Notes under the pieces: generated by a model
Told to the model about the DNA's origin: nothing
Databases searched by the model: none
What the model saw: only the letters and a program-made list of their open reading frames with translations
Shown: one piece after another, positions 1-64,000 of the stretch
How positions within the stretch are numbered: position 1 is the stretch's first letter
How the letters are laid out: each line of letters begins with the position of its first letter
Position numbers and translations under genes: made by a program
Source: Nymphaea colorata
Taxonomy: Eukaryota; Streptophyta; Magnoliopsida; Nymphaeales; Nymphaeaceae
Direction: 5' to 3'
Assembly (NCBI RefSeq): GCF_008831285.2
Contig: NC_045140.1
Span: forward strand, 3,141,528-3,205,527
DNA length: 64,000 nucleotides

Positions 1-633
1 ATTTTTTTTTTTTGGGAATATGGGAGTTGATGTTGTCTCAATTGTACATGGTTATCATTTTGCCTTTTGGGGTTTTACGTAGTTGTACTGAAGTTGGTTT
101 TCCATGATTGAGTGTCACCACAACCACCTTTGACTGATAACTAAAATCAGAAACTATGTTTTGACAACCATATCAAGCACTTAAATTTTGAGTTGGGGGT
201 GCTTTCTTCTTGAAGTTTCAGAAGCCAGAGTTAAGTGCCTGGCATCAGCAGAGTACCTGTACCTAATAATTACATTTATATGTTTACTCAATACTAATTT
301 CATATGGCAGTATTTGCTGATCAAGCTTTGATTCCTGGCATTTCCTGAACAGTTGTCTTTAAGAGATTTGCATTTTCTTCTCCCATTATGGGACTATTCT
401 TTGTTCCATTTTTCTCCCCTCTTCAGGGTTATCAGTTTCTCTTACTTAGCATCTTTGTTTGTATTGATGTTAAATAATCTCTTGTGTTTGAACATCACTA
501 CTTTGGCTATGTCCTCAAACATTTATCAGACCTTTTACAATGCTTCTTCTCTTTCTAATGATTTGTATGTTGCTGCTGTTACTTATCATATTTTCCAGAT
601 ATGTGGCCTTGATTTTTTACTCTATTCCTGCAG
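1..633 (+). other. Intron upstream of the first visible EXO84 exon
   Basis: No coding segment is recognisable here. The stretch is T-rich and ends in a pyrimidine tract and a CAG acceptor at 631-633, directly before the first EXO84 exon. The open frame across 353-676 runs through this intron and the splice site and resembles no known protein. Earlier EXO84 exons should lie left of the window. Confidence 0.6.
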
Positions 634-3600
634 GATTTCTGTGAAGATGTTGCGCCACTGCTCAGCATGCAACTAGGCAATACAACATTAGAAGGTCTTT
701 TTCAAGTGTTTGACTCATATATCAACCTTCTAATAAATGCTTTGCCTGGTTCGATGGAGGATGATGGAGGAGGCGCTGGGAATAAAATTGTTAAAATGGC
801 TGATACTGAGGCACAACAAATAGCTTTATTGGCCAATGCATCATTATTAGCTGATGAACTCCTTCCACGTGCTGCCATGAAGCTTGCCCCGTCTTATCAG
901 GCAAGTGCTAGGGATGATACAAGAAAGAGAGCTTCTGAAAGGCAGAGCCGGCTTCCTGAACAGCGAGAATGGAGAAGGCGGCTGCAACGTTCCGTAGACA
1001 GATTGCGAGATAGTTTTTGTAGACAACATGCTCTTGATCTCATCTTCACAGAAGATGGTGAAACATATTTGAGTGCTGAGATGTATATCCATATGGATGG
1101 AAATGCAGATGAGCCTGACTGGTTCCCATCTCCAATCTTTCAGGTACTTCTCAACCACAGATAGCTAGTGCAAATTCCTTACATCATAATGCGTATTTGT
1201 TGGTCAAACCACTATTTGAAGCCTTTTTTTTGCCGTGTGTGAGGTTTTTTTTTTCTTTGAAAGATTTGAGAAGGTAAACTCCAGTACTTGACATGTTTGC
1301 TTTGCTATATACGTTCTTGGAATTCTATAAGTTTCCAAAATTGCATTGCCTAGAAAATCATGCAAATGCTTACACATGGTAGAGTCTGTGCTGGACAACC
1401 TGGAATTTTGTGATTGATTCTCTGTTGCTTGAAATAATTTATGCCACTAAAGAAACAAATTAAGCTGAAAATATTGATTGATTCGTTCTCTGTCCTCTAC
1501 AATAATATAGCTGTCGACACACATGATTCTTCATCAGTCATTCTTGGCCTATGATTTGATTGACTGACATTATCTTCATGGTGACCAGCCTCCAAATAAT
1601 CATGACATTGGCTTCTGAAAGAACGATCTTTCCTAAAGTTTCTTTAAGCAGCGCGATGAGGAATATAGAAATTGTAATATTGCTTCAATCTGGAGGCTGT
1701 TTTGCTTCATGAATTTTTACATTTAATAAAATGAATTCATAGTTGATTTTTCTAAATTCAGTCTCAAGGAACATTTAGAGCAATCATCCATTGTTTTAAC
1801 ATGTTATGCTACTGTTGGTCAGTATATGCATATAACAAATGCTTGACAATTGCATAATTATGTGTGCCTTTCTGTTTTCCTATAAGCATGAAAGTAGATT
1901 ATAAGAAAGAATTAGAAAATGCCAGTGGTAACTTTAGCCAATAAAGTAGTCAGACAAGAATCTTCTACCTTTTCACATTTTGCATGCATTGCTGAAAAGT
2001 GTGCTAGTTCATATGCTTCTGAATAATCCCTTCTTTTGCTCCCTATCCATGTGACATTTCAGGAACTTTATCTGAAGCTTAACAGGGTCGCAAGCATAGC
2101 TGCAGATATGTTCGTTGGCCGGGAAAGATTTGCCACTGTTCTTTTGATGAGGCTCACTGAAACTGTTATCTTATGGCTTTCAGAAGACCAGAGTTTTTGG
2201 GATGATATTGAGGATGGCCCAAAGGCTTTGGGACCTCTTGGTCTGAAGCAGGTACGTAATTTAATGACCTTGCTTGCTGCATTGTCAATTAGTATCTTAA
2301 ACATCGACATTTTTTATGCAGTTTTTGTTAGACATGGAGTTTGTAACTAGAATTTCTTCCCAAGGGCGTTATCTATCTCGGCACTTGCATCAAGTTATCA
2401 AGGACATCATATCTAGAGCCATGAATGCCTTCGCTTCAACTGGGATGGACCCATACAGGTACATACAGTACAGTTTCAATAAAAACTCTGTACATGTTTT
2501 ATGCATTATTTTCTGCTTTTTGGTCTAAATGATGTCAGGAATGATGGGGGATAATCTTGATGAAGAGCTTCTTTTGCAATAAGGTTCTCCTTAGAAGAAT
2601 ATTGGAAAAATATCAAAATACAGAACAGTTAAATTTAATTAGTTAACAGTGTTATAAAAAATATCACTACGCTAGTTTGATTTTCCAGTCAAGTGTAACT
2701 ATTGTTCTTGCTTATTTGCTCTTAGTTAGTATTTTATTTTTCATTTTCCCTTAATATCTTAGGTATTCTGTAGCATTTTGAACAAGACATTGTTTTGGGA
2801 GGTAAGATGACTTTGTTGATATAACAAGCTTTTTTTTTTGTGACAAAATTTGTCAATGCTTATGTGCGAATGGCTGACTGTTGAGTTCAACAAGAATTGA
2901 AACTGGAAAGACTGGCACTTCTGTACTATGTCATATTCGTACAGGCATGAGTCTATATATATGTGGTCTCAATAAGGGCATTGTTTAAAGAAAAACATGT
3001 TAAGCGCAAAAATTAAGTCAGCCAAAAAAAACATTGTTTTTTTGAGGAAACGCCAAAACAAAAAAACACAAAAGAAACATGTTTTTTTTTGCTGTTTTTT
3101 TTTTTTCCTTTTAGACATTTTTTTTTTCATTTTTGTTAATGCGAAGCAGCTTGTTTCCATTTTCTAATTTCTATTTGTTGCTTATCTACTTATTTTTGAT
3201 GTTGTCTTATTTGTTTTTCATTTATTTTGTTTTCACTAATTTTAAAGATTTTTATAATTTATTTTTCAAATTTTCCATATTTTTCCATTTTTCTAGCTCG
3301 TTGTACTATACCCGAGAAAAACCTCGCACATATACACTTGTGTACATACATATATGTATGTATGGTGATGCAAAATAATTGGGATAATTGTGAACAGAAG
3401 TCTGGATTCAATATGCTCATAGGCAACAACTCAGTAATTTTCTTTTAGAACTACTACTGATACAAGTAGAGGAGTTTGGACATTATGTGGAAAGGAAAAG
3501 AATACAATGGCAATCTCTGTTGTCATAAGTGCTTTGTCACAAATTGCTTGTTGCATTATCGATATTCTCATTGCACAAAAATTTGGTTTAACTTTGTGAA

Positions 3601-5809
3601 AAAAGAGATTGCACTTCAGAGAACATAGTCATAGTGATCAATAAACTCTAAGAGGTATACTTTGTTCATTTGAGATGAAGCAAACTGGATCTCATGGGTT
3701 TGGTGAAAAGCCGTGACAAAGTGAATTTGAGTTATTGAACTATGCAGAGGTGCTGATTGAGGAAAGACTTAAAAGATAACAATATATTGCGTCTTTCTTA
3801 CGGGATATTCTGCTGTTTGGCCATCTCTGGGGAATTTGTCTCTCATGACTAGAACAAGGACAGTCAGATTCAAGTAAACTTGGTTATTCCTGCTATCCTG
3901 TCTGTTTGGTCCTGGCATTTTGGCTGGTTAAGCCCAAATAATTGTCCTTGTATTGGAATAGCCGGAAATATTTTTCTGTGTCCGTGTAACAACAGTAGGC
4001 TTTTCCATGTCTATTCCCTCGTTTCGGTCATTAGATTAACTTGGTCCAACTGTTTTTAGTGGCATCCAAAAATGGCTGATTAATGGATAAATTAAAAGTT
4101 AAACTTGACGTACCATGCTAACTCAACTCGCGTAGGTTTGAAGGAAGAAATGTATGTTATAGGAATTCATGTGTGTGCATATATTGCTGGATGATCGGAA
4201 GCTGTGCTGGCATAGATGTATTTAAAAGTTCTTAAAAGCGAAAACAATAGCGTGAAGTTGCAGAAGTTGAATTGCGCTCTACCTTCCAGACACTGGCCAA
4301 AATGCCTTTCCTAGGAGAGCCCATTTGTCTAAGGTGCATACGTAGACAAGTGCTTCACGTAATTTTTTGAGGCTCTATGGGCATACTTTTGTTTGCATAG
4401 CAGAAAAAGTTGAAGAAAAGACCAAAAGGTGGTTGTGAGGATGATAACCTTCTCATTGTTTCCTTCTGCCTCATCAAATGTAAAAGTTCATTCATATTCA
4501 AAGTCCATGTAAGCACAGAAAAGATAAGATTTTCTATGATCTATCCCTCTTGAATATTTTTGTTTGAACGTTTATCTAGACAGGATGTGTTTAACCATTC
4601 AACTATGTTTCTATTTTAGTGTTGGATATGATTAATGCACAATTATATTCAATTATGTACTTTTCTGATGGTTTTTTTTGCAAAGAAAAGATCTATTTGT
4701 TTTCTTCAATCTCTTACTTGACTTGGTTTGGGCTTCAAAATCTGATATGGGATTGGATAAGGTTGGTGTGCACTTTGAACATGTTTTCACAAATTTACAT
4801 GTCACTTTTACTTGCGTTTAGTAATGTTTTAAAGTGCTTCGTACTTCCAAATCACATCTTACTAAGACTTGTTTTCTCACCTCAACCTTGTACATTTATA
4901 TCTGCAACTGTGGTCTAAAGTTATGCAATGTATATGTAAGATTCATCTGGTTAACAGAAATTATGTGAATACTAAAGGATTATGCTATAAGAAGAAGATA
5001 TTGGTTTCTAATCCTAGACCATCAGTGGTTATACAAAAATGGTCTGTGAAATCGATTAACTTAGTAAATTTGGGTGAGAGAAAATGAGAAATGTAACCAG
5101 ATACAACATGCAAATGTTCTGTTTGAATTCATTTTCTTGCTTCTTGTTCCATTCAATTAGAGGGAAATATATTAAACTTGACCTTTTTTTGTGTGCTTCA
5201 GCTGTACCCAAAATAAGACAATGTTGTCTGTGGTCCATGATAACATGAACAATGAAACATCGATTGGTCCATTATCTGTAAGAACGTGACAAGATGTAAA
5301 ACCCAGCAGTCAGATAGAAAAGTGTTGCTAAATGTTAATTAACTTGTAGCTCAATTTGTGCAAAGAAATGGGGTGAAGTTGCTTGATTTATGTGCATGAT
5401 GTCACACAACCTTTGATGGTTGTGTCTCAGGTCGGATGTTTGTCAGCTTCTTCTTCATCTATGTTGTCCTGTATACATGTGTAGCTTTTAAATTGGAAGT
5501 CATTTCAGTGTCTGGGATCCCTTTGACTGCCAAATGCTGTTTACATACTGAAAACGAGACCATTCTAATTTTAATATTTCTTTGGTGACACAAATTTATA
5601 ATTTCTGAACATTCTTCCATGCTAATAATTTTTCTTGCTTTGACAGTGAACTTCCGTATGATGAGTGGTTCGGTGAGATTTCTGAAGAGGCAATGAACAA
5701 ATTGAGTGGAAAAAACCGAGTGATGAATGGAGAGCGGGATCTCAACAGTCCAACTGCATCTATATCTGCTCAGTCAATGTCGTCGATCAGATCCCATGGA
5801 AGCACCTAG
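634..5809 (+). CDS. EXO84B: Exocyst complex component EXO84B, C-terminal part (5' end outside window)
   Basis: EXO84 is a subunit of the octameric exocyst, which tethers secretory vesicles to the plasma membrane. Four exons carry the last 332 residues: 634-1143 (starts DFCEDVAPLLSMQLG), 2063-2251, 2322-2458 and 5647-5809. All junctions are AG/GT and phases agree: 0, 0, then a serine codon split AG|T. Recognisable segments are LIFTEDGETYLSAEMYIHMD, SEDQSFWDDIEDGPKALGPL, LHQVIKDIISRAMNAFASTG and the tail GERDLNSPTASISAQS, which closely resembles the C-terminus of Arabidopsis EXO84B. The stop is TAG at 5807-5809. The family is about 750 residues, so roughly half the protein is missing on the left. 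The last intron (2459-5646, 3.2 kb) is far longer than the others and is A/T-rich with homopolymer runs around 2980-3300, so it has probably been enlarged by repeats. I see no frameshift or premature stop. Choice of EXO84B over its paralogues rests on the C-terminal tail. Confidence 0.93.
2459..5646 (+). other. 3.2-kb last intron of EXO84B, low-complexity AT-rich DNA
   Basis: No second gene is visible on either strand. Positions 2980-3300 hold long A and T runs. Similar A/T-run DNA recurs at 6600-6920 and 63720-64000, which may mark a shared degenerate repeat; that is a visual impression, not an alignment. The remaining sequence holds only short open frames without recognisable domains. Confidence 0.5.
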
Positions 5810-6450
5810 TCATGAGTTATTGCCATTCTTGACCTAGAAGGTCAACGTCGGATCATTGCTATGGCTGGAAATAAGCCATTTCTTCATTAGGCCTGCACGT
5901 CCTTGCCATTGCTTTGGCAGTTCCATCCAGACCCTTGTATAAAATAGGGTAGTAGGAAACTCTCTGTCTTCTTTTCAACGAGTGTTTTTTAACCTGTCTA
6001 CGTGGCAATTTATTTTAGGGTTTAGGAATTCTTTTTCGTAACGATGGCCGAGCAAACGAGTTTCAGATTGTAATTTGTAAATGTTTTGATCCATTTTTTT
6101 CATCCTTCAATGCTGTATCGTATCAGTGATACACTGATACACAAGTTTGGATGTACAATTGTTTGGCAGGTTGGTGGGGACGTGTTTGCCTTAAGTCTGC
6201 ACCATTCGAAACAAAAATTCATTCTGATGGAATGGTCGCAGGAGGCGAGTGCTCGTGTGTGCGTGTATACGTACAAAACATTTTTTTTTTTTTTTAATTT
6301 GCAACGTGGTTATTGGAGAAAGAATACAAGGGAAACATACGAGGGAAAAGATAACTAAAAATTTCCGTCGTTTTGGCGACGAAAGAAGTACTTTCTCGGT
6401 AGCCGGAAATTGTATATTCCGTTAAATAAAGTCTTCACATAAATTGCTTT
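5810..6450 (+). terminator. EXO84B 3' UTR and probable polyadenylation signal
   Basis: An AATAAA hexamer lies at 6425-6430, about 620 bases after the EXO84B stop, and is the best candidate for the near-upstream polyadenylation element. A T-run at 6281-6295 precedes it. Plant poly(A) signals are degenerate, so the exact cleavage site cannot be read. Confidence 0.4.
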
Positions 6451-7617
6451 GAATGGTTTAATGAGTCCCGCTTTATTAGTGCCAAGGCTTGTCCTGTTAC
6501 AGCCATGAAGTTGAAGATTTAGGAATATCATTCATATCCATGTCAATGTCAATTTGGCAAGTATGTCGGTGTCTTTCATTTTTTGCAAGTGTAACTTTTG
6601 CATAATTTTGATTTCAAATCATAGTTATAAAAGAGAAAAATATGTTAAATTTTAAAAATTTTAACAAATTAAAAATAAAAGAAAAAAATAAATAAGAAAT
6701 TAATAACACAAGATCACAAGGTAAGTAGATTTGCAATAAATAAAACATGAAAAAAACTGTTTGGTATTAAAAAATTGAAAAAAATGAAAAAATGAAAAAA
6801 AATGTGAAAATGCAATAAAATGAGTTTTTTTTCGTTTTTAATGTTTTTTTTAAATGCATTTTTTTGAAGTTTTAAATGACCATTTAATTTATCGTTTTTT
6901 TTTGAAAAGAATTAGTTTTCTATGACTATGTTTCAAAGTGCTCCAATAAGTCCTAGTGAATGATGGTTAATCTCACCTCCTTCTTGATGCCTTTGAGGTC
7001 TACAGCTGTGCGGTATCGGTTTAGAGTTGTGCGGTATCAAGTGGTGAGATCTCGGTATGCTTTAACTTATACAAATAACCCACCCCTTATGATACAAGGG
7101 TATATACCCATGCAGGTTAGAACTTTAGACATGCCTCTAACATGCCCCAAGTTGGCTTGTTTGAGCTATGCTCTTTGGGGCGCGTCAAGACTATTACTGC
7201 TAATCATGGTTTGAGGAGAATACTAATCAGTAAACGAACTAGTAGGCAGGGTATATCTTGTCATGACTTATTAAGTGAACGGCTTACCATTGAAGTTGAA
7301 CTCGAGACTTATACAATAGCAGATGTTCCTTTTTTCTGATTTTTTTTTTTGCAACAATTTTCAAAAGAGCATCCAACAGTTTGGAAATTGGTCAAAACTC
7401 AATTAACTTTTGGGATTTTGTTAAAAAATAACGTAACTTTTGTATTGTTAACCTTTGGTAAGGTTAAGCTGCGTTTATTGCAGCCTTATGTAGGTGGGGG
7501 CGGGGGTTTATAATATAAGAGAAGTAAAATACCAAGCATAATCCACCATTAGATATTTTACAAAGTTAAAAGTACAAGTGACCATCGGGTCAAGCTCGAT
7601 AATTTTTTAATTAGTTA

Positions 7618-7648
<31 letters not shown>

Positions 7649-7962
7649 TACTTTTTTAATTACGTATTCTTGAACATTTATTTGTTGACATCCAAAAACG
7701 AGGCGGGGATTTGTCACAAGCCTAATAATTGAGCGGTTTTCTGTAATTTCGACCTATAAGTTAAAACCCCTCAAAAACCCTCGATCCCGCACGCTCTCTC
7801 CCTCAGGCTTGTGCAACCAGCAGAAGGATCAAACGAGGAGAGGCGGCAGGGGAATCATAGGCCCAGTGTGGGCGGAGGCAGGGAGAGAAGGAACGAGAAA
7901 CTACAAGCAGAGGCGGCTGCTGGACCGATAGGCCCGCCGGAAATAGGAGGCGGAAAGGAAGG
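6451..7962. other. Intergenic region between EXO84B and RPB5, including the RPB5 promoter
   Basis: No gene is recognised. 6600-6920 is A/T homopolymer-rich. 6960-7340 is higher in GC, with short repeats of the type TGCGGTATC (7006 and 7030), and may be a decayed transposable element. An AT dinucleotide run occupies about 7622-7648. From about 7770 the sequence becomes pyrimidine- and then GA-rich, fitting the 5' leader of the gene starting at 7963. Confidence 0.4.
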
Positions 7963-10900
7963 ATGGCACCTAAGTTTGCCGAAGACACAGTCACGCTCTG
8001 GAGGGTACGGCGGACCATCCTCCAGATGCTGCGGGATCGCCACTATAACGTAGACGACTCGGAGTTGAAGATGAACCTCAACGAATTCGCAGACAGGTTC
8101 GGCCAGAGCGTCAACAGGGACGACCTCATCATTAAAGCCCCCAAAACCGACGACCGAAATGACCATGTCCGTCAGTAACACCGGCCGACGATCCCTTTTT
8201 TCCCCTTTCTCCTCGATGAAGCTTCTCGATCGATTGCGTGGTATTTGCTGCAGATATTCGTGTTTTTCATTGGCGAGGCTAAGGTTGGGGTGAAGATCAT
8301 GAGGGCGTATGCTGAGCGGATGAGATCGGAGAACGTGCTTCGGGGCATTCTCGTGGTGAGGGAGCAGCTGACCCCTTCCTCCAAGCAGTGGATCCATGAC
8401 TTCAACGTCAAGTTCCATATGGAGGTCTTTCGAGTAAGTTCTACTGTGTTTCCCTTCTTGTTTGGTGCCATAGTTCTCAGTAATAGCAACAGTTGGTGGT
8501 GGGCGTATTTGCTTCTTTTGCAATATTGTTTCCAGTTTCTGCTTTGATGGTGGTTATTTTTATCCTTAAGCATTGAAGCAAATGGGATTTGATGTTTGCT
8601 ATGTAACAACGCGATCCTCGTGCCGGCTTCAAATGTTTGAGGAGGTATGATAATCCCAAATCCTGCTTCCATGGCGTCTAGAGAATGATTTTTTGCATTA
8701 CGTGACTGGACACTTAGCTCGTCTTTTCAAAGGGAAGGGAGACAAAAGAAGAAGAAGGACTGGGTACTTCTGTAATTACCGTTGAGTTGAACGGCATCGT
8801 AGCCGACGGACCAGGCACATGTTTTTAGGTTGACTTTTCAAAGGGAAGGTACACAAAAGAAGAAGAAAAAGGACTGGGTACTTCTGTAATTACCGTTGAA
8901 TTGAACGGCATCGTAGCCGACGGACCAGGCACATGTTTCTTTTTGGAAGTTCCACCACAATATAATCCATGATGTCCTAAATTCCCTATTTCAAGTACTA
9001 TTTTGCTTGATTAATGACTTATAATTAGATGAGGATAGTGACATTTCTAAGAGCTCATTGGCCACGTGATCTACCATTGCACTAACGTTTTTCACAATGC
9101 TAAATCATGATGTTTTAGTCAGTTTTACACTAGTTACCAACTTAAAGGCGTCATGATCATGCGTGGATGGCTAATATGGCCGTTTCTGTTCTAGTTGTTG
9201 TTGTCATCAATCACAATATGAATAGACTTTAGACTCCAACTTAAAACCTGCTACATGTGGAGCAAATTTAGTGTTGGAGTAGCTTCACATGTGAAAGCTA
9301 CAAAATGGTTGAGGATATGCTATTAAGTTGCCAATTGACACAACTTTTATTATCAATAACCTCATGATGATGTTCCATTTAAATGATCAAGCGGCATTAT
9401 GATGGCTGATAAGATAATTTTAGGTTTGCGAAACTTGGACATGTTTGGCTGGAAAATGGTCATGTAAAAGTTGCCGTGAGCATGAAATTTGCATGATCTT
9501 TGGTGATAATTTGTGTGTAATTTGCCTGTAATTGTTGATTTCTTTTTCTTCTAAAGTATCTTTTGTGAGAACGTTTCTCTGAGCTTGAAAGCAACACACC
9601 ACCAGACACCAGTGAAAGGACTACTACTGATGATAGAAAGATATTGTAGAAAAATTGCCAAATATCTGTGGGTAGTCCACCGCTAAAAGTTGTATTGTAC
9701 AAAAGCATAAATTTGCACAACATGAAAGAGAAAAAGAAAGAAAAACTAAATCACATAATAAAAGTTATTGCGTAAACTAGATAATGTAACAGGGAACCCA
9801 GTCATAAATAGATGGCAATCTTAAGTTGTTTCAAGAAACCCAGTTATAAATAGATGACAATCTTAAGTTGTTTATTGTGAAGCCAATATGAAAGATCACA
9901 GCTCATGATGTTAAAAACACATTAAGATTCTAATTTCTAAAACAAAAGCGGATGAATATCCACTGAAGTTGAAACATTCTGAAGTCAAATTTCAGATCCT
10001 CTCCTAGTCTTCTAATACCTAATTTATAAGTTTAAGCAACCTACAAATTTGTTTCTTTTGATTTTCATAATGAATACTTGGAATTTGGTAGCTCAATTGC
10101 TTGGCTCTTCTTAAGCTAGGGGACTTTCTTCAGGTTTTTAAATTGATGGTAGCCATTTTCAACAATCTGCTTAACAGGAGTATCTTGTACACATCTAAGA
10201 CTTTGACTGTTCTTCCTAACAACATTCAGAATCTTCAATGTGAAAATAGTGTATCTTAGGCTTAAACTTTGTGAGAGGGTATATGAATTATTTGTTTAAT
10301 CTTGCAAATTTTTTGATGATAGATAAATCTTAGGTGGATTACACTTAGATGCTGTTTTTCATCAATTTTCAATAAAGGAGAAAGAAAACCTGCGTAAAAT
10401 GAAAACACCTTGTATTGAATTTCTTTATTTTTACTTGCTTATTATTGGAAGCGTGACTAGCCATTTGCTAGTCACACCTAGCTAGTGGGTGCCATCAGGA
10501 TTGACTAGGCTACCTACCTAGTCAAGGTCCACTAGGTTGGTTGCATGTTCTGCGTGGTCGGGTGGCCTTTTACACCAACTAGGTGCATGAGTTTACGTTA
10601 GAGCATAATTGTGGGGGAAAAAGGAAAAATATTGTTATTATATTTCTAACATATAGAGCATCAATAAGATTTTAAGCAAGCAAACACATGTATTCTTTGT
10701 CGTATTTATAGAATATAAATTAATTTGAAAATGATGAAATTGCAAAAAAGTATCAAACATTATTTTGCCGTTCTTGAGCCATGCACACCATATCCAGTTG
10801 TGTTGACATAAGTGTGGTGCCCTTCCAACTTCCAAGTAAGTCTGTGTGACATAGATGTTAGTGTTTGTATCTATTTTTTTTTTTTTAAATTTAAAAAGTT

Positions 10901-13404
10901 TTAAATTATTTTGAGCCTTTATCAATATATTTGCAAGAAAATTAGTGTAGGACTTGTAATTTCATAAATCATATTAATATTTTCTATTATGTTTTATATA
11001 TTTTTGAATCTTTGAATTTCCTAGATTTCCCCAACAAAAATAATTCTACCAAAATACCTGAGAAACTGATAGGAACCTGACAACTATATTTGAGACTATA
11101 ATATATCTGTGTGTGTCCAAATATTATGCAGCTATGCTTGTATCATCTAGCATGGAAGGCACCTAGTGTTCAGCTACTTTATATAAAATGAAATTAAGGG
11201 GACTAAGTTTATGTTCTTGAGGATGCTGCCCTGTTTAGAAGATGGTGCTTTGGGTGCTGGCAGACCACCCACTGTACAACTCTGATTTATTTATTTGTTG
11301 AGACAAGTAATAAGGATCTAATTTGTACTTAATGGATGTGTTATTGGATGGTAGGAGGAGGAACTGCTTGTCAATGTCACTGAGCATGACCTTGTCCCTG
11401 AGCATGAAGTGCTTACTAGTGAAGAAAAGAAAAAATTGCTTGAGCATTATAAAGTGAAAGAGACACAGGTATCTTTGTGTTTGCTTTGTTCATTTGATTT
11501 GTTTATATGGAATGATTGTTGTGCTCCGTGGAATAATGTGGTTTATTATAACAAAACTTAGATATCTGAGGTTGCAAGCTTTCTTTGGTTGGATTATTCA
11601 CTGGAATTGATATAATTATAAGTGATGAAACCATATCTTCTAGTCTCTTGTTTGTCTACCATCAGCAACTTTATTATTGTGTAAAGACCAGGTTTTAATT
11701 TGCATCTTGAGGATTAGAAAGACAAAATCGGTGGGACAGAATTTTTCTTTCATGTATAAATTCAACATTTGACTTGCATATTTTCCATGCTATTGCTTCT
11801 TGGATTTTGACACAGTGGGTGGCAAAGCAAGTTGGGATCTTGTATCTCTCCAATGTTTTTTTCATCAGAATGGTATTTGAACATGAATGCTCAATATTGG
11901 AATCATGGCAATGTTCATCAGATCATTTGCTAGTGAGGCATGTACTAGATGAATTCCCAAAGCTCCTTTTGGCAGAAAGTGGAAGAATTGGAGTTAGCAA
12001 TGTCAATGGGCCTTCTTACTTGGAAGTTAATAGGAACTTCCACATGTATTATTATGAGTATTCCTGTTAAAGACACAGAACGATTTATGCACAAACTCAG
12101 ACCGAGCTTTTCATTATTAACTTTCTTTAGGTTTAGTTGCTTCCAATTTCATGAAAGTATCATTTAAACTTGGGAGTGAAAATTGTTCCCGTCCTTTGGT
12201 GGAAGGACTGTTGGGCAAACTAGGTAAACATGTCATAAAGAAATATAATACAAGGTACCGATCTAAAAGAACCACTGGACGTCCAAGAAGACATCAGTGC
12301 AATTTACTGTTTACTCCATGCACTGCAGTAAGTTTTAGGGTTGGAAATTGGAATTGTTCAGGATCTGCTTATGTAGGTAGCTGGTTATAATGTTGCGGCA
12401 ATACATACAAACATTTCATGGCGCAGGGAGTCATAAATTAGTGACTTTTTAGTTGCAGAGGCAATTTTGTTATAAAGGAGCTCTGTGTTGGCTATGGTGA
12501 AATGTGAAGTTAATGGATTTCATGGGATATAAGAGAACTGGTTGGAGAATGGGTTGATGATGTATTATTATTATATAAAGGAAACAGAATGTTATTAGAC
12601 GCTTAGAAGTTAGAGTATGAGGATTTGTCTGGCCTTACAGCATAAAATGAAAGGAGAAAAATGAAGTGGACAATTCAAAAATAATCTGAGAAAGCATTTC
12701 GAGAGAACTAAATTATTAATACATTGTGATTTGTTAGGTTCAAAATGTTCAAACAAGTTCGTTGGATTAATAACCTTAAAACTAAATACAACTGAAAAAG
12801 TAACGAGGAACCAAAAAGTAAAAGAATACCTGGCAATGCTGTGCCTTTAGGTGAGTGTTATAATATTCAGAGTGACTCGTGTAACAGGTACACCAGCTTT
12901 ACGGCTTTACGGGAGAAAATGAAACGTTCACTTGCAGCCTGACTCTGCAGCCCTGATTTATTACATCTTTTTTCTTCTTTATTAGTACCCCATTTAAACA
13001 AACGTGCCGATGTTTGATTCTGGGTGTTCCCAACAGCACCACTGTCTGCACATTCCTAGGCATCATCCATCACAAAATCTTCCTGTTATGTGCATTTGCT
13101 TATCCAAATTGTAACTTTAGCTGGATTCATTTGGAGTTCCTACTTAAGAAGATGGGGGATCTTGGCTTGCTCTTGGTTACGATTTTTTTTCATGTGCCTT
13201 CTACTGTTGATTGGACTTTTGCTTCTTTGTGATATTCATGTCTCCATCTATATCGATCATCTGTTTTATGGTGTGCAGCTTCCTCGCATGCTAATCACCG
13301 ATCCTGTTGCCCGATACTTTGGCATGAAGCGTGGACAAGTGGCCAAGATAATTCGCAAGAGTGAAACTGCAGGGAAGTATGTCACATATCGCTGTGTTGT
13401 CTGA
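7963..13404 (+). CDS. NRPB5-like: RPB5-type subunit shared by nuclear RNA polymerases (RPABC1 / NRPB5-like)
   Basis: RPB5 is the jaw and assembly subunit of nuclear RNA polymerases; plants keep diverged copies for Pol II/IV (NRPB5) and Pol V (NRPE5). Four exons give 207 residues, a normal length: 7963-8166, 8254-8433, 11355-11468 and 13279-13404, all phase 0. The first donor is GTCCGT, weaker than the others. The N-terminal jaw domain contains [12 protein letters not shown] and [20 protein letters not shown]. The C-terminal assembly domain contains [20 protein letters not shown], the signature [20 protein letters not shown] and the end [14 protein letters not shown]. The assembly half is close to canonical NRPB5, while the first 70 residues and [13 protein letters not shown] differ, so this could be a diverged paralogue. 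Introns 2 (2.9 kb) and 3 (1.8 kb) are long; intron 2 carries tandem repeats and hairpins. The ATG is chosen because it begins the conserved N-terminus and follows a leader without a competing in-frame start. Confidence 0.92.
8723..8940. repeat. Tandem duplication, period about 111 bp, in RPB5 intron 2
   Basis: Two adjacent near-identical copies begin CTTTTCAAAGGGAAGG at 8723 and 8834. Each ends in a block containing GGCATCGTAGCCGACGGACC and AGGCACATGTTT. Differences are limited to a few substitutions and a small A/G indel in the purine tract. The unit has no open reading frame shared by both copies. Confidence 0.9.
9795..9873. repeat. Tandem duplication, period 42 bp, in RPB5 intron 2
   Basis: Copies at 9795-9831 and 9837-9873 share AACCCAG followed by ATAAATAGATG and CAATCTTAAGTTGTTT, with two substitutions. 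It lies 2.4 kb into the intron and has no evident function. Confidence 0.85.
10453..10525. repeat. Two short hairpins built on CTAG cores in RPB5 intron 2
   Basis: GTGACTAGC at 10453-10461 pairs perfectly with GCTAGTCAC at 10467-10475 around a 5-nt loop. TTGACTAGG at 10501-10509 pairs with CCTAGTCAA at 10517-10525 around a 7-nt loop. The cluster of CTAGT words continues to about 10585. This may be the end of a decayed DNA transposon; no matching partner end was found. Confidence 0.6.
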
Positions 13405-13552
13405 GAACTAAAATGCACAATTCTCCCACTAAGTAAACCATTCGTTCATTTTGTGGACATGATATAGAGTGGTTCTAATTGAGAGGTATGAAACACCAAA
13501 TTTGAGTGTAATTACTAGGTAATCTTAGATTTTCCCATTTGGGAATGTGCAG

Positions 13553-13887
13553 ATTTGTTGTGCTTCAAGATTTAATTAGGATGTATGAGAAACTGCTCCC
13601 TCGGGCTGCAACCACAGCTAACAATTTTGTGTTGGCAGATACCTTTAGGCAATCTTTCCTGGAAGATATCAGGATAGAGTCAGCAATTGAAAGGGAGCTA
13701 ATTTTTGGCAATGTGGGGATATACATGTCAGGGAACTGCCAGCACTTCTCTCTCTCTCTCTCTGGCTGTGTGCCTGATACTTGGATGTTGTTGGTGTTCA
13801 AATTTTCAGCTACATGGGCGTTTATTGCTTAATCAAGTGCGCCCTCAGTTTAGAGCCTTTTTTTCTCAAACTTACGACTCTTTCTGA
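13553..13887 (+). CDS. Unrecognised exon pair downstream of RPB5
   Basis: I do not recognise this sequence. After a TGCAG acceptor at 13548-13552 a frame runs 53 codons (13553-13712) encoding FVVLQDLIRMYEKLLPRAAT and later TFRQSFLEDIRIESAIEREL, then meets AAT|GTGGGG, a possible donor. A possible acceptor TTTTCAG at 13803-13809 restores the same phase and gives 25 more residues (LHGRLLLNQVRPQFRAFF and so on) to a TGA at 13885-13887. The composition, basic-acidic helical and rich in L, R and E, looks protein-like. The intervening sequence contains a CT microsatellite. It could be the 3' end of a broken gene, a captured fragment, or chance. The first codon is split, so an upstream exon ending in two bases would be needed; none was found, and RPB5 exon 4 ends in its own stop. 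Confidence 0.3.
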
Positions 13888-16052
13888 GGTTTCAGGTGTC
13901 GCCCAGGTTGTCCAGGAAATAGTTTCTCAAAGATTTTAAGCCCTGGAAGGAAGCCGTTTATCCCGTTCCTCGAGTATCCGTTTACTCGGGACTGAGAATC
14001 AATAGGGAGTGTCTTTAATCTAGTTACAGGGCTGCCAAAGGAGAGTGATTCTCATTCAGGATCGATGCTTCTATTTGCAGCAAATCTGATTGAAAAATGT
14101 AGCTAGACCAGATCTCATCCGTTTGTAATCCGATCCAGGAAAAGTGGAAAGGACAAGAAATGGTTCCAAAGCCTGTATAGCCAAAATGAATTTGAGAGTT
14201 TTACCAAAATGAATTTGAGAGTTTTACTCATGGCGTTAAATTAGCATTTGCTTTACAGCACAAGTTCAGCCACTGTTGTCAAAATCGGCACGAGTTGTCC
14301 GATTGAAAAGGTTGGATGGTAGTTTTATTACTGCCATTTACAGAGGAGGAATAGCCAGATTGGCATCATCCTGTCGGGATGATTCTGGTCCCGGTCCAGG
14401 CAATTTCTCGCTGGGACGAGAGGGAAAGAAACTTGGGCTGTCTGCCTTTTTCATCATTCTGCCATTACGGCAACGTGCTGGCCCAAAATGGGTGGGTTAA
14501 CCCAGAAAGAACGATGGTGTTCGGTCCATTTTCTAGACGGTGTTTCCGTAAAATAGGTCGTTCGATAGTTTGTTTTTAAATTTTTTAAAAAACTTTTATG
14601 GGTATTTTTAACAAACAACCAAAAATGGCTGGTTGGGCATCGAAGAGTCTCTTTTTGTTTCACTTAAACTTGTTTTGGCAGGTCTGCCAAGAACCTGATT
14701 TGGTGGCAACACCTGGTTTCGAGGGAACCTGGTTTTCTCCTGTCCTCCAAACACCACTTCAACTTTCGGTACCATTTTTTAATCTCTTTTACTTGTATTA
14801 CGTGTATTTGAATGCAAATGGTTTTGCAGAAGCGCAAGGTGGATGCCAATTCAAAGGGGTTTGGATATACTTAAAATGGTTTTGTAGATGGTTCAGTGTA
14901 GACTTCCTAAATTGCAAAGGTGTAGCTTTCCTAAACTGCATTAAGCAAGTAGAATCTTGGAAATTCCGGCCCAAGGTCGGCCAAAACTCGGCGGTGATCT
15001 TGATATCATGTGGCACCAACCTCACCAATTTCTGGCTAGGCATTTATTTATTATTGGCTAGACTGGAAGCAAGACGGCTAGGCATTTATTTTATTTCACC
15101 CTTTCTTTTTGACATATGATGCTACCTGGCATGAAGAGTGCTTGCCTGCCTATTTTCGTCCAATGGCCCCGCTGCACAAGAAGTTACTTGATTAATAACT
15201 AGCCATTCTGTGGCCAGCTCGAGAATGGACGGTATCCATTGGCATAAGAATACCAGTCAAGCCTTTTGCTAACTGGCAGCTAGCTGGGAGATAGCCAGGC
15301 ACTATTTTTATTTTTATTTTATTTTATTTTTTTCTGAAGAAGATTTAAAAATGCAAAACCCAATTTCCAGGTTTGTCAGCCGAACATGCTAAAACCAGAC
15401 ACGATCCCCTGGTATTTGAAATTCACCCCAGTTTAATTGTTAAAAAGTAAAGTATTCCCTATTGGGCATCTTTTTTTAAGTCTCAATGGATATAGGGTTT
15501 TGGGAGAGTAGAGTATTTCATCCTACGCTCCCAAAGCATCCAGTCCTGTTGCCATCCATCTGCTTTATGCTTTTTGTGCCTTAGGGCTCAAGGTGATGCT
15601 TCTGCTATGTTTCAATCAACTTGCACATCAGTATCTTCTTTAGCATCCTTTCTTTACAGTACAAGTGCTTCCATTTGCAGGGTTAAGTGTTGCACGTATA
15701 CATGGAACCGAAATATGCAGAAATGAAATCTTCGGAGGTGAACAGATCTGGTCATGCCACTAAAGAAGAAATTTTGGAAAAGACAATGCGGCAGGGAAAT
15801 TCAACGAGCAGGAGAAAAGTAATAAAAGAAGGGTAAATAATTTTAAGGGGGCAGATTTGATAAGAAACACAAGCAACTGCTTTCCTCATTATGCCATACT
15901 ACGAAATGACGGTGAGAAATCAAACTGTTGCATGTGTTCCTCATAAAAACTACATCTATCCATCCATATTAATATGAAAGGCAACGAAGGAGAAACGGGA
16001 GTTCCTCATAATAGAATGCACAACAAACAAGATAATTAAGAAAAAATGCATA
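13888..16052. other. Intergenic region between RPB5 and the kinase gene
   Basis: No gene is recognised. A perfect 23-bp tandem duplication (CCAAAATGAATTTGAGAG plus TTTTA) occupies 14181-14226. The open frames at 14276-15119 contain no known motif and overlap one another on both strands. 15300-15340 is a T-rich run. The 3' UTR of the minus-strand kinase should occupy the right edge. Confidence 0.5.
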
Positions 16053-19000
16053 TCAGAAGAAATCAATCTCTAGATAGTTACCCGAAGGTTTGACATCCAC
16101 TCCTGGTACGTTTTTCTTTGCGCTTGCTGAAGCTGATGGTACCTGTACTCTTGGTGGTAAATCCATTTCCAGTGGTCTTGGTATATCGGGCGGACTTGCA
16201 CACCTAATAAGAGCCCAGTTCACACTCTGGAAAAAGGGATGCTGCTTCACTTCTGTTGCACCCCGTCTATATGCAAGACGATGCTGTGGCTCTTTCACCA
16301 GCAAACCGCGGATCAAGTCCCTCGCAGCAAAGCTCACAGTTGGTGATTCTGGGAATCTTAGTGGCTGACCTACCACATTGAAAAGGGTAGCTCGGTTCCC
16401 TGATCCCTTGAAGGGAGTCTTTCCAAATAACAGCTCATACAAGAAGATACCAAATGTCCACCAATCAACAGCACTCCCATGACCTTCACCTTTGATAATC
16501 TCTGGGGCCAAGTACTCATGAGTTCCAACAAAGGACATTGATCTAGCACTCGTTGGTTCGGCAATGAGCTCTGGGAGGGGACTGACCTGATTACCAACAT
16601 CAGTTCTGGGCTTAGGTTTGGTTTTCTTTTCCTTTTTTATCCGACCTGAAAGGAACCGGGGTGTAAAGCAGGTGGGCTGCACGCATGAAGGTTGAATGAC
16701 GCATGAGGGTTCTATGCAGGCAGGTTGAACACAGTACCCAGGGTTTTTCTTGGATGGGTCTGCATCTGAATTTGCTGACTTCACCAGTGTTGGGGAAACG
16801 GCACATCTCAGTGACAGATCAAAATCTGAAAGCATGATATGTCCATCTTCCCGTACCAGAACATTCTCTGGTTTCAGGTCTCTGTAGATGATCCCAAGCA
16901 TGTGCAGGTACTCCAGGGCAAGTAGAACCTCGGCCACATAAAACCTAGATGACAATCAAATCCAACAATCAGGAGCAGGATCACACCATTTTCCTATACG
17001 AGAAGCTGAAATAACGAACAAATGCAGGATCTTGTGGAACAATGCCTTACCCAACAAAACACTGAATTCAAAACAAGCAAACAAATATACATGGAAGAGA
17101 GCAAACATGAACGTGGTGGGCCCACAATGTCGTAAAATGACTTTTTCAAATTGATCCACATGCATACTTTTTGCTTAAAGGAACCATTTAAACGACAAGA
17201 TTAACGGGTGAAATTGCAAAAAGGGCCACAACAGTGGAAGCAATAAGATAAGGCAGTAAAAACCACCAAAACAAATGCAAACATAACTTGTCTGACATGA
17301 ATACACGTAAAAAACTGGCAAAAGTTTTCCAAACATATGCTTTTACAAATTTTGGCAATTGAAGATCTCTCACTGTTCAAATGGGCATCTACAATCTTAC
17401 AGGACATTTGCAACAGCTAAGGTAGCACAGAACATATAAAACCTGAAATCCAGTGGGTTACTGTGCCATGACGATATGACAGGTTGGAACAGATAGGCAA
17501 CCAAATCTCAATCTTCAATTTGGATGACGAGGCAGGTCAGTGATGGCAGATGGATTGGGAGCAGATTCGCAGAACCATCCTAGCTTAACAATTGAATATC
17601 TTGTGTCTTACCCAATGTTTTCTCCACAAAGTAAGAAATAAACTTCATAACTAACATTGAAGATAACCATCCATAAGATTAATCGACAATTGCCACAAAA
17701 TAATTTACTCAATAGACCTGGACAAATAATGGTCATAAAAGAGAAGAACTCACCTCAAAATGCAGGTAATTATAATGCTAAATATTTTGGATTCCAGATT
17801 GTATTGGAATCCATAACAACAGATGCATATTTTCTGGTATGCACCAGCTTCCTATTGGGCCATGTTAGCCATCAAAGCTAATTAAAAATAAAAGTTAATT
17901 TTATTTATCATTTTATTAATACATTGGCTGATAAAGGGCTGTGTCAGCTGATATAAACTGATTTGGTAACTAAAGTCCTCATATTGGTCGAACTTTAAAC
18001 AGGCCATATGGCCCATCTCAGCCCCTTAATAATTCGCTTTGCTGGCAATATGATGCATATTGTCCAATACACCTATTCTGATAACAATGGATTAGTAATT
18101 CATTATCTAATTTTAATTGATGAAGTTGACCTTATGCTATGACTTGGAAAACTCATCAGCCTTATCCATTGCACAGCTTTGTCACACAACAGCAATTCCA
18201 AGACGCGTCGGCATATATGCCATTAAAAATTTGGATAAAGGTTGAAGCATTTCCAAGATAATTGGACATATTTCCAAATTGAAATTTTTAGATCTCACAA
18301 AGGAAATGACTTTGCATGGCTGTGGAGTGTGGATTGAGCTTGTTAATGAGAAACAAGCATTTTCAATGGAAGCCTGATATTTCTTCAAAGAGTATGTTTA
18401 ACACAGAGAAGCAGACGACCGACCCACATTTTTTCTTTTCTGACTGCATGCATTAGGAATTATTGACAAATACATAGCATATACAGCTAAAGTAGAGAAA
18501 TATAATAAAAAGATTCAAGAGCGATAGAGAGAACAGGTTGTACAGGTAACACATGAACTAGGCAAATCTGTAACTCTTTCAGTTTCTTTCTGGCTTCTTG
18601 ATACAGATTACAGAAAAGCTTTCCCATGTTGTATTAGTTTCCCTTTCCCATAATGACTGAATGCCCAACCTTAGTCCCCTGTAGCTAAAACGGTTACTCA
18701 TGCTTCCAACCATCAATATGCTAGTAAATAAACCACTATGGTGTGTTCGATATGAAGATGATGTGTGGTTGCAGCTAGACTTCCCAATCTCTAGCAGAAA
18801 GTGGAAAGTCTTTGGACTTTGGAGGAACTGCATTTTATAAAGAAGAGAAGGCACTAAAGTGGCATCTAATACATTTGAAGTAAGCTCTATCACAGGCTTT
18901 CTTTAATAAAACAAGTTTGAAGTTTTGAACTTTTAATTACAATATCTATTGATTATGTTTCCTTAACTTGGCCAGACAGCTTGCCGTTTGATAAAAATGA

Positions 19001-21998
19001 TGGAATGACCATAAAGGTCACTAAATGTTTCTCGAAGGCACATTTCATCATTGTTCAGGTCATAATAGAGGGCCTTTCTTGACACGTTACCTCTTCAGAG
19101 TAAGCAAAAGGCACTGGCAAGTATGATGCCTGGAATGGGACCAACAAGATCTAAGAAGAAATTATCTCTCTCTCTCTCTCTCTCTTTCTCACACACACCC
19201 ACACCCACACACAGAGAGATAGACATACATGCATGGATGTGCATTCGTGCACATACACACATACGCGAAGAGTAATATGATCCACTTCATTACAACAGCC
19301 TGCTCCAATGTATTGCAAATACCAAATGAAAGAAGAAAACATGGAGCCCTGGAGCAATTGCTCGTTATCCTTTATGATGCAAAAAACTGCTCTTAGGATG
19401 AGGTTGGAACCAATGTAGGTTGCGCACAGCAACTACCTGTTAACGTCTCCATTAACTTGATTTTCAATAGCAAAATAATCATCAATGTCCTATACATAGA
19501 CAATGTCCATCCTTGAACCTACTACTAGTGACCCCCTTTTCAGGGCACTGATTTCATCTTGGGCATATAAGATTTGCAACTCTCTTCACTCTTGCTTTCA
19601 GATATTTGACAAAATTAAGAAGTCTTAGCACCGACGGAACATTGTTCCATTACCATGCAAAGTAGTGCAACTCAGCAACATTACTATCATACATCAAGAC
19701 TCCATTTTGGTTTCTAGTTCTTCATTGGTTTATATCCAGATAAGATTTAGAGCTAGATAAGATATCAAATTTATTAGTTCCTCTGAAGACCATCCTGATG
19801 AAGACTTACGAATTACATGCGGTCTGCTTCCAAATGGATCCATGTTTCTGAGATATGGAAAGTAGTCTCCAGCTGATTGTAGTTTAGGTTGAAATATTCA
19901 GTATATTTAGATCAGGCACAGGTAGGGCTCCATAGATGTTCCAAACTTTAGGTTCCGAAGCAATACCAGTTCCTTAGAACATAAGAATTTGGCCCAATCA
20001 AATTTTGCCAATCTTATTCTCTGTAAATAAGGAGTTTCTCCTATGTGCTAAGGAATCAGAGAAATTACCAGTGTGGTTGGATACAAAGATCTGTGTCATT
20101 AATTCCACATCTTTTGCCAACATTTCCCTCACCTTGTTCCATCTATGCCTTTCAATTAATTAGTTCTTGTAATGGATGAAACACCCGACAGATGAAGACA
20201 TACAGGCTCTCTGACTTTGCCCTTTGAGGAGAAGCCGAATGGTTGACCATATCTGCCTAAAAAAGCTACACCTAATTCCAGATGATGTTAGAAAAAAAAA
20301 CACATTGACACATTACCAGTTTGTAAATCATGGAAAAGTTTATGCTGGATGAATTTTAGATAACTGGATAACAAGCACTGGAAAGCTTATCAGAGCATTT
20401 AATGAGACAATACAGTAGACCAGAAAGTAAAACGTGCATGATAAAGAAGATTGGCAGGTAGGTTTCATTTTAAAATGGAACAATTCAAAGCTAGAACACA
20501 AGCAGGGAACAAACCTAGCTGCATGTTCAGGAAAATATTTCCCTGGTTGCCTTTGCCGAAGTGTATGTAGATCTCCCCCAGGACAAAACTCCATGACTAA
20601 GCATGAAAATGTGTCGGTTTCAAAATGCGTGTACAAAGTGGGTAGAAATGGATGATCTAGAGACTGTAATATCTCCCTTTCTGTCTGAGCCCTTAGCAGT
20701 TTTTTCCTACTGGCAAGAGCTGCTTTGTCCATGACCTTCATTGCAAAGTAGCTTCTTGTTCCACAGAGTTCCGACAAGTACACACTGCCTATGTCTCCGC
20801 ATCCCAACCTTTTCAAAAGCCTAAAATGACTGAGTCCTAAAACCCCTTCACGTACCCGAACAGATTGAATTGCTTCCCATCTAGAGTCATTTGCTTTGTG
20901 AGGCTTGTTTATGCTGCTGCTGAAACTGCTGCAACTGCTCTCATCACTAATGTCACTGCTGTTACTTCCTCTGCATATACTACTCTTCCCACTTTCAGCA
21001 AAATCTGCATGAGAATCACAAACCTTAGCACTTGCACTGGCTTTCTCAGCACTGCTCACCCCGTCACCAACCTTTGCAGCTCTGGAGTCATCATTGATGG
21101 TGTCGGCTTCAACAACCTGATCACTGCCGTGCATACTGTCTGAAGCTGTTCCATAGTTACTATTGCAATCCATTCCAGAATCAGTTTGGCAATTAACTTC
21201 TTTACTGGAATCAGTCTCACAAACAGAAGGTCCAGACAGCTTATCTGACAAGTTTTCTTCTAGTTGCAACAAATTGCCACATGAATCAGGTGTTGAAGAC
21301 AACTGATTGTTAACAGCAACGTGTTTAACTTCATTATCAACAACCGGAGGACCACGGCAGTTGTTCTTCTGAATCGTGTTCGGTTTGGAACCGCAATCTA
21401 CAGTCTCCATGTTGCACGCCGATCGGTCACACGAGTTGCTGGCACCGTCTTTCTTACCTCCTGCAGCAAGCTTCTTCACCACCGGAGTATTCTCAGTTCC
21501 GACTAGATTTGTAGAAGCACTTCTCTCAGCTGGTTTTGAGAATGGTTCCTGAGGCAGCTTCTTCTGAGGAGGGGATCGTAAATTACCAGTTTCTGAAAAA
21601 TGAGGCACAGAAGCACCTTTATGACTATCCTTGCTGGAACTGGATTGCTGCGCTCCTCCACAGCCTACGCCCTTATTCAAATGCTCAGCAGGAGCATTTA
21701 GAGACACAGCGAGTCCACTGTGCTTCTTTGGTGATTTAGGGGTTCCAGGATGCACAGGACAGGGACCACCCAAAGCACGTGGTTGATGGTGATGGAGATG
21801 GTGGTGGTGGTGGTGGCGGTGATGACGATGATAACAAGATGGGGGTTCGGAACAAGGCTTCGTGCCGCCAGAGAAGGCAGATGTGGCGCCTACTAACGGC
21901 TCCCTGGAAGAACTGGAAGATGGAGCAGATGAGACCTGACAGCCCACCTGGGTACAGAGATCTTTCCTAGCATTTGTCGACAGCGCAGGTGCGGCCAT
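16053..21998 (-). CDS. D6PKL: D6 protein kinase-like AGCVIII serine/threonine kinase
   Basis: AGCVIII kinases of the D6PK group phosphorylate PIN auxin transporters at the plasma membrane. Two exons, complement(20515-21998) and complement(16053-16944), join as an AG|G arginine codon (HAA-R-FYVAEV) to give 791 residues. The catalytic domain begins near residue 391: glycine loop [11 protein letters not shown] (398-408), lysine in YFAMKVMDK (K421), YRDLKPEN (D517), the plant-specific DFD at 535-537 instead of DFG, and THEYLAPEI at about 636-644. The expected insertion lies between DFD and APE. It holds cysteine-proline repeats ([20 protein letters not shown], 566-585) and a basic patch [13 protein letters not shown] (596-608), the kind of segment known to anchor D6PK to the membrane. 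The C-terminus GNYLEIDFF is clade-typical and may dock PDK1. The N-terminal 370 residues are Ser-rich with a histidine run (about 57-73), making it longer than D6PK itself (about 500 residues). KIPK-type kinases are also long, but the catalytic domain reads as D6PK type. The 3.57-kb intron sits at the conserved position. Confidence 0.93.
16945..20514 (-). other. 3.6-kb intron of the D6PK-like gene
   Basis: Bounded by a GTTTGT donor (read on the minus strand from 20514) and a CTAG acceptor ending at 16945. The interior holds no recognised gene on either strand. A CT run followed by CA-rich repeats occupies 19164-19216. Confidence 0.7.
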
Positions 21999-22870
21999 CG
22001 ATCAAAAGGTCGTCTTTGAGATCAAGAAGAAACCAAACCAGAGAAGCTGAATGCACCCATGAGTCACTTCTCGGTCAGAAACTCCTAAAGAAGAATAAGA
22101 ATCCATCTCAGAAGGGGAGAAATTTAAATTTGATCAATTCAAATCACCCAAAAAATCGAGAAGCAAGAAAGGAAAAATAAAAGAAGGTCAGAAACCAAGT
22201 TCATATCAGTGAGAGAAGATTTCCAGAATGATCAAAGAGCTCCCAAACGAGAGCACGCATGAGGAAAATCCATATTAATCGCTACAGAATCATGAAATGG
22301 ATCAAACTTCGAAAACCACCTTAAAAGGGATGCCAAGTTTTGGCCTCAAAGAAAACTCTGAAATGCCAACAGAGAAACATAACACAAATGAAAAGAGATG
22401 GAACTGACTTGATTCCTTTCTGAACACACACGACTCTAGTCTATGTCAAAGTATTCGAGTCAAAAGGCGACTATTTCCGTAGATTCCAAGGCGTGAAACC
22501 ATATGATCAACAGAGAAGCACTATGAGGACAACATCAATGATTGTGGACAGGCTTCCAAATCTTGAGAATGAAACGGAAAATAGAACAATAAAAAAAAAA
22601 AAAACACCACCATTTTCGATATCCAAAGAGGAAGAAAGGCTTCACCTCAAGCTCAAGCTGACAGACCAAAATAGGTGAAAGCTACAATCCTGAAAACCAA
22701 AGCAGAGATTTCTTCTACTTCCTATTCTTCTAGTTCCTCGGGAAGTCAAACAGTATTCTCTCTCTCTCCCTCTCTCTCTCTCTCTGTGAGAGATATTCAC
22801 TATTTGGCAGAGATCAGAGAGGAACAGAGAGGGGTGACGGTTTGCAGGGTCGTCTTCTTTCTCTAGCTTC
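21999..22870 (-). promoter_or_regulatory. Putative 5' leader and core promoter of the D6PK-like gene
   Basis: Upstream of the kinase ATG (21996-21998, minus strand) the DNA is purine/pyrimidine biased. The run of CT dinucleotides at about 22757-22795 reads as GA repeats on the coding strand and is typical of plant leaders near the transcription start. No TATA box could be placed with confidence. Leader introns are possible but not proven. Confidence 0.35.
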
Positions 22871-25800
22871 CATTTTTATCGTGTCGTCAAGTTTTTAAAT
22901 TTTTAATTCTTCCTGCTTTAAATGTTTTCGTCGAGGGCGAGCAGTGAGAGAGAAGAGCTGCTTGAGCACGATTCCCCTTGCCACGGAAGGGAAGCGAAAC
23001 GGAAGAGGGAAAATAACGGGAAAATAAAAGTGCAGAAATATGCGTGCCGTCTCTGTCTGGATATTCCCTTGTCGTCCATCCTTTAATGAATTAAATTTTA
23101 TTTAATTACTTAAAATATAATTTAATAAAATCGGAGCAGACTCCACTTGCCGTTACTCTTTGGATCCCTTTGATTCTTCAACGGATTTCCATCTTTGCCC
23201 TCCATTAATATTATATTGTCTCTAAGACTCCGGCTGTCCGTCGTCAAGACGTATTGTCGTTAAGGTCGTTCATTTCAACCGAATGATATTTTTCCGTTTT
23301 TTTCCTCACTCGTTTTAAAAAAGTACGATATGTCTGCCAGTGGGGGAATTGAAATTAGCCGTAGACGGATGATGCCGGATGATTAAATATTTAAAATTTG
23401 TCACTAAAAGTACGATGGTGTATGTAAAAGCATTAGCAGCAGTAATTTTTTTTGGGGTTTTTAAGAATGGTTTATAGTGCTTTTTTGTGACGTGTTTAAA
23501 TATTTAAATATATGATAGCGTCGATTTTCTCATACTTTTATATCAGATCGGACACTTTCGCTTCTCGTGGGCTGTTTATATTTTTATAGGACAGTGCTTT
23601 GCAAATTGAAGTAGGAAATATAGGTCAGATCATTGGGAGAAAAGTAAAAAACTTAAAAAGATATAAAATTAAAAAAAATTTGAAATTGCTTCGAAAATAA
23701 TTTATAATGAATAAGGCATTCCTTGTGACAATCTTATGTTAGCAAATCAATTAATTTGATTTATCATGAATTTTATATGAATTTTAATAAATTAAAAACC
23801 ATCTTGTTGAAGGTTTTGCCTTTCAATAAATTGAGACATTGTAATACTTCTCATTGAAAAGTTTAGTCTCTGATGTAAGTTTGTGAAAAATCTTGGAGAA
23901 CTTGTAAATGAAGTTCTCAAGTAGTTGGTTGCTTTGGTTTGTAGGCTTTTGAGGCTACAATCAAAATTGTTCGGGACGAATTGGAATCTGTCCAATCAGG
24001 AGCTCAAACCCAAACCCAATATAAGAATGGTGTTAAATTCTTGCTTTTTATTAAGTAAATATTGAGATAAAGGAGGTGCGAAAGTTAACGTGATACTTGC
24101 GTAAATATTAATTTATTTTAAAAAATACGCATAATTTTTATGTTTCGAATTTGTGAAATTGTCCATAACTCTGGCGCAACTGACTTACTAATAAAATATT
24201 TGAAATAGCCCATAAAAAGACAGTTCAGAGTTTACTGCGTCTCTCACTCAATAAATCTTTTGAGTTTCTCTCTCTCTCCCTCCCTACTGTGTTATTTGGG
24301 ATTACATAAAGGAGGCTGTATTTTAAAGTGCATTGGATCTGACACAGTTGGTCACATGAAGGTCTCACAGAAAATATTTCTATTATTATGTTAGGTCTAT
24401 TAGGATATACAGAACTAGGTAGCATAACAATCACGCATTGGTGTTAACAGATCTATTAGGATATATGCAAAGCATCTTGTGTAGATCTAAAATATTCTAA
24501 ACAAAATGTGAACATGTTAATGTGGTTGCAAACACTAACTTAATGTAAATCATGTATCAGTTTGAGTTATTTTTGTAAATTTTTTTTTTCTACTATTAAA
24601 AGTTTGATGTTATATGTGCCATCCAGTTTTGGATTATTAAAAAAATATTATTAGAGCAAAGAAACAACGAGCTTAATATACCAACACCAGTGCTCTTCAT
24701 ATTCCTAGAACCACAAACAGTAGATTTCTTATTGGTGAGGGCTTCACATGCATTTGTTGCTCATCTACCTTGATTTCTTCCGCCAACTGATCTACAATAG
24801 TCCGACTTTTGATTGACTTTTGAGAAATGTACTCCAACTCATATTGCATCAGTAAAACCTTTACTGCCATACGACTATCGTTTATAATAAAAATTTTGAA
24901 AAATTATATTTCAATTACTATCAAAATTTTGAAACTATAATTTAGTAAAAGTATTAGTTACTTATAAAAAAGTGTTTGAACAGGTGGTAGAAGATTATCC
25001 ATGTGGCTTGCCATTGAAGCTTAAACATTCCTTCTATGCAACTTTTATTTTCTCCAGTCAATATCAGTGTGTTGTTCCTTTTCCCTTTTGATCATGAAAA
25101 GACAGTGAATGGACCCCTAAGAGTGGAAAAGCAGCCGCATGGAACTGATTTTCCTGCCAGCGGATCCCATACAGTAAAGTGGATCTGGATCTCGATCCAA
25201 CATGGGAATGCTGGACTCTTGTTTATGCACCAAGCGGACCGGATCTTTCTAGACTCGCTCCAGTGTTTGCGGATCCCACTTTGTTTTTCTGTCGAAAAGA
25301 AAAGGAAAAGAAAAGAAAAAAAAAAGAGAAAAGATGCTTCTTTAGATAGTCCCATCCAAATGATGCCCACATATTTTTGGCCCTGGTCCAGGTTGGTTTT
25401 CAGCCCCCATAATGCTGAACCGGACCTACTTTTTCCAAATCGAAAAGCGTACGGGTCCATATGCTATGGGTCCATTGACAACCAAGGACTAGATGGATTC
25501 ATATTGGTATATGAGTTTCAGCTAGGTTCCAGTTTTGATCCAAATCCAAATCCATTTAGCCTAGTTAGGTAACAACCATGTCTTATTAAGATCCAGTTCT
25601 GAATCTACAAATAACTGGATCTAATGACTAAATCATTGAACTTGAATCCAATAAGGTATGCAACATATGCAATTCGGGAAATATTGGATTCAACTGAGAT
25701 CCGATACCGCTCACATCCGGATCCAAATGAGACCCAATTACATCCTTGAGTGTTTGTTGAGCAGATCCAACAACAAACTTGTACAAAGAAACAATCAAGG

Positions 25801-26820
25801 CCAATTATTTGCTTTTAGAAGCCCCTTTTGCCTTTTCAGACTCGTCTCTTTTTCCCAAAAGGCCGTGAAGAAAGGGCATTTTCCAAGACATTCAAAGCAA
25901 GAGCCACAATCATAGCACTCGTTATATATACATGAGCACTCTGGTGGTCCTTGAGAAATCTCACCGTGTTTGTGAGCATTTGAATGGAATGCACCTCAGC
26001 AAGATTTGGCATCAAAATCTTGCTTTTTTTCTTTACAACAAAATAAACATCGTGACAAGATGTTTTTATCTTAGAACCTAAAAAAACGGCCAAATTCATG
26101 TTTTTAGTTAGATTGGACAAATTGAACAGGTAGTGCTTAAATCTCAACAGTTCGATTTATCATTATCATCATTATTATCATTATTGCTATTATTTTTGTA
26201 CTATTTGATCATTTTTTTTGGGTGTCCCCCTCTTCATTTACCCTCGGCCCCAAGGTCCAGGCTGCTTTTGGACGCGGGTGGAGAGCAGTATAGCTGTTAA
26301 TTAAAGTATCGTGTATCCACTTTTTGCAGTATAGAAGAGTAACATTCATAGTAATTATGACCGGTTTTTCATAGGCTTGCCTTAAGATCAATTTCCAGTT
26401 ACCAAAGTAACTGCGCGGATATAGTCACCATGCTTGAAAACTACTAACAACTCAGTTTTTCCAGCTAAAGAGAACTGAACATGTACATAGAATATCTACC
26501 TGTACTTGGAATTTGAAGACGTTAGAATTACTGCACATCAACTTAATATTTATATTGAATGACTTTCAATTAGCAGGTGTTGCAAGTAAGTTTCTAAAGT
26601 TAATCACGGGATTCCATTTGTTTATCTTTTGTGAAAGTTTGTTGTTCAAGTCATGACTACCTTTTAATCAGTTTGATCAAACGAGTGAATGACTTCTAGC
26701 TCTTTCTCCCTCTCTCTTTCTCTTTGTTCGCGTGTATATAATATTTAGGAGCTGACATCATCTCGCTGTCTTGAGCTCCATCCAGTCACTGCCATCCAAT
26801 CTAAAAATCAAGCAGGTGGG
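22871..26820. other. Gene-free region with repeat fragments
   Basis: No gene recognised. 23050-24640 is AT-rich. 24888-24962 resembles the repeat family at 30423-30602 and 32956-33138 (shared CAAAATTTTGAAACTATAAT). 25130-25760 is dense in GGATC words (for example GGATCTGGATCTCGATCC at 25182) on both strands, a low-complexity dispersed repeat; the open frame at 25036-25572 spans it and resembles no protein. A degenerate ATT/ATC triplet run is at 26158-26200. Confidence 0.5.
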
Positions 26821-26837
26821 ATTAACTATAGTTAGGG

Positions 26838-27180
26838 GTGAACACGAGCCGAGTTGAGCCTGAGTTCAGTCAGCTCGAACTCGGTTCGAGCTCGAAAATA
26901 GCTCGACGAAAGCAGCTCGAGCTCAACTCAATTAAGGCTCAACAACCTCGCAAACTCGTTTGAATATATCGACTTGATTAAGGCTCGACAAACTCGATTA
27001 AGGCTCGACAAACTCGATTAAGGCTCGAGCTCGACTCGGCAGTTACGTGTTGAGCTCAAATGCAACTCGATTATTTGAACGAGTTGACTCATGAGCTCGA
27101 GTTCGATTCATTAAACAAATGACTTGGCTCGAACTCGTTCATGAGTAGAGTTTGAATAGCTGGACTCGCCGACCGAGTTT
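26838..27180. repeat. Dispersed repeat dense in CTCGA words
   Basis: Begins near AGGGGTGAACACGAGCCGAG (26835-26854) and continues with many CTCGAGCTCGA, GACTCG and GGCTCGAC words. A short unit around AAACTCGATTAAGGCTCGAC is repeated three times near 26950-27030. A second copy of this repeat type lies at about 29785-30125. Such CTCGA-rich elements are common in plant intergenic DNA; I cannot assign the class. Confidence 0.6.
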
Positions 27181-29784
27181 TGCTCTTCAAACCAAACAAA
27201 GAAAGGCCGGAAGGACAAACCAAATGGGGAAATCCACAAATCCTACCACAAGACTTAATTTAAACGCTTCCTCCAGTTAATCATGCCACGCGACTTTACC
27301 GGGAACGTGGCTCGCCACCCTTCACTGTTCTACACGAAAGCCAGACATTTTTATAGCATAAACATTTTGCAGTAAATGAATAATATCGAACCATGATATT
27401 TTTATCGGTAGTGCCTTTTCGAGCTCAGTGTAGCAATTACTACGTCCCACTAATCGGATATACATTAGTCAATCAATTCACACATGCAAGGGCACGCCCA
27501 AGTAAAGATAACCAAATTAAGTATCACAAAATTCATATGAATTTCAGTAAGTTTAATAATCTGGATTAAACATGAATAATCTAATGTGCTGATCACATCC
27601 CTATGAATAGGCCAATCAAAACGACTAGCTCTTCTCTCCAAGGGGGTACTGTTGAACTGTACTGAAAAAAAAAAAAACTTCAATGATCGATGAAGTTCTG
27701 CTAATTTTATGGTGTGTTGAGCCTTACACGCTTCGTGGCACCTAAGAAACCAGTAAAATATTTGGCCTTGGGTAAATGAAGATCCTGTCTTTTATACGCC
27801 TTCTCCCTATCTACAACCTATAAAGAAATAAATAAACAAATAAATATATTCTTCCTATCTACAACCTACAAATAAATAAATTATATATATATATATATAT
27901 TCCACTTAGGTTAATCATGTGCACGCCTAGTGAGGTGAAGAGACAGTAAACAGCATGTGCTTTGGCCTTGGAAGCCACGTTACAGTCACATGCAGGCCCC
28001 GTAATTGCTGTAAGAGAGAGAGAGAGAGAGAGTTCAGTAGTTCACATGAAGGCAAAGAAGGAGATATTTCTTCTAAAATGTGGTGGGAGGAAATTTTGAG
28101 AGGAATCGGCGGATCTAAAACAGATTAAGAACAAGTAATGAAAAGATAAAATAACGTGAGCTCAAGATCGTCTTGAAGTCGTGACGCAGAAGTTGTGCAT
28201 TAGAATAACGTGATTTGAGAAACTACCACGCTATTTCCTTGTTGAGTGATGTAAAATTATCGGTTTTCTGGAGTCCGGTGCTGAGATACATTATAATGCA
28301 GCTGGAAGAGTAACTTGGAAGAGTCATGGCTCCTTTTCTACAAGAAAAGACATACTGTCTGAATTGAGTTTCGTCTTCTTCGCTCAAGGAATGCTCATAA
28401 GAGAAAGTTTGAATGGTACACCGCCTTTTATGGAACATGGCGTGACAAGAATTAACATGCTGCATGCATCAAACAAAAAACATTTTACTAAAAAAAAACT
28501 ATGCTCTTGGACTACATCTTCCTATTCTTATATGTTTTAGTTAGAATCCTGTATATATGCAGTTATCTAACTATACATGATATGATCATGTTTAGGTACT
28601 TATGTTAGATTTGGCGATTCTATGGAAGGTTGAATCCACCCCTCCATTCTTCCGAGGTCCTTTCAAAACTTGGCTGAGAAGTGGAAGACCCTTTAACTGG
28701 AGTGTGGCACATCAATCATTTGCAGTCTATAAGATTAATGTTCATGGGAATCAAACTGAAGACCAAACTTTCACGAGTTCGCCCAGCCTCATCAGCTACG
28801 CCTATCACTCGAAGCATAACTTATTATTAGATTTAAAAACAATATCAACAACCACATACTTTTCATATACAAAAGTAGTCTTTTTACATTATGTATTCTG
28901 ATAGTGTATAGAAACACCAAAATAGTTGTTTGATCTTGTGAAACGTCTTCTTAGTGAAGCACCATCTGCTTATTCCAACCTAATTAACAGACCGGAAAAT
29001 TCTTAGCCGGAAGGAAAGTTTTAAAGTTTTTGCTAAATGTAGGGCTCAAGTTAAAAGAGCAGTAGCTACTTTAAAACTCCTATAAGCTAGGGCTTAAGTC
29101 TGCAAGATGCCAAAGGAGTGGAATTTTTGAGATGGGTTGAAGATCAGTTAGAGTAGTGCGGTCAAAGCTGGTGGAAAGTCAGTTGGGATCACAAGTTGAG
29201 TAGAAAATGTCACAAACACATCTCTGTGGAATCTGAATCTCCTGACTTCCATGGCTGGTGCAGTGGTAGTGGTGGCAGGTCCTGTCCTCATCGTCCTTTG
29301 AGTTCTGGTGTTGGGAAGTGGGAACCTTTTTTGCTGCATGTTCCCTAGTGGGGTTAGGAGATACGGTGGCTATTTCAGTTTGGATATTGGATTGATTGCA
29401 TTTGCATATTCAGTTGATTGCATTTCAAAATGAGATTGATCGTTTGTGTTTTGGACACTAGATTGGATTTGGAATGTGGTTTAATTGAATGGATTTGTTG
29501 AAAATTGATTTGGTTGGACATGGATTTAAGGATTGGATTGGTTTTGATTTGGTTCTAAAAATTGGTTTACTTGGATCTAGAAAATTGAGGATATTGGATT
29601 TGAAAATGGTACGTTGGACCTCGATATTAGCAAACCGGGCATGTTTGGTTTTGAATAAATTGGATTTGAAGTTCAATATTGATTCAAATTTTGGTTGGAA
29701 ATTGTGCTGAATGGATTTGAAAACTTCATCGATTTGTTTTAAAAATGGCACTTGATTGAATTCGAAAACTATTTGATAGGTTTT
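27181..29784. other. Gene-free region between two CTCGA-rich repeats
   Basis: No gene recognised. It holds an AT microsatellite at about 27878-27900, a GA microsatellite at 28012-28033, and a stretch from 29380 to 29770 built of degenerate TTGGATTTG/GGATTTGAA words. The open frames at 29458-29751 in both directions are consequences of that simple sequence. Confidence 0.5.
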
Positions 29785-30125
29785 GAAAGGCTCAAGCTCA
29801 TCTCAAGTATCAAAACCGACAGCTCAAGTTTGGCTCGAGCTCGGCTTGAGCTTATGAAGCTCAAACTCAGCTTTTGTCTTGAGCTGGGCCAAGCCATTGA
29901 TTAAAAAGTAATTACTTTTGTTAAAAGCAAACAAGGGGATTTGATCACTGAACCTACCTTTTCCTAGCCACAAGAAAGGCCATTGACACGATAATGTGTA
30001 ACACCTTTTATATATTTTATTCATGAACATAAACAAGTTGGAAAGAGCCAACCCTGCATGCATAGCTTGAGCTCAACTCATTTATTTAAAAGAGTTCATG
30101 CCTTAACTTTAGCTCGAGCTCGACT
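29785..30125. repeat. Second CTCGA-rich dispersed repeat
   Basis: Contains GGCTCAAGCTCATCTCAAG, GGCTCGAGCTCGGCTTGAGC and, at the far end, AGCTCGAGCTCGACTCATAA (30110-30129). The middle part (29900-30060) is not CTCGA-rich. It is similar in kind to the copy at 26838-27180. Confidence 0.5.
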
Positions 30126-30422
30126 CATAACAAACTGAAAGGGGCTCATACAAAAGTTGGGACTCGAAATCAAAATGATATTCAGATTATCAAAATCAGT
30201 ATACATAGTGACAGTGGGTTCGTGAAGAACACACCTAGAAACAGTTCAACAAGTCTTACTTAATCTAAGGAACACGAAGTCCACAATCAAACACAACCCA
30301 TTAGAGAGAGTGGAGAGATGCATGTTTCTTATTCTTCTTTTTTTAGTATGGTATCAGAGAATTGAAGACACTTTATTCTGCCTTGCTGGTTGGCTCAGTC
30401 ATAACCAAGTCATTGGCCTTAG

Positions 30423-30602
30423 AACTAGGGCCGGAGGCAGAGCCATTTCTCCCCTCAAACTTTTAGAAAATCAAAATTTATGTGCAAAGTTTAAATGTTT
30501 TAGTTTAACTTATATAAAAAAATTTAAAAATTATATTTCGGCTCATGTTAAGATTTTGAAACCATAGTTTATCAAAAAATTCCAAGCTCCGGCTTCGCAC
30601 AG
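30423..30602. repeat. MITE-like dispersed repeat, copy inserted in the copia gag region
   Basis: The left end reads CTAGGGCCGGAGGCAGAGCC and the right end, reversed, GTGCGAAGCCGGAGCTTGGA, giving loosely matching GCCGGAG inverted ends. The AT-rich core includes TTATATTTCGGC and AGATTTTGAAACCATAGTTT. The same core occurs at 32956-33138 and partly at 24888-24962. Coding sequence of the copia gag resumes directly after it at 30607. Confidence 0.6.
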
Positions 30603-31148
30603 AATCTCTCGTGACGTCCGAAATGTCTTAAAAGAGGCGTATATTCCGCAATCAAGAGCAAAAACATTACACCTGAAAACTCAAATTCAAGAACTCAAAA
30701 AGGGAGAGGAGACTGTAGGTGAACATTTTAAATTCGTTAAACTTCGTGCACATCAGCTTGCTATTGTGTCAAAGCTGGTAGAAGAAGAGGATATTGTTCT
30801 TCATATCTCCTGCATGGGCTACCAAATGAGCTTTATATGAATTTACTTTTAATTCCCCTTTGCCATTAGCCAAAGCAACAGAATAATTATAAAGGCAGAA
30901 ACAATAAAGGAAACACTGGTGCAAAGAAACAGCAATGGTGGCAAAATAACAAAGAAAAGAGAGACAATCAAGAGGGCAGCAAGGTCTTGTGTCAGATTTG
31001 CGACAAACCAGGCACACTGCCAAGCAATGTCGCAAGATCTCTCACCTCCTCAATTCAGACGGGTCGGTCCAAGCTTTCTCTGTGTCTACCACTAATTCAA
31101 TTGATGAAAACTGGCATTCTGACTCGGTGCGTCCCATCACATCACAAA

Positions 31149-31592
31149 TAGTCGTAGCAACTTGATGCTTCAGTCTACGTAGAAAGATGAGGATGATGCA
31201 CGCATTGGTAATGGATCCACTGTGTCTATATCTCATATTGGTTCCGCTGTTCTTAGTCATGCAAATAAGAAGTTTAAGTTGAATCAGGTTCTTTACGTTG
31301 CCCAAATAAACAGGAATTTACTTTTAGTTCAGAGATTTGTGAGAGATAACAATGTTGCCTTTGAGTTCTTAGTCTTAGCAACTTGATGCTTCAGTCTTCG
31401 TATGAAGATAAGGATGAGGCACGCATTGGTAATGGATCCACTGTGTCTCTATCTCATGTTGGTTCTGCTGTTCTTAGTCATGCAAATAAGAAGTTCAAGT
31501 TGAATCAGATTCTCCACGTTGCCCAATTAAACAGGAATTTACTTTTAGTTCAGAGATTTGTGAAAGATAAGAATGTTGCCTTCAGTTCTTAC
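31149..31592 (+). repeat. 221-bp tandem duplication inside the copia protease region
   Basis: Two copies align from TAGTC-TAGCAACTTGATGC at 31149 and 31370. They share GGTAATGGATCCACTGTGTC and AACAGGAATTTACTTTTAGT, with roughly 20 substitutions. They encode variants of ARIGNGSTVSLSHVGSAVLS and NRNLLLVQRFV. The 221-bp period is not a multiple of three, so the duplication itself breaks the reading frame. Confidence 0.9.
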
Positions 31593-32055
31593 TATCTTCT
31601 TGTCAAAGTAAGGATCAACAACTGAGGGAGCTCTCCACCAGTTGCCTGTTCTGCAGGTTGATCAAAACAAGAGGATAACGTTGGAGAAAAGGCATCGATC
31701 TTTGTGTGGCGTCAAAGATTTGGTCACCTAGCTTTTGAAGTCATCCATTATGTTTTAAGTAAGTTTAAACTTCCTTTTGTTTCCGACGCTTTATTTTTTG
31801 TGATGCGTGTAAGAAAGGGAAGATCATGAATCTCCTCTTGTGAGGTAATCCAGTTACGTGGGTGCACAAGGGTGTGGAGTTCATGCAACAACACGAGAAA
31901 AAGAGGAGCCTTGAAGTATTTTAGAATTTTTTTTATACAGAAATGTATATTTAAAACTTTTTAACTTTTTCATAACCATTTTTTAATTTTTAAACATTTT
32001 ATGTTTATTTTGTGTTCTTTATTGATGCCTCTACTCGATTTTCTTGGAGAAACCC

Positions 32056-32740
32056 TTGGCTCCAATGCTCGACTCAAGTAGGTCAAGTTAATCTGAGCCT
32101 ACCCCTCCTTCCCTCTTCTACCCTATTACTATCTCTCAGTCACTTCCTTCCTTACCACCTTCTTCTTCTCCCTTACTATCCTTACATAGAACTACAGTGC
32201 TCCCGTTCTTAAGGGGTCGTTTGGTAAATAGAACATTTTATGAATGTTTTATAAATCTGCCTTTGAGCATATTTATTGACACTTAGTTTTAGTGTTCCAT
32301 GAATTTGTTCTAAACTTTACGTTAGATTCCTGAAATAGCTACAACTAAAGTATTCCAACTGCCAAACAACACTAACTCGTCTAAGAAACCATTGGCTCCA
32401 ATGCTCGACTCAAGTAGGTCAAGTTCATTTGAGAGATTGAGCCTACCCGTCCTTCCGTCTTCTACCCTATTACTATTTCTCAATCACCTCCCCCCCTTAC
32501 CACATTCTTTTTCTCCCTTAGTATCCTCACATAGAACTACAGTTGCCCCCGTTCTTAAGGGGCTGTTTGGTAAATAAAACCTTTTACGAATGTTTTATAA
32601 ATCTGTCTTAAAAATTTGAACATATTTATTGACACTTAGTTTTAGTATTTCATGAATTTGTCCTAAACTTTAGATTAGATTCATGAAATAGCCACAGCTA
32701 AAGTATTCCAACTGCCCAACAATATTAACTTGTCTAAGAC
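32056..32740. repeat. 337-bp tandem duplication
   Basis: Copy 1 starts TTGGCTCCAATGCTCGACTC at 32056 and copy 2 starts the same way at 32393. Both contain CCCGTTCTTAAGGGG followed by TGTTTGGTAAATA or CGTTTGGTAAATA and end AACTCGTCTAAGA or AACTTGTCTAAGA. The GGGG-GTTTGGTA words resemble ends of plant MITEs. The copies differ by many substitutions and a few small indels. There is no coding content. Confidence 0.85.
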
Positions 32741-32955
32741 GTCCTTGTCATTCTCATAGTCTCCTTCAAGAATTGACCTAGTCGTTGGCCTTAATAGCTC
32801 CGTATCACACACCATCCACTCCACACCCTCTCCAGATAAGATACACTATATGGTCAATTGGGCATAGGATGACATCCTTCGACCTAAGTTTTTCACTGCT
32901 AGACACTGATAAAAAATTTAAACCCAATAGCAAAAGAAAAGTTTAACGTGGTTTG

Positions 32956-33138
32956 GATCAGGAGCGGAGTCAAGGTGGGGCCGGCAGAGCCTTTGGGCCC
33001 ACTCTTTTTTTTTTTTGAAAAATTGCATGTAAAGTTAAAAAATTTTATTTTTATTTTAAAAATTATATTTCGACCCTGTCAAAATTTTGAAACTATAATT
33101 CAGTCCTCATGAAAAATTCCTAACTCCGTCCCTAGTTC
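32956..33138. repeat. MITE-like dispersed repeat, second copy
   Basis: The left end AGGAGCGGAGTCAAGG and the reversed right end GAACTAGGGACGGAGTTAGG are related. The core contains AAATTATATTTCGACCC and CAAAATTTTGAAACTATAAT, matching the copy at 30423-30602 and the fragment at 24888-24962. Confidence 0.6.
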
Positions 33139-33419
33139 AGAAACATCTTCTACATGTACAGTCCCTCCAACATTGCAATCACATGGAGGTTTCTCACCAT
33201 CTTAAAAAGAGTATTTTGCTTCTTTGAAGGAGACACATTCATCTCCTTGATTCTAGTGGACCTGTTACAACAATAGTTTTGATTATTACGCCATATCTTG
33301 TGCTCTTGACTTGTCTATCTTGGCATGTGACCAGCTGCTGCATGATCACAAGATTTTCGCTTTCTTTCATTATTGTGTGTAGCTGTTTCTGATATGGTCG
33401 ATGCATTCTCTTTAGATAT

Positions 33420-33876
33420 GGATCTGTAGTCTTCTTGGATTCCATATTCTTTACACCCCCAAGCAAACCCATAGTAGTTGTCTTTGTGGAACTCCAAGAC
33501 AGTAAATTTGGGTCTAAAAAAGATGGCATCAGCTCTACTAGATCGTCGGTCATGGCCCAATCTATATTCGAACAAGTATTGAGGGTTCAATTTGAACTAG
33601 ATCTGAGAAGAAGTTCATAAAAAAGAGTATTTTGATATACCAGAGGACACTCTTAACGTTGCCCAGTGATCTACAGTGAACTTGACATACTTTGTTCACA
33701 AAAAACGTAATATCCGGATACTTCAGAGAGATATACGGAAGAGCGCCCACTGTTGGTCAATAAATGTCAATATAAAGCAGCATTTTGAAATGGAACACTT
33801 GCTTTAATGCAGTGACAGACCCAGAAAAATTGGTTGGAAGGACACTTGTTTAAACAAACTCGAATTTGATGAGACA

Positions 33877-33922
<46 letters not shown>

Positions 33923-34230
33923 TAAATATTTAAGATTTCTATTTAAAAATAAAAAACTTTTAAGTGGCTAGTATGGGCAACTGCCCGCACCAGCCATAGT
34001 TGTCCACACTAGCCACATGTGGCTATGCCACTGCTTCAATGAGAGCTTTGGTGGAGGACATACGTAGGGGTCACAACATACTTAGCTTCAATCTTGTTGA
34101 CCCGTTGTAAAAGATAGGGAACATATTTTTGTAGAGACAAAAAATATTCCAATCTTCTTAACCTGGTTTGAAAAGAACTGCATCCATGGTGAACTCTGAG
34201 ATAATTAGTTTCTAATGCAGTTCCAACTCG
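33420..34230 (-). mobile_element. Ty1/copia reverse transcriptase and RNase H remnant
   Basis: On the minus strand, 34180-34040 reads as the distal RT segment (SLQKYVPYLLQRVNKIEAKY in mixed frames). 33750-33600 gives VGALPYISLKYPDITFFVNK followed by VKSVLWYIK, the conserved block at the RT/RNase H border of copia elements. 33560-33420 gives, across two frames, DRRSS and PNLLSWSSTK from RNase H. Frameshifts and stops make it inactive. It is split by a 226-bp insertion at 33809-34034 and abuts a long inverted repeat at its upstream end. The opposite orientation to the copy at 30.3-31.9 kb argues for a separate insertion. Confidence 0.75.
33809..34034. mobile_element. 226-bp MITE with imperfect TIRs inserted in copia RT
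   Basis: The left end GCAGTGACAGACCC and the reversed right end GCAGTGGCATAGCC match at 11 of 14 positions. The interior holds a TA microsatellite (about 33877-33918) and no coding sequence. Flanks are TTTAAT on the left and TTCAAT on the right, a possible imperfect target duplication. RT-related coding on the minus strand continues on both sides, which supports a clean insertion. Confidence 0.65.
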
Positions 34231-35152
34231 GCCTGTTGTCTGTAATGTATTAATTCGAAAACACTCGCCACCAACATGAAGGGTCTATGATAGACAAACC
34301 CTACCACATCGAACAGGGACTCAACAAATGTTTTCCAAGTCGGTTCTAAGAAATCAAGGGAAAAACAATGAGTTGGGAGAGAGAAAAGATTTTGTAAAGT
34401 TAATGAACAAGTAAGCATGCAAGAAACACAGTCCAAGTATTTAAATGTCATGTTTAACATATAACTTTTAAATGACAAATTACATGCTCCAAAGGGCTTA
34501 ATGTAGTTGGTTGGCCTATCAGGTGGGTAAAAGCCTGTTTGCTAATTCAATTCCTAACATAATTGATTGGGCTAGCGGGTCGGTAAGAACTCGATTTTTA
34601 TGGACATTATACTTCTGAACCATAATGGCAGAAACTATTTGACATGAGAATCATAAGATTTTTAAGTCTAGAAGCAGGACTGTACCTTGAAGGCAGGGAA
34701 ACATATGATTAATTTTTTTTTTTATTTTGGGATTTAGTGTTGCTTTAGAACCTAAATGCTTTTATAATTACTTCCTCAACTTATTGTACCTTGTGTCATT
34801 GTTTATAGTTAGATGAGTTGTATTTGGAGAAATAAAAACTGATGACCATATTTTAACCGACCTACGCGACTAACTATGCTAGCGTTGTAAAGACTTGTTT
34901 AAAAGCTACACGGTTAAACAAAATATTTAAATACTTGAACCGAATTTTCTTACATGCTTATTTGTTTATTTTGCTTTATGATTGATTTTCTAAACATCTT
35001 TTCTCTCTTCCAACTTATTGTTTTTTCCTTGATTTCTAATGCAGACTTGAAAAATATTTCCATTAAATCCCGATTGGATGTGATGGGGTTTGTCTCTCAT
35101 GGACCCTTTGATGGCCAGTGTTGTCCAATTAGTACACTACCGAGGCGAGTGG
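34222..35152. repeat. Long inverted repeat: arms about 255 bp, spacer about 425 bp
   Basis: The reverse complement of 34222-34477 aligns along its whole length with about 34903-35152. Shared words in order are TTTAAATACTTG, TTTTCTCTC, CCTTGATTTCT, ATGTG-T-GGGTTTGTCT, CAT-GACCCTT, and ATTA-TACA-TAC. Identity looks like 70-80 percent by eye, with small indels. The spacer (34478-34902) contains GGCCTATCAGGTGGGTAA and a related GGGCTAGCGGGTCGGTAA. A transcript would fold into a long imperfect hairpin. No protein coding is recognised. Confidence 0.75.
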
Positions 35153-37471
35153 GCATCGGCTTCAATACAGAGTCCTGTCATGTTTTATTTTATACAATCA
35201 GTCATATACTGAAAACCCTCCTCTCTCCCTCCCTCTTTCCCCTGATCTTGGTGGTGGACGTGAAGGATTTCGTTGCTCACGGGAAGTAAAGTACAACGTC
35301 AATGTTCCTAACCTCTCATCCAATACTGTGAAAATGTAAGTGAACACATCTCTCTCTCCCTCTCCGTCTCCCTCTCTCTTTCTCCACTTTCCCCCCTTTA
35401 GCCTTTGACAGCAAAAGTTCGTTCGTTCCCTTCCCTTTTGTTGGTTGTTTTAAGGACTGATTAAGTGGTAGAAGAAGGCAGAAAATGGGATAATCCATCC
35501 AGCTGTCGTGACTCATCCGGATGTTCCTATTTTTTCTTTTTCATTCTTATTTACCTTTATCTATAATGAGCGATCAAAATGGTTGTTCTTTTCTCCTCTT
35601 CCTTTTGCTTGTTCTTTATGTTGGACACTTATGTGGGTAGCGCGGTTTCATTGTCCGAAATCGTCGTAGCTTGTTCTGGACCCTTTTTTTTTTTTTTACG
35701 AGTAATTTTTTCTTAATAATTAAGTTATTACGGTTTTGTTATGTTGCCAAGATGCACTTGGTCATCTGGTGTTTCCCCAAAAAACAGAGAGGGAAGGTTT
35801 TACCGTTCACTTGCTCAAGTTGGTACATGTAGCAACCAGGCAAGCTTTCTTCTTTTTACGTACTAAACATCTTGAGGTTCCGCATTCCCATAGTTGTAGA
35901 ACAGACTAAGAACAATGCCAAGGTCATCAATGATATGCAGCTCGGTGACGCTTTATATGTTTTTCCTTTCCTGCTTTTCCTTACAAGTAATGGTAACTCT
36001 TGTTCGTGCTGGCCTTCTTTTTGGAATGCATATGCCCTTTGAGCGGCAGCCCTTTTTAATGGTAGGCTCTAGTTTAGCTGTGTAGTGAGAGCTACTTGTG
36101 GTGGTTATTTGCACTTAAATGGGACCAGCGCTGTAACCATTACTAAAAGTTCTGTACGCTATGAATCAGGATAGCAAAACAAATTTGTATTGCGTAAAGA
36201 ATCTTTACTAAAGATGAAACTGAAAATGTACTTCAGTAAAATCAATCTTCTGACATGCAAATAAGCACGTTTCTACTTGGTGCATATTTGATCTCACATC
36301 ACGCCAAAAGGTGATATAAAGGGGAGCATTGTTCATTGTATTGCACGTGTGGGAGCGAATGGGATGATATTCGTGTTTGGTGCGTCATAAGGATTCGTGC
36401 TGGTCCTTGGCCTAATTTTGCCAACTCTCACATCCAGTGTCAAGTGATTCACGGCCAACTTGCAATGGAGGTGTGATTAGCCTTTTTAATAAGTCAGGGA
36501 ATTGGAAGATTCTTGAGGACGGGGTGCATTAATATATGGAGGTTTGGCTTTTCCCTGAAAACCGAAAACCTGTCAGTTCAAATCATTCTGGCATTTCTGA
36601 ATCTATAGTTTTCCTTGTTTACAAAGAGGAAATCATGGCTGAACAATATTATAAGAGGCACTATATCCTATGAAATTAGAGACCAGGATGAACAAGGGAG
36701 GTTCGAGTCTTCTCTCTGCTTTTGCAGGTACTAAAACCCAACAGACCAATATACATGCCCTCTGCTTATCTATCTTTTGGAAGACTGACAGCATAGTCTT
36801 GGAATGATGCCTCGCTGAGTCTGCAGGTTTCCTAAGGTTTAGTTATCTATAGGTTTGTTCTTCAGGGATGACCTTTTGGATTACTGTTGAGGCTGATGTG
36901 GACTTCCTGTTCTTTAGTTTTCTTTTCCCTTGAGCCTGATTTGTCGTTTGGCTTCAGGGTTTTGTCATTTTTCCTGTACATCTGATTGATAGAATTTGCA
37001 CATTCCTCAATAAACACATTTTGATTGATATATTGAATATGTGGGCAGAAACAAAGTGCAGTTGGGATTTTGTAGACATCGTCTGCCAGTTCATTCCTTT
37101 ACTTTTTAATATTCTGAGCTCTCAACTGCTATTCTTGTTCTCTGGTACTTTTTAGCTGAAAACCATGTCCTATTATTTATTTCCTTCTGTTTCCTTCAAG
37201 TATTTGCTAACTGAAGTTTGTTGGTTTTAGCCTGCGTTATATTTGCAACTGTAACTTATGTTGTGCAAACTGCAATTCTTAAATTTATATCGATTTTAAG
37301 TACTTCCAAGTTCCAATTGCATACCTTTGAAACAATTAGACCATGTAATTTTGTTGTCAATCTTAGCAAACAATTGGACTATAAACTTCTTTGTTAGTTC
37401 ATAGCATTTTGGTGTGATCACAAATTCGAACACGGCGCAGGGTCAATAGCTTCTCACACTAAAACAACAGA
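35153..37471. other. Region upstream of APE1L
   Basis: No gene recognised. CT-rich tracts lie at 35220-35240 and 35340-35395. The sequence next to the APE1L start contains GGCGCAG at 37435-37441, a possible acceptor for a leader intron, so the promoter and first non-coding exon may lie anywhere in the preceding 2 kb. No TATA box was assigned. Confidence 0.4.
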
Positions 37472-38566
37472 ATGAAGCGCTTCTTCAAGCCAATAGTAAA
37501 AGGTGAAGATAAAGATGGAAATGGAGTGGATGGAGATGTAAACTGTGATGGGCCTTTGAAGAAGAAGTTGAACCAATCTGGAGAAGCAAATAATGACAAT
37601 GAAAAGGAGCCAGCAAAGCTGGAACCTTGCAAGTTTATGACATGGAACTCCAACAGCCTGCTTCTTAGGGTTAAGAACAATTGGGCTGAATTCACCAGCT
37701 TAGTCCAACGTGTTGACCCAGATGTTATTGCAATCCAGGAAGTGAGGATGCCTGCAGCAGGGTCTAAAGGAGCTCCCAAAAATCCTGGGGAGTTAAAGGA
37801 TGACACAAATTCAGCACGGGAGGAAAAACGGATATTACTGCGAGCTTTGTCAAGCCCTCCGATGGGGAATTATCGTGTTTGGTGGTCCCTTGCAGATTCA
37901 AAGTATGGAGGAACTGCTTTATTTATAAAAAGGCGGTTTCAGCCACAAAAAGTCTCTTTCTCTCTTGATAAATCATCTTCAAGGCATGAACCTGATGGGC
38001 GAGTCATTTTGGCTGAATTTGAGTCATTTTACATACTAAATACATATGTTCCTAACAATGGTTGGAAGGATGAAGAGAACTCTTTCCAGCGGAGACGGAA
38101 ATGGGATAAGCGGATGCTGGAGTTTGTGATTCGATTGGGTAAACCTTTGGTTTGGTGTGGTGACCTGAATGTGAGTCATGAAGACATTGACGTGAGCCAC
38201 AAAGAGTTTTTCAGCAATGCTAGGCTTAACGGCTATATACCTCCAAATAAGGAGGATTGTGGGCAGCCTGGGTTCACAATAGCTGAAAGACAGAGATTCT
38301 CAAAGATACTAAGGGAGGGGAGGCTCTTGGATGCCTACAGATTCCTCCACAAAGAGCAGGACGTTAATTGTGGATTCACATGGTCTGGAAATCCAGTTGG
38401 GAAGTACAGAGGCAAGCGAATGAGGATAGATTACTTCATAGTGTCGGAGGTGCTTAAGGACAGAATAATCTCCTGCAAAATTCATGGCCAAGGAATTGAG
38501 CTGGAAGGATTTTGTGGGAGTGACCACTGCCCAGTTTCTCTTGAGCTGTCACCCGTTTTGGTATGA
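37472..38566 (+). CDS. APE1L: AP endonuclease APE1-like protein (ExoIII/APE1 family)
   Basis: Predicted class II apurinic/apyrimidinic endonuclease of base-excision repair, which cuts the DNA backbone 5' to abasic sites and clears blocked 3' ends. One uninterrupted exon encodes 364 residues. After a variable, charged 54-residue N-terminus with a basic LKKK patch comes the endonuclease/exonuclease/phosphatase fold. Visible catalytic motifs: WNSNS (N59, N61), AIQEVR (metal-binding E90), LNTYVPNNGW (Y192), WCGDLNVSHEDIDV (D231, N233) and GSDHCPV (D351, H352), all intact. KMR-like GKYRGKRMRIDYF is also family-typical. The N-terminus MKRFFKPI and the whole layout match Arabidopsis APE1L rather than ARP or APE2, which carry extra domains. 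The start is the first ATG in frame and fits that conserved N-terminus. The plant APE1L I recall is also encoded without obvious truncation at this length. Confidence 0.95.
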   Translation: MKRFFKPIVKGEDKDGNGVDGDVNCDGPLKKKLNQSGEANNDNEKEPAKLEPCKFMTWNSNSLLLRVKNNWAEFTSLVQRVDPDVIAIQEVRMPAAGSKGAPKNPGELKDDTNSAREEKRILLRALSSPPMGNYRVWWSLADSKYGGTALFIKRRFQPQKVSFSLDKSSSRHEPDGRVILAEFESFYILNTYVPNNGWKDEENSFQRRRKWDKRMLEFVIRLGKPLVWCGDLNVSHEDIDVSHKEFFSNARLNGYIPPNKEDCGQPGFTIAERQRFSKILREGRLLDAYRFLHKEQDVNCGFTWSGNPVGKYRGKRMRIDYFIVSEVLKDRIISCKIHGQGIELEGFCGSDHCPVSLELSPVLV

Positions 38567-39360
38567 ATTAGAAGCTTTTTAGTAAAGAATGGACAGTAGT
38601 ATAAATTCATTCTGTTCCATAGCCTCTGGATCTTTTGCACCAACACTAAATCCTTCATTCGTAGGTATTACCATTTGTGCTCCGATATATGGAAGCTTCT
38701 CTTTATAGTGGTGATTCTTACTGATAGATCCATCTCGGGGAAGGACCCCCATTTTGAAGAAGGGAGCCTGTCTGCCTGTTCAACGCTTTTAAACTTAATT
38801 GTACCTTCTTTTGGGGAAGGAAGAAAAATGAAAAAGAAAAAGATTTGGTCTCTCATGTTAAATCTGCTGATGAGAATTTTTGTGAAGATAGAAATCTCTT
38901 GCTTTTGGTAGGAAGATGTAAATGTCCCATGTGCTTTCTATTCTGGAAGTCATCCATACGGTTAAACGAATTTATATAGTTCGCTTACCAGGTTCATTTG
39001 TTTAAAATTTTCTACGAGTGTGCAGTTTCTGTTTATTTAACTGAACAAACAGCGATAAAAATATTATCCTTTGGAAATTAGACCGGTTTTGCATCTGAAA
39101 TACATGTGGTTTTAAGTTCTCTCTATGCATCATCAATGGCGGGCTTTGCTGTAGTAGCTTCAGTCATAGGATGGGTGGACATGCCAAAACTGTCCTTAGT
39201 AGGCTGGATTATTCAATACAGCAGCATTTTCTTAGTTATCTGCATCTCTGTTCTTGATTACAAAATTGAATTCCCTATGTTTTTTCATATCTTCACCAAC
39301 TCAGGCTAGGATGGTTGGACATGCCAGTCTATTGATGCCAATCTGTTCACAATAAAGATT
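38567..39360 (+). terminator. APE1L 3' UTR and candidate polyadenylation signal
   Basis: AATAAA at 39351-39356 followed by a T-rich stretch is the clearest signal, about 790 bases after the stop. The open frame at 39106-39309 lies within this stretch and has only hydrophobic composition, no recognised domain. An earlier, weaker site cannot be excluded. Confidence 0.35.
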
Positions 39361-39944
39361 TTATTTACTTGGGTCCAGAGCGTTGTTGCATTCTGTTGAT
39401 GGTAACAATACCATCTTGTCTGAAACAGATATGATTGCTAAAATCCAACTTATTTGCAACATTTACACTAGCAACCTAGAAGTCAGGTGTCATGTTGATT
39501 CATGACAAGGTTCGAAAGTCGCATAAAGAGGCTACGGGCTTGGACCAGGACACACGAATCCTTTGTGACCAATATGATTAAGCCTCCATTTCCTACATCC
39601 AGAGATGTTATTCTTCTCTTCAAAAGCATGGGAATCAGGTCTCAACTTCTTGAATCCAGTCAATCTTAGATGCTATATAGTGTAACAAAGAACGGAAAGT
39701 TCAAATCAAGGCTATCCGGTCATCATAAAATTTTATGAAATTGCAGGAGGAGTGAATTTATAAACAAAAAGAAAAAGATGAGGGGCTCATTTGTCAAATT
39801 TGTGGAAAGAAATGCACTCTGCCTTTGACTGTTGCATGAGGTTAATCACTCCTATCAATCTGAGGTCCTGAACACACCACCGGCCTTGGCAACAGTCTGC
39901 GAACACTCAAGATGGGGAATGGTTTTCGGATGTTAGAGCCACTG

Positions 39945-40003
39945 CTTACATGACAAGGGAAAAGCTAAATTGAGCTTACATGACAAGGGAAAAGCTAAAT
40001 TGA
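39945..40003. repeat. 30-bp tandem duplication
   Basis: The 29-base word beginning CTTACATGACAAGGGAAAAG and ending CTAAATTGA occurs at 39945-39973 and 39975-40003, perfectly repeated. No function is apparent. Confidence 0.9.
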
Positions 40004-40377
40004 TGAAAATAAAACAGTAAATGGAAATGATGCTACCATGGTTGGCAATGAAACTAAAGTACCAAGATTCGAGCCTACTTAAAATCTCAAACTCATCCTG
40101 TTCTTCTGTCAGATGATATTTTATGTTCCTAACTGGAAGGATGATAACCTAGAAGGTAGGATGTTCATCTAGAAGGTATGAAGTTCCTTCAAAGGGTATC
40201 TGTTAGGGTACTCCATTAACGGAGTGTGCAACTACTTCATTGATGAAGTTATGGGTGGATCAAGTGTCTACAGGCACACTCATTTATTGGTCTCCTATCC
40301 TACCCATAACTGTCATGCAATTAAGGATGGTAGCCCTTGCAAAGGTGTGGTATGACAGTGCAAGAGTTTTGAGTATT

Positions 40378-40466
40378 GCCGACGGCTTAACCGTGGGCAA
40401 AGACTGCAAAGAGCTGTTGGCAATTCATTTGTCACCGGCTTTTGAGCGGTCGGCAAAAGAATTGGA
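40378..40466. repeat. Possible CACTA-type subterminal repeat fragment
   Basis: GCCGACGGCTTAACCGTGGG followed by CAAAG forms an imperfect palindrome, and GAGCGGTCGGCAAAAGA follows 70 bases later. TTTGCCGACGGC-type words recur in subterminal regions of plant CACTA (En/Spm) transposons. Neither the CACTA terminus nor a transposase is present, so this is tentative. Confidence 0.3.
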
Positions 40467-43400
40467 CAGTCAATGACCTATAGGGGCGAACTTTGATCTC
40501 TGGCAAAGTTCTTAACGTCAATGGGCTTCAAGGAGAATTTACCAGTGGAGTGGCTTATTGGTTGCCTATAGCGGTGATTAGTTTCGCTGTTATAGATATC
40601 TTCCATTTAATGACAAACGAAGATGGTTTCACCCATGAATTAAACAGCGTTGGAGCATACCGCAGCAGAAAGTATATGCCACTTCATTTTATATTTATAA
40701 TACTGAGCAAAAAAAAATTAAACTTGTCAAAGTTGTGTTAGCATCAGAAACAAAACAAAAACAAATACCATCAAGTCTATTAAAACAGATACCAAGTCAT
40801 GCAGTTCTTCACACAAGCATCTTTATCGGCCTTGTAGTACTTCTGCTTTATCTGTAGATCCTGCGCAAGTAAAGTAAAATAAGTGTAGTCTTTAAGCTCT
40901 ATGGATTCGGGGGTTTCGGACTTCCTCTAGCTGCAGTTCCCCCAGAGACCCGAGATCTAAACCCAGTTTGATGGGAAGGGCGGGTTCTAGGGTATTGTGG
41001 GTTCTGGATCTAAATGCGGCCCTGCTATTTGGGCAGATGTGGATCCAAATCTTGTGGGTCTAGCTAAGATGTGCCCAAAAATGTTGTCTTTGTATTGTCT
41101 TGGTTTAGATACATATAGATATATGAGTCCCTTCGCATTAAATTGCATGTCATTAAACATATTTTCTAAAAATCTAAAGAAATGGATAATACAACTGGTA
41201 CTGAGCACCTATCTCAATGAATTTAGGATAATTGGATCCGATTTGCGGTGTTGACCATGGCTAATATGTGAATGAGATTTTTTTCTTAATCTTTGCTGGA
41301 AAAAATTCAGTTTCGACTATAGCCTTCCAAACAATTCATTTCAGATTTAAAATAAATTTCAAAATAAATTTCTTGCACAATACTAAAAAGCAATGTCAAA
41401 ACAAAAGCTACTTCAAAATGATATTTTCAAGCATTTACTTCAAAATACTTTATTTTTACGACTAATGATGAAGGCCCAAACTTGAAGGCCTCAACCAATC
41501 CTCATCCTCATTTTTTCAAATCTCTTCAAGTTATTTGCTTTCAAGAATGATGATGAGGATCTTATTTCAGGATCCAGAACTGAAGGGCTACACCTTCCTT
41601 CAAATTCTCAACTCTCAAGTCGCCATTCAAAATTCTTCACCAAATTAGTCGGGCCTTTGCTCACATTCAAGCATCAGTTGGATCTTCTTTTTTCTTCTCA
41701 ACTAATTGATCCATTTCAGGTTACCTTCAAATAACAATTTTTAAATCAATTATTATCTATTTAAATTAACCTTTTTTTTTGTAAATAATCTCTCCATCTA
41801 TATCTTTCGTGACTTTATTTTCAAATTAAATGCTAAACGACGCGCCAATTCGAATTAGTCCTCTTTTAAATATTCTCCGAAGTCATGACCCATCCATTTC
41901 TTCAGAAGAGCCTCTTTGTTCGAATTTCTCTCTCAATTTAGTTAGGAATTAATTTGTAAACATGCTATTAGAGTCTCTTCTAACTTCAAGATAAATTTCC
42001 AAAGGCATCTTTCTTAATTTAAATTCGTCAAGTATTCTTTGATTTTCTGAAATTTGCGCCCATTCATTCAAACCAAAATTGTTTGCAAATTCACCATGTC
42101 AAAGGATCTTTCTTCTTATTATTTCAAATCAAAATCAAGATTTTCTTATCTTTCATTCGCTTGCATTATTTTCAAAAAGTCTAAATCTTTCAAATAACCA
42201 TTCTATGCCATTCCACTATGACGTTCAGATTTCAGAACATTTGCAAATTAAAATATAGAAGCAAAAAATCAATATTTGGTTCGGTTACTCCTAATAAATG
42301 CATCGCTGTGTTGGCAGGGGGCCCTATCTCCAGAGTTTTTCCACAGATTTTAAAAACATTTATTTTCCAAAAGATGGGTAATTGCCAAAAGATGATACTA
42401 AAATTTGTTAACAATATTTAACCTAAAATAGTGATGTGACCTTGCATTTTTCCATGAGCATCACAAATTGATAAAACATGTGAATACTGAGCACGCCAAT
42501 GATGCATGGAAAACATTTTGCTACAAATAACAAGCCTGTTCATATTCAGCATTGGTCACAGGTAAGTGTCTTCTTGTTGTAGTAGGTGAAGTCATATAAA
42601 TATACAATGGGGGAGCCTTTTTTTTTCTAATAGGGTTTTCTGCAAGTAAACATCATTTGTTCGTTTCTTTGCTTCCCAAGTTACTTTTACCAGGGTAGTT
42701 GATCTAAGGGGAACATGGGCTGAGTAAAGGCAACCCTAGAAATATTTAAAAGTACAACCATATACTATGGACCTGAAACATTGATATTTTTATGCTAATG
42801 TAGGAGACTGCTTCAGCAACATGAATCTCCAGCTTTTCCCAATGCTGACTGCCAACGGTCCCAAAAGATGAGATCAGAAGGTGAACAAACCAAGGAAAAA
42901 AGGCTAAGCATCAGGGCAGCTGATAAAAGAATCGGTCGATTAGTCTCGTGTAAATAACACCTTTCACGGAAAGACCTTATAGCCCTTGTTCCATCACCTC
43001 TAATCAGAAAATTCTGTCTTCTTTTCTTTTTTTGTTTCTTCAAAGAAGCATTTAGCGCGCATGCTAATCATAAGAGTTGTCAATCATTTTACTGCCCCCA
43101 AGACCTTTAAACAAACATGAGATGCATTAGGTTGCATTTGAATCCTTCTTCACAATCTGATGACAAGAAAAAAACATCAGAAGGCTGTCAGTATAAGAAA
43201 ACAAATATCCCGGGTCATCCGACTGAAATAAATGTAGCTCAGATACTGCGTTAACGTTATTAGTCAGAAAATTATCCACAATTTAAACAGACAAAATCGA
43301 CCATATTTACATTCTGAAAAAAGGGTCTAGCAGATCAAGTTCATCCACCACCTTTTATTTTCCATAAATTCATGAATTATCCAGCTTAGATGAATTCACA

Positions 43401-43943
43401 AACCTATGCTCTCACCAGAACTTCAAATATGTAAAGTTCATAAGATAAATAATATCACTAAACAGCAAGAATGCAGCACCTCCGTATAATTATACTTGGA
43501 AACACCACTTTATTATTAGTAAATGATGCAAGGAAGACAACGGTGTAGTGATAAAAAAGTAAGCAGTAAAGCTTTAAATGGCAAAGCTCAAGTAGATATT
43601 ACAAAGTGCAAACAGATTTTTTTTTTTTGTTTTTTCTTGCATCATCTTTCTTATTTAAGCACACCAAAAAAAGGACTTAATGGATATTTTCAAATCTCAT
43701 CTCCAAAGAATGAGACACATTTTTCTTTGCTGTGAGGGTTTTGGATTCCTATTTTCACTTTCAACATGAGAGATTGCAATGGAATAATGGGTATATAATA
43801 TATTGATTATTGATAATCGTGTAACCTTCCCCAAGTGAATAAGCCATGTCGAGATGGTGAACCAATTTGTGAGTGGAAGCCCACAACTAGCACCAACACC
43901 AATATCTGTAACTAGAAAACAGTACTCACGCAGGAAGATAGAT

Positions 43944-43977
<34 letters not shown>

Positions 43978-44089
43978 AACAAGAAGAAGCTGAGGAGAAG
44001 AAGCCGTAGCCAAAATGGTTTGCACGGCCTCTATTTATAATCCCATTTCCAGAATTCTAAGAGTCCCCAATCTTAGAACCCTAGGAGAT

Positions 44090-44280
44090 TTCACAAGCTC
44101 CAAAGACATTAATTACATCATAGAAACCTAAGAGACTTCACATATTACAAAGATATTAACTACAACATAGAATCCTAGGAGACTTCACATATTACAAGGA
44201 TATTAACTTCAACATAGAATCCTAGGTGACTCTTCACATGTTACAAGGACATTAAATATCTTAACACATTCTACAAGGAG
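44090..44280. repeat. Tandem repeat, period about 47 bp, roughly four copies
   Basis: Units begin TTCACA at 44090, 44137, 44184 and 44233. They share ATTACAA-GA-ATTAA, ACATAGAATCCTAGG and GAGAC or GTGAC. Copies 2 and 3 are nearly identical and the outer ones are diverged. No coding content. Confidence 0.8.
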
Positions 44281-44640
44281 GTGAAATCCTAAGAGACTCC
44301 TCTTCAACGTGCTGGTGAAGGATTTATATTTTAACAGCTTCAACTTAAAAAGTGTCAGAATTAACTAGACAAGTGGCCTGGGAACAATGATACATTTGAG
44401 TTCGAAAAATTAGGATGATCATATGTCTTGCTCTCATACTATCTAATGTTCTGGCTTCTGGCTTGGAGTCCTTTTCAAGTGTGAAACACAGCTGACTACA
44501 GGATGGACAAGATTTGCAGAACCTAGCACTTACGTTAGTTTTAGGTGAGAGGCCATTACAGTTAATGCCCAAATCATGTCCAATACTCAGGGCCCGTTTG
44601 ATTGCCCAGAAAAAATTGGTGGAGCGGTTGAAATACGTAT

Positions 44641-44740
44641 GGGCGGGTGAAATTTCACCCGCCCGACACAAAAACCATCAAACATGGTGAAATTTCACCC
44701 CGTTTTCGATAAAGTGAGCGGGTGAAATTTCACCCGCTCA
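44641..44740. repeat. Perfect GTGAAATTTCAC-centred palindromes near the left TIR
   Basis: A perfect 24-bp palindrome at 44641-44664 has left half GGGCGGGTGAAA. A perfect 26-bp palindrome at 44715-44740 has left half TGAGCGGGTGAAA. Shorter relatives are at 44683-44697 (TGGTGAAATTTCACC) and about 44774-44789. Regularly spaced inverted words beside a TIR are candidates for transposase-binding sites; this is inference. Confidence 0.85.
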
Positions 44741-44822
44741 AAAGTCCGAGCTCGCAGCTCAGACTTTTGATCGCGTGAAATTTCACCTGATCGACCGCTT
44801 TCAATTTTTCGCTCTCACGCCA

Positions 44823-44895
44823 CGAGCATGTGGCCGAGACCGCGGAGGGGTTTCGCCCCGAGCATGTGGCCGAGACTGTAGAGGGGTTTTACAGC
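44823..44895. repeat. 36-bp tandem duplication ahead of the PARN-like fragment
   Basis: CGAGCATGTGGCCGAGAC occurs at 44823 and 44859, in each case followed by a GAGGGGTTT word. The period is 36 bases (12 codons), so the plus-strand frame leading into the PARN-like fragment is preserved across it. Confidence 0.8.
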
Positions 44896-44907
44896 AGGAG
44901 CACGAAG

Positions 44908-45120
44908 GAATGGAGGGTGAAGCAGGTAGTGTGGTCGAACTTCGATTCCCTCCTGGGGGAGGTGAATGAGCGCATTCGCGATGCCGATTTCATATCCATC
45001 TCAGAAATTGGGGCTTTACTCTTCTCCGTGGCACCCGATTCTTCCCATTGACACTGACGAGATGGCCTATAGCAAAGCGAAGGACGCGCGGAGAGATTCG
45101 AGCTCAAATTGCAAAGAAAA
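44908..45120 (+). pseudogene. Captured fragment of a PARN-like (CAF1-family) poly(A) ribonuclease gene
   Basis: The frame encodes EWRVKQVVWSNFDSLLGEVN, then ERIRDADFISIS, then after a shift near 45003 LYSSPWHPILPIDTDEMAYS and KAKDA. This is the N-terminal block of plant PARN-like proteins (…VKQV…SNF…DF…APWH…ID…YSKAK…). PARN-family nucleases shorten poly(A) tails. The block that should carry the first catalytic acidic pair reads ISE-IG, altered as in some plant PARN-like proteins or damaged here. The fragment ends before the rest of the nuclease domain, so no functional enzyme is encoded. Confidence 0.7.
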
Positions 45121-45151
45121 GTTAGAGCTCGAACATAATCTCTACTGCAGG

Positions 45152-45256
45152 ATGCTCAAAGATACATCAAAATGGGTTCTATGGGGAGACTTTGAATCTC
45201 TATGCACGATGCCCAAAAGCGGTCGCCCTCCTGATAATTTCACCTTCCCTCTTGTC
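45152..45256 (+). pseudogene. Captured PPR gene fragment 1
   Basis: MLKDTSKWVLWGDFESLCTM and PKSGRPPDNFTFPLV reproduce the end of one pentatricopeptide motif and the start of the next; PDNFTFPLV is a hallmark of PLS-class PPR proteins. It lies in the same open frame as the second half of the PARN-like fragment (44966-45310). That frame therefore fuses two unrelated genes before stopping at 45308-45310. The sequence just before it, CTACTGCAG, resembles an intron acceptor. Confidence 0.75.
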
Positions 45257-45580
45257 TCTTCCTCCTCCCTCCCCACAGTCGACATCATCGGTAGAACCAG
45301 CACACTCTGAGAACAAGCTTTTGATGAGATTGGGGGATGAGGCAGTTCAATATTCCTAGGGGCACTAGCGAGAGGATTGCCTCCAGATGTTTGGGTGCTC
45401 AGGAGCACCATAAGCCTGGCACCCGGATTCGGAGCAGGTGAGGCAGAGGACGGGATGTGGGGAGCAGTTGGTTGGGGAAGTTGTGGAGAGAAAACATGAT
45501 CAGGAGGGAGCGGGAATTTGCTGAACGGTGGCCTCAATGGCGGGTGGGAGCTCTGAAGCGAAAACTCGCGTTTGAGGATG

Positions 45581-45676
45581 AAGTTGGTCAGGTTTTATGC
45601 CACTTGTGACGAAGTCCGAAGTGCAGAACACTTGTTTGACGAAATGCCTGAAAAGGACACTTTTGCTTGGACTTAA
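45581..45676 (+). pseudogene. Captured PPR gene fragment 2
   Basis: KLVRFYATCDEVRSAEHLFD followed by EMPEKDTFAWT and a stop (TAA 45674-45676) is an L/S-type PPR motif. In intact PPR proteins this kind of segment usually precedes the PDNFTFPLV segment, whereas here it lies 325 bases after it. The pieces were therefore rearranged, or come from different repeats or genes. PPR proteins bind organellar RNA; nothing functional remains here. Confidence 0.8.
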
Positions 45677-45698
45677 GCCGAATCAATTTACAATTTAC

Positions 45699-45995
45699 AA
45701 TTACTGCTGCATTTGTTTCATTTACGTCTCGATGGGGCGCAGCAGTTTGTGCACAAACTCAGCAATCAAGCAATCCAACTATTTGGCTAACGGAGTGGGC
45801 TCCAGAGCCCCGTGATGTTTACTGGAATAATCTTGCAATACCATTTGTTGAACTAGCAGTTCGCCGGTTAATCATCTCTGTTGCAGTCTTCTTTCTTACA
45901 TTTTTTTTTATGATCCCAATTGCTTTTGTGCAATCACTTGCCAACATCGAGGGGATTGAAAAGGTTTTTCCTTTTCTAAAGCCAATAATAAAACA
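45699..45995 (+). pseudogene. Captured exon of an OSCA/CSC1-like (DUF221) calcium-permeable channel gene
   Basis: The frame encodes AAFVSFTSRWGAAVCAQTQQ, NPTIWLTEWAPEPRDVYWNN, LAIPFVELAVRRLIISVAVF and FMIPIAFVQSLANIEGIEKV, one of the best conserved stretches of OSCA/CSC1-like osmosensing channels. It includes the start of a transmembrane helix. It ends at ACA|GTGAGT (donor GT at 45996-45997), so an authentic exon border was captured. No other exon of the gene is present. The frame has no internal stop over about 99 codons, suggesting recent capture. Confidence 0.85.
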
Positions 45996-46302
45996 GTGAG
46001 TATTTTTATGGATGATGTATGCGACTGTTGAATTATTCTTTTCTGTAGCTTCTTGTTTTTTTCACTTGTGCAATGTTTTCAGTGTTATTATGAGTTTGCA
46101 AGTTGTAACCAAGATAGTACAATAGTAGCAGTAGCAGTAATAGAAGAGGTTGTACAAGGATGGATATTATGGATTTGTTTTTGATGCTTTATCATCGCTG
46201 TCAGTAGCATAATTTCATGATATAGCAGAATCAACTGCAAATTAAAGTTGGTTTATGTTTCCACAGATGCTGTAGACAAGGGTACCAAAGGGTCAGTTTC
46301 AG

Positions 46303-46437
46303 CATGCACAGGAAGCATGTAAATTTCTGGCGACTACAAGACATTCTCATGCACAGGAAGCACGTAAATTTCTGGCGACTACAAGACATTTTCATGCACA
46401 GGAAGCACGTAAATTTCTTTCTGTGCATCAAACAGGG
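46303..46437. repeat. 45-bp tandem repeat, three copies, near the right end of the chimeric element
   Basis: CATGCACAGGAAGCATG/CACG followed by TAAATTTCTGGCGACTACAA starts at 46303, 46348 and 46393. The third copy is truncated after TAAATTTCTT. The unit is 45 bases, so all three copies also read in frame on the minus strand (KFTCFLCM-SCSRQ), a consequence of the period rather than evidence for a protein. Confidence 0.9.
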
Positions 46438-46622
46438 TTAAATTTACCACGTTAAATTCTTCATGTGCAAACAGTATTAAATTTACCACGTCAAATTCTT
46501 CTTGTGCATCAAACATGGCCTCAGATTGAAAGAGGGAGAAATTTCATCCCGTAAATTTTTCCAGAAAAATTTACCATGGTAAATTTACCACGTTAAATTC
46601 TTCATGCGCATCAAACGGGCCC

Positions 46623-47390
46623 TCAATGACATGTTCCTTAAAGAGGCTAGAATGTACCACGTTCCTTAAATGTGGAGAAAACTTGGAGATAGGCCCATGC
46701 CTAAGAGTCTAAAATATTTTGATGACCATTTATGCCTTAGTCTTATTTTACTAGCATCCCGGGTTTGTAGTCCTTCCGAGGAGCTAAAAGATGCTGCCCA
46801 CTGGATAGAGGGGGATCCAGCGATCGAAGCACTGTGGTTAGTTTTCGGGTTGGATCACACAAAGTCTAGGTTGAACCTTTCCACTTCTCCGTTAGGAAAG
46901 AAACATCACAGCTTACACCAAAGTTAGAAGAACATTAGCAGTTGAGCTATCTTTGGGAACTTTGCACTAGGACAGTGTGGCACGCATACCATGAACATCC
47001 ATGAGGCCAACCAATAAGGGTTCCATCAAAACCAAATTTTTTGGCAGATGCTGAAAGCACTACACTAAGGGATTCACATCTTCCTTAATGCAGTGTTATA
47101 TGAACTCTAAGTAGCATTAGAGCTGTATTTTTCATAATGATGTCGATATAGCTTATGCTTCAAATCATAGACTTGGTAATAAATGATCAAAATTTGCTCA
47201 ATCATTTGAAGAATGGAAATATCACTTTATGAAAGATAAAACCATGCATTCTGTAGGTATGTATCAAATGCTGAATTACTACAGAAGCAAGAGTATTGCT
47301 ACATCAATATATTGAAATCAGTCAATATGTGTATGAGGAAGTTGTGTGCTTACAAGGATTATGTAACAATGAAATGATTATGTTTCCAGC
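46623..47390. other. Gene-free stretch right of the chimeric element
   Basis: No gene, repeat boundary or RNA gene recognised. Short open frames, for example 46670-46927, show no domain. Confidence 0.5.
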
Positions 47391-47515
47391 TATGTCACAT
47401 AGGTACGGGGTATGGGTGCCGGTGCGGGTACTGACCATTTTCAAAAATATTGAGTGTATGGGTGCCGGTGCGGGTACTGACCATTTTCAAAAATATTGGG
47501 TGCGGGGGTATGGCC

Positions 47516-47561
<46 letters not shown>

Positions 47562-48385
47562 AAGAAGAAATACTTATAAAATATGTATCAAAATAAAAAA
47601 TATACATCAACATAAACAAATAAACAACATAGAAAATATATATCAATGGCTCTTGCAGCAGTGTGTTTAAGAAACCTATGAAAAACTGTGAACATATGGA
47701 CAATTGAGCGACCCCCTAGACAGTCAAATGTGAACATCAATCCAATTTTCACATCCAAAACACGGTTCAACATTATGGAACTAGAATCTAAGCGCTAAAT
47801 GCTGAACTGGAATGGCTCAGTTACAAAAAATGCAGGATTTAGGCACCAAATATAGAAATATTGAACGGCTCAGTATTGTGGAGCATAGTTGCATATAAAT
47901 GTAAAAGAAAAAGGGAAGACAATATGATTTTCAAAGAAGAAAAAGATTAAAAATGACAAACCAATAAAAGAAGAAAAACAAAAATACTACTAAGAACAAC
48001 AATAAAAATAAAATAGTTGATGCAGGAAGGTCGCTGGAGGTTGCCGGAAGTCGTTGGACGTCACCGGAGGTTGCTGGAGGTCATTCTTCCTCAACAAACA
48101 GCAGTGGAGAAGAGCAAAACAGAGCCAATTCTGTCCAGGCTCTGTGCTTTTGAAAGGAAATAAGAAAACAAAAAAAAACCCTAACTTTTGGACGAAAATG
48201 AACTCAGTCAACATTGACCGAGTCTCTTTTTGGACAGACATGGACCTGGGTACGTTGACCGTACCCGATACCTGTTGACTCGTACCTAAGCCGCACCCGA
48301 CACCGTACCCGTACCCATACCCATGTCACACCCGACTGGTACAGGTACTCCACCAAAATTAAGGTGCCCATGTTACATAGGCTTC
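47391..48385. repeat. About 1-kb repeat with G-rich left end, C-rich right end and internal TA tract
   Basis: The left block (47400-47515) contains a 46-bp tandem duplication starting TATGGGTGCCGGTGCGGGTA at 47411 and 47457, then a perfect TA run at about 47519-47558. The right block (48270-48335) is rich in ACCCGTACCC and ACCCATACCC words, the reverse-complement type of the left block. ACATAGG occurs at both margins (47397 and 48374). This looks like a non-autonomous DNA element, though TIRs are too degenerate to fix. Related CACCCATACCC sequence recurs at 48775-49010. Confidence 0.5.
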
Positions 48386-49054
48386 CAAATGAAGTTATGG
48401 TACACAAAGAATTACCTTCAAAAGCTTAGCTATTACGAGTAAGTTACACGAAACATTCCTTCAAGTGCATAACCATTTGAATTCTTTACAGACAAGCATG
48501 ATCTTAAGTACAAGAGAAAAAGGTATATTGGTGTATGCTTTTTATGTAAACATGGGATGAAACTGGAAGTTCTGACGCAATACAAAAACCTACAAGAGGA
48601 AGCTAGAACTTTGGAGCTATATAATAGAAAAAAATGATTGAAACAGTTCATGAAACAAAAGTAAAATGTGCATGTGCAATTTAGTGGCCCAGCTAGTGGG
48701 TATCATGCCTTAACAAGGCAGGAGTTCAAACCACATATCCAACAATATGAAAACTGTCACATCGACACTCCACAAAGGGCACCATACCCATGTCAACATG
48801 GCTGAACATGGGTGGAGGTACATAACATGGCTTGGACATGGCTCACTCATTTTTTGTTTTTTTGATATGGTATCTTTTTTATATAGTAATCGATATTCTA
48901 TGAATATAAACAATGAATATGAGGAGTCATTTTCTTTAATCTTATATATATATATATATATATATACCATGTTCACACTTGCACCCACACCCACACCCAT
49001 ACCCATGTGATCGATCCATTGTCAAAAGTAAAAAAAGGGTGGATTTTTGGAAAG
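48386..49054. other. Repeat-rich stretch left of the copia LTR
   Basis: No gene recognised. It contains a TA run (about 48944-48966) followed by ACCC-rich words (48970-49006) and, at 48775-48800, CACCATACCCATGTCAACAT, related to the repeat at 47391-48385. Confidence 0.4.
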
Positions 49055-50322
49055 TGTTGACGGGTTTTGTTGTCCGGGTCCGGATCCTTACCCGATCCGG
49101 TTTGTCCTAATTAGGACTACTTATATCTCTGTAAACCCTAATCTTAGAGTTAATGAAGTTTTGAAGAGAGAGAGTGTCTGGAGGCTAGTGGGCACCAGAC
49201 CTCCTCACCCGTGGTTTTTCTTCCCTCGTGTTGAGAGTTTTCCACTTTACATCTGTGTGCTTTCTTCTACTCTCGTGCATATTTTGTTTCTACATGGTAT
49301 CAGAGCCGTCGGACTTGGAGAAAACGAAATCTGTTTTTCTAGGGTTGTGAAGTTCCAACCCTGACTGCCGCCGCTACCACCGTCGCCGTCGCTACCCCCA
49401 CCGCCGCCGCTGTCGTTGCTGCGCCGCCGCTGTCGCCGCGCCGTGACATTGTCTCCGTCGTTGCCCCACCGTGGCCGTGACCGCCGCTGCTGCGGCGCTG
49501 GTGTCGTGACTGCCGACGTCCAATGCCGACGTCTGTCGCCGACGCCTCTGCCGACGCCGACTCTGTCGCCGACGCCTACACCGACACCGTCGTCTGTTCT
49601 CGGCGTGCGCGGCCAAGCGCCGCCCTCTGCTTCCGCCGAGCACTGCTTCCTCTTCTCTAGGTTACTGTTGTTGTGTGTGTTCTTTGGCAGCCACTTCTAA
49701 CTGGTGATCATGGCTGACTCGTCTTTTTCTTCCGTCAATACTAATCTACCTGATGTTGTGTCTGCGCGGTACCACCATTCAACTTACCAAGGAGAACTAT
49801 TCACGATGGTCTGCTGCGATTACTATGGGGATTGCTGGGCGAGGACGCATTACCTATGTGAATGGGAGAAAGGTTGAACCTGCTGCAGATAGTCTGGCTT
49901 GGGATACATGGTTTCTTGAAGACAACCAGGTAAAAACCTGGATTGTTAATTCGGCGTCCCCAGATATCCAACCCCTCATTCTTCGTAAGAAGACTGCAAG
50001 GGATATGTGGGTTATTTTGGAGCAGATGTATGGTCAGAAGAAAAGGAAAGTTCGCGTGTATCAACTTCTGAAGGATGTGTATTCCCTGCGCCAAGGTGCT
50101 CTCTCGGTTGCAGACTTTTATGCAGCATTAAAATCTAAGTGGGAGGACCTTGACTATCATTCTGATATTACATGGAGGTGTCCTCACGACCAGATGCAGT
50201 ATATGACTGATAAATGGGAGAACAGGGTATTCCTTTTCTTATCCGGACTGAATGATGACTTTGAAAATACCAGGAGTCAGATTCTTAAATCTGACGAATC
50301 ATTTAGTATTGAAGATGTCTAG
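49055..50322 (+). mobile_element. Ty1/copia retrotransposon fragment: LTR, PBS and broken gag
   Basis: A 240-bp LTR starts TGTTGACGGG (49055), holds a TATA-like CTTATATCTC (49119-49128), and ends TTCTACA (49294). It is followed at once by the PBS TGGTATCAGAGCC (49295-49307, initiator tRNA-Met). A gag leader with ATG at 49710 opens MADSSFSSVNTNLPDVVSA. The conserved gag frame IQLTKENYSRWSAAITMG, KTARDMWVILEQMYGQKKRK and VFLFLSGLNDDFENTRSQIL then runs in another frame from about 49765 to TAG at 50320. A frameshift near 49760 and the lack of zinc knuckle, pol and a 3' LTR make it defective. The GC-rich segment 49360-49640 is simple CCG/CGC-rich leader sequence. Confidence 0.88.
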
Positions 50323-50323
50323 A

Positions 50324-50576
50324 TTTGTCCAGTCTGAATAAAGTGGACAAGGCTATTAAGTTCCATTACAATTTAAAGAATATTTCTGCAAGTTTGGTAC
50401 TGCACTGTGTCCACATCCATACACACACCCATCTAAGATAGCATCAAAAGTTTTGATAAAATCATAAAAAAGGTGGATTGGCTTGCAAGCTTTGTCCAAT
50501 CTGAATAAAATGGAAACAGACCATCAAGTTCCATTACAATCAAAATAACTTTTCTGCAAGTTTGGTACTCTTACAT
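50324..50576. repeat. 168-bp-spaced direct repeat beside the broken gag
   Basis: TTGTCCAGTCTGAATAAA at 50324 recurs as TTGTCCAATCTGAATAAA at 50492. Both are followed by AAGTTCCATTACAAT and TTTCTGCAAGTTTGGTACT. The gag coding similarity stops at the start of the first copy, so one truncation border of the retrotransposon coincides with the repeat. Confidence 0.75.
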
Positions 50577-51081
50577 GGTGCAGACTCAGACTAAGGGGGA
50601 AAAACAGCAAGAAAAGAGGGAAACTTGTGGAAATGTTTAGTTAGGATGTGCAATGCATCACAGGTGTATGAAGCTCTGGAAAAGGATAATACCTGAATCG
50701 ATATACTAAAAAACATTGAAATTGGGGAGTACAGTCAAATAAGAACAAAGATAAAAAAAAGTGCCAAATAGTGTGGAGATATTATATGCCAATTTATCAT
50801 GCCAATGATTTCATTATTTTTCTTCCCTTTCCTTTCCTAGTCACACAAAGGCCAAATTGTTCCTAGAACTAATTCTGGCTGATTTCTAAAGCATGCTTCT
50901 CATATGCATCATTTACATAACAATAGAATCCATCTAAATAAGAGTAGCACAAGATTTATAATAGCTAATATCTGCAGTACAAGGATTAAAAATGAGCTAA
51001 ATCACATATACAGTCATGAAAAAACTCTATTCAAGCAAAACTTCATTGTGTAATGTATGACTATTAATAAAAGTACAACTT
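50577..51081. other. Downstream flank of NSE3
   Basis: No gene recognised. The stretch would contain the NSE3 3' UTR and, if the terminal splice discussed under NSE3 is used, a short last exon that I could not identify. Confidence 0.4.
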
Positions 51082-52472
51082 TCATGTTGAAAAATGAAGG
51101 ACCTGTGAAATGCAGTCTTTAACCCCTTGCATGATGGATTCATCCAAGGCTCTTTCTGCAAGTTCATACATGAGGATATGACCTTCTGGACCACTGCTCT
51201 TTGTTTTCTGCAAATATCTGTTCGGCACCAAAAAGCATGGATAATGAGAAAGAACTTCACTGGATACCTTGGAAGAAAATTCAAATGAAAACAATCCACT
51301 TTGACCTTTGCTGTAAAAGCATTTCCAAGGTTTCTTTAACATTTCCAAAGGGCAGAATGTTTTGAGCATTTTCACTGAGGCCCAACCTCCTCAAGTGATG
51401 CCACAGGTTGTCTGCAATGCTTTCCACAACATGTTAGTTATTAAGTTAGAAACTAAATTTTTTCTCCAAGAGAAGAAAGCAAACCAAAGAAAAGAATAGA
51501 GGAAAAGAAAAAAACTCACCTTCTGAGATTTTACCTCCAGCGAGATGGACAATGCTGATGACAGCAAAAAGAAAGCCAGTTACATGGGAAGTTTCCTTGT
51601 TCTCAACATATTTGCTGTAGACATCTGACGGCAACTTACTGCAAATGACATAAGTTTTCCCCTCTGCTGTGTCTGCACAAGTAATAGATGAACTGTTAAA
51701 AGCTACGGTCATATAGCTCAGTGCCTCAGTCAACAAAGTAGATTATTGACTTTGCAATTAGGCTCCAATATGGACCTAAAAGGGAGAAACTTTAGCACAG
51801 GGGTGTGGATATCAGAGATAATTTTTTGTCCACTTCTAGTCTCAAATAACTTTGGCCAGCTGGAGGAGTCCAGCCTCTCACACATGCGCATGCATGTGCC
51901 TGATGAATGCATCAGGGCACACGCATGAGAGGCATCTGCCCAATGGATGTCATTGGCAGCTATTAGTTGACAGAATCCCTATAGTTAGTAGGGATTCTGT
52001 CCACACACACCAACGTTTTTAAAGATGGCACTTGAGTCTGCACCCACAACCACACCAATATTAAACAGTTAGAACTCACTTGGTTGAGAAGAATGTTTAT
52101 TGCTGTTAGAGGAAGGGCGAACACGCTGTATCTCTCTCAGTTCATACCCAAAAATATAAGAAAGTTTCTCCCGAGCCGCATTGATAACAAACGATGGGAG
52201 GGAACGCTGATGATAGTTTTTTGTTACCAAGCATGTAAGCTCTTCCCTCTTAATGGGAGCACCAAAGTTCTGCTGATTCTTGAAAAGTATATAACGGATT
52301 ACTTCTGAGACAAGCTTGTCTTTCTCCTGCACACACAACACATTCATTTACACTCTAGTTGTTGCAAATGCTTAGTTTCATGACACTGCCCAATACTAAC
52401 TTGATTGAAGGCAGTAAAATTTACCTCAGAAGAGATATTGATTTCTGAATTCTCACAATAAAATTGTGACAT
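51082..52472 (-). CDS. NSE3: NSE3, MAGE-domain subunit of the SMC5/6 complex
   Basis: NSE3 pairs with NSE1 and NSE4 in the SMC5/6 complex, which supports recombinational repair and genome stability. Five exons on the minus strand: 52425-52472, 52080-52326, 51520-51672, 51306-51411 and 51082-51217, giving 229 residues. Phases close at every junction (0, 1, 1, 2). The MAGE homology domain fills most of the protein: EKDKLVSEVIRYILFKNQQN, PIKREELTCLVTKNYHQRSL, SHVTGFLFAVISIVHLAGGK, DNLWHHLRRLGLSENAQNIL and RYLQKTKSSGPEGHILMYEL, then AERALDESIMQGVKDCISQ. Length and order match plant NSE3 (about 235 residues). The start ATG (52470-52472) sits one base after a TGTAG acceptor, so the leader is probably spliced. 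The end is uncertain: reading through CACAG|GTCCTT at 51103/51102 gives VLHFST and a TGA at 51082-51084, but that site could be a donor to an unseen last exon. Confidence 0.9.
51969..52001. repeat. Perfect 12-bp hairpin in NSE3 intron
   Basis: GACAGAATCCCT (51969-51980) pairs with AGGGATTCTGTC (51990-52001) around a 9-nt loop. Just before it, TGCCTGATGAATGCATCAGGGCA-like sequence (51897-51919) is a second imperfect palindrome. Together they may be the remains of a small foldback element in the 407-bp intron. Confidence 0.65.
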
Positions 52473-54650
52473 CCTACAGAACAACCAACAAATTTGTTTA
52501 TTTATATTGACAAAGAAAAAAGGCCAGGATGAAATGAATTATCAGAGAAAAACATTCAATGTGAACTTCAATCAGTGAAAAAAAGGACGCCAGTTACTGA
52601 AAGCAAAGCAATTATAGGAGAGCAAAATAACACATCATCTCCGGCAGAACCAAGGTTGATGACAAAACCACTGAAAAATAGCAGATTTCATATCAACGTA
52701 GGACTTTTTTATATAGGTTTCTTCCATGTAAATATATCTAGACAACTAGGTCCAGTTGAAGCAACTTGGCTTGTGAAATCCAAAGCTGGATTTTATGTAC
52801 AAAATATTGGAGCATATATGTATACACACACACACACACACGCTTGATGAAACAGTTGTATGCATTGAAATGCACTCATCTTTCGAAATGCTTTCCAAAA
52901 CAGGCATTGAAATGGTGCTACATGGGCAAATTCCTACAGCAGCATTTGCACCTTCATGATAGGGACTGTTCCTACGTCCACAAGAGATTGGGAACCCAGG
53001 TTGTGCTTCCACTAGAGAGTTGGTGTAAACTGAGAAATTGACAAGTAAAGCCTAACACAGGCCAAATCAACCGGACTTGCTAAGAAAAATACTATTTTAT
53101 ACCAACAACTATGGTTAGCGATTGACAATATCTCCCATACTCATCACTGAGCAGCTTGTAGCAATAGATGTATATAATTGGGAACAAAGAACATACATAT
53201 GGTTAAAAGAGAGATCTTGATTCTGCTCGACCTCAAACTGCATCCATCTGATAAAACAAATAGCAAAGTCCTCGTTCAAAGGATCATTGGGCTCGTGAGC
53301 TTGCCTGACAATTGTTCATACTCGAGTTTGAGTGATCGCACCAAGCTATATCTGAACTTGATGTGGCTGGTAAAATAAACCAACTAACCGAGAGCTTAAT
53401 GTACTTAAACTTGACTCATCTTTACCACTCACAGCAAGTTTGCCCAAGATCAAAATCATAAAGAAAATTGAACTAGACGCTGATCTTGAATTAGCTTGCC
53501 GTTACATGAACCACGTTGTTTTAAAGCTAAACATAGTAAAATGTAAAGCCTAAGCCTACTGAGGTCATATTAAACTTAATATGAAAAATAAATATTTCAA
53601 CAACTTGTTTTACTCAAATCATATAACATAACACATAATTACTAACAAATTTAGTACAATACATACAATCTGAGCAACAGATCGGTCTCGGTCTGGGAAA
53701 GCTTTTTCAAAGGAGAGATGAGCTAAATTGGCTTGCTCTTTCAGCCTCGAATGTTTTCTTTACCATAACTGAACGGTGGAAGCAAATTTGAGGCTTATTC
53801 AAATTCGTTCAGTCAAGAAACGAATGGGGTTGTCAAATTCGTTCACTCAACGTTTTCACCGTCTGTGAAGAAAAGGGAGAAGACAGGATGAGTCATCTCA
53901 AATTCGTTCACTCAACGTTTTCACGGTCTTTCTCACCGTCAATGAAAGTCATCGGAAAGAGAAGCCATTTGCTGAATCCCAGAACGCAGCCCATCATTGT
54001 GAACAGGACAAAATTGTAAAAGAGAGAGAGAGAGAAGACAGGGTGAGAACCTACTGTCTGCACAAGCGTGCGCGTGTGCGCACGTGAGAAAGAGGGTTTG
54101 GGAGAACCCTGAAGCGATGGCTGAAATCAGGGGAGAATGCGCCTGTGCTGAGGGTAGACTGCGCCGGGGGGAAGGAGATGGCGAGCATATCAAAAAAAAA
54201 AAAAACGAAAAAAAGAAAGAAGAAATAAAAATCAATTTGCGGCAAACGGGCGAAACAGACGATAAGCCCGTGCTGCGACTACCAATCTCTGTAGAATGTT
54301 ACCTTTCTGCAATCAATTTCGTAAACCGACAGAAATCGCGAGAGATAGACCAGCAATGCTTGCTGCCGCTGGGAAGAAGAGATGCAAGCGACGGCAGAGA
54401 GAGAGAGAGGAGGGCGAAAGAGTACAAACCTGCGTAATCGCTGTGCCGCGGTGTCGCTGCGGCGCGAGTGAAGGAAGAGTTAGCGGGCGAATGCGACGGC
54501 GAACCCCCACCAGTTTTTGGCGGGATTTTGGCACTTGCCTGCCAGTGCCTGAGGGGTACGCTTCGGCACGCCTTCACATTCAACAACAGGTTACCGTCAT
54601 CAACTTGAAACTGACCGCACATTTCACATTCACTAATTATTATTTTTTCT
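52473..54650 (-). promoter_or_regulatory. Upstream region of NSE3 (leader intron and promoter, unresolved)
   Basis: No other gene recognised. A CA microsatellite lies at about 52823-52842. CAAATTCGTTCACTCAACGT is duplicated at 53834 and 53899 (period 65) with a weaker third copy at 53800. From 54020 to 54600 the DNA is GC-richer, with GA runs at 54021-54036 and 54400-54415, fitting a transcription start region. The overlapping open frames on both strands here (54084-54661) share no known motif and probably reflect composition. Confidence 0.35.
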
Positions 54651-55077
54651 TTTTTTATTAATTTAATTCATTCAGTTGTTTATCCAAGATAAGCATTCGA
54701 TATAATCATAATTCATTGTAAGATATAAATTCAACAGTTGAAATACATTTATAAATTCAATACTATTGATTGTTTTGTGAGCTTTAAAAACGCCTTCTTT
54801 CTTCCCTTCTTTGTTCTTCAAGTGGGTGCTTCCGAGAGTCCAGATTCAGCGACGGTTGAAAAACGTTGGTAAAATTGGTACAAGTTTTTTACGGATGTCG
54901 GTGGTGGATTCGAACATTCACAGTGAGCTAGGGAGCCTAGCACACATGCACATATAAGGATTCGTGTGGGTAATTGCCCGTAAAGACAAAAAAAAAAATG
55001 CTTACTTTTGTAATGTTATTGTTGGATAATTTTTCTCTTTCACATATTAGTGCCTCTTAAAAGTTTAAGCTCATTTA
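54651..55077. other. Intergenic, AT-rich
   Basis: Nothing recognised before the first copy of the duplicated unit begins. Confidence 0.5.
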
Positions 55078-55655
55078 TAATGACACTCTATATAATGACA
55101 CTCTTATGTACAAGAATGTGATTACGAGCATTTGATTAAGCTCATTCCTTCATCAGGATAACACCCTTTATATAACATACCACCCAACTCATGTGATCAC
55201 GCTATCAATCGAGAAAAAGCAGAAACTCAATATATCAACGTTGCACAACTTTCATTAAATTGGAGGGAAACCACGATCCGATTGGAAAATCAGGCGACGC
55301 ATGGAACACTAGACAAAGAAGTGAAAACATGCAGCCCACAAAACTCTTAGGAGACACGACTCAAACCAGCGAGAGAACCCCGACACCATACACCTAGAAA
55401 AAACTGCAACTATAATTTGTTGAACATAGTGACTAAAAACACAAAAGAACAGAAGCACAGAGATCTAGCTTCGATGAAGAGGCAACCACATGCAGTCCGG
55501 CAAAACAGAAACCTCCACCCCAATCAAGACTCGCTGATCTGAAACTCCTAAAAGTGGCAGAGAGGCATGAGGTCACTTTGCAACCTGAACCGCTGCAATT
55601 TTATTCCTTTTCAAAAGCATGATCATGGCATATTTTCTTTAACAGGAAGGACAAT

Positions 55656-56081
55656 TCAGTGGCGATGGAGCTCGCTGCAGCACACGACGCAGGTTGGTCC
55701 ACCTCTGAACCGTCCACAGGCACAGCACGGCCCTCCCCCGCACACGTCGTAATGGCCGCACGGTGCATTGTTCACTGCAAGAAGCCACGGACGGATAAAG
55801 AATCAGAAGAATTATAGAGCCGCAGAGAAAAAAAGCAGGTCCAAGCATCAGCAAACTCCCTTTGAAATATGAGGTGCAGTTAAGGACTCCAATCTCCAAA
55901 ATATGCAGAAATGAAGAAGCAGACAGAATATTAAAGTTAGGTACTCACCGGCGTCGCCTTGCTTCTCGATCACATGGTTGGGAGAGGAGGCTGCAGGAAG
56001 TCGGGTGCTCGCCGTTGCCGACGAAGGCACAGCCATTGCCAGGACAAGAAGCAAGCACAGGACTCCCAAGAACTTCTTCAT
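55656..56081 (-). CDS. Secreted cysteine-rich peptide, copy 1
   Basis: An 83-residue precursor from two exons, complement(55949-56081) and complement(55656-55774), joined as G|TG (valine 45) with GTGAGT donor and TTGCAG acceptor. Residues 1-24 form a signal peptide (MKKFLGVLCLLLVLAMAVPS, then SATA), so the product should enter the secretory pathway. After a short linker (NHVIEKQGDA) the C-terminal 38 residues hold eight cysteines at 50, 56, 61, 62, 64, 73, 76 and 77: C-x5-C-x4-CC-x-C-x8-C-x2-CC in PCGHYDVCGGGPCCACGRF and GGPTCVVCCSELHRH. I do not recognise the family. The pattern is not that of RALF, GASA, defensin or LTP. A TATA box and a conserved palindrome lie upstream, and an AATAAA (minus strand) at 55600-55605 downstream. 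Copy 2 at 60137-60562 differs by one residue (A31V). Confidence 0.75.
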
Positions 56082-56151
56082 GGCAACCTTCTGCTGCTGG
56101 TAGATGCGCTCAGGAGAAGAGACGGTAAAATACCTCCCTTGGAATGGCTTC

Positions 56152-56263
56152 TTATAGTGTGCTTCAGGTGCTCCATACAACGTGTATCATGTTTCCGTGG
56201 ATATGTATATGGCAACAAATTAATAATATGCAGGGATTTCCCATTTAAATGGGCGCAGCGCCC
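56152..56263 (-). promoter_or_regulatory. Promoter of cysteine-rich peptide copy 1: TATA box and double palindrome
   Basis: On the minus strand CTATAAGAAG gives a TATA box at about 56149-56158, some 70 bases before the ATG. Farther up, 56240-56253 is the perfect palindrome CCCATTTAAATGGG. It overlaps a second, GGGCGCAGCGCCC (56251-56263, central A unpaired). Both are kept exactly in copy 2 at 60738-60761. Confidence 0.55.
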
Positions 56264-58499
56264 AAGGTTGTTTTATGTGTGCATGAAACGAAAAGGACTA
56301 TAATAACCCTAACCAGTGAAAAGGGGAACCTTCTTATAAGGACAAAAAACAGTAAAACAAATTAAAAAGTCCAAAATTTTTTTTTTTAAATCCTCAAAAT
56401 ACCTCAAAACTCCTCTTTTTTTCTTCATATGCATATCTATTGCATAAACAACCCTCATGCAGAAACCAAATTTAATTGGCTGCATACAACAAATATACAC
56501 TCAAAAGAAACAAGGTTGGGGTATTTTAAATTTTTTCTATAAAGATACGTACATTTAAGATTTTTATATTATCATAAATATTTTGGTCATTACACATCCT
56601 ATGCACTTAAACAGTTTCTATCCTTCCATAAACAAATACAATTTTTTTCAGCTAAATTTAGCTGGCCAACATGCATTAATGTGGGAAATATCTTGAAAAG
56701 AAAAAGAGATTTCACAGTTGCTTCCAATTATAAACCATCCTTATTTTGACGGTAACAGATTTTGCCTCGGTTTTTGCCAATTCTAAAATAGCAGTAAAAA
56801 ATAAAGTCAGTTTAAAGAATGATTTTTTTCTTTTTCTTTTTGTGAAAGAATACAGTTTTAGTATTAGAATCAAGTGATTGCGGGTCGGTTGACATGGCCT
56901 GGCCTGACCATACTTGGTACACATAGCACACCAGTAACTTCATCTATACATATTCAATATTTATTTTTTAAATTTGTTTGAACTTCCTTCAAACGGATGT
57001 TAACTTGTTTAAAATTTGTAACTTAAGAAGCTCTTTGATGTATTATTTCGTTTAACTATAAAAAAGTATTATGTTTAACATATATTATATTTGTGATTTT
57101 TTTTTTTCATTTTCTGGCCCAATTTAAAGAGCAAAAAACAACTCACACAGACTCTGTTTGCTGCACAATTGATCAGCAGGGGTTCAAGTATTTACCTGTC
57201 ATCTGCCAATACTTGCTACCAAGGTTTTCAAAAGTTTGGACATGTACATTGAAACTTTTGAAAATGTGAACAAGTAACAAGCTGTGATTGGAACAATGTG
57301 GCTCACAACTGCAGTTAGTGTAGCAGATCTCAGCCTGTCAAACATGAGACCAATATATCAGTCTTTTCTCAGATGAGAATTACCTGTTTTTTGTTCATAA
57401 CAGCAGGAAAATTGCGTAACATTTCGTAGAAGCTATGACGAGATTCCAATTGAGAATCAGCTTACATCCTCTTAATTACAGAGATTCAGATATCAATAAT
57501 CTGGATCAAAAAAGAGATTAGCACCAATGGCATCTCCATAAAAATGCTTGGACCTTCGGATATTGGTGGGTAACCTTCATAAAGGGCAGTTTGTCGATCT
57601 ACTTGGCACAGTCAATCGTCTAACTGGTCAGGCAATCTCCTTTGACAAGCACAGAGACTAATCTTAGTCAGACCAGTTCAATTGGCCATTCCAGTATATT
57701 GGATGACTAGTTTCATACTGGCTCAATCTTGTGTTATGGCAATAAAGAAGATGGTCAGATCTTTCATTTGCGAAGTTAAATATAGTTGGGTGAGTCACTT
57801 TGCTGATTAGAAAGTCCTCGACTCCTAATACAAATGTATATAGGGGAAGGGGAACAGGGTTTCGTGTCAATGGAGAAACTGAGTTGTTCATTTCTTGCAC
57901 AACAATCTTGGAAAACGAATCATGATCATTCCAACAACTGGGTCCTTCTGATTGAAGCTAAATTCTACCACAAGGACAGATTTAATATAAAGAGCTGCCA
58001 AATAATCTCATGTCTGGAACAGTCATAAAATATGGAGGCAAATGTGTTATCAATTAGCATCAATTGCACTAGATGAAACTCTTGCTCACCAGAACTGGAT
58101 TATAAGAATTCATGAGCAGAGTGTGACAGCTAAGTTGAATGGTATACCATTGCCATCAGTAACACTAATGCAGCTCAATCCCCTAAAGACTGTGGCGAAT
58201 GAAGGGGCGCTTCGGGCCTTGTTCCGGGTTGTAAGGATGAACCTCTTGATGAACCATAAGTGAAGCGTGACACTTAAGTTGAAAGGTATATTGCTTCCAT
58301 TCTTATACTTATGCAGAGACCATGTGGTAGGTCTCGTTCCGAGTGGTAAGGATGAACCTCTTGATGAACTATGAGTGAAGCGTGACACCTAAGTTGAAAG
58401 ATATACTGCTTCCATGCTTATACCTATGCAGAGACCATCAAGTTTCGGGTGGTAGAGATAAACATCTCTCATTCTAAGCTGAACTGTATACAATCATGC
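56264..58499. other. Remainder of unit 1 between the peptide promoter and the conserved frame
   Basis: No gene recognised. It is AT-rich at 56290-57120. From 57180 the sequence again parallels unit 2 (62285 onward). A 110-120-bp unit containing GTGACA-CTAAGTTGAA, ATGCAG and GGATGAACCTCTTGATGAAC is repeated about 2.5 to 3 times at 58110-58460, against one partial copy in unit 2 (about 63060-63120). Confidence 0.5.
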
Positions 58500-58511
58500 A
58501 AGGTATCAAAA

Positions 58512-58902
58512 GCCTGTAAAGAACCATAAAATACTGGAAAGTCTACAGGGTTTTGCTCCAACTTACTTCTGTTAAAGGAAGCCATTGACCGAAGCAATGT
58601 CGAGCTCCGTTGGTGGAGTTTTGAGCCTGCAAATCTCGCTGCTTTTGTTGCAGAAGGAATAAACACAACTGTCAGAAATGCACCGCTAGAAGAATCTTGG
58701 AAAACACCGGATCAAAGTAGCTGGCATGTTCAACCAGTATTGGAGATATCATCCAACCATCTGTCCACCCACTGCACTGCCGAACAAGTGGCCAATAAGC
58801 AAGGATTAATTGGAAAAAGGCACGATTCACCAATAAGCCTCTTTCCAAGAACCGTATATGGTGGCCTTTCAAATAGTAAGCAGGTTAACTTTGGCCGTTA
58901 AT
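58512..58902 (+). CDS. Unrecognised conserved frame, unit 1
   Basis: I do not recognise the protein. The plus-strand frame from about 58530 encodes LLLLKEAIDRSNVELRWWSF, EPANLAAFVAEGINTTVRNA, ESWKTPDQSSWHVQPVLEIS and QGLIGKRHDSPISLFPRTVY, to TAA at 58900-58902. Unit 2 (63085-63534) has the same frame with about 75-80 percent of residues conserved. A four-base length difference before KEAID/KDAID shifts the upstream frames relative to each other, so at least one copy is broken at its 5' side or uses a splice site there. No start codon or upstream exon could be fixed. It may be the last exon of a duplicated gene or a pseudogene pair. Confidence 0.35.
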
Positions 58903-59558
58903 TTGCATTCTTTTCAAGTGCGAGATAGGATGCTTTTCTTTGTTTATTTTAATCAGCAATTGAGGCACCTCGGTTTTACTCACTAGCTGCGTAATTGCAC
59001 CAAGATGGAAAATCTTAGTTGCATAAATGGTAAAGCATAATAGAATTGCAATCTATGCACACATTTTGATTGTTTTTTGTTGCAATTGTTGGCCTTCTTG
59101 TTGTGATAATTATTATCAACGGCTGGTTCCGACCCATTGTGAACCATGCCTTTGACACCCACTTGGTGAGTGCAGCTTCAATCCTTGTAAGCCTAAAAAT
59201 GATATTCTTGATATTCTTGGTCTGTCTGGAATGTTATTACACTCAAGTTGTAGCAGAGATGGTATTCTTGATGCTCGAACCTTGTGCTGAACTTTTTCTA
59301 GTTCATCAAACACACCTCATCTTAAGATTTTCATCTCTTCCACGCTTTTTTACTACGGGAACTTTCCCTATTGAAATTTCACTTCTCTGGGAAAACTTCT
59401 AAATCCCTATAGTATTTACAAGACTTCTAAATAAGATATATCAATCAGTTTTTTCAAAGCCCATTCAAATTCATAAACGCTTAGCTATTAGACGAAAAAT
59501 ATGAGAGAGGAGAGAGAGAGAGAAAAGATGGGGAGGCAAGAATTTATCTACTTAGCCT
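58903..59558. other. Spacer between the two duplicated units
   Basis: AT-rich, with no match to the duplicated units noticed. The open frame 59070-59402 contains a hydrophobic start (FVAIVGLLVVIIIING) but no recognised domain and no counterpart in either unit. A GA run is at 59507-59524. Confidence 0.45.
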
Positions 59559-60136
59559 TCATAATGACACTCTTAATCACAAGCTCAACATTCCTCCATC
59601 AAGATAGCTTTATTTAAGATTTGAATTAAGGACGTGATTATAACACACCACCACCCAACTCATCTGATTACGCTATCAATCACTTAGTAGAGAGAAAAAG
59701 CAGAAACTCAACATATGAACGTCACACAACTTTCATTAAATTGGAGGGAAACCACGATCCGATTGGAAAATCAGGCGACGCATGGAACACTAGACAAAGA
59801 AGTGAAAACATGCAGCCCACAAAACTCTTAGGAGACACGACTCAAACCAGCGAGAGAACCCCGACACCATACACCAAGAAAAAACTGCAACTATAATTTG
59901 TAGAACATAGTGACTAGAAACACAAAAGAACAGAAGCACAGAGATCTAGCGTCGAGGAAGAGGCAACCACATGCAGCCCAGCAAAACAGAAACCTCCACC
60001 CCAATCAAGACTCGCTGATCTGAAACTCCTAAAAGTGGCAGAGAGGCATGAGGTCACTTTGCAACCTGAACCGCTGCAATTTTATTCCCTTTCAAAAGCA
60101 TGATCATGGCATGTTTTCTTTAACAGGAAGGACAAT

Positions 60137-60562
60137 TCAGTGGCGATGGAGCTCGCTGCAGCACACGACGCAGGTTGGTCCACCTCTGAACCGTCCACAG
60201 GCACAACACGGCCCTCCCCCGCACACGTCGTAATGGCCGCACGGTGCATTGTTCACTGCAAGAAGCCACGGACGGATAAAGAATCAGAAGAAATATAGAG
60301 CCGCAGAGAAAAAAAGCAGGTCCAAGCATCAGCAAATTCACTTTGAAATATGAGGTGCAGTTAAGGACTCCAATCTCCAAAATATGCAGAAATGAAGAAG
60401 CAGACAGAATATTAAAGTTAGGTACTCACCGGCGTCGCCTTGCTTCTCGATCACATGGTTGGGAGAGGAGACTGCAGGAAGTCGGGTGCTCGCCGTTGCC
60501 GACGAAGGCACAGCCATCGCCAGGACAAGAAGCAAGCAAAGGACTCCCAAGAACTTCTTCAT
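60137..60562 (-). CDS. Secreted cysteine-rich peptide, copy 2
   Basis: Exons complement(60430-60562) and complement(60137-60255) encode 83 residues with the same signal peptide, linker and eight-cysteine domain as the copy at 55656-56081. Over the 252 coding bases I count four differences: three are synonymous and one changes A31 to V. The intron (60256-60429) and 3' flank are also nearly identical, so the similarity is not confined to codons. An AATAAA on the minus strand is at 60081-60086. The leader just upstream of the ATG holds CTG triplets expanded by two units relative to copy 1. Function is unknown; secretion and disulfide-rich structure are inferred from sequence. Confidence 0.75.
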
Positions 60563-60637
60563 GGCAACCTTCTGCTGCTGCTGCTGGTAGATGCGCTCAG
60601 GAGAAGAGATGGTAAATTACCTCTCTTGGAATGGCCT

Positions 60638-60761
60638 CTTATAGTGAGTGTGCTTCAGGTGCTCCATACAAGGCAGCGCGTGTATCATGTTTCCGTGGAT
60701 ATGTATTTGGCAACAAGTTAATAATATGGGGGGATTTCCCATTTAAATGGGCGCAGCGCCC
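60638..60761 (-). promoter_or_regulatory. Promoter of cysteine-rich peptide copy 2: TATA box and double palindrome
   Basis: CTATAAGAGG on the minus strand (about 60636-60645) is the TATA box. CCCATTTAAATGGG at 60738-60751 overlaps GGGCGCAGCGCCC at 60749-60761, unchanged from copy 1 although the sequence beyond them has drifted. Confidence 0.55.
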
Positions 60762-63084
60762 AAGGTGGTTTTATGTGTGCATTAAAATAAAATGACTATA
60801 ATACCCTTACAAGGACAAAAAAGCAGTAAAAAGTAAAAGTCCAAAATAAATATTTCTTTAAATCTTCAAAATACCACAACACCTTTTTTTTTTCCATATG
60901 CAAATCTATTGCATGCATAACACTAATGGATTCTGTAGGATGTGCATTTTGTAAAACCTAATTGTTCCTATCTAAATACAGTTGGGTGCATACAACAAAT
61001 ATACACTCAAAAAGAAAAAAGAAAAAAGAAAAAAGAAAAAAGGGTTTGGGTATTTTTAAAAAAAATTATAAGGAGATATATATATTTTAGACTTTTACTT
61101 CATCATAAATATTTTGGTTGCACATACAGTTTCTATCCTTATTCCATAAACAAATACAATTTTTTTGAGCTAAATTTACATGGCCAACATGCATTAATGT
61201 GGGAAACATCTTGAAAAGAAAAAGGGATTTCACAGTTGATTCCAATTATAAACCCTCCTTATTTTAACGGTAACAGATTTTGCCTCGGATTTTCCAATTT
61301 TAAAATAGCTGTAAAAAAATAAAGTCAAAAAATGATTTTTTCCCTTTTATGAAAGATGACAGTTTTAGTATTAGAATCAAGTGATTGCGGGTCGGTTGAC
61401 ATAACCTGGAGTGACCATACTTGGTTCACATAGCACCCCCGAAACTTCATCTATACATATTCAATATTTATTTTTTAAATTTGTTTGAATTTCCTTCTAA
61501 TGGATGTTAACTTGTTTAAAATTTGTAACTTAAGAAGCTCTTTGATGTATTATTTCGTTTAATTATAAAAAAATATTATGTTTATCATATATTACATTTT
61601 AGAAATTTTTTTGATTTTCTGGCCCAATTTGAAAAGCGAAAAACAACTTACTCAAAATACAAGGTTTAGGAAATTTGTTGGTTTAAATTTCAAAATATCA
61701 TAATATTTTTTTTTTGTTTAGCAAATGGCCTTTCAAAGGAGATATTGGATCGTCGCCATCTCCTTTCAACCATTGATGGTTATCATTAACTGATGTACTC
61801 GTTTTAGATTGGTAGCAGGGAAATGAGCACAAAATTTTGATGAAGAAAGAAAATTGTTAGTTCAGTTCTTTCAGCTTCGATTGGGTTTGACTCATAGTGA
61901 TCATAGACTAAAGAATGAGATATGGTTATCAAACGATTGAATGAACGAGGAGGATCCATTCACTTGCGATACTTAGTTAACATTCAAAAAAGATATCTAA
62001 TGAATTATGAGTTCTATAAATCATGTTTAGCAGAAAGACAGATGTTTCTTGCTCATTATCAGACAATTACTTATTCACAAACCCACATGTGGAGGTAATA
62101 GTTCTCATTTTCCATCTTATGGAAAACCCTTTTCGCTCTGTGTAGCCCTACCCCCTTCTAGGGGGCACACCAAAAGAGCCCGAACTTATTTTGATTCAAG
62201 TGCAGGTTTGCAGATAAGTGGCTGTTTATTAATGTATCAAGTTGATGCACTTCTAATACGTGACATTAGACGGACACCGGGGAGTTAAGATACTTACCTG
62301 TCATCTGCCAGTACTTCCTACCAAGGTTTTCAAAAGTTTGGACGTGTGCATGGAAACTTTAGAAAAGAAAATGTGAACAAGTAACAAGCTGCGATTCGAA
62401 CAACGCGGCTCACAACCAACATAAGCAGTTAGTGTAGCAGATCTCAGCCTGTCAAATATGAGACCAAGATATCAGTCTTTTGTCAAATGAGAATTACTTG
62501 TTTTTTGTTCATAACAGCAGGAAATTTGTGCAACTTTTCGTAGAAGCTATGACGAGATTCCAATTGAAAATCAGCTTTCATCCTCTTAACTACAGAGCTT
62601 CAGATATCAATAATCTGGATCAAAAAGAGATTGGCACCAATGGCAACTCCACAAAATGCTAGGACCTTCGGATATTGGTCGGTAAACCTTATAAAGGCCC
62701 AGTTTGTCGATCTGGCCACATACACAGTCAATCGTCTAACTGGTCAGGCAATCTCCTTTGACAAGCACAGAGACTAATCTTAGTAAGACCAGTTCTTGGC
62801 CATTCCAGTTTATTGGATGACTACTTTCATACTGGCTCAATCTTGTGTTTTCGTAATAAAGAAGATGAAGATGGTCCGATCTTTCATTTGCGAAGTTAAA
62901 ATGGTTGCGAGAGTCACTTTGCTGATTAGAAAGTCCTCGACTCCTAATACAAATTTATATAGGGGAAGGCAGATGGAAGAAGGGGATCTTCAAGTCTCGT
63001 TACTGGTGGTAGGGATGAACCTCTTGCTCACCTCTTACTAGACTGTGGGTAATCGTCACTGAAACGTGACACTTAAGTTGAAGA
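60762..63084. other. Remainder of unit 2 upstream of the conserved frame
   Basis: AT-rich to about 61640, parallel to 56264-57120. 61650-62270 has no partner in unit 1 and no recognised gene. 62285-63080 parallels 57180-58330. Short frames such as 62480-62662 are not preserved in unit 1. Confidence 0.45.
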
Positions 63085-63534
63085 GTGTACTGCTTCCATC
63101 AGGTTCAGGTAATAGGGATAAACCTATCGCCCACCCGAAACAGGACCATAGGCAATCACGAAAGGCATCAAAGCCTATACAGAACCATAGAATACCGGCA
63201 AGTCTACGGGGTTTTGCTCCAACTTTGGTTAAAGGATGCCATTGACCAAAGCAATAGCGAGGTCTGTTGGTGGAGTTTTGAGCCTGCAAATCTTCCTGAT
63301 TTTGTTACAGCAGGAATTAACACAACTGTCAGAAATGCACCGCTGGGAGATGCTTGGAAAACACCTGATCAAAGTAGTTGGCATGTTCAACCAGTTGTAG
63401 ATATCATCCAACCCCATCTGCCCACCGACTGCACCGCCGAACAAGTGGCCAACAATCAAGGATTAATTGGAAAAAGGCACGATTCACCAATAAGTCTCTT
63501 TCCAAGAACCGTATGGTGGCCTTTCAAACAGTAA
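63085..63534 (+). CDS. Unrecognised conserved frame, unit 2
   Basis: An open frame of 149 codons from ATG 63085 to TAA 63532-63534. The conserved C-terminal part reads QLWLKDAIDQSNSEVCWWSF, EPANLPDFVTAGINTTVRNA, DAWKTPDQSSWHVQPVVDII, CTAEQVANNQGLIGKRHDSP and ISLFPRTVWWPFKQ. Compared with the frame at 58512-58902, many differences are at third codon positions and the last 110 codons contain no frame-breaking indel, which suggests past or present coding. I know no family with this sequence. It has no signal peptide or membrane segment. The first 50 codons are not conserved and may be intron or chance. Confidence 0.4.
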   Translation: MYCFHQVQVIGINLSPTRNRTIGNHERHQSLYRTIEYRQVYGVLLQLWLKDAIDQSNSEVCWWSFEPANLPDFVTAGINTTVRNAPLGDAWKTPDQSSWHVQPVVDIIQPHLPTDCTAEQVANNQGLIGKRHDSPISLFPRTVWWPFKQ

Positions 63535-63553
63535 TTAGGTCAACTATGGCCGT

Positions 63554-64000
63554 TCCATGAACCATGCATCTTCAAGAAAAGCTCTCCCTCGCCCAGCCTT
63601 TGTATTAAGAGGTCAATCTTCAGACGGGGAATTCGTGAAACCCGTTTTGCAGAGGACAAATTCCCTTGTAGTTGCTAAATAGCATTGTCTAGAGCATTGT
63701 GACAAATATTGTTCTAGAAAAAATATCTGCAAAATTTTTTCGAGTATATAGTATTTTTTAGCGAAGTTGTTCTTTAAAAAAAATTTAAAAAAATCTCAAC
63801 AATTTTTAAAAATTAAAAAAATCATAAGAAACACAAGAAAAACATAAATTTTTTTACAAATTAAAAATTAGTAAAATCTCAGGAAAAATCATGAAAAGTC
63901 GCAATAAAATGACGACCTTTTCGTTTTGGCGAGATTTTCAAAATCTTGCGACTTGTTCCTGATTTTTTTGTTTTATTTGATTTTCTCGTAAATATCGCAA
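63554..64000. other. AT-rich DNA at the right edge
   Basis: After 63720 the sequence consists of A/T runs with scattered CGCAA and GCGAG words, similar in feel to 2980-3300 and 6600-6920. No gene recognised, and no start of a third duplicated unit is visible before the window ends. Confidence 0.5.

What the first reader, a model, noticed from the sequence alone, without database searches (positions are those of the whole stretch)
44590..46622. Gene-capturing chimeric transposon with three unrelated host gene fragments
Exact 13-bp TIRs (GGGCCCGTTTGAT) and flanking TCA duplications delimit a 2033-bp segment. It carries, all in the same orientation, pieces of a PARN-like ribonuclease gene, PPR gene(s) and an OSCA/CSC1-like channel gene, with no transposase. 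TIR type is known for PIF/Harbinger; gene capture is well known for Pack-MULEs and Helitrons, and less so for elements of this type. That the pieces were acquired by the transposon is inferred.
Basis: partly seen in the sequence, partly recalled or inferred. Interest (0 to 1): 0.85.

Follow-up and report, generated by a model that had tools for sequence, protein, structure and literature searches.

The report
Transposon assembled from five gene pieces
A small plant jumping gene has collected pieces of five unrelated host genes, one of them backwards, and relatives elsewhere in the genome carry some of the same pieces in other combinations, so the history of the gene theft can be followed step by step.

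Summary
The 2033-bp element (44590-46622) is real. It has perfect 13-bp TIRs, a TCA duplication, and relatives that share both ends in the same 407.8-Mb genome. PIF/Harbinger is supported: a transposase-plus-Myb element has the same TIR and a TTA duplication, and 17 of 21 copies with matching duplications have TTA/TAA. The content was misread. There are five host segments, not three: PARN, PPR gene B, an antisense piece of a WD40 gene (probably VARICOSE/EDC4-like), PPR gene A, and OSCA exon plus intron. Likely parents match at 91-96%; for PPR-A a pre-deleted copy fits best. The WD40|PPR-A junction is spanned at ten other loci, so the composite was copied after assembly. Relatives carry only the left set (PARN, PPR-B) or only the right set (WD40, PPR-A, OSCA), so this element is probably a join of two earlier gene-carrying elements. 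Pack-PIF elements are published (PMC8903248): this is a new, unusually composite member of a known kind. Direct gene-gene joints and the lack of alignable family ends around three parents favour template switching over neighbouring insertions, but one TIR-like 13-mer beside the PARN parent keeps the question open.

The parts
44587..44589 (.). Target-site duplication TCA, left copy (right copy 46623-46625)
   Evidence: Direct reading; TCA also flanks L071 and, as TGA in element orientation, C9_3341
44590..44795 (+). Left end: TIR GGGCCCGTTTGAT and subterminal region with GTGAAATTTCAC palindromes
   Evidence: 91-92% identical to left ends of C11_5973, C6_15546, C6_21994; first 198 bp 79.5% to transposase-bearing element L059
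44820..45105 (+). PARN-like ribonuclease piece, beginning with a 36-bp tandem duplication
   Evidence: 91.4% over 44856-45105 to a locus with three CAF1 matches at C3:4868393-4872953; repeat D7
45106..45155 (+). Jumbled stretch with a short PPR-B repeat
   Evidence: 24-bp extra match to PPR-B
45156..45256 (+). Piece of PPR gene B
   Evidence: 95.1% to C2:29979540-29979642, inside a 189-aa PPR reading frame
45257..45277 (.). Short stretch at the joint; its last about 12 bp are shared with relatives C1_21347 and C5_4619
45278..45560 (-).
   Evidence: 94.7% to C3:26313594-26313876; family name weak (PF16529 E 0.15 and 0.011)
45559..45695 (+). Piece of PPR gene A with an internal deletion
   Evidence: 94.8% (45559-45674) to the C10 PPR gene (566-aa frame) and 95.5% (45562-45695) to C2:9460832-9460965, a copy with the same deletion
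45698..46305 (+). OSCA/CSC1 exon followed by intron
   Evidence: 96.1% to C9:14068141-14068745; 6oce 1.2e-50
46324..46411 (+). Two tandem copies of a further OSCA-intron bit; about 290 bp of parental OSCA sequence is missing just before
   Evidence: 88% and 86% matches to L039; deletion seen against C1_21347 and the parent
46406..46622 (+). Right end with subterminal repeats and TIR
   Evidence: 86-89% to more than ten other right ends; last 179 bp 79.8% to L059

Best explanation
It is a non-autonomous Pack-type element of the PIF/Harbinger superfamily, moved in trans by a PIF-type transposase that recognises its ends. An ancestral element of the family picked up genomic DNA pieces of a WD40 gene (inverted), a PPR gene copy and an OSCA gene, joined directly to each other. 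The composite then transposed, and its copies suffered different internal deletions. A second line of the same family carried PARN and another PPR gene. The element here is most likely a join of the left part of the second type to the right part of the first. Capture was most likely by copying during repair of a break or gap inside the element, with switching to unrelated templates. Shown here: copies of the composite at different sites, DNA-level capture of OSCA, five likely source loci, a shared junction, different deletions. Inferred: the transposase acting in trans, template switching, and joining of two elements.
For: Both ends match a 4342-bp element with the same TIR, a TTA duplication, and DDE_Tnp_4 (1.4e-9) and Myb/SANT (8.8e-12) frames. 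Of 23 distinct fetched elements with both TIRs, 21 have equal duplications: 17 TTA/TAA, 3 TCA, 1 CAA; 2 do not. ZmPIFa TIR GGGCCCGTTTGTTT shares the first 11 bases. Likely parents: PARN 91.4%, PPR-B 95.1%, WD40 94.7%, PPR-A 94.8% (95.5% to a pre-deleted copy), OSCA 96.1%. The OSCA piece keeps intron, so capture was from DNA. The WD40|PPR-A junction is spanned by matches in ten other loci and reads alike in the three compared; five of the ten have both TIRs, three of these being segmental duplicates with the same flanks. Shared derived changes: five in OSCA for this copy and C1_21347; three for C1, C5 and C13. Left set only: C9_3341 has PARN plus a later part of PPR-B. Right set only: C1 and C5 share a different left-end-to-WD40 junction. 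No alignable family end in the fetched 9.9-kb stretches around the PARN, WD40 and OSCA parents (3 of 3; ends of this element; ends of 13 family elements).
Against: A TIR-like 13-mer with two mismatches, extended by about five matching bases, lies 164 bp from the PARN piece in its parent locus (L043 4593-4605), and another with two mismatches lies about 2.4 kb from the OSCA piece (L039 7638); about 0.3 such sites are expected in 30 kb at the window's rate. The first could be an end remnant, which would fit neighbouring insertion. Microhomology at the only primary gene-gene joint tested is 3 bp (P 0.058). The C1 PPR|OSCA joint has 1 bp (P 0.45). The stronger cases (6, 5 and 4 bp) are rearrangements within one locus. 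In the WD40 piece the copies share few derived changes: 2 same-base sites for self and C5, 1 for C1 and C5, none for self and C1. No empty site was found. A single larger ancestor that lost parts would explain the left-only and right-only relatives as well. The PARN match at the parent locus contains a TGA, so that locus may itself be damaged.
Confidence: 0.8

Rival explanations
1. Capture by neighbouring insertions: two elements flanking each gene piece were mobilised together and the inner ends were lost, as proposed for Pack-TYPE elements.
For: Proposed for Pack-CACTA and inferred for other Pack-TYPE elements including Pack-PIF (PMC8903248 section 9). The joining of the left and right sets here could be such an event. 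A TIR-like 13-mer (two mismatches) stands 164 bp from the captured PARN segment in its parent locus.
Against: The WD40 and PPR-A pieces abut with no terminal sequence between them; one piece is inverted; the stretches round the PARN, WD40 and OSCA parents hold no alignable family end. Flanking elements could have excised or decayed since.
Confidence: 0.3
2. One large ancestor carried all five pieces and each relative is a deletion derivative; no joining of two elements was needed.
For: Internal deletions are frequent: the PPR|OSCA joint differs in self, C1, C5 and C13, and this copy lost about 290 bp of OSCA.
Against: C1 and C5 share about 50 bp before the WD40 piece that this copy lacks (by eye); the PARN-carrying elements C9_3341, C1_8831, C8_20322 and C11_7897 are a nearly uniform group (95-99% identical).
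Confidence: 0.35
3. A chance mosaic or assembly artefact bounded by unrelated inverted repeats.
For: Perfect 13-bp inverted pairs are common in the window (178).
Against: 444 exact TIR copies with 0 reversed controls, both ends shared by many elements with their own duplications, and the WD40|PPR-A junction spanned at ten other loci.
Confidence: 0.01
4. The chimeric reading frames are a functional new gene kept by selection.
For: A 115-aa OSCA frame and a 150-aa antisense frame are open.
Against: Captured PARN and PPR sequence is spread over several frames with stops; fetched relatives lack various of these parts. No test of selection or expression was made.
Confidence: 0.03

Closest known systems
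Pack-PIF elements (Gisby and Catoni 2022, PMC8903248; passages and section 9 seen)
   Same: Non-autonomous PIF-type TIR elements with internal host gene pieces; maize cluster 18 has a 163-bp and, in four copies, a further 58-bp gene piece
   Different: Five source loci, one inverted, WD40 and PPR pieces joined directly, and blocks shared between several sub-types; probably a water lily rather than a grass
Pack-MULEs (search listings and passages in PMC8903248; that they can combine several loci is recalled)
   Same: Composite of several gene pieces in a non-autonomous TIR element
   Different: 3-bp duplication and 13-bp TIR; transposase relative is DDE_Tnp_4 plus Myb, not MULE
Metazoan Pack-TIRs, gap-filling and FoSTeST models (PMC8277862; passages seen)
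   Same: Template switching with short microhomology proposed; multicopy elements arise by later transposition
   Different: The passages seen speak of one parental copy per element; here several unlinked loci lie in one element
Maize ZmPIFa and mPIF (PMC6327408; Table 2 row and background passages seen)
   Same: TIR starts GGGCCCGTTTG, TTA duplication for ZmPIFa; PIF elements pair a Myb/SANT protein with a transposase
   Different: mPIF is 364 bp; no gene cargo was mentioned in the passages seen

Membership tests
PIF/Harbinger superfamily | 3-bp TTA/TAA target-site duplication | tested here: met
   Met for the family: 17 of 21 fetched elements with equal duplications are TTA/TAA. This copy itself is TCA, as are L071 and L020
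PIF/Harbinger superfamily | TIR of GGG...GTTTG type | tested here: met
   First 11 bases equal the ZmPIFa TIR
PIF/Harbinger superfamily | Related element coding DDE_Tnp_4 transposase and Myb/SANT protein | tested here: met
   L059, both ends matching at about 80%; its transposase match contains a stop
Pack-TYPE element | Non-autonomous, TIR-bounded, contains host gene DNA | tested here: met
   No transposase found in the 5 frames scanned; five host segments with likely parents
Pack-TYPE element | Mobile after capture | tested here: met
   Composite copies with different flanks and duplications (C3 TCA; C1, C6_11858 and C13 TTA)
Pack-MULE | 8-11-bp duplication and MULE-type ends (recalled) | tested here: not met
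   3-bp duplications; PIF-type partner
Helitron | No TIR, no target-site duplication, TC...CTRR ends (recalled) | tested here: not met
   TIRs and TSD present
PIF/Harbinger superfamily | Excision and insertion by its transposase | not testable with these tools
   Needs an assay

The most novel reading that the evidence does not exclude
This PIF family works as a combinatorial gene-shuffling system in an early-diverging flowering plant: pieces of unlinked genes are copied in by template switching, without elements flanking the donor segments, and the resulting elements exchange whole modules with each other, so new gene combinations arise by element-to-element joining.
Probability: 0.4. Interest if true: 0.65.

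Novelty: new member of a known kind. Interest (0 to 1): 0.48.

Why it matters
How cut-and-paste transposons take up DNA from unlinked genes is unsettled (PMC13317346, passage, says an undiscovered mechanism may exist). Here likely donors of five pieces, several intermediate elements and a transposase-bearing relative lie in one genome, so junctions and donor loci can be compared directly with the neighbouring-insertion and template-switching models.

Tried and rejected
Three pieces in one orientation: rejected (antisense WD40 piece). PPR-A and a 'PPR-C' as two genes: rejected, since both lie in one 566-aa reading frame on C10 and the joint is a deletion shared with copies L060, L064 and L065. 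Empty site: joined flanks gave no intact site; only 40 of 482 candidates were scored and a high-copy repeat in the left flank dominated, so the test is weak. VARICOSE/EDC4 name: PF16529 found no match genome-wide at E<=0.001, and nothing rang in the controls; E 0.011 on a partial spliced translation, where the best hit was a WDHD1 WD40 model at 5.5e-6, below its curated cut-off; single exons gave nothing over a cut-off and a PDB search of one exon nothing convincing. The name rests on recall. Rfam and tRNA scans of the window: nothing. A wider capture count in the family was not obtained: of 13 exact TIR pairs (plus then minus, within 8 kb) among the first 100 of 444 sites, 5 were fetched (L059, L068-L071); of the four without transposase, one gave a Pfam domain (LRR, L070) in the 5 frames of theirs that were scanned; searches with L071 and L069 did not complete. 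Rows left out: one search shows only alignments over 90 bp; drop matches confined to the ends; one search did not print unequal flank pairs with two or more mismatches. One search lists these: 10 unequal pairs in all, of which 8 are alternative pairings inside elements that also have an equal pair; L006 and L070 remain. Absence in print is not claimed.

Full report
Observation. The window lies at C3:3141528-3205527 of a 407.77-Mb, 783-contig genome. The size fits Nymphaea colorata (409 Mb, 14 pseudo-chromosomes; PMC7015852, passages); this name is an inference. The segment 44590-46622 has perfect 13-bp TIRs and TCA on both sides. The TIR 13-mer occurs 444 times in the genome, its reversed control never. 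Of 178 perfect 13-bp inverted pairs 200-3000 bp apart in the window, two have equal 3-bp flanks.

Superfamily. Element C2:1501421-1505762 (L059, 4342 bp) has the identical TIR and a TTA duplication. It holds a DDE_Tnp_4 frame (1.4e-9) and a Myb/SANT frame (8.8e-12), and matches our first 198 and last 179 bp at about 80%. Other DDE_Tnp_4 hits lie about 1 kb from copies of our right end, at two places on C6 and one on C15. Among fetched loci, 23 distinct elements with both TIRs (up to two mismatches each) were found: 21 have equal 3-bp flanks (17 TTA/TAA, 3 TCA, 1 CAA), 2 do not (an outer pair in L055 and 8 alternative inner pairings are left out). Three of the 23 are segmental duplicates of one insertion on C13. 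ZmPIFa has TIR GGGCCCGTTTGTTT and TTA (PMC6327408 Table 2, passage).

Cargo. Matches to likely parents, in element coordinates: PARN 231-516, 91.4% over 267-516, to a locus with three separate CAF1 matches on C3, one holding a TGA. PPR-B 567-667, 95.1%, to C2. WD40 gene 689-971, antisense, 94.7%, to C3. PPR-A 970-1106, 94.8% over 970-1085 to an open PPR gene on C10, or 95.5% over 973-1106 to a C2 copy with the same internal deletion. OSCA 1109-1716, 96.1%, to an OSCA gene on C9, plus two short repeats of a later intron part. The OSCA piece runs from exon into intron, so DNA, not mRNA, was the source. For the stretch 207-1106 all 28 candidates were scored; for the whole element 40 of 890, so copy counts are lower bounds.

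Relatives. The joint between the antisense WD40 piece and PPR-A is spanned by matches at ten other loci and reads the same in this copy, C1 and C5. Of the ten, C1, C6_11858 and three C13 loci have both TIRs; C5 has none within two mismatches; the other four were not fetched. OSCA follows in C1, C5, the C13 loci and, over 42 bp, C6_11858; the PPR|OSCA joint differs between self, C1, C5 and the C13/C6_11858 group, as expected of separate deletions in copies of one longer composite. C9_3341 and three near-identical copies (95-99%) carry PARN; C9_3341 also carries a later part of PPR-B, directly shown only there. C8_4970 carries PARN exon and intron with an internal deletion. C6_10707 carries a longer PPR-A piece with a 294-aa frame. 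C2_4852 shares one block of about 185 bp with C11_5973 and one of 177 bp with C13, and has an LRR piece.

History. C1 and C5 share their own left-end-to-WD40 junction, absent here, whereas here PPR-B abuts the WD40 piece through a short pyrimidine-rich stretch (by eye). The simplest reading is that this element joined a PARN/PPR-B element to a WD40/PPR-A/OSCA element. A single large ancestor with later losses remains possible. Derived changes shared against the parent: OSCA, 5 sites for self and C1, 3 sites for C1, C5 and C13; WD40 piece, 2 same-base sites for self and C5, 1 for C1 and C5, none for self and C1. The junctions, more than the substitutions, show common descent.

Mechanism. Pack-TYPE elements were proposed to capture DNA when two neighbouring insertions move as one (PMC8903248 section 9). 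Here the WD40 and PPR pieces are joined without terminal sequence between them, one piece is inverted, and the 9.9-kb stretches around the PARN, WD40 and OSCA parents contain no alignable family end (3 of 3). Against this, L043 has a TIR-like 13-mer with two mismatches 164 bp from the PARN segment, with about five more matching bases on its inner side, and L039 one about 2.4 kb from the OSCA segment; chance gives about 0.3 per 30 kb. On balance this favours template switching during repair, as proposed for animal Pack-TIRs (PMC8277862, passages), most clearly for the WD40|PPR-A joint and least for PARN. Microhomology was tested at five resolvable joints: 3 bp (P 0.058) at WD40|PPR; 1 bp (0.45) at the C1 PPR|OSCA joint; 6, 5 and 4 bp (0.003, 0.007, 0.022) at three joints within single loci. 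The last three support microhomology-mediated rearrangement, not capture itself. The five were those I could resolve, not a random sample, so the pooled value is not used.

Function. I found no sign of a working gene: PARN and PPR sequence is spread over several frames with stops, and fetched relatives lack various parts. Selection and expression were not tested. Effects through antisense RNA on the WD40 gene are possible and untested.

Verdict. A genuine multi-gene Pack-PIF element. The kind is known; the number of donors, the inverted piece and the surviving intermediates make it an informative example.

Noticed in passing
window 44190-44337: Part of a high-copy repeat (97-99% matches; several pairs about 4.95 kb apart, as LTR pairs would be) lies just left of the element.
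   Followed up: no
L070 (C2:4852408-4854044): Another family element with an LRR fragment (PF00560 3.5e-7) and blocks shared with two different element types; its flanks TTA and TGA do not match.
   Followed up: partly
L058 3963-4202 (C8:3119737 region): Family element with a possible acyl-CoA-binding protein piece (PF00887 E 8.1e-4, below the curated cut-off).
   Followed up: no
L060, L064, L065: Three PPR gene copies share one internal deletion with 6-bp microhomology; L064 also carries family right-end repeats, so it may be another gene-carrying element.
   Followed up: partly
L043 4593-4605: TIR-like 13-mer (two mismatches) 164 bp from the captured segment in the PARN parent locus; possible decayed element end.
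   Followed up: partly
L044, L045, L046 (C13): Three composite elements with the same or nearly the same flanks, pointing to segmental duplication of one insertion.
   Followed up: yes
window 49708-50322: 204-aa frame resembling a copia-type gag (recalled).
   Followed up: no
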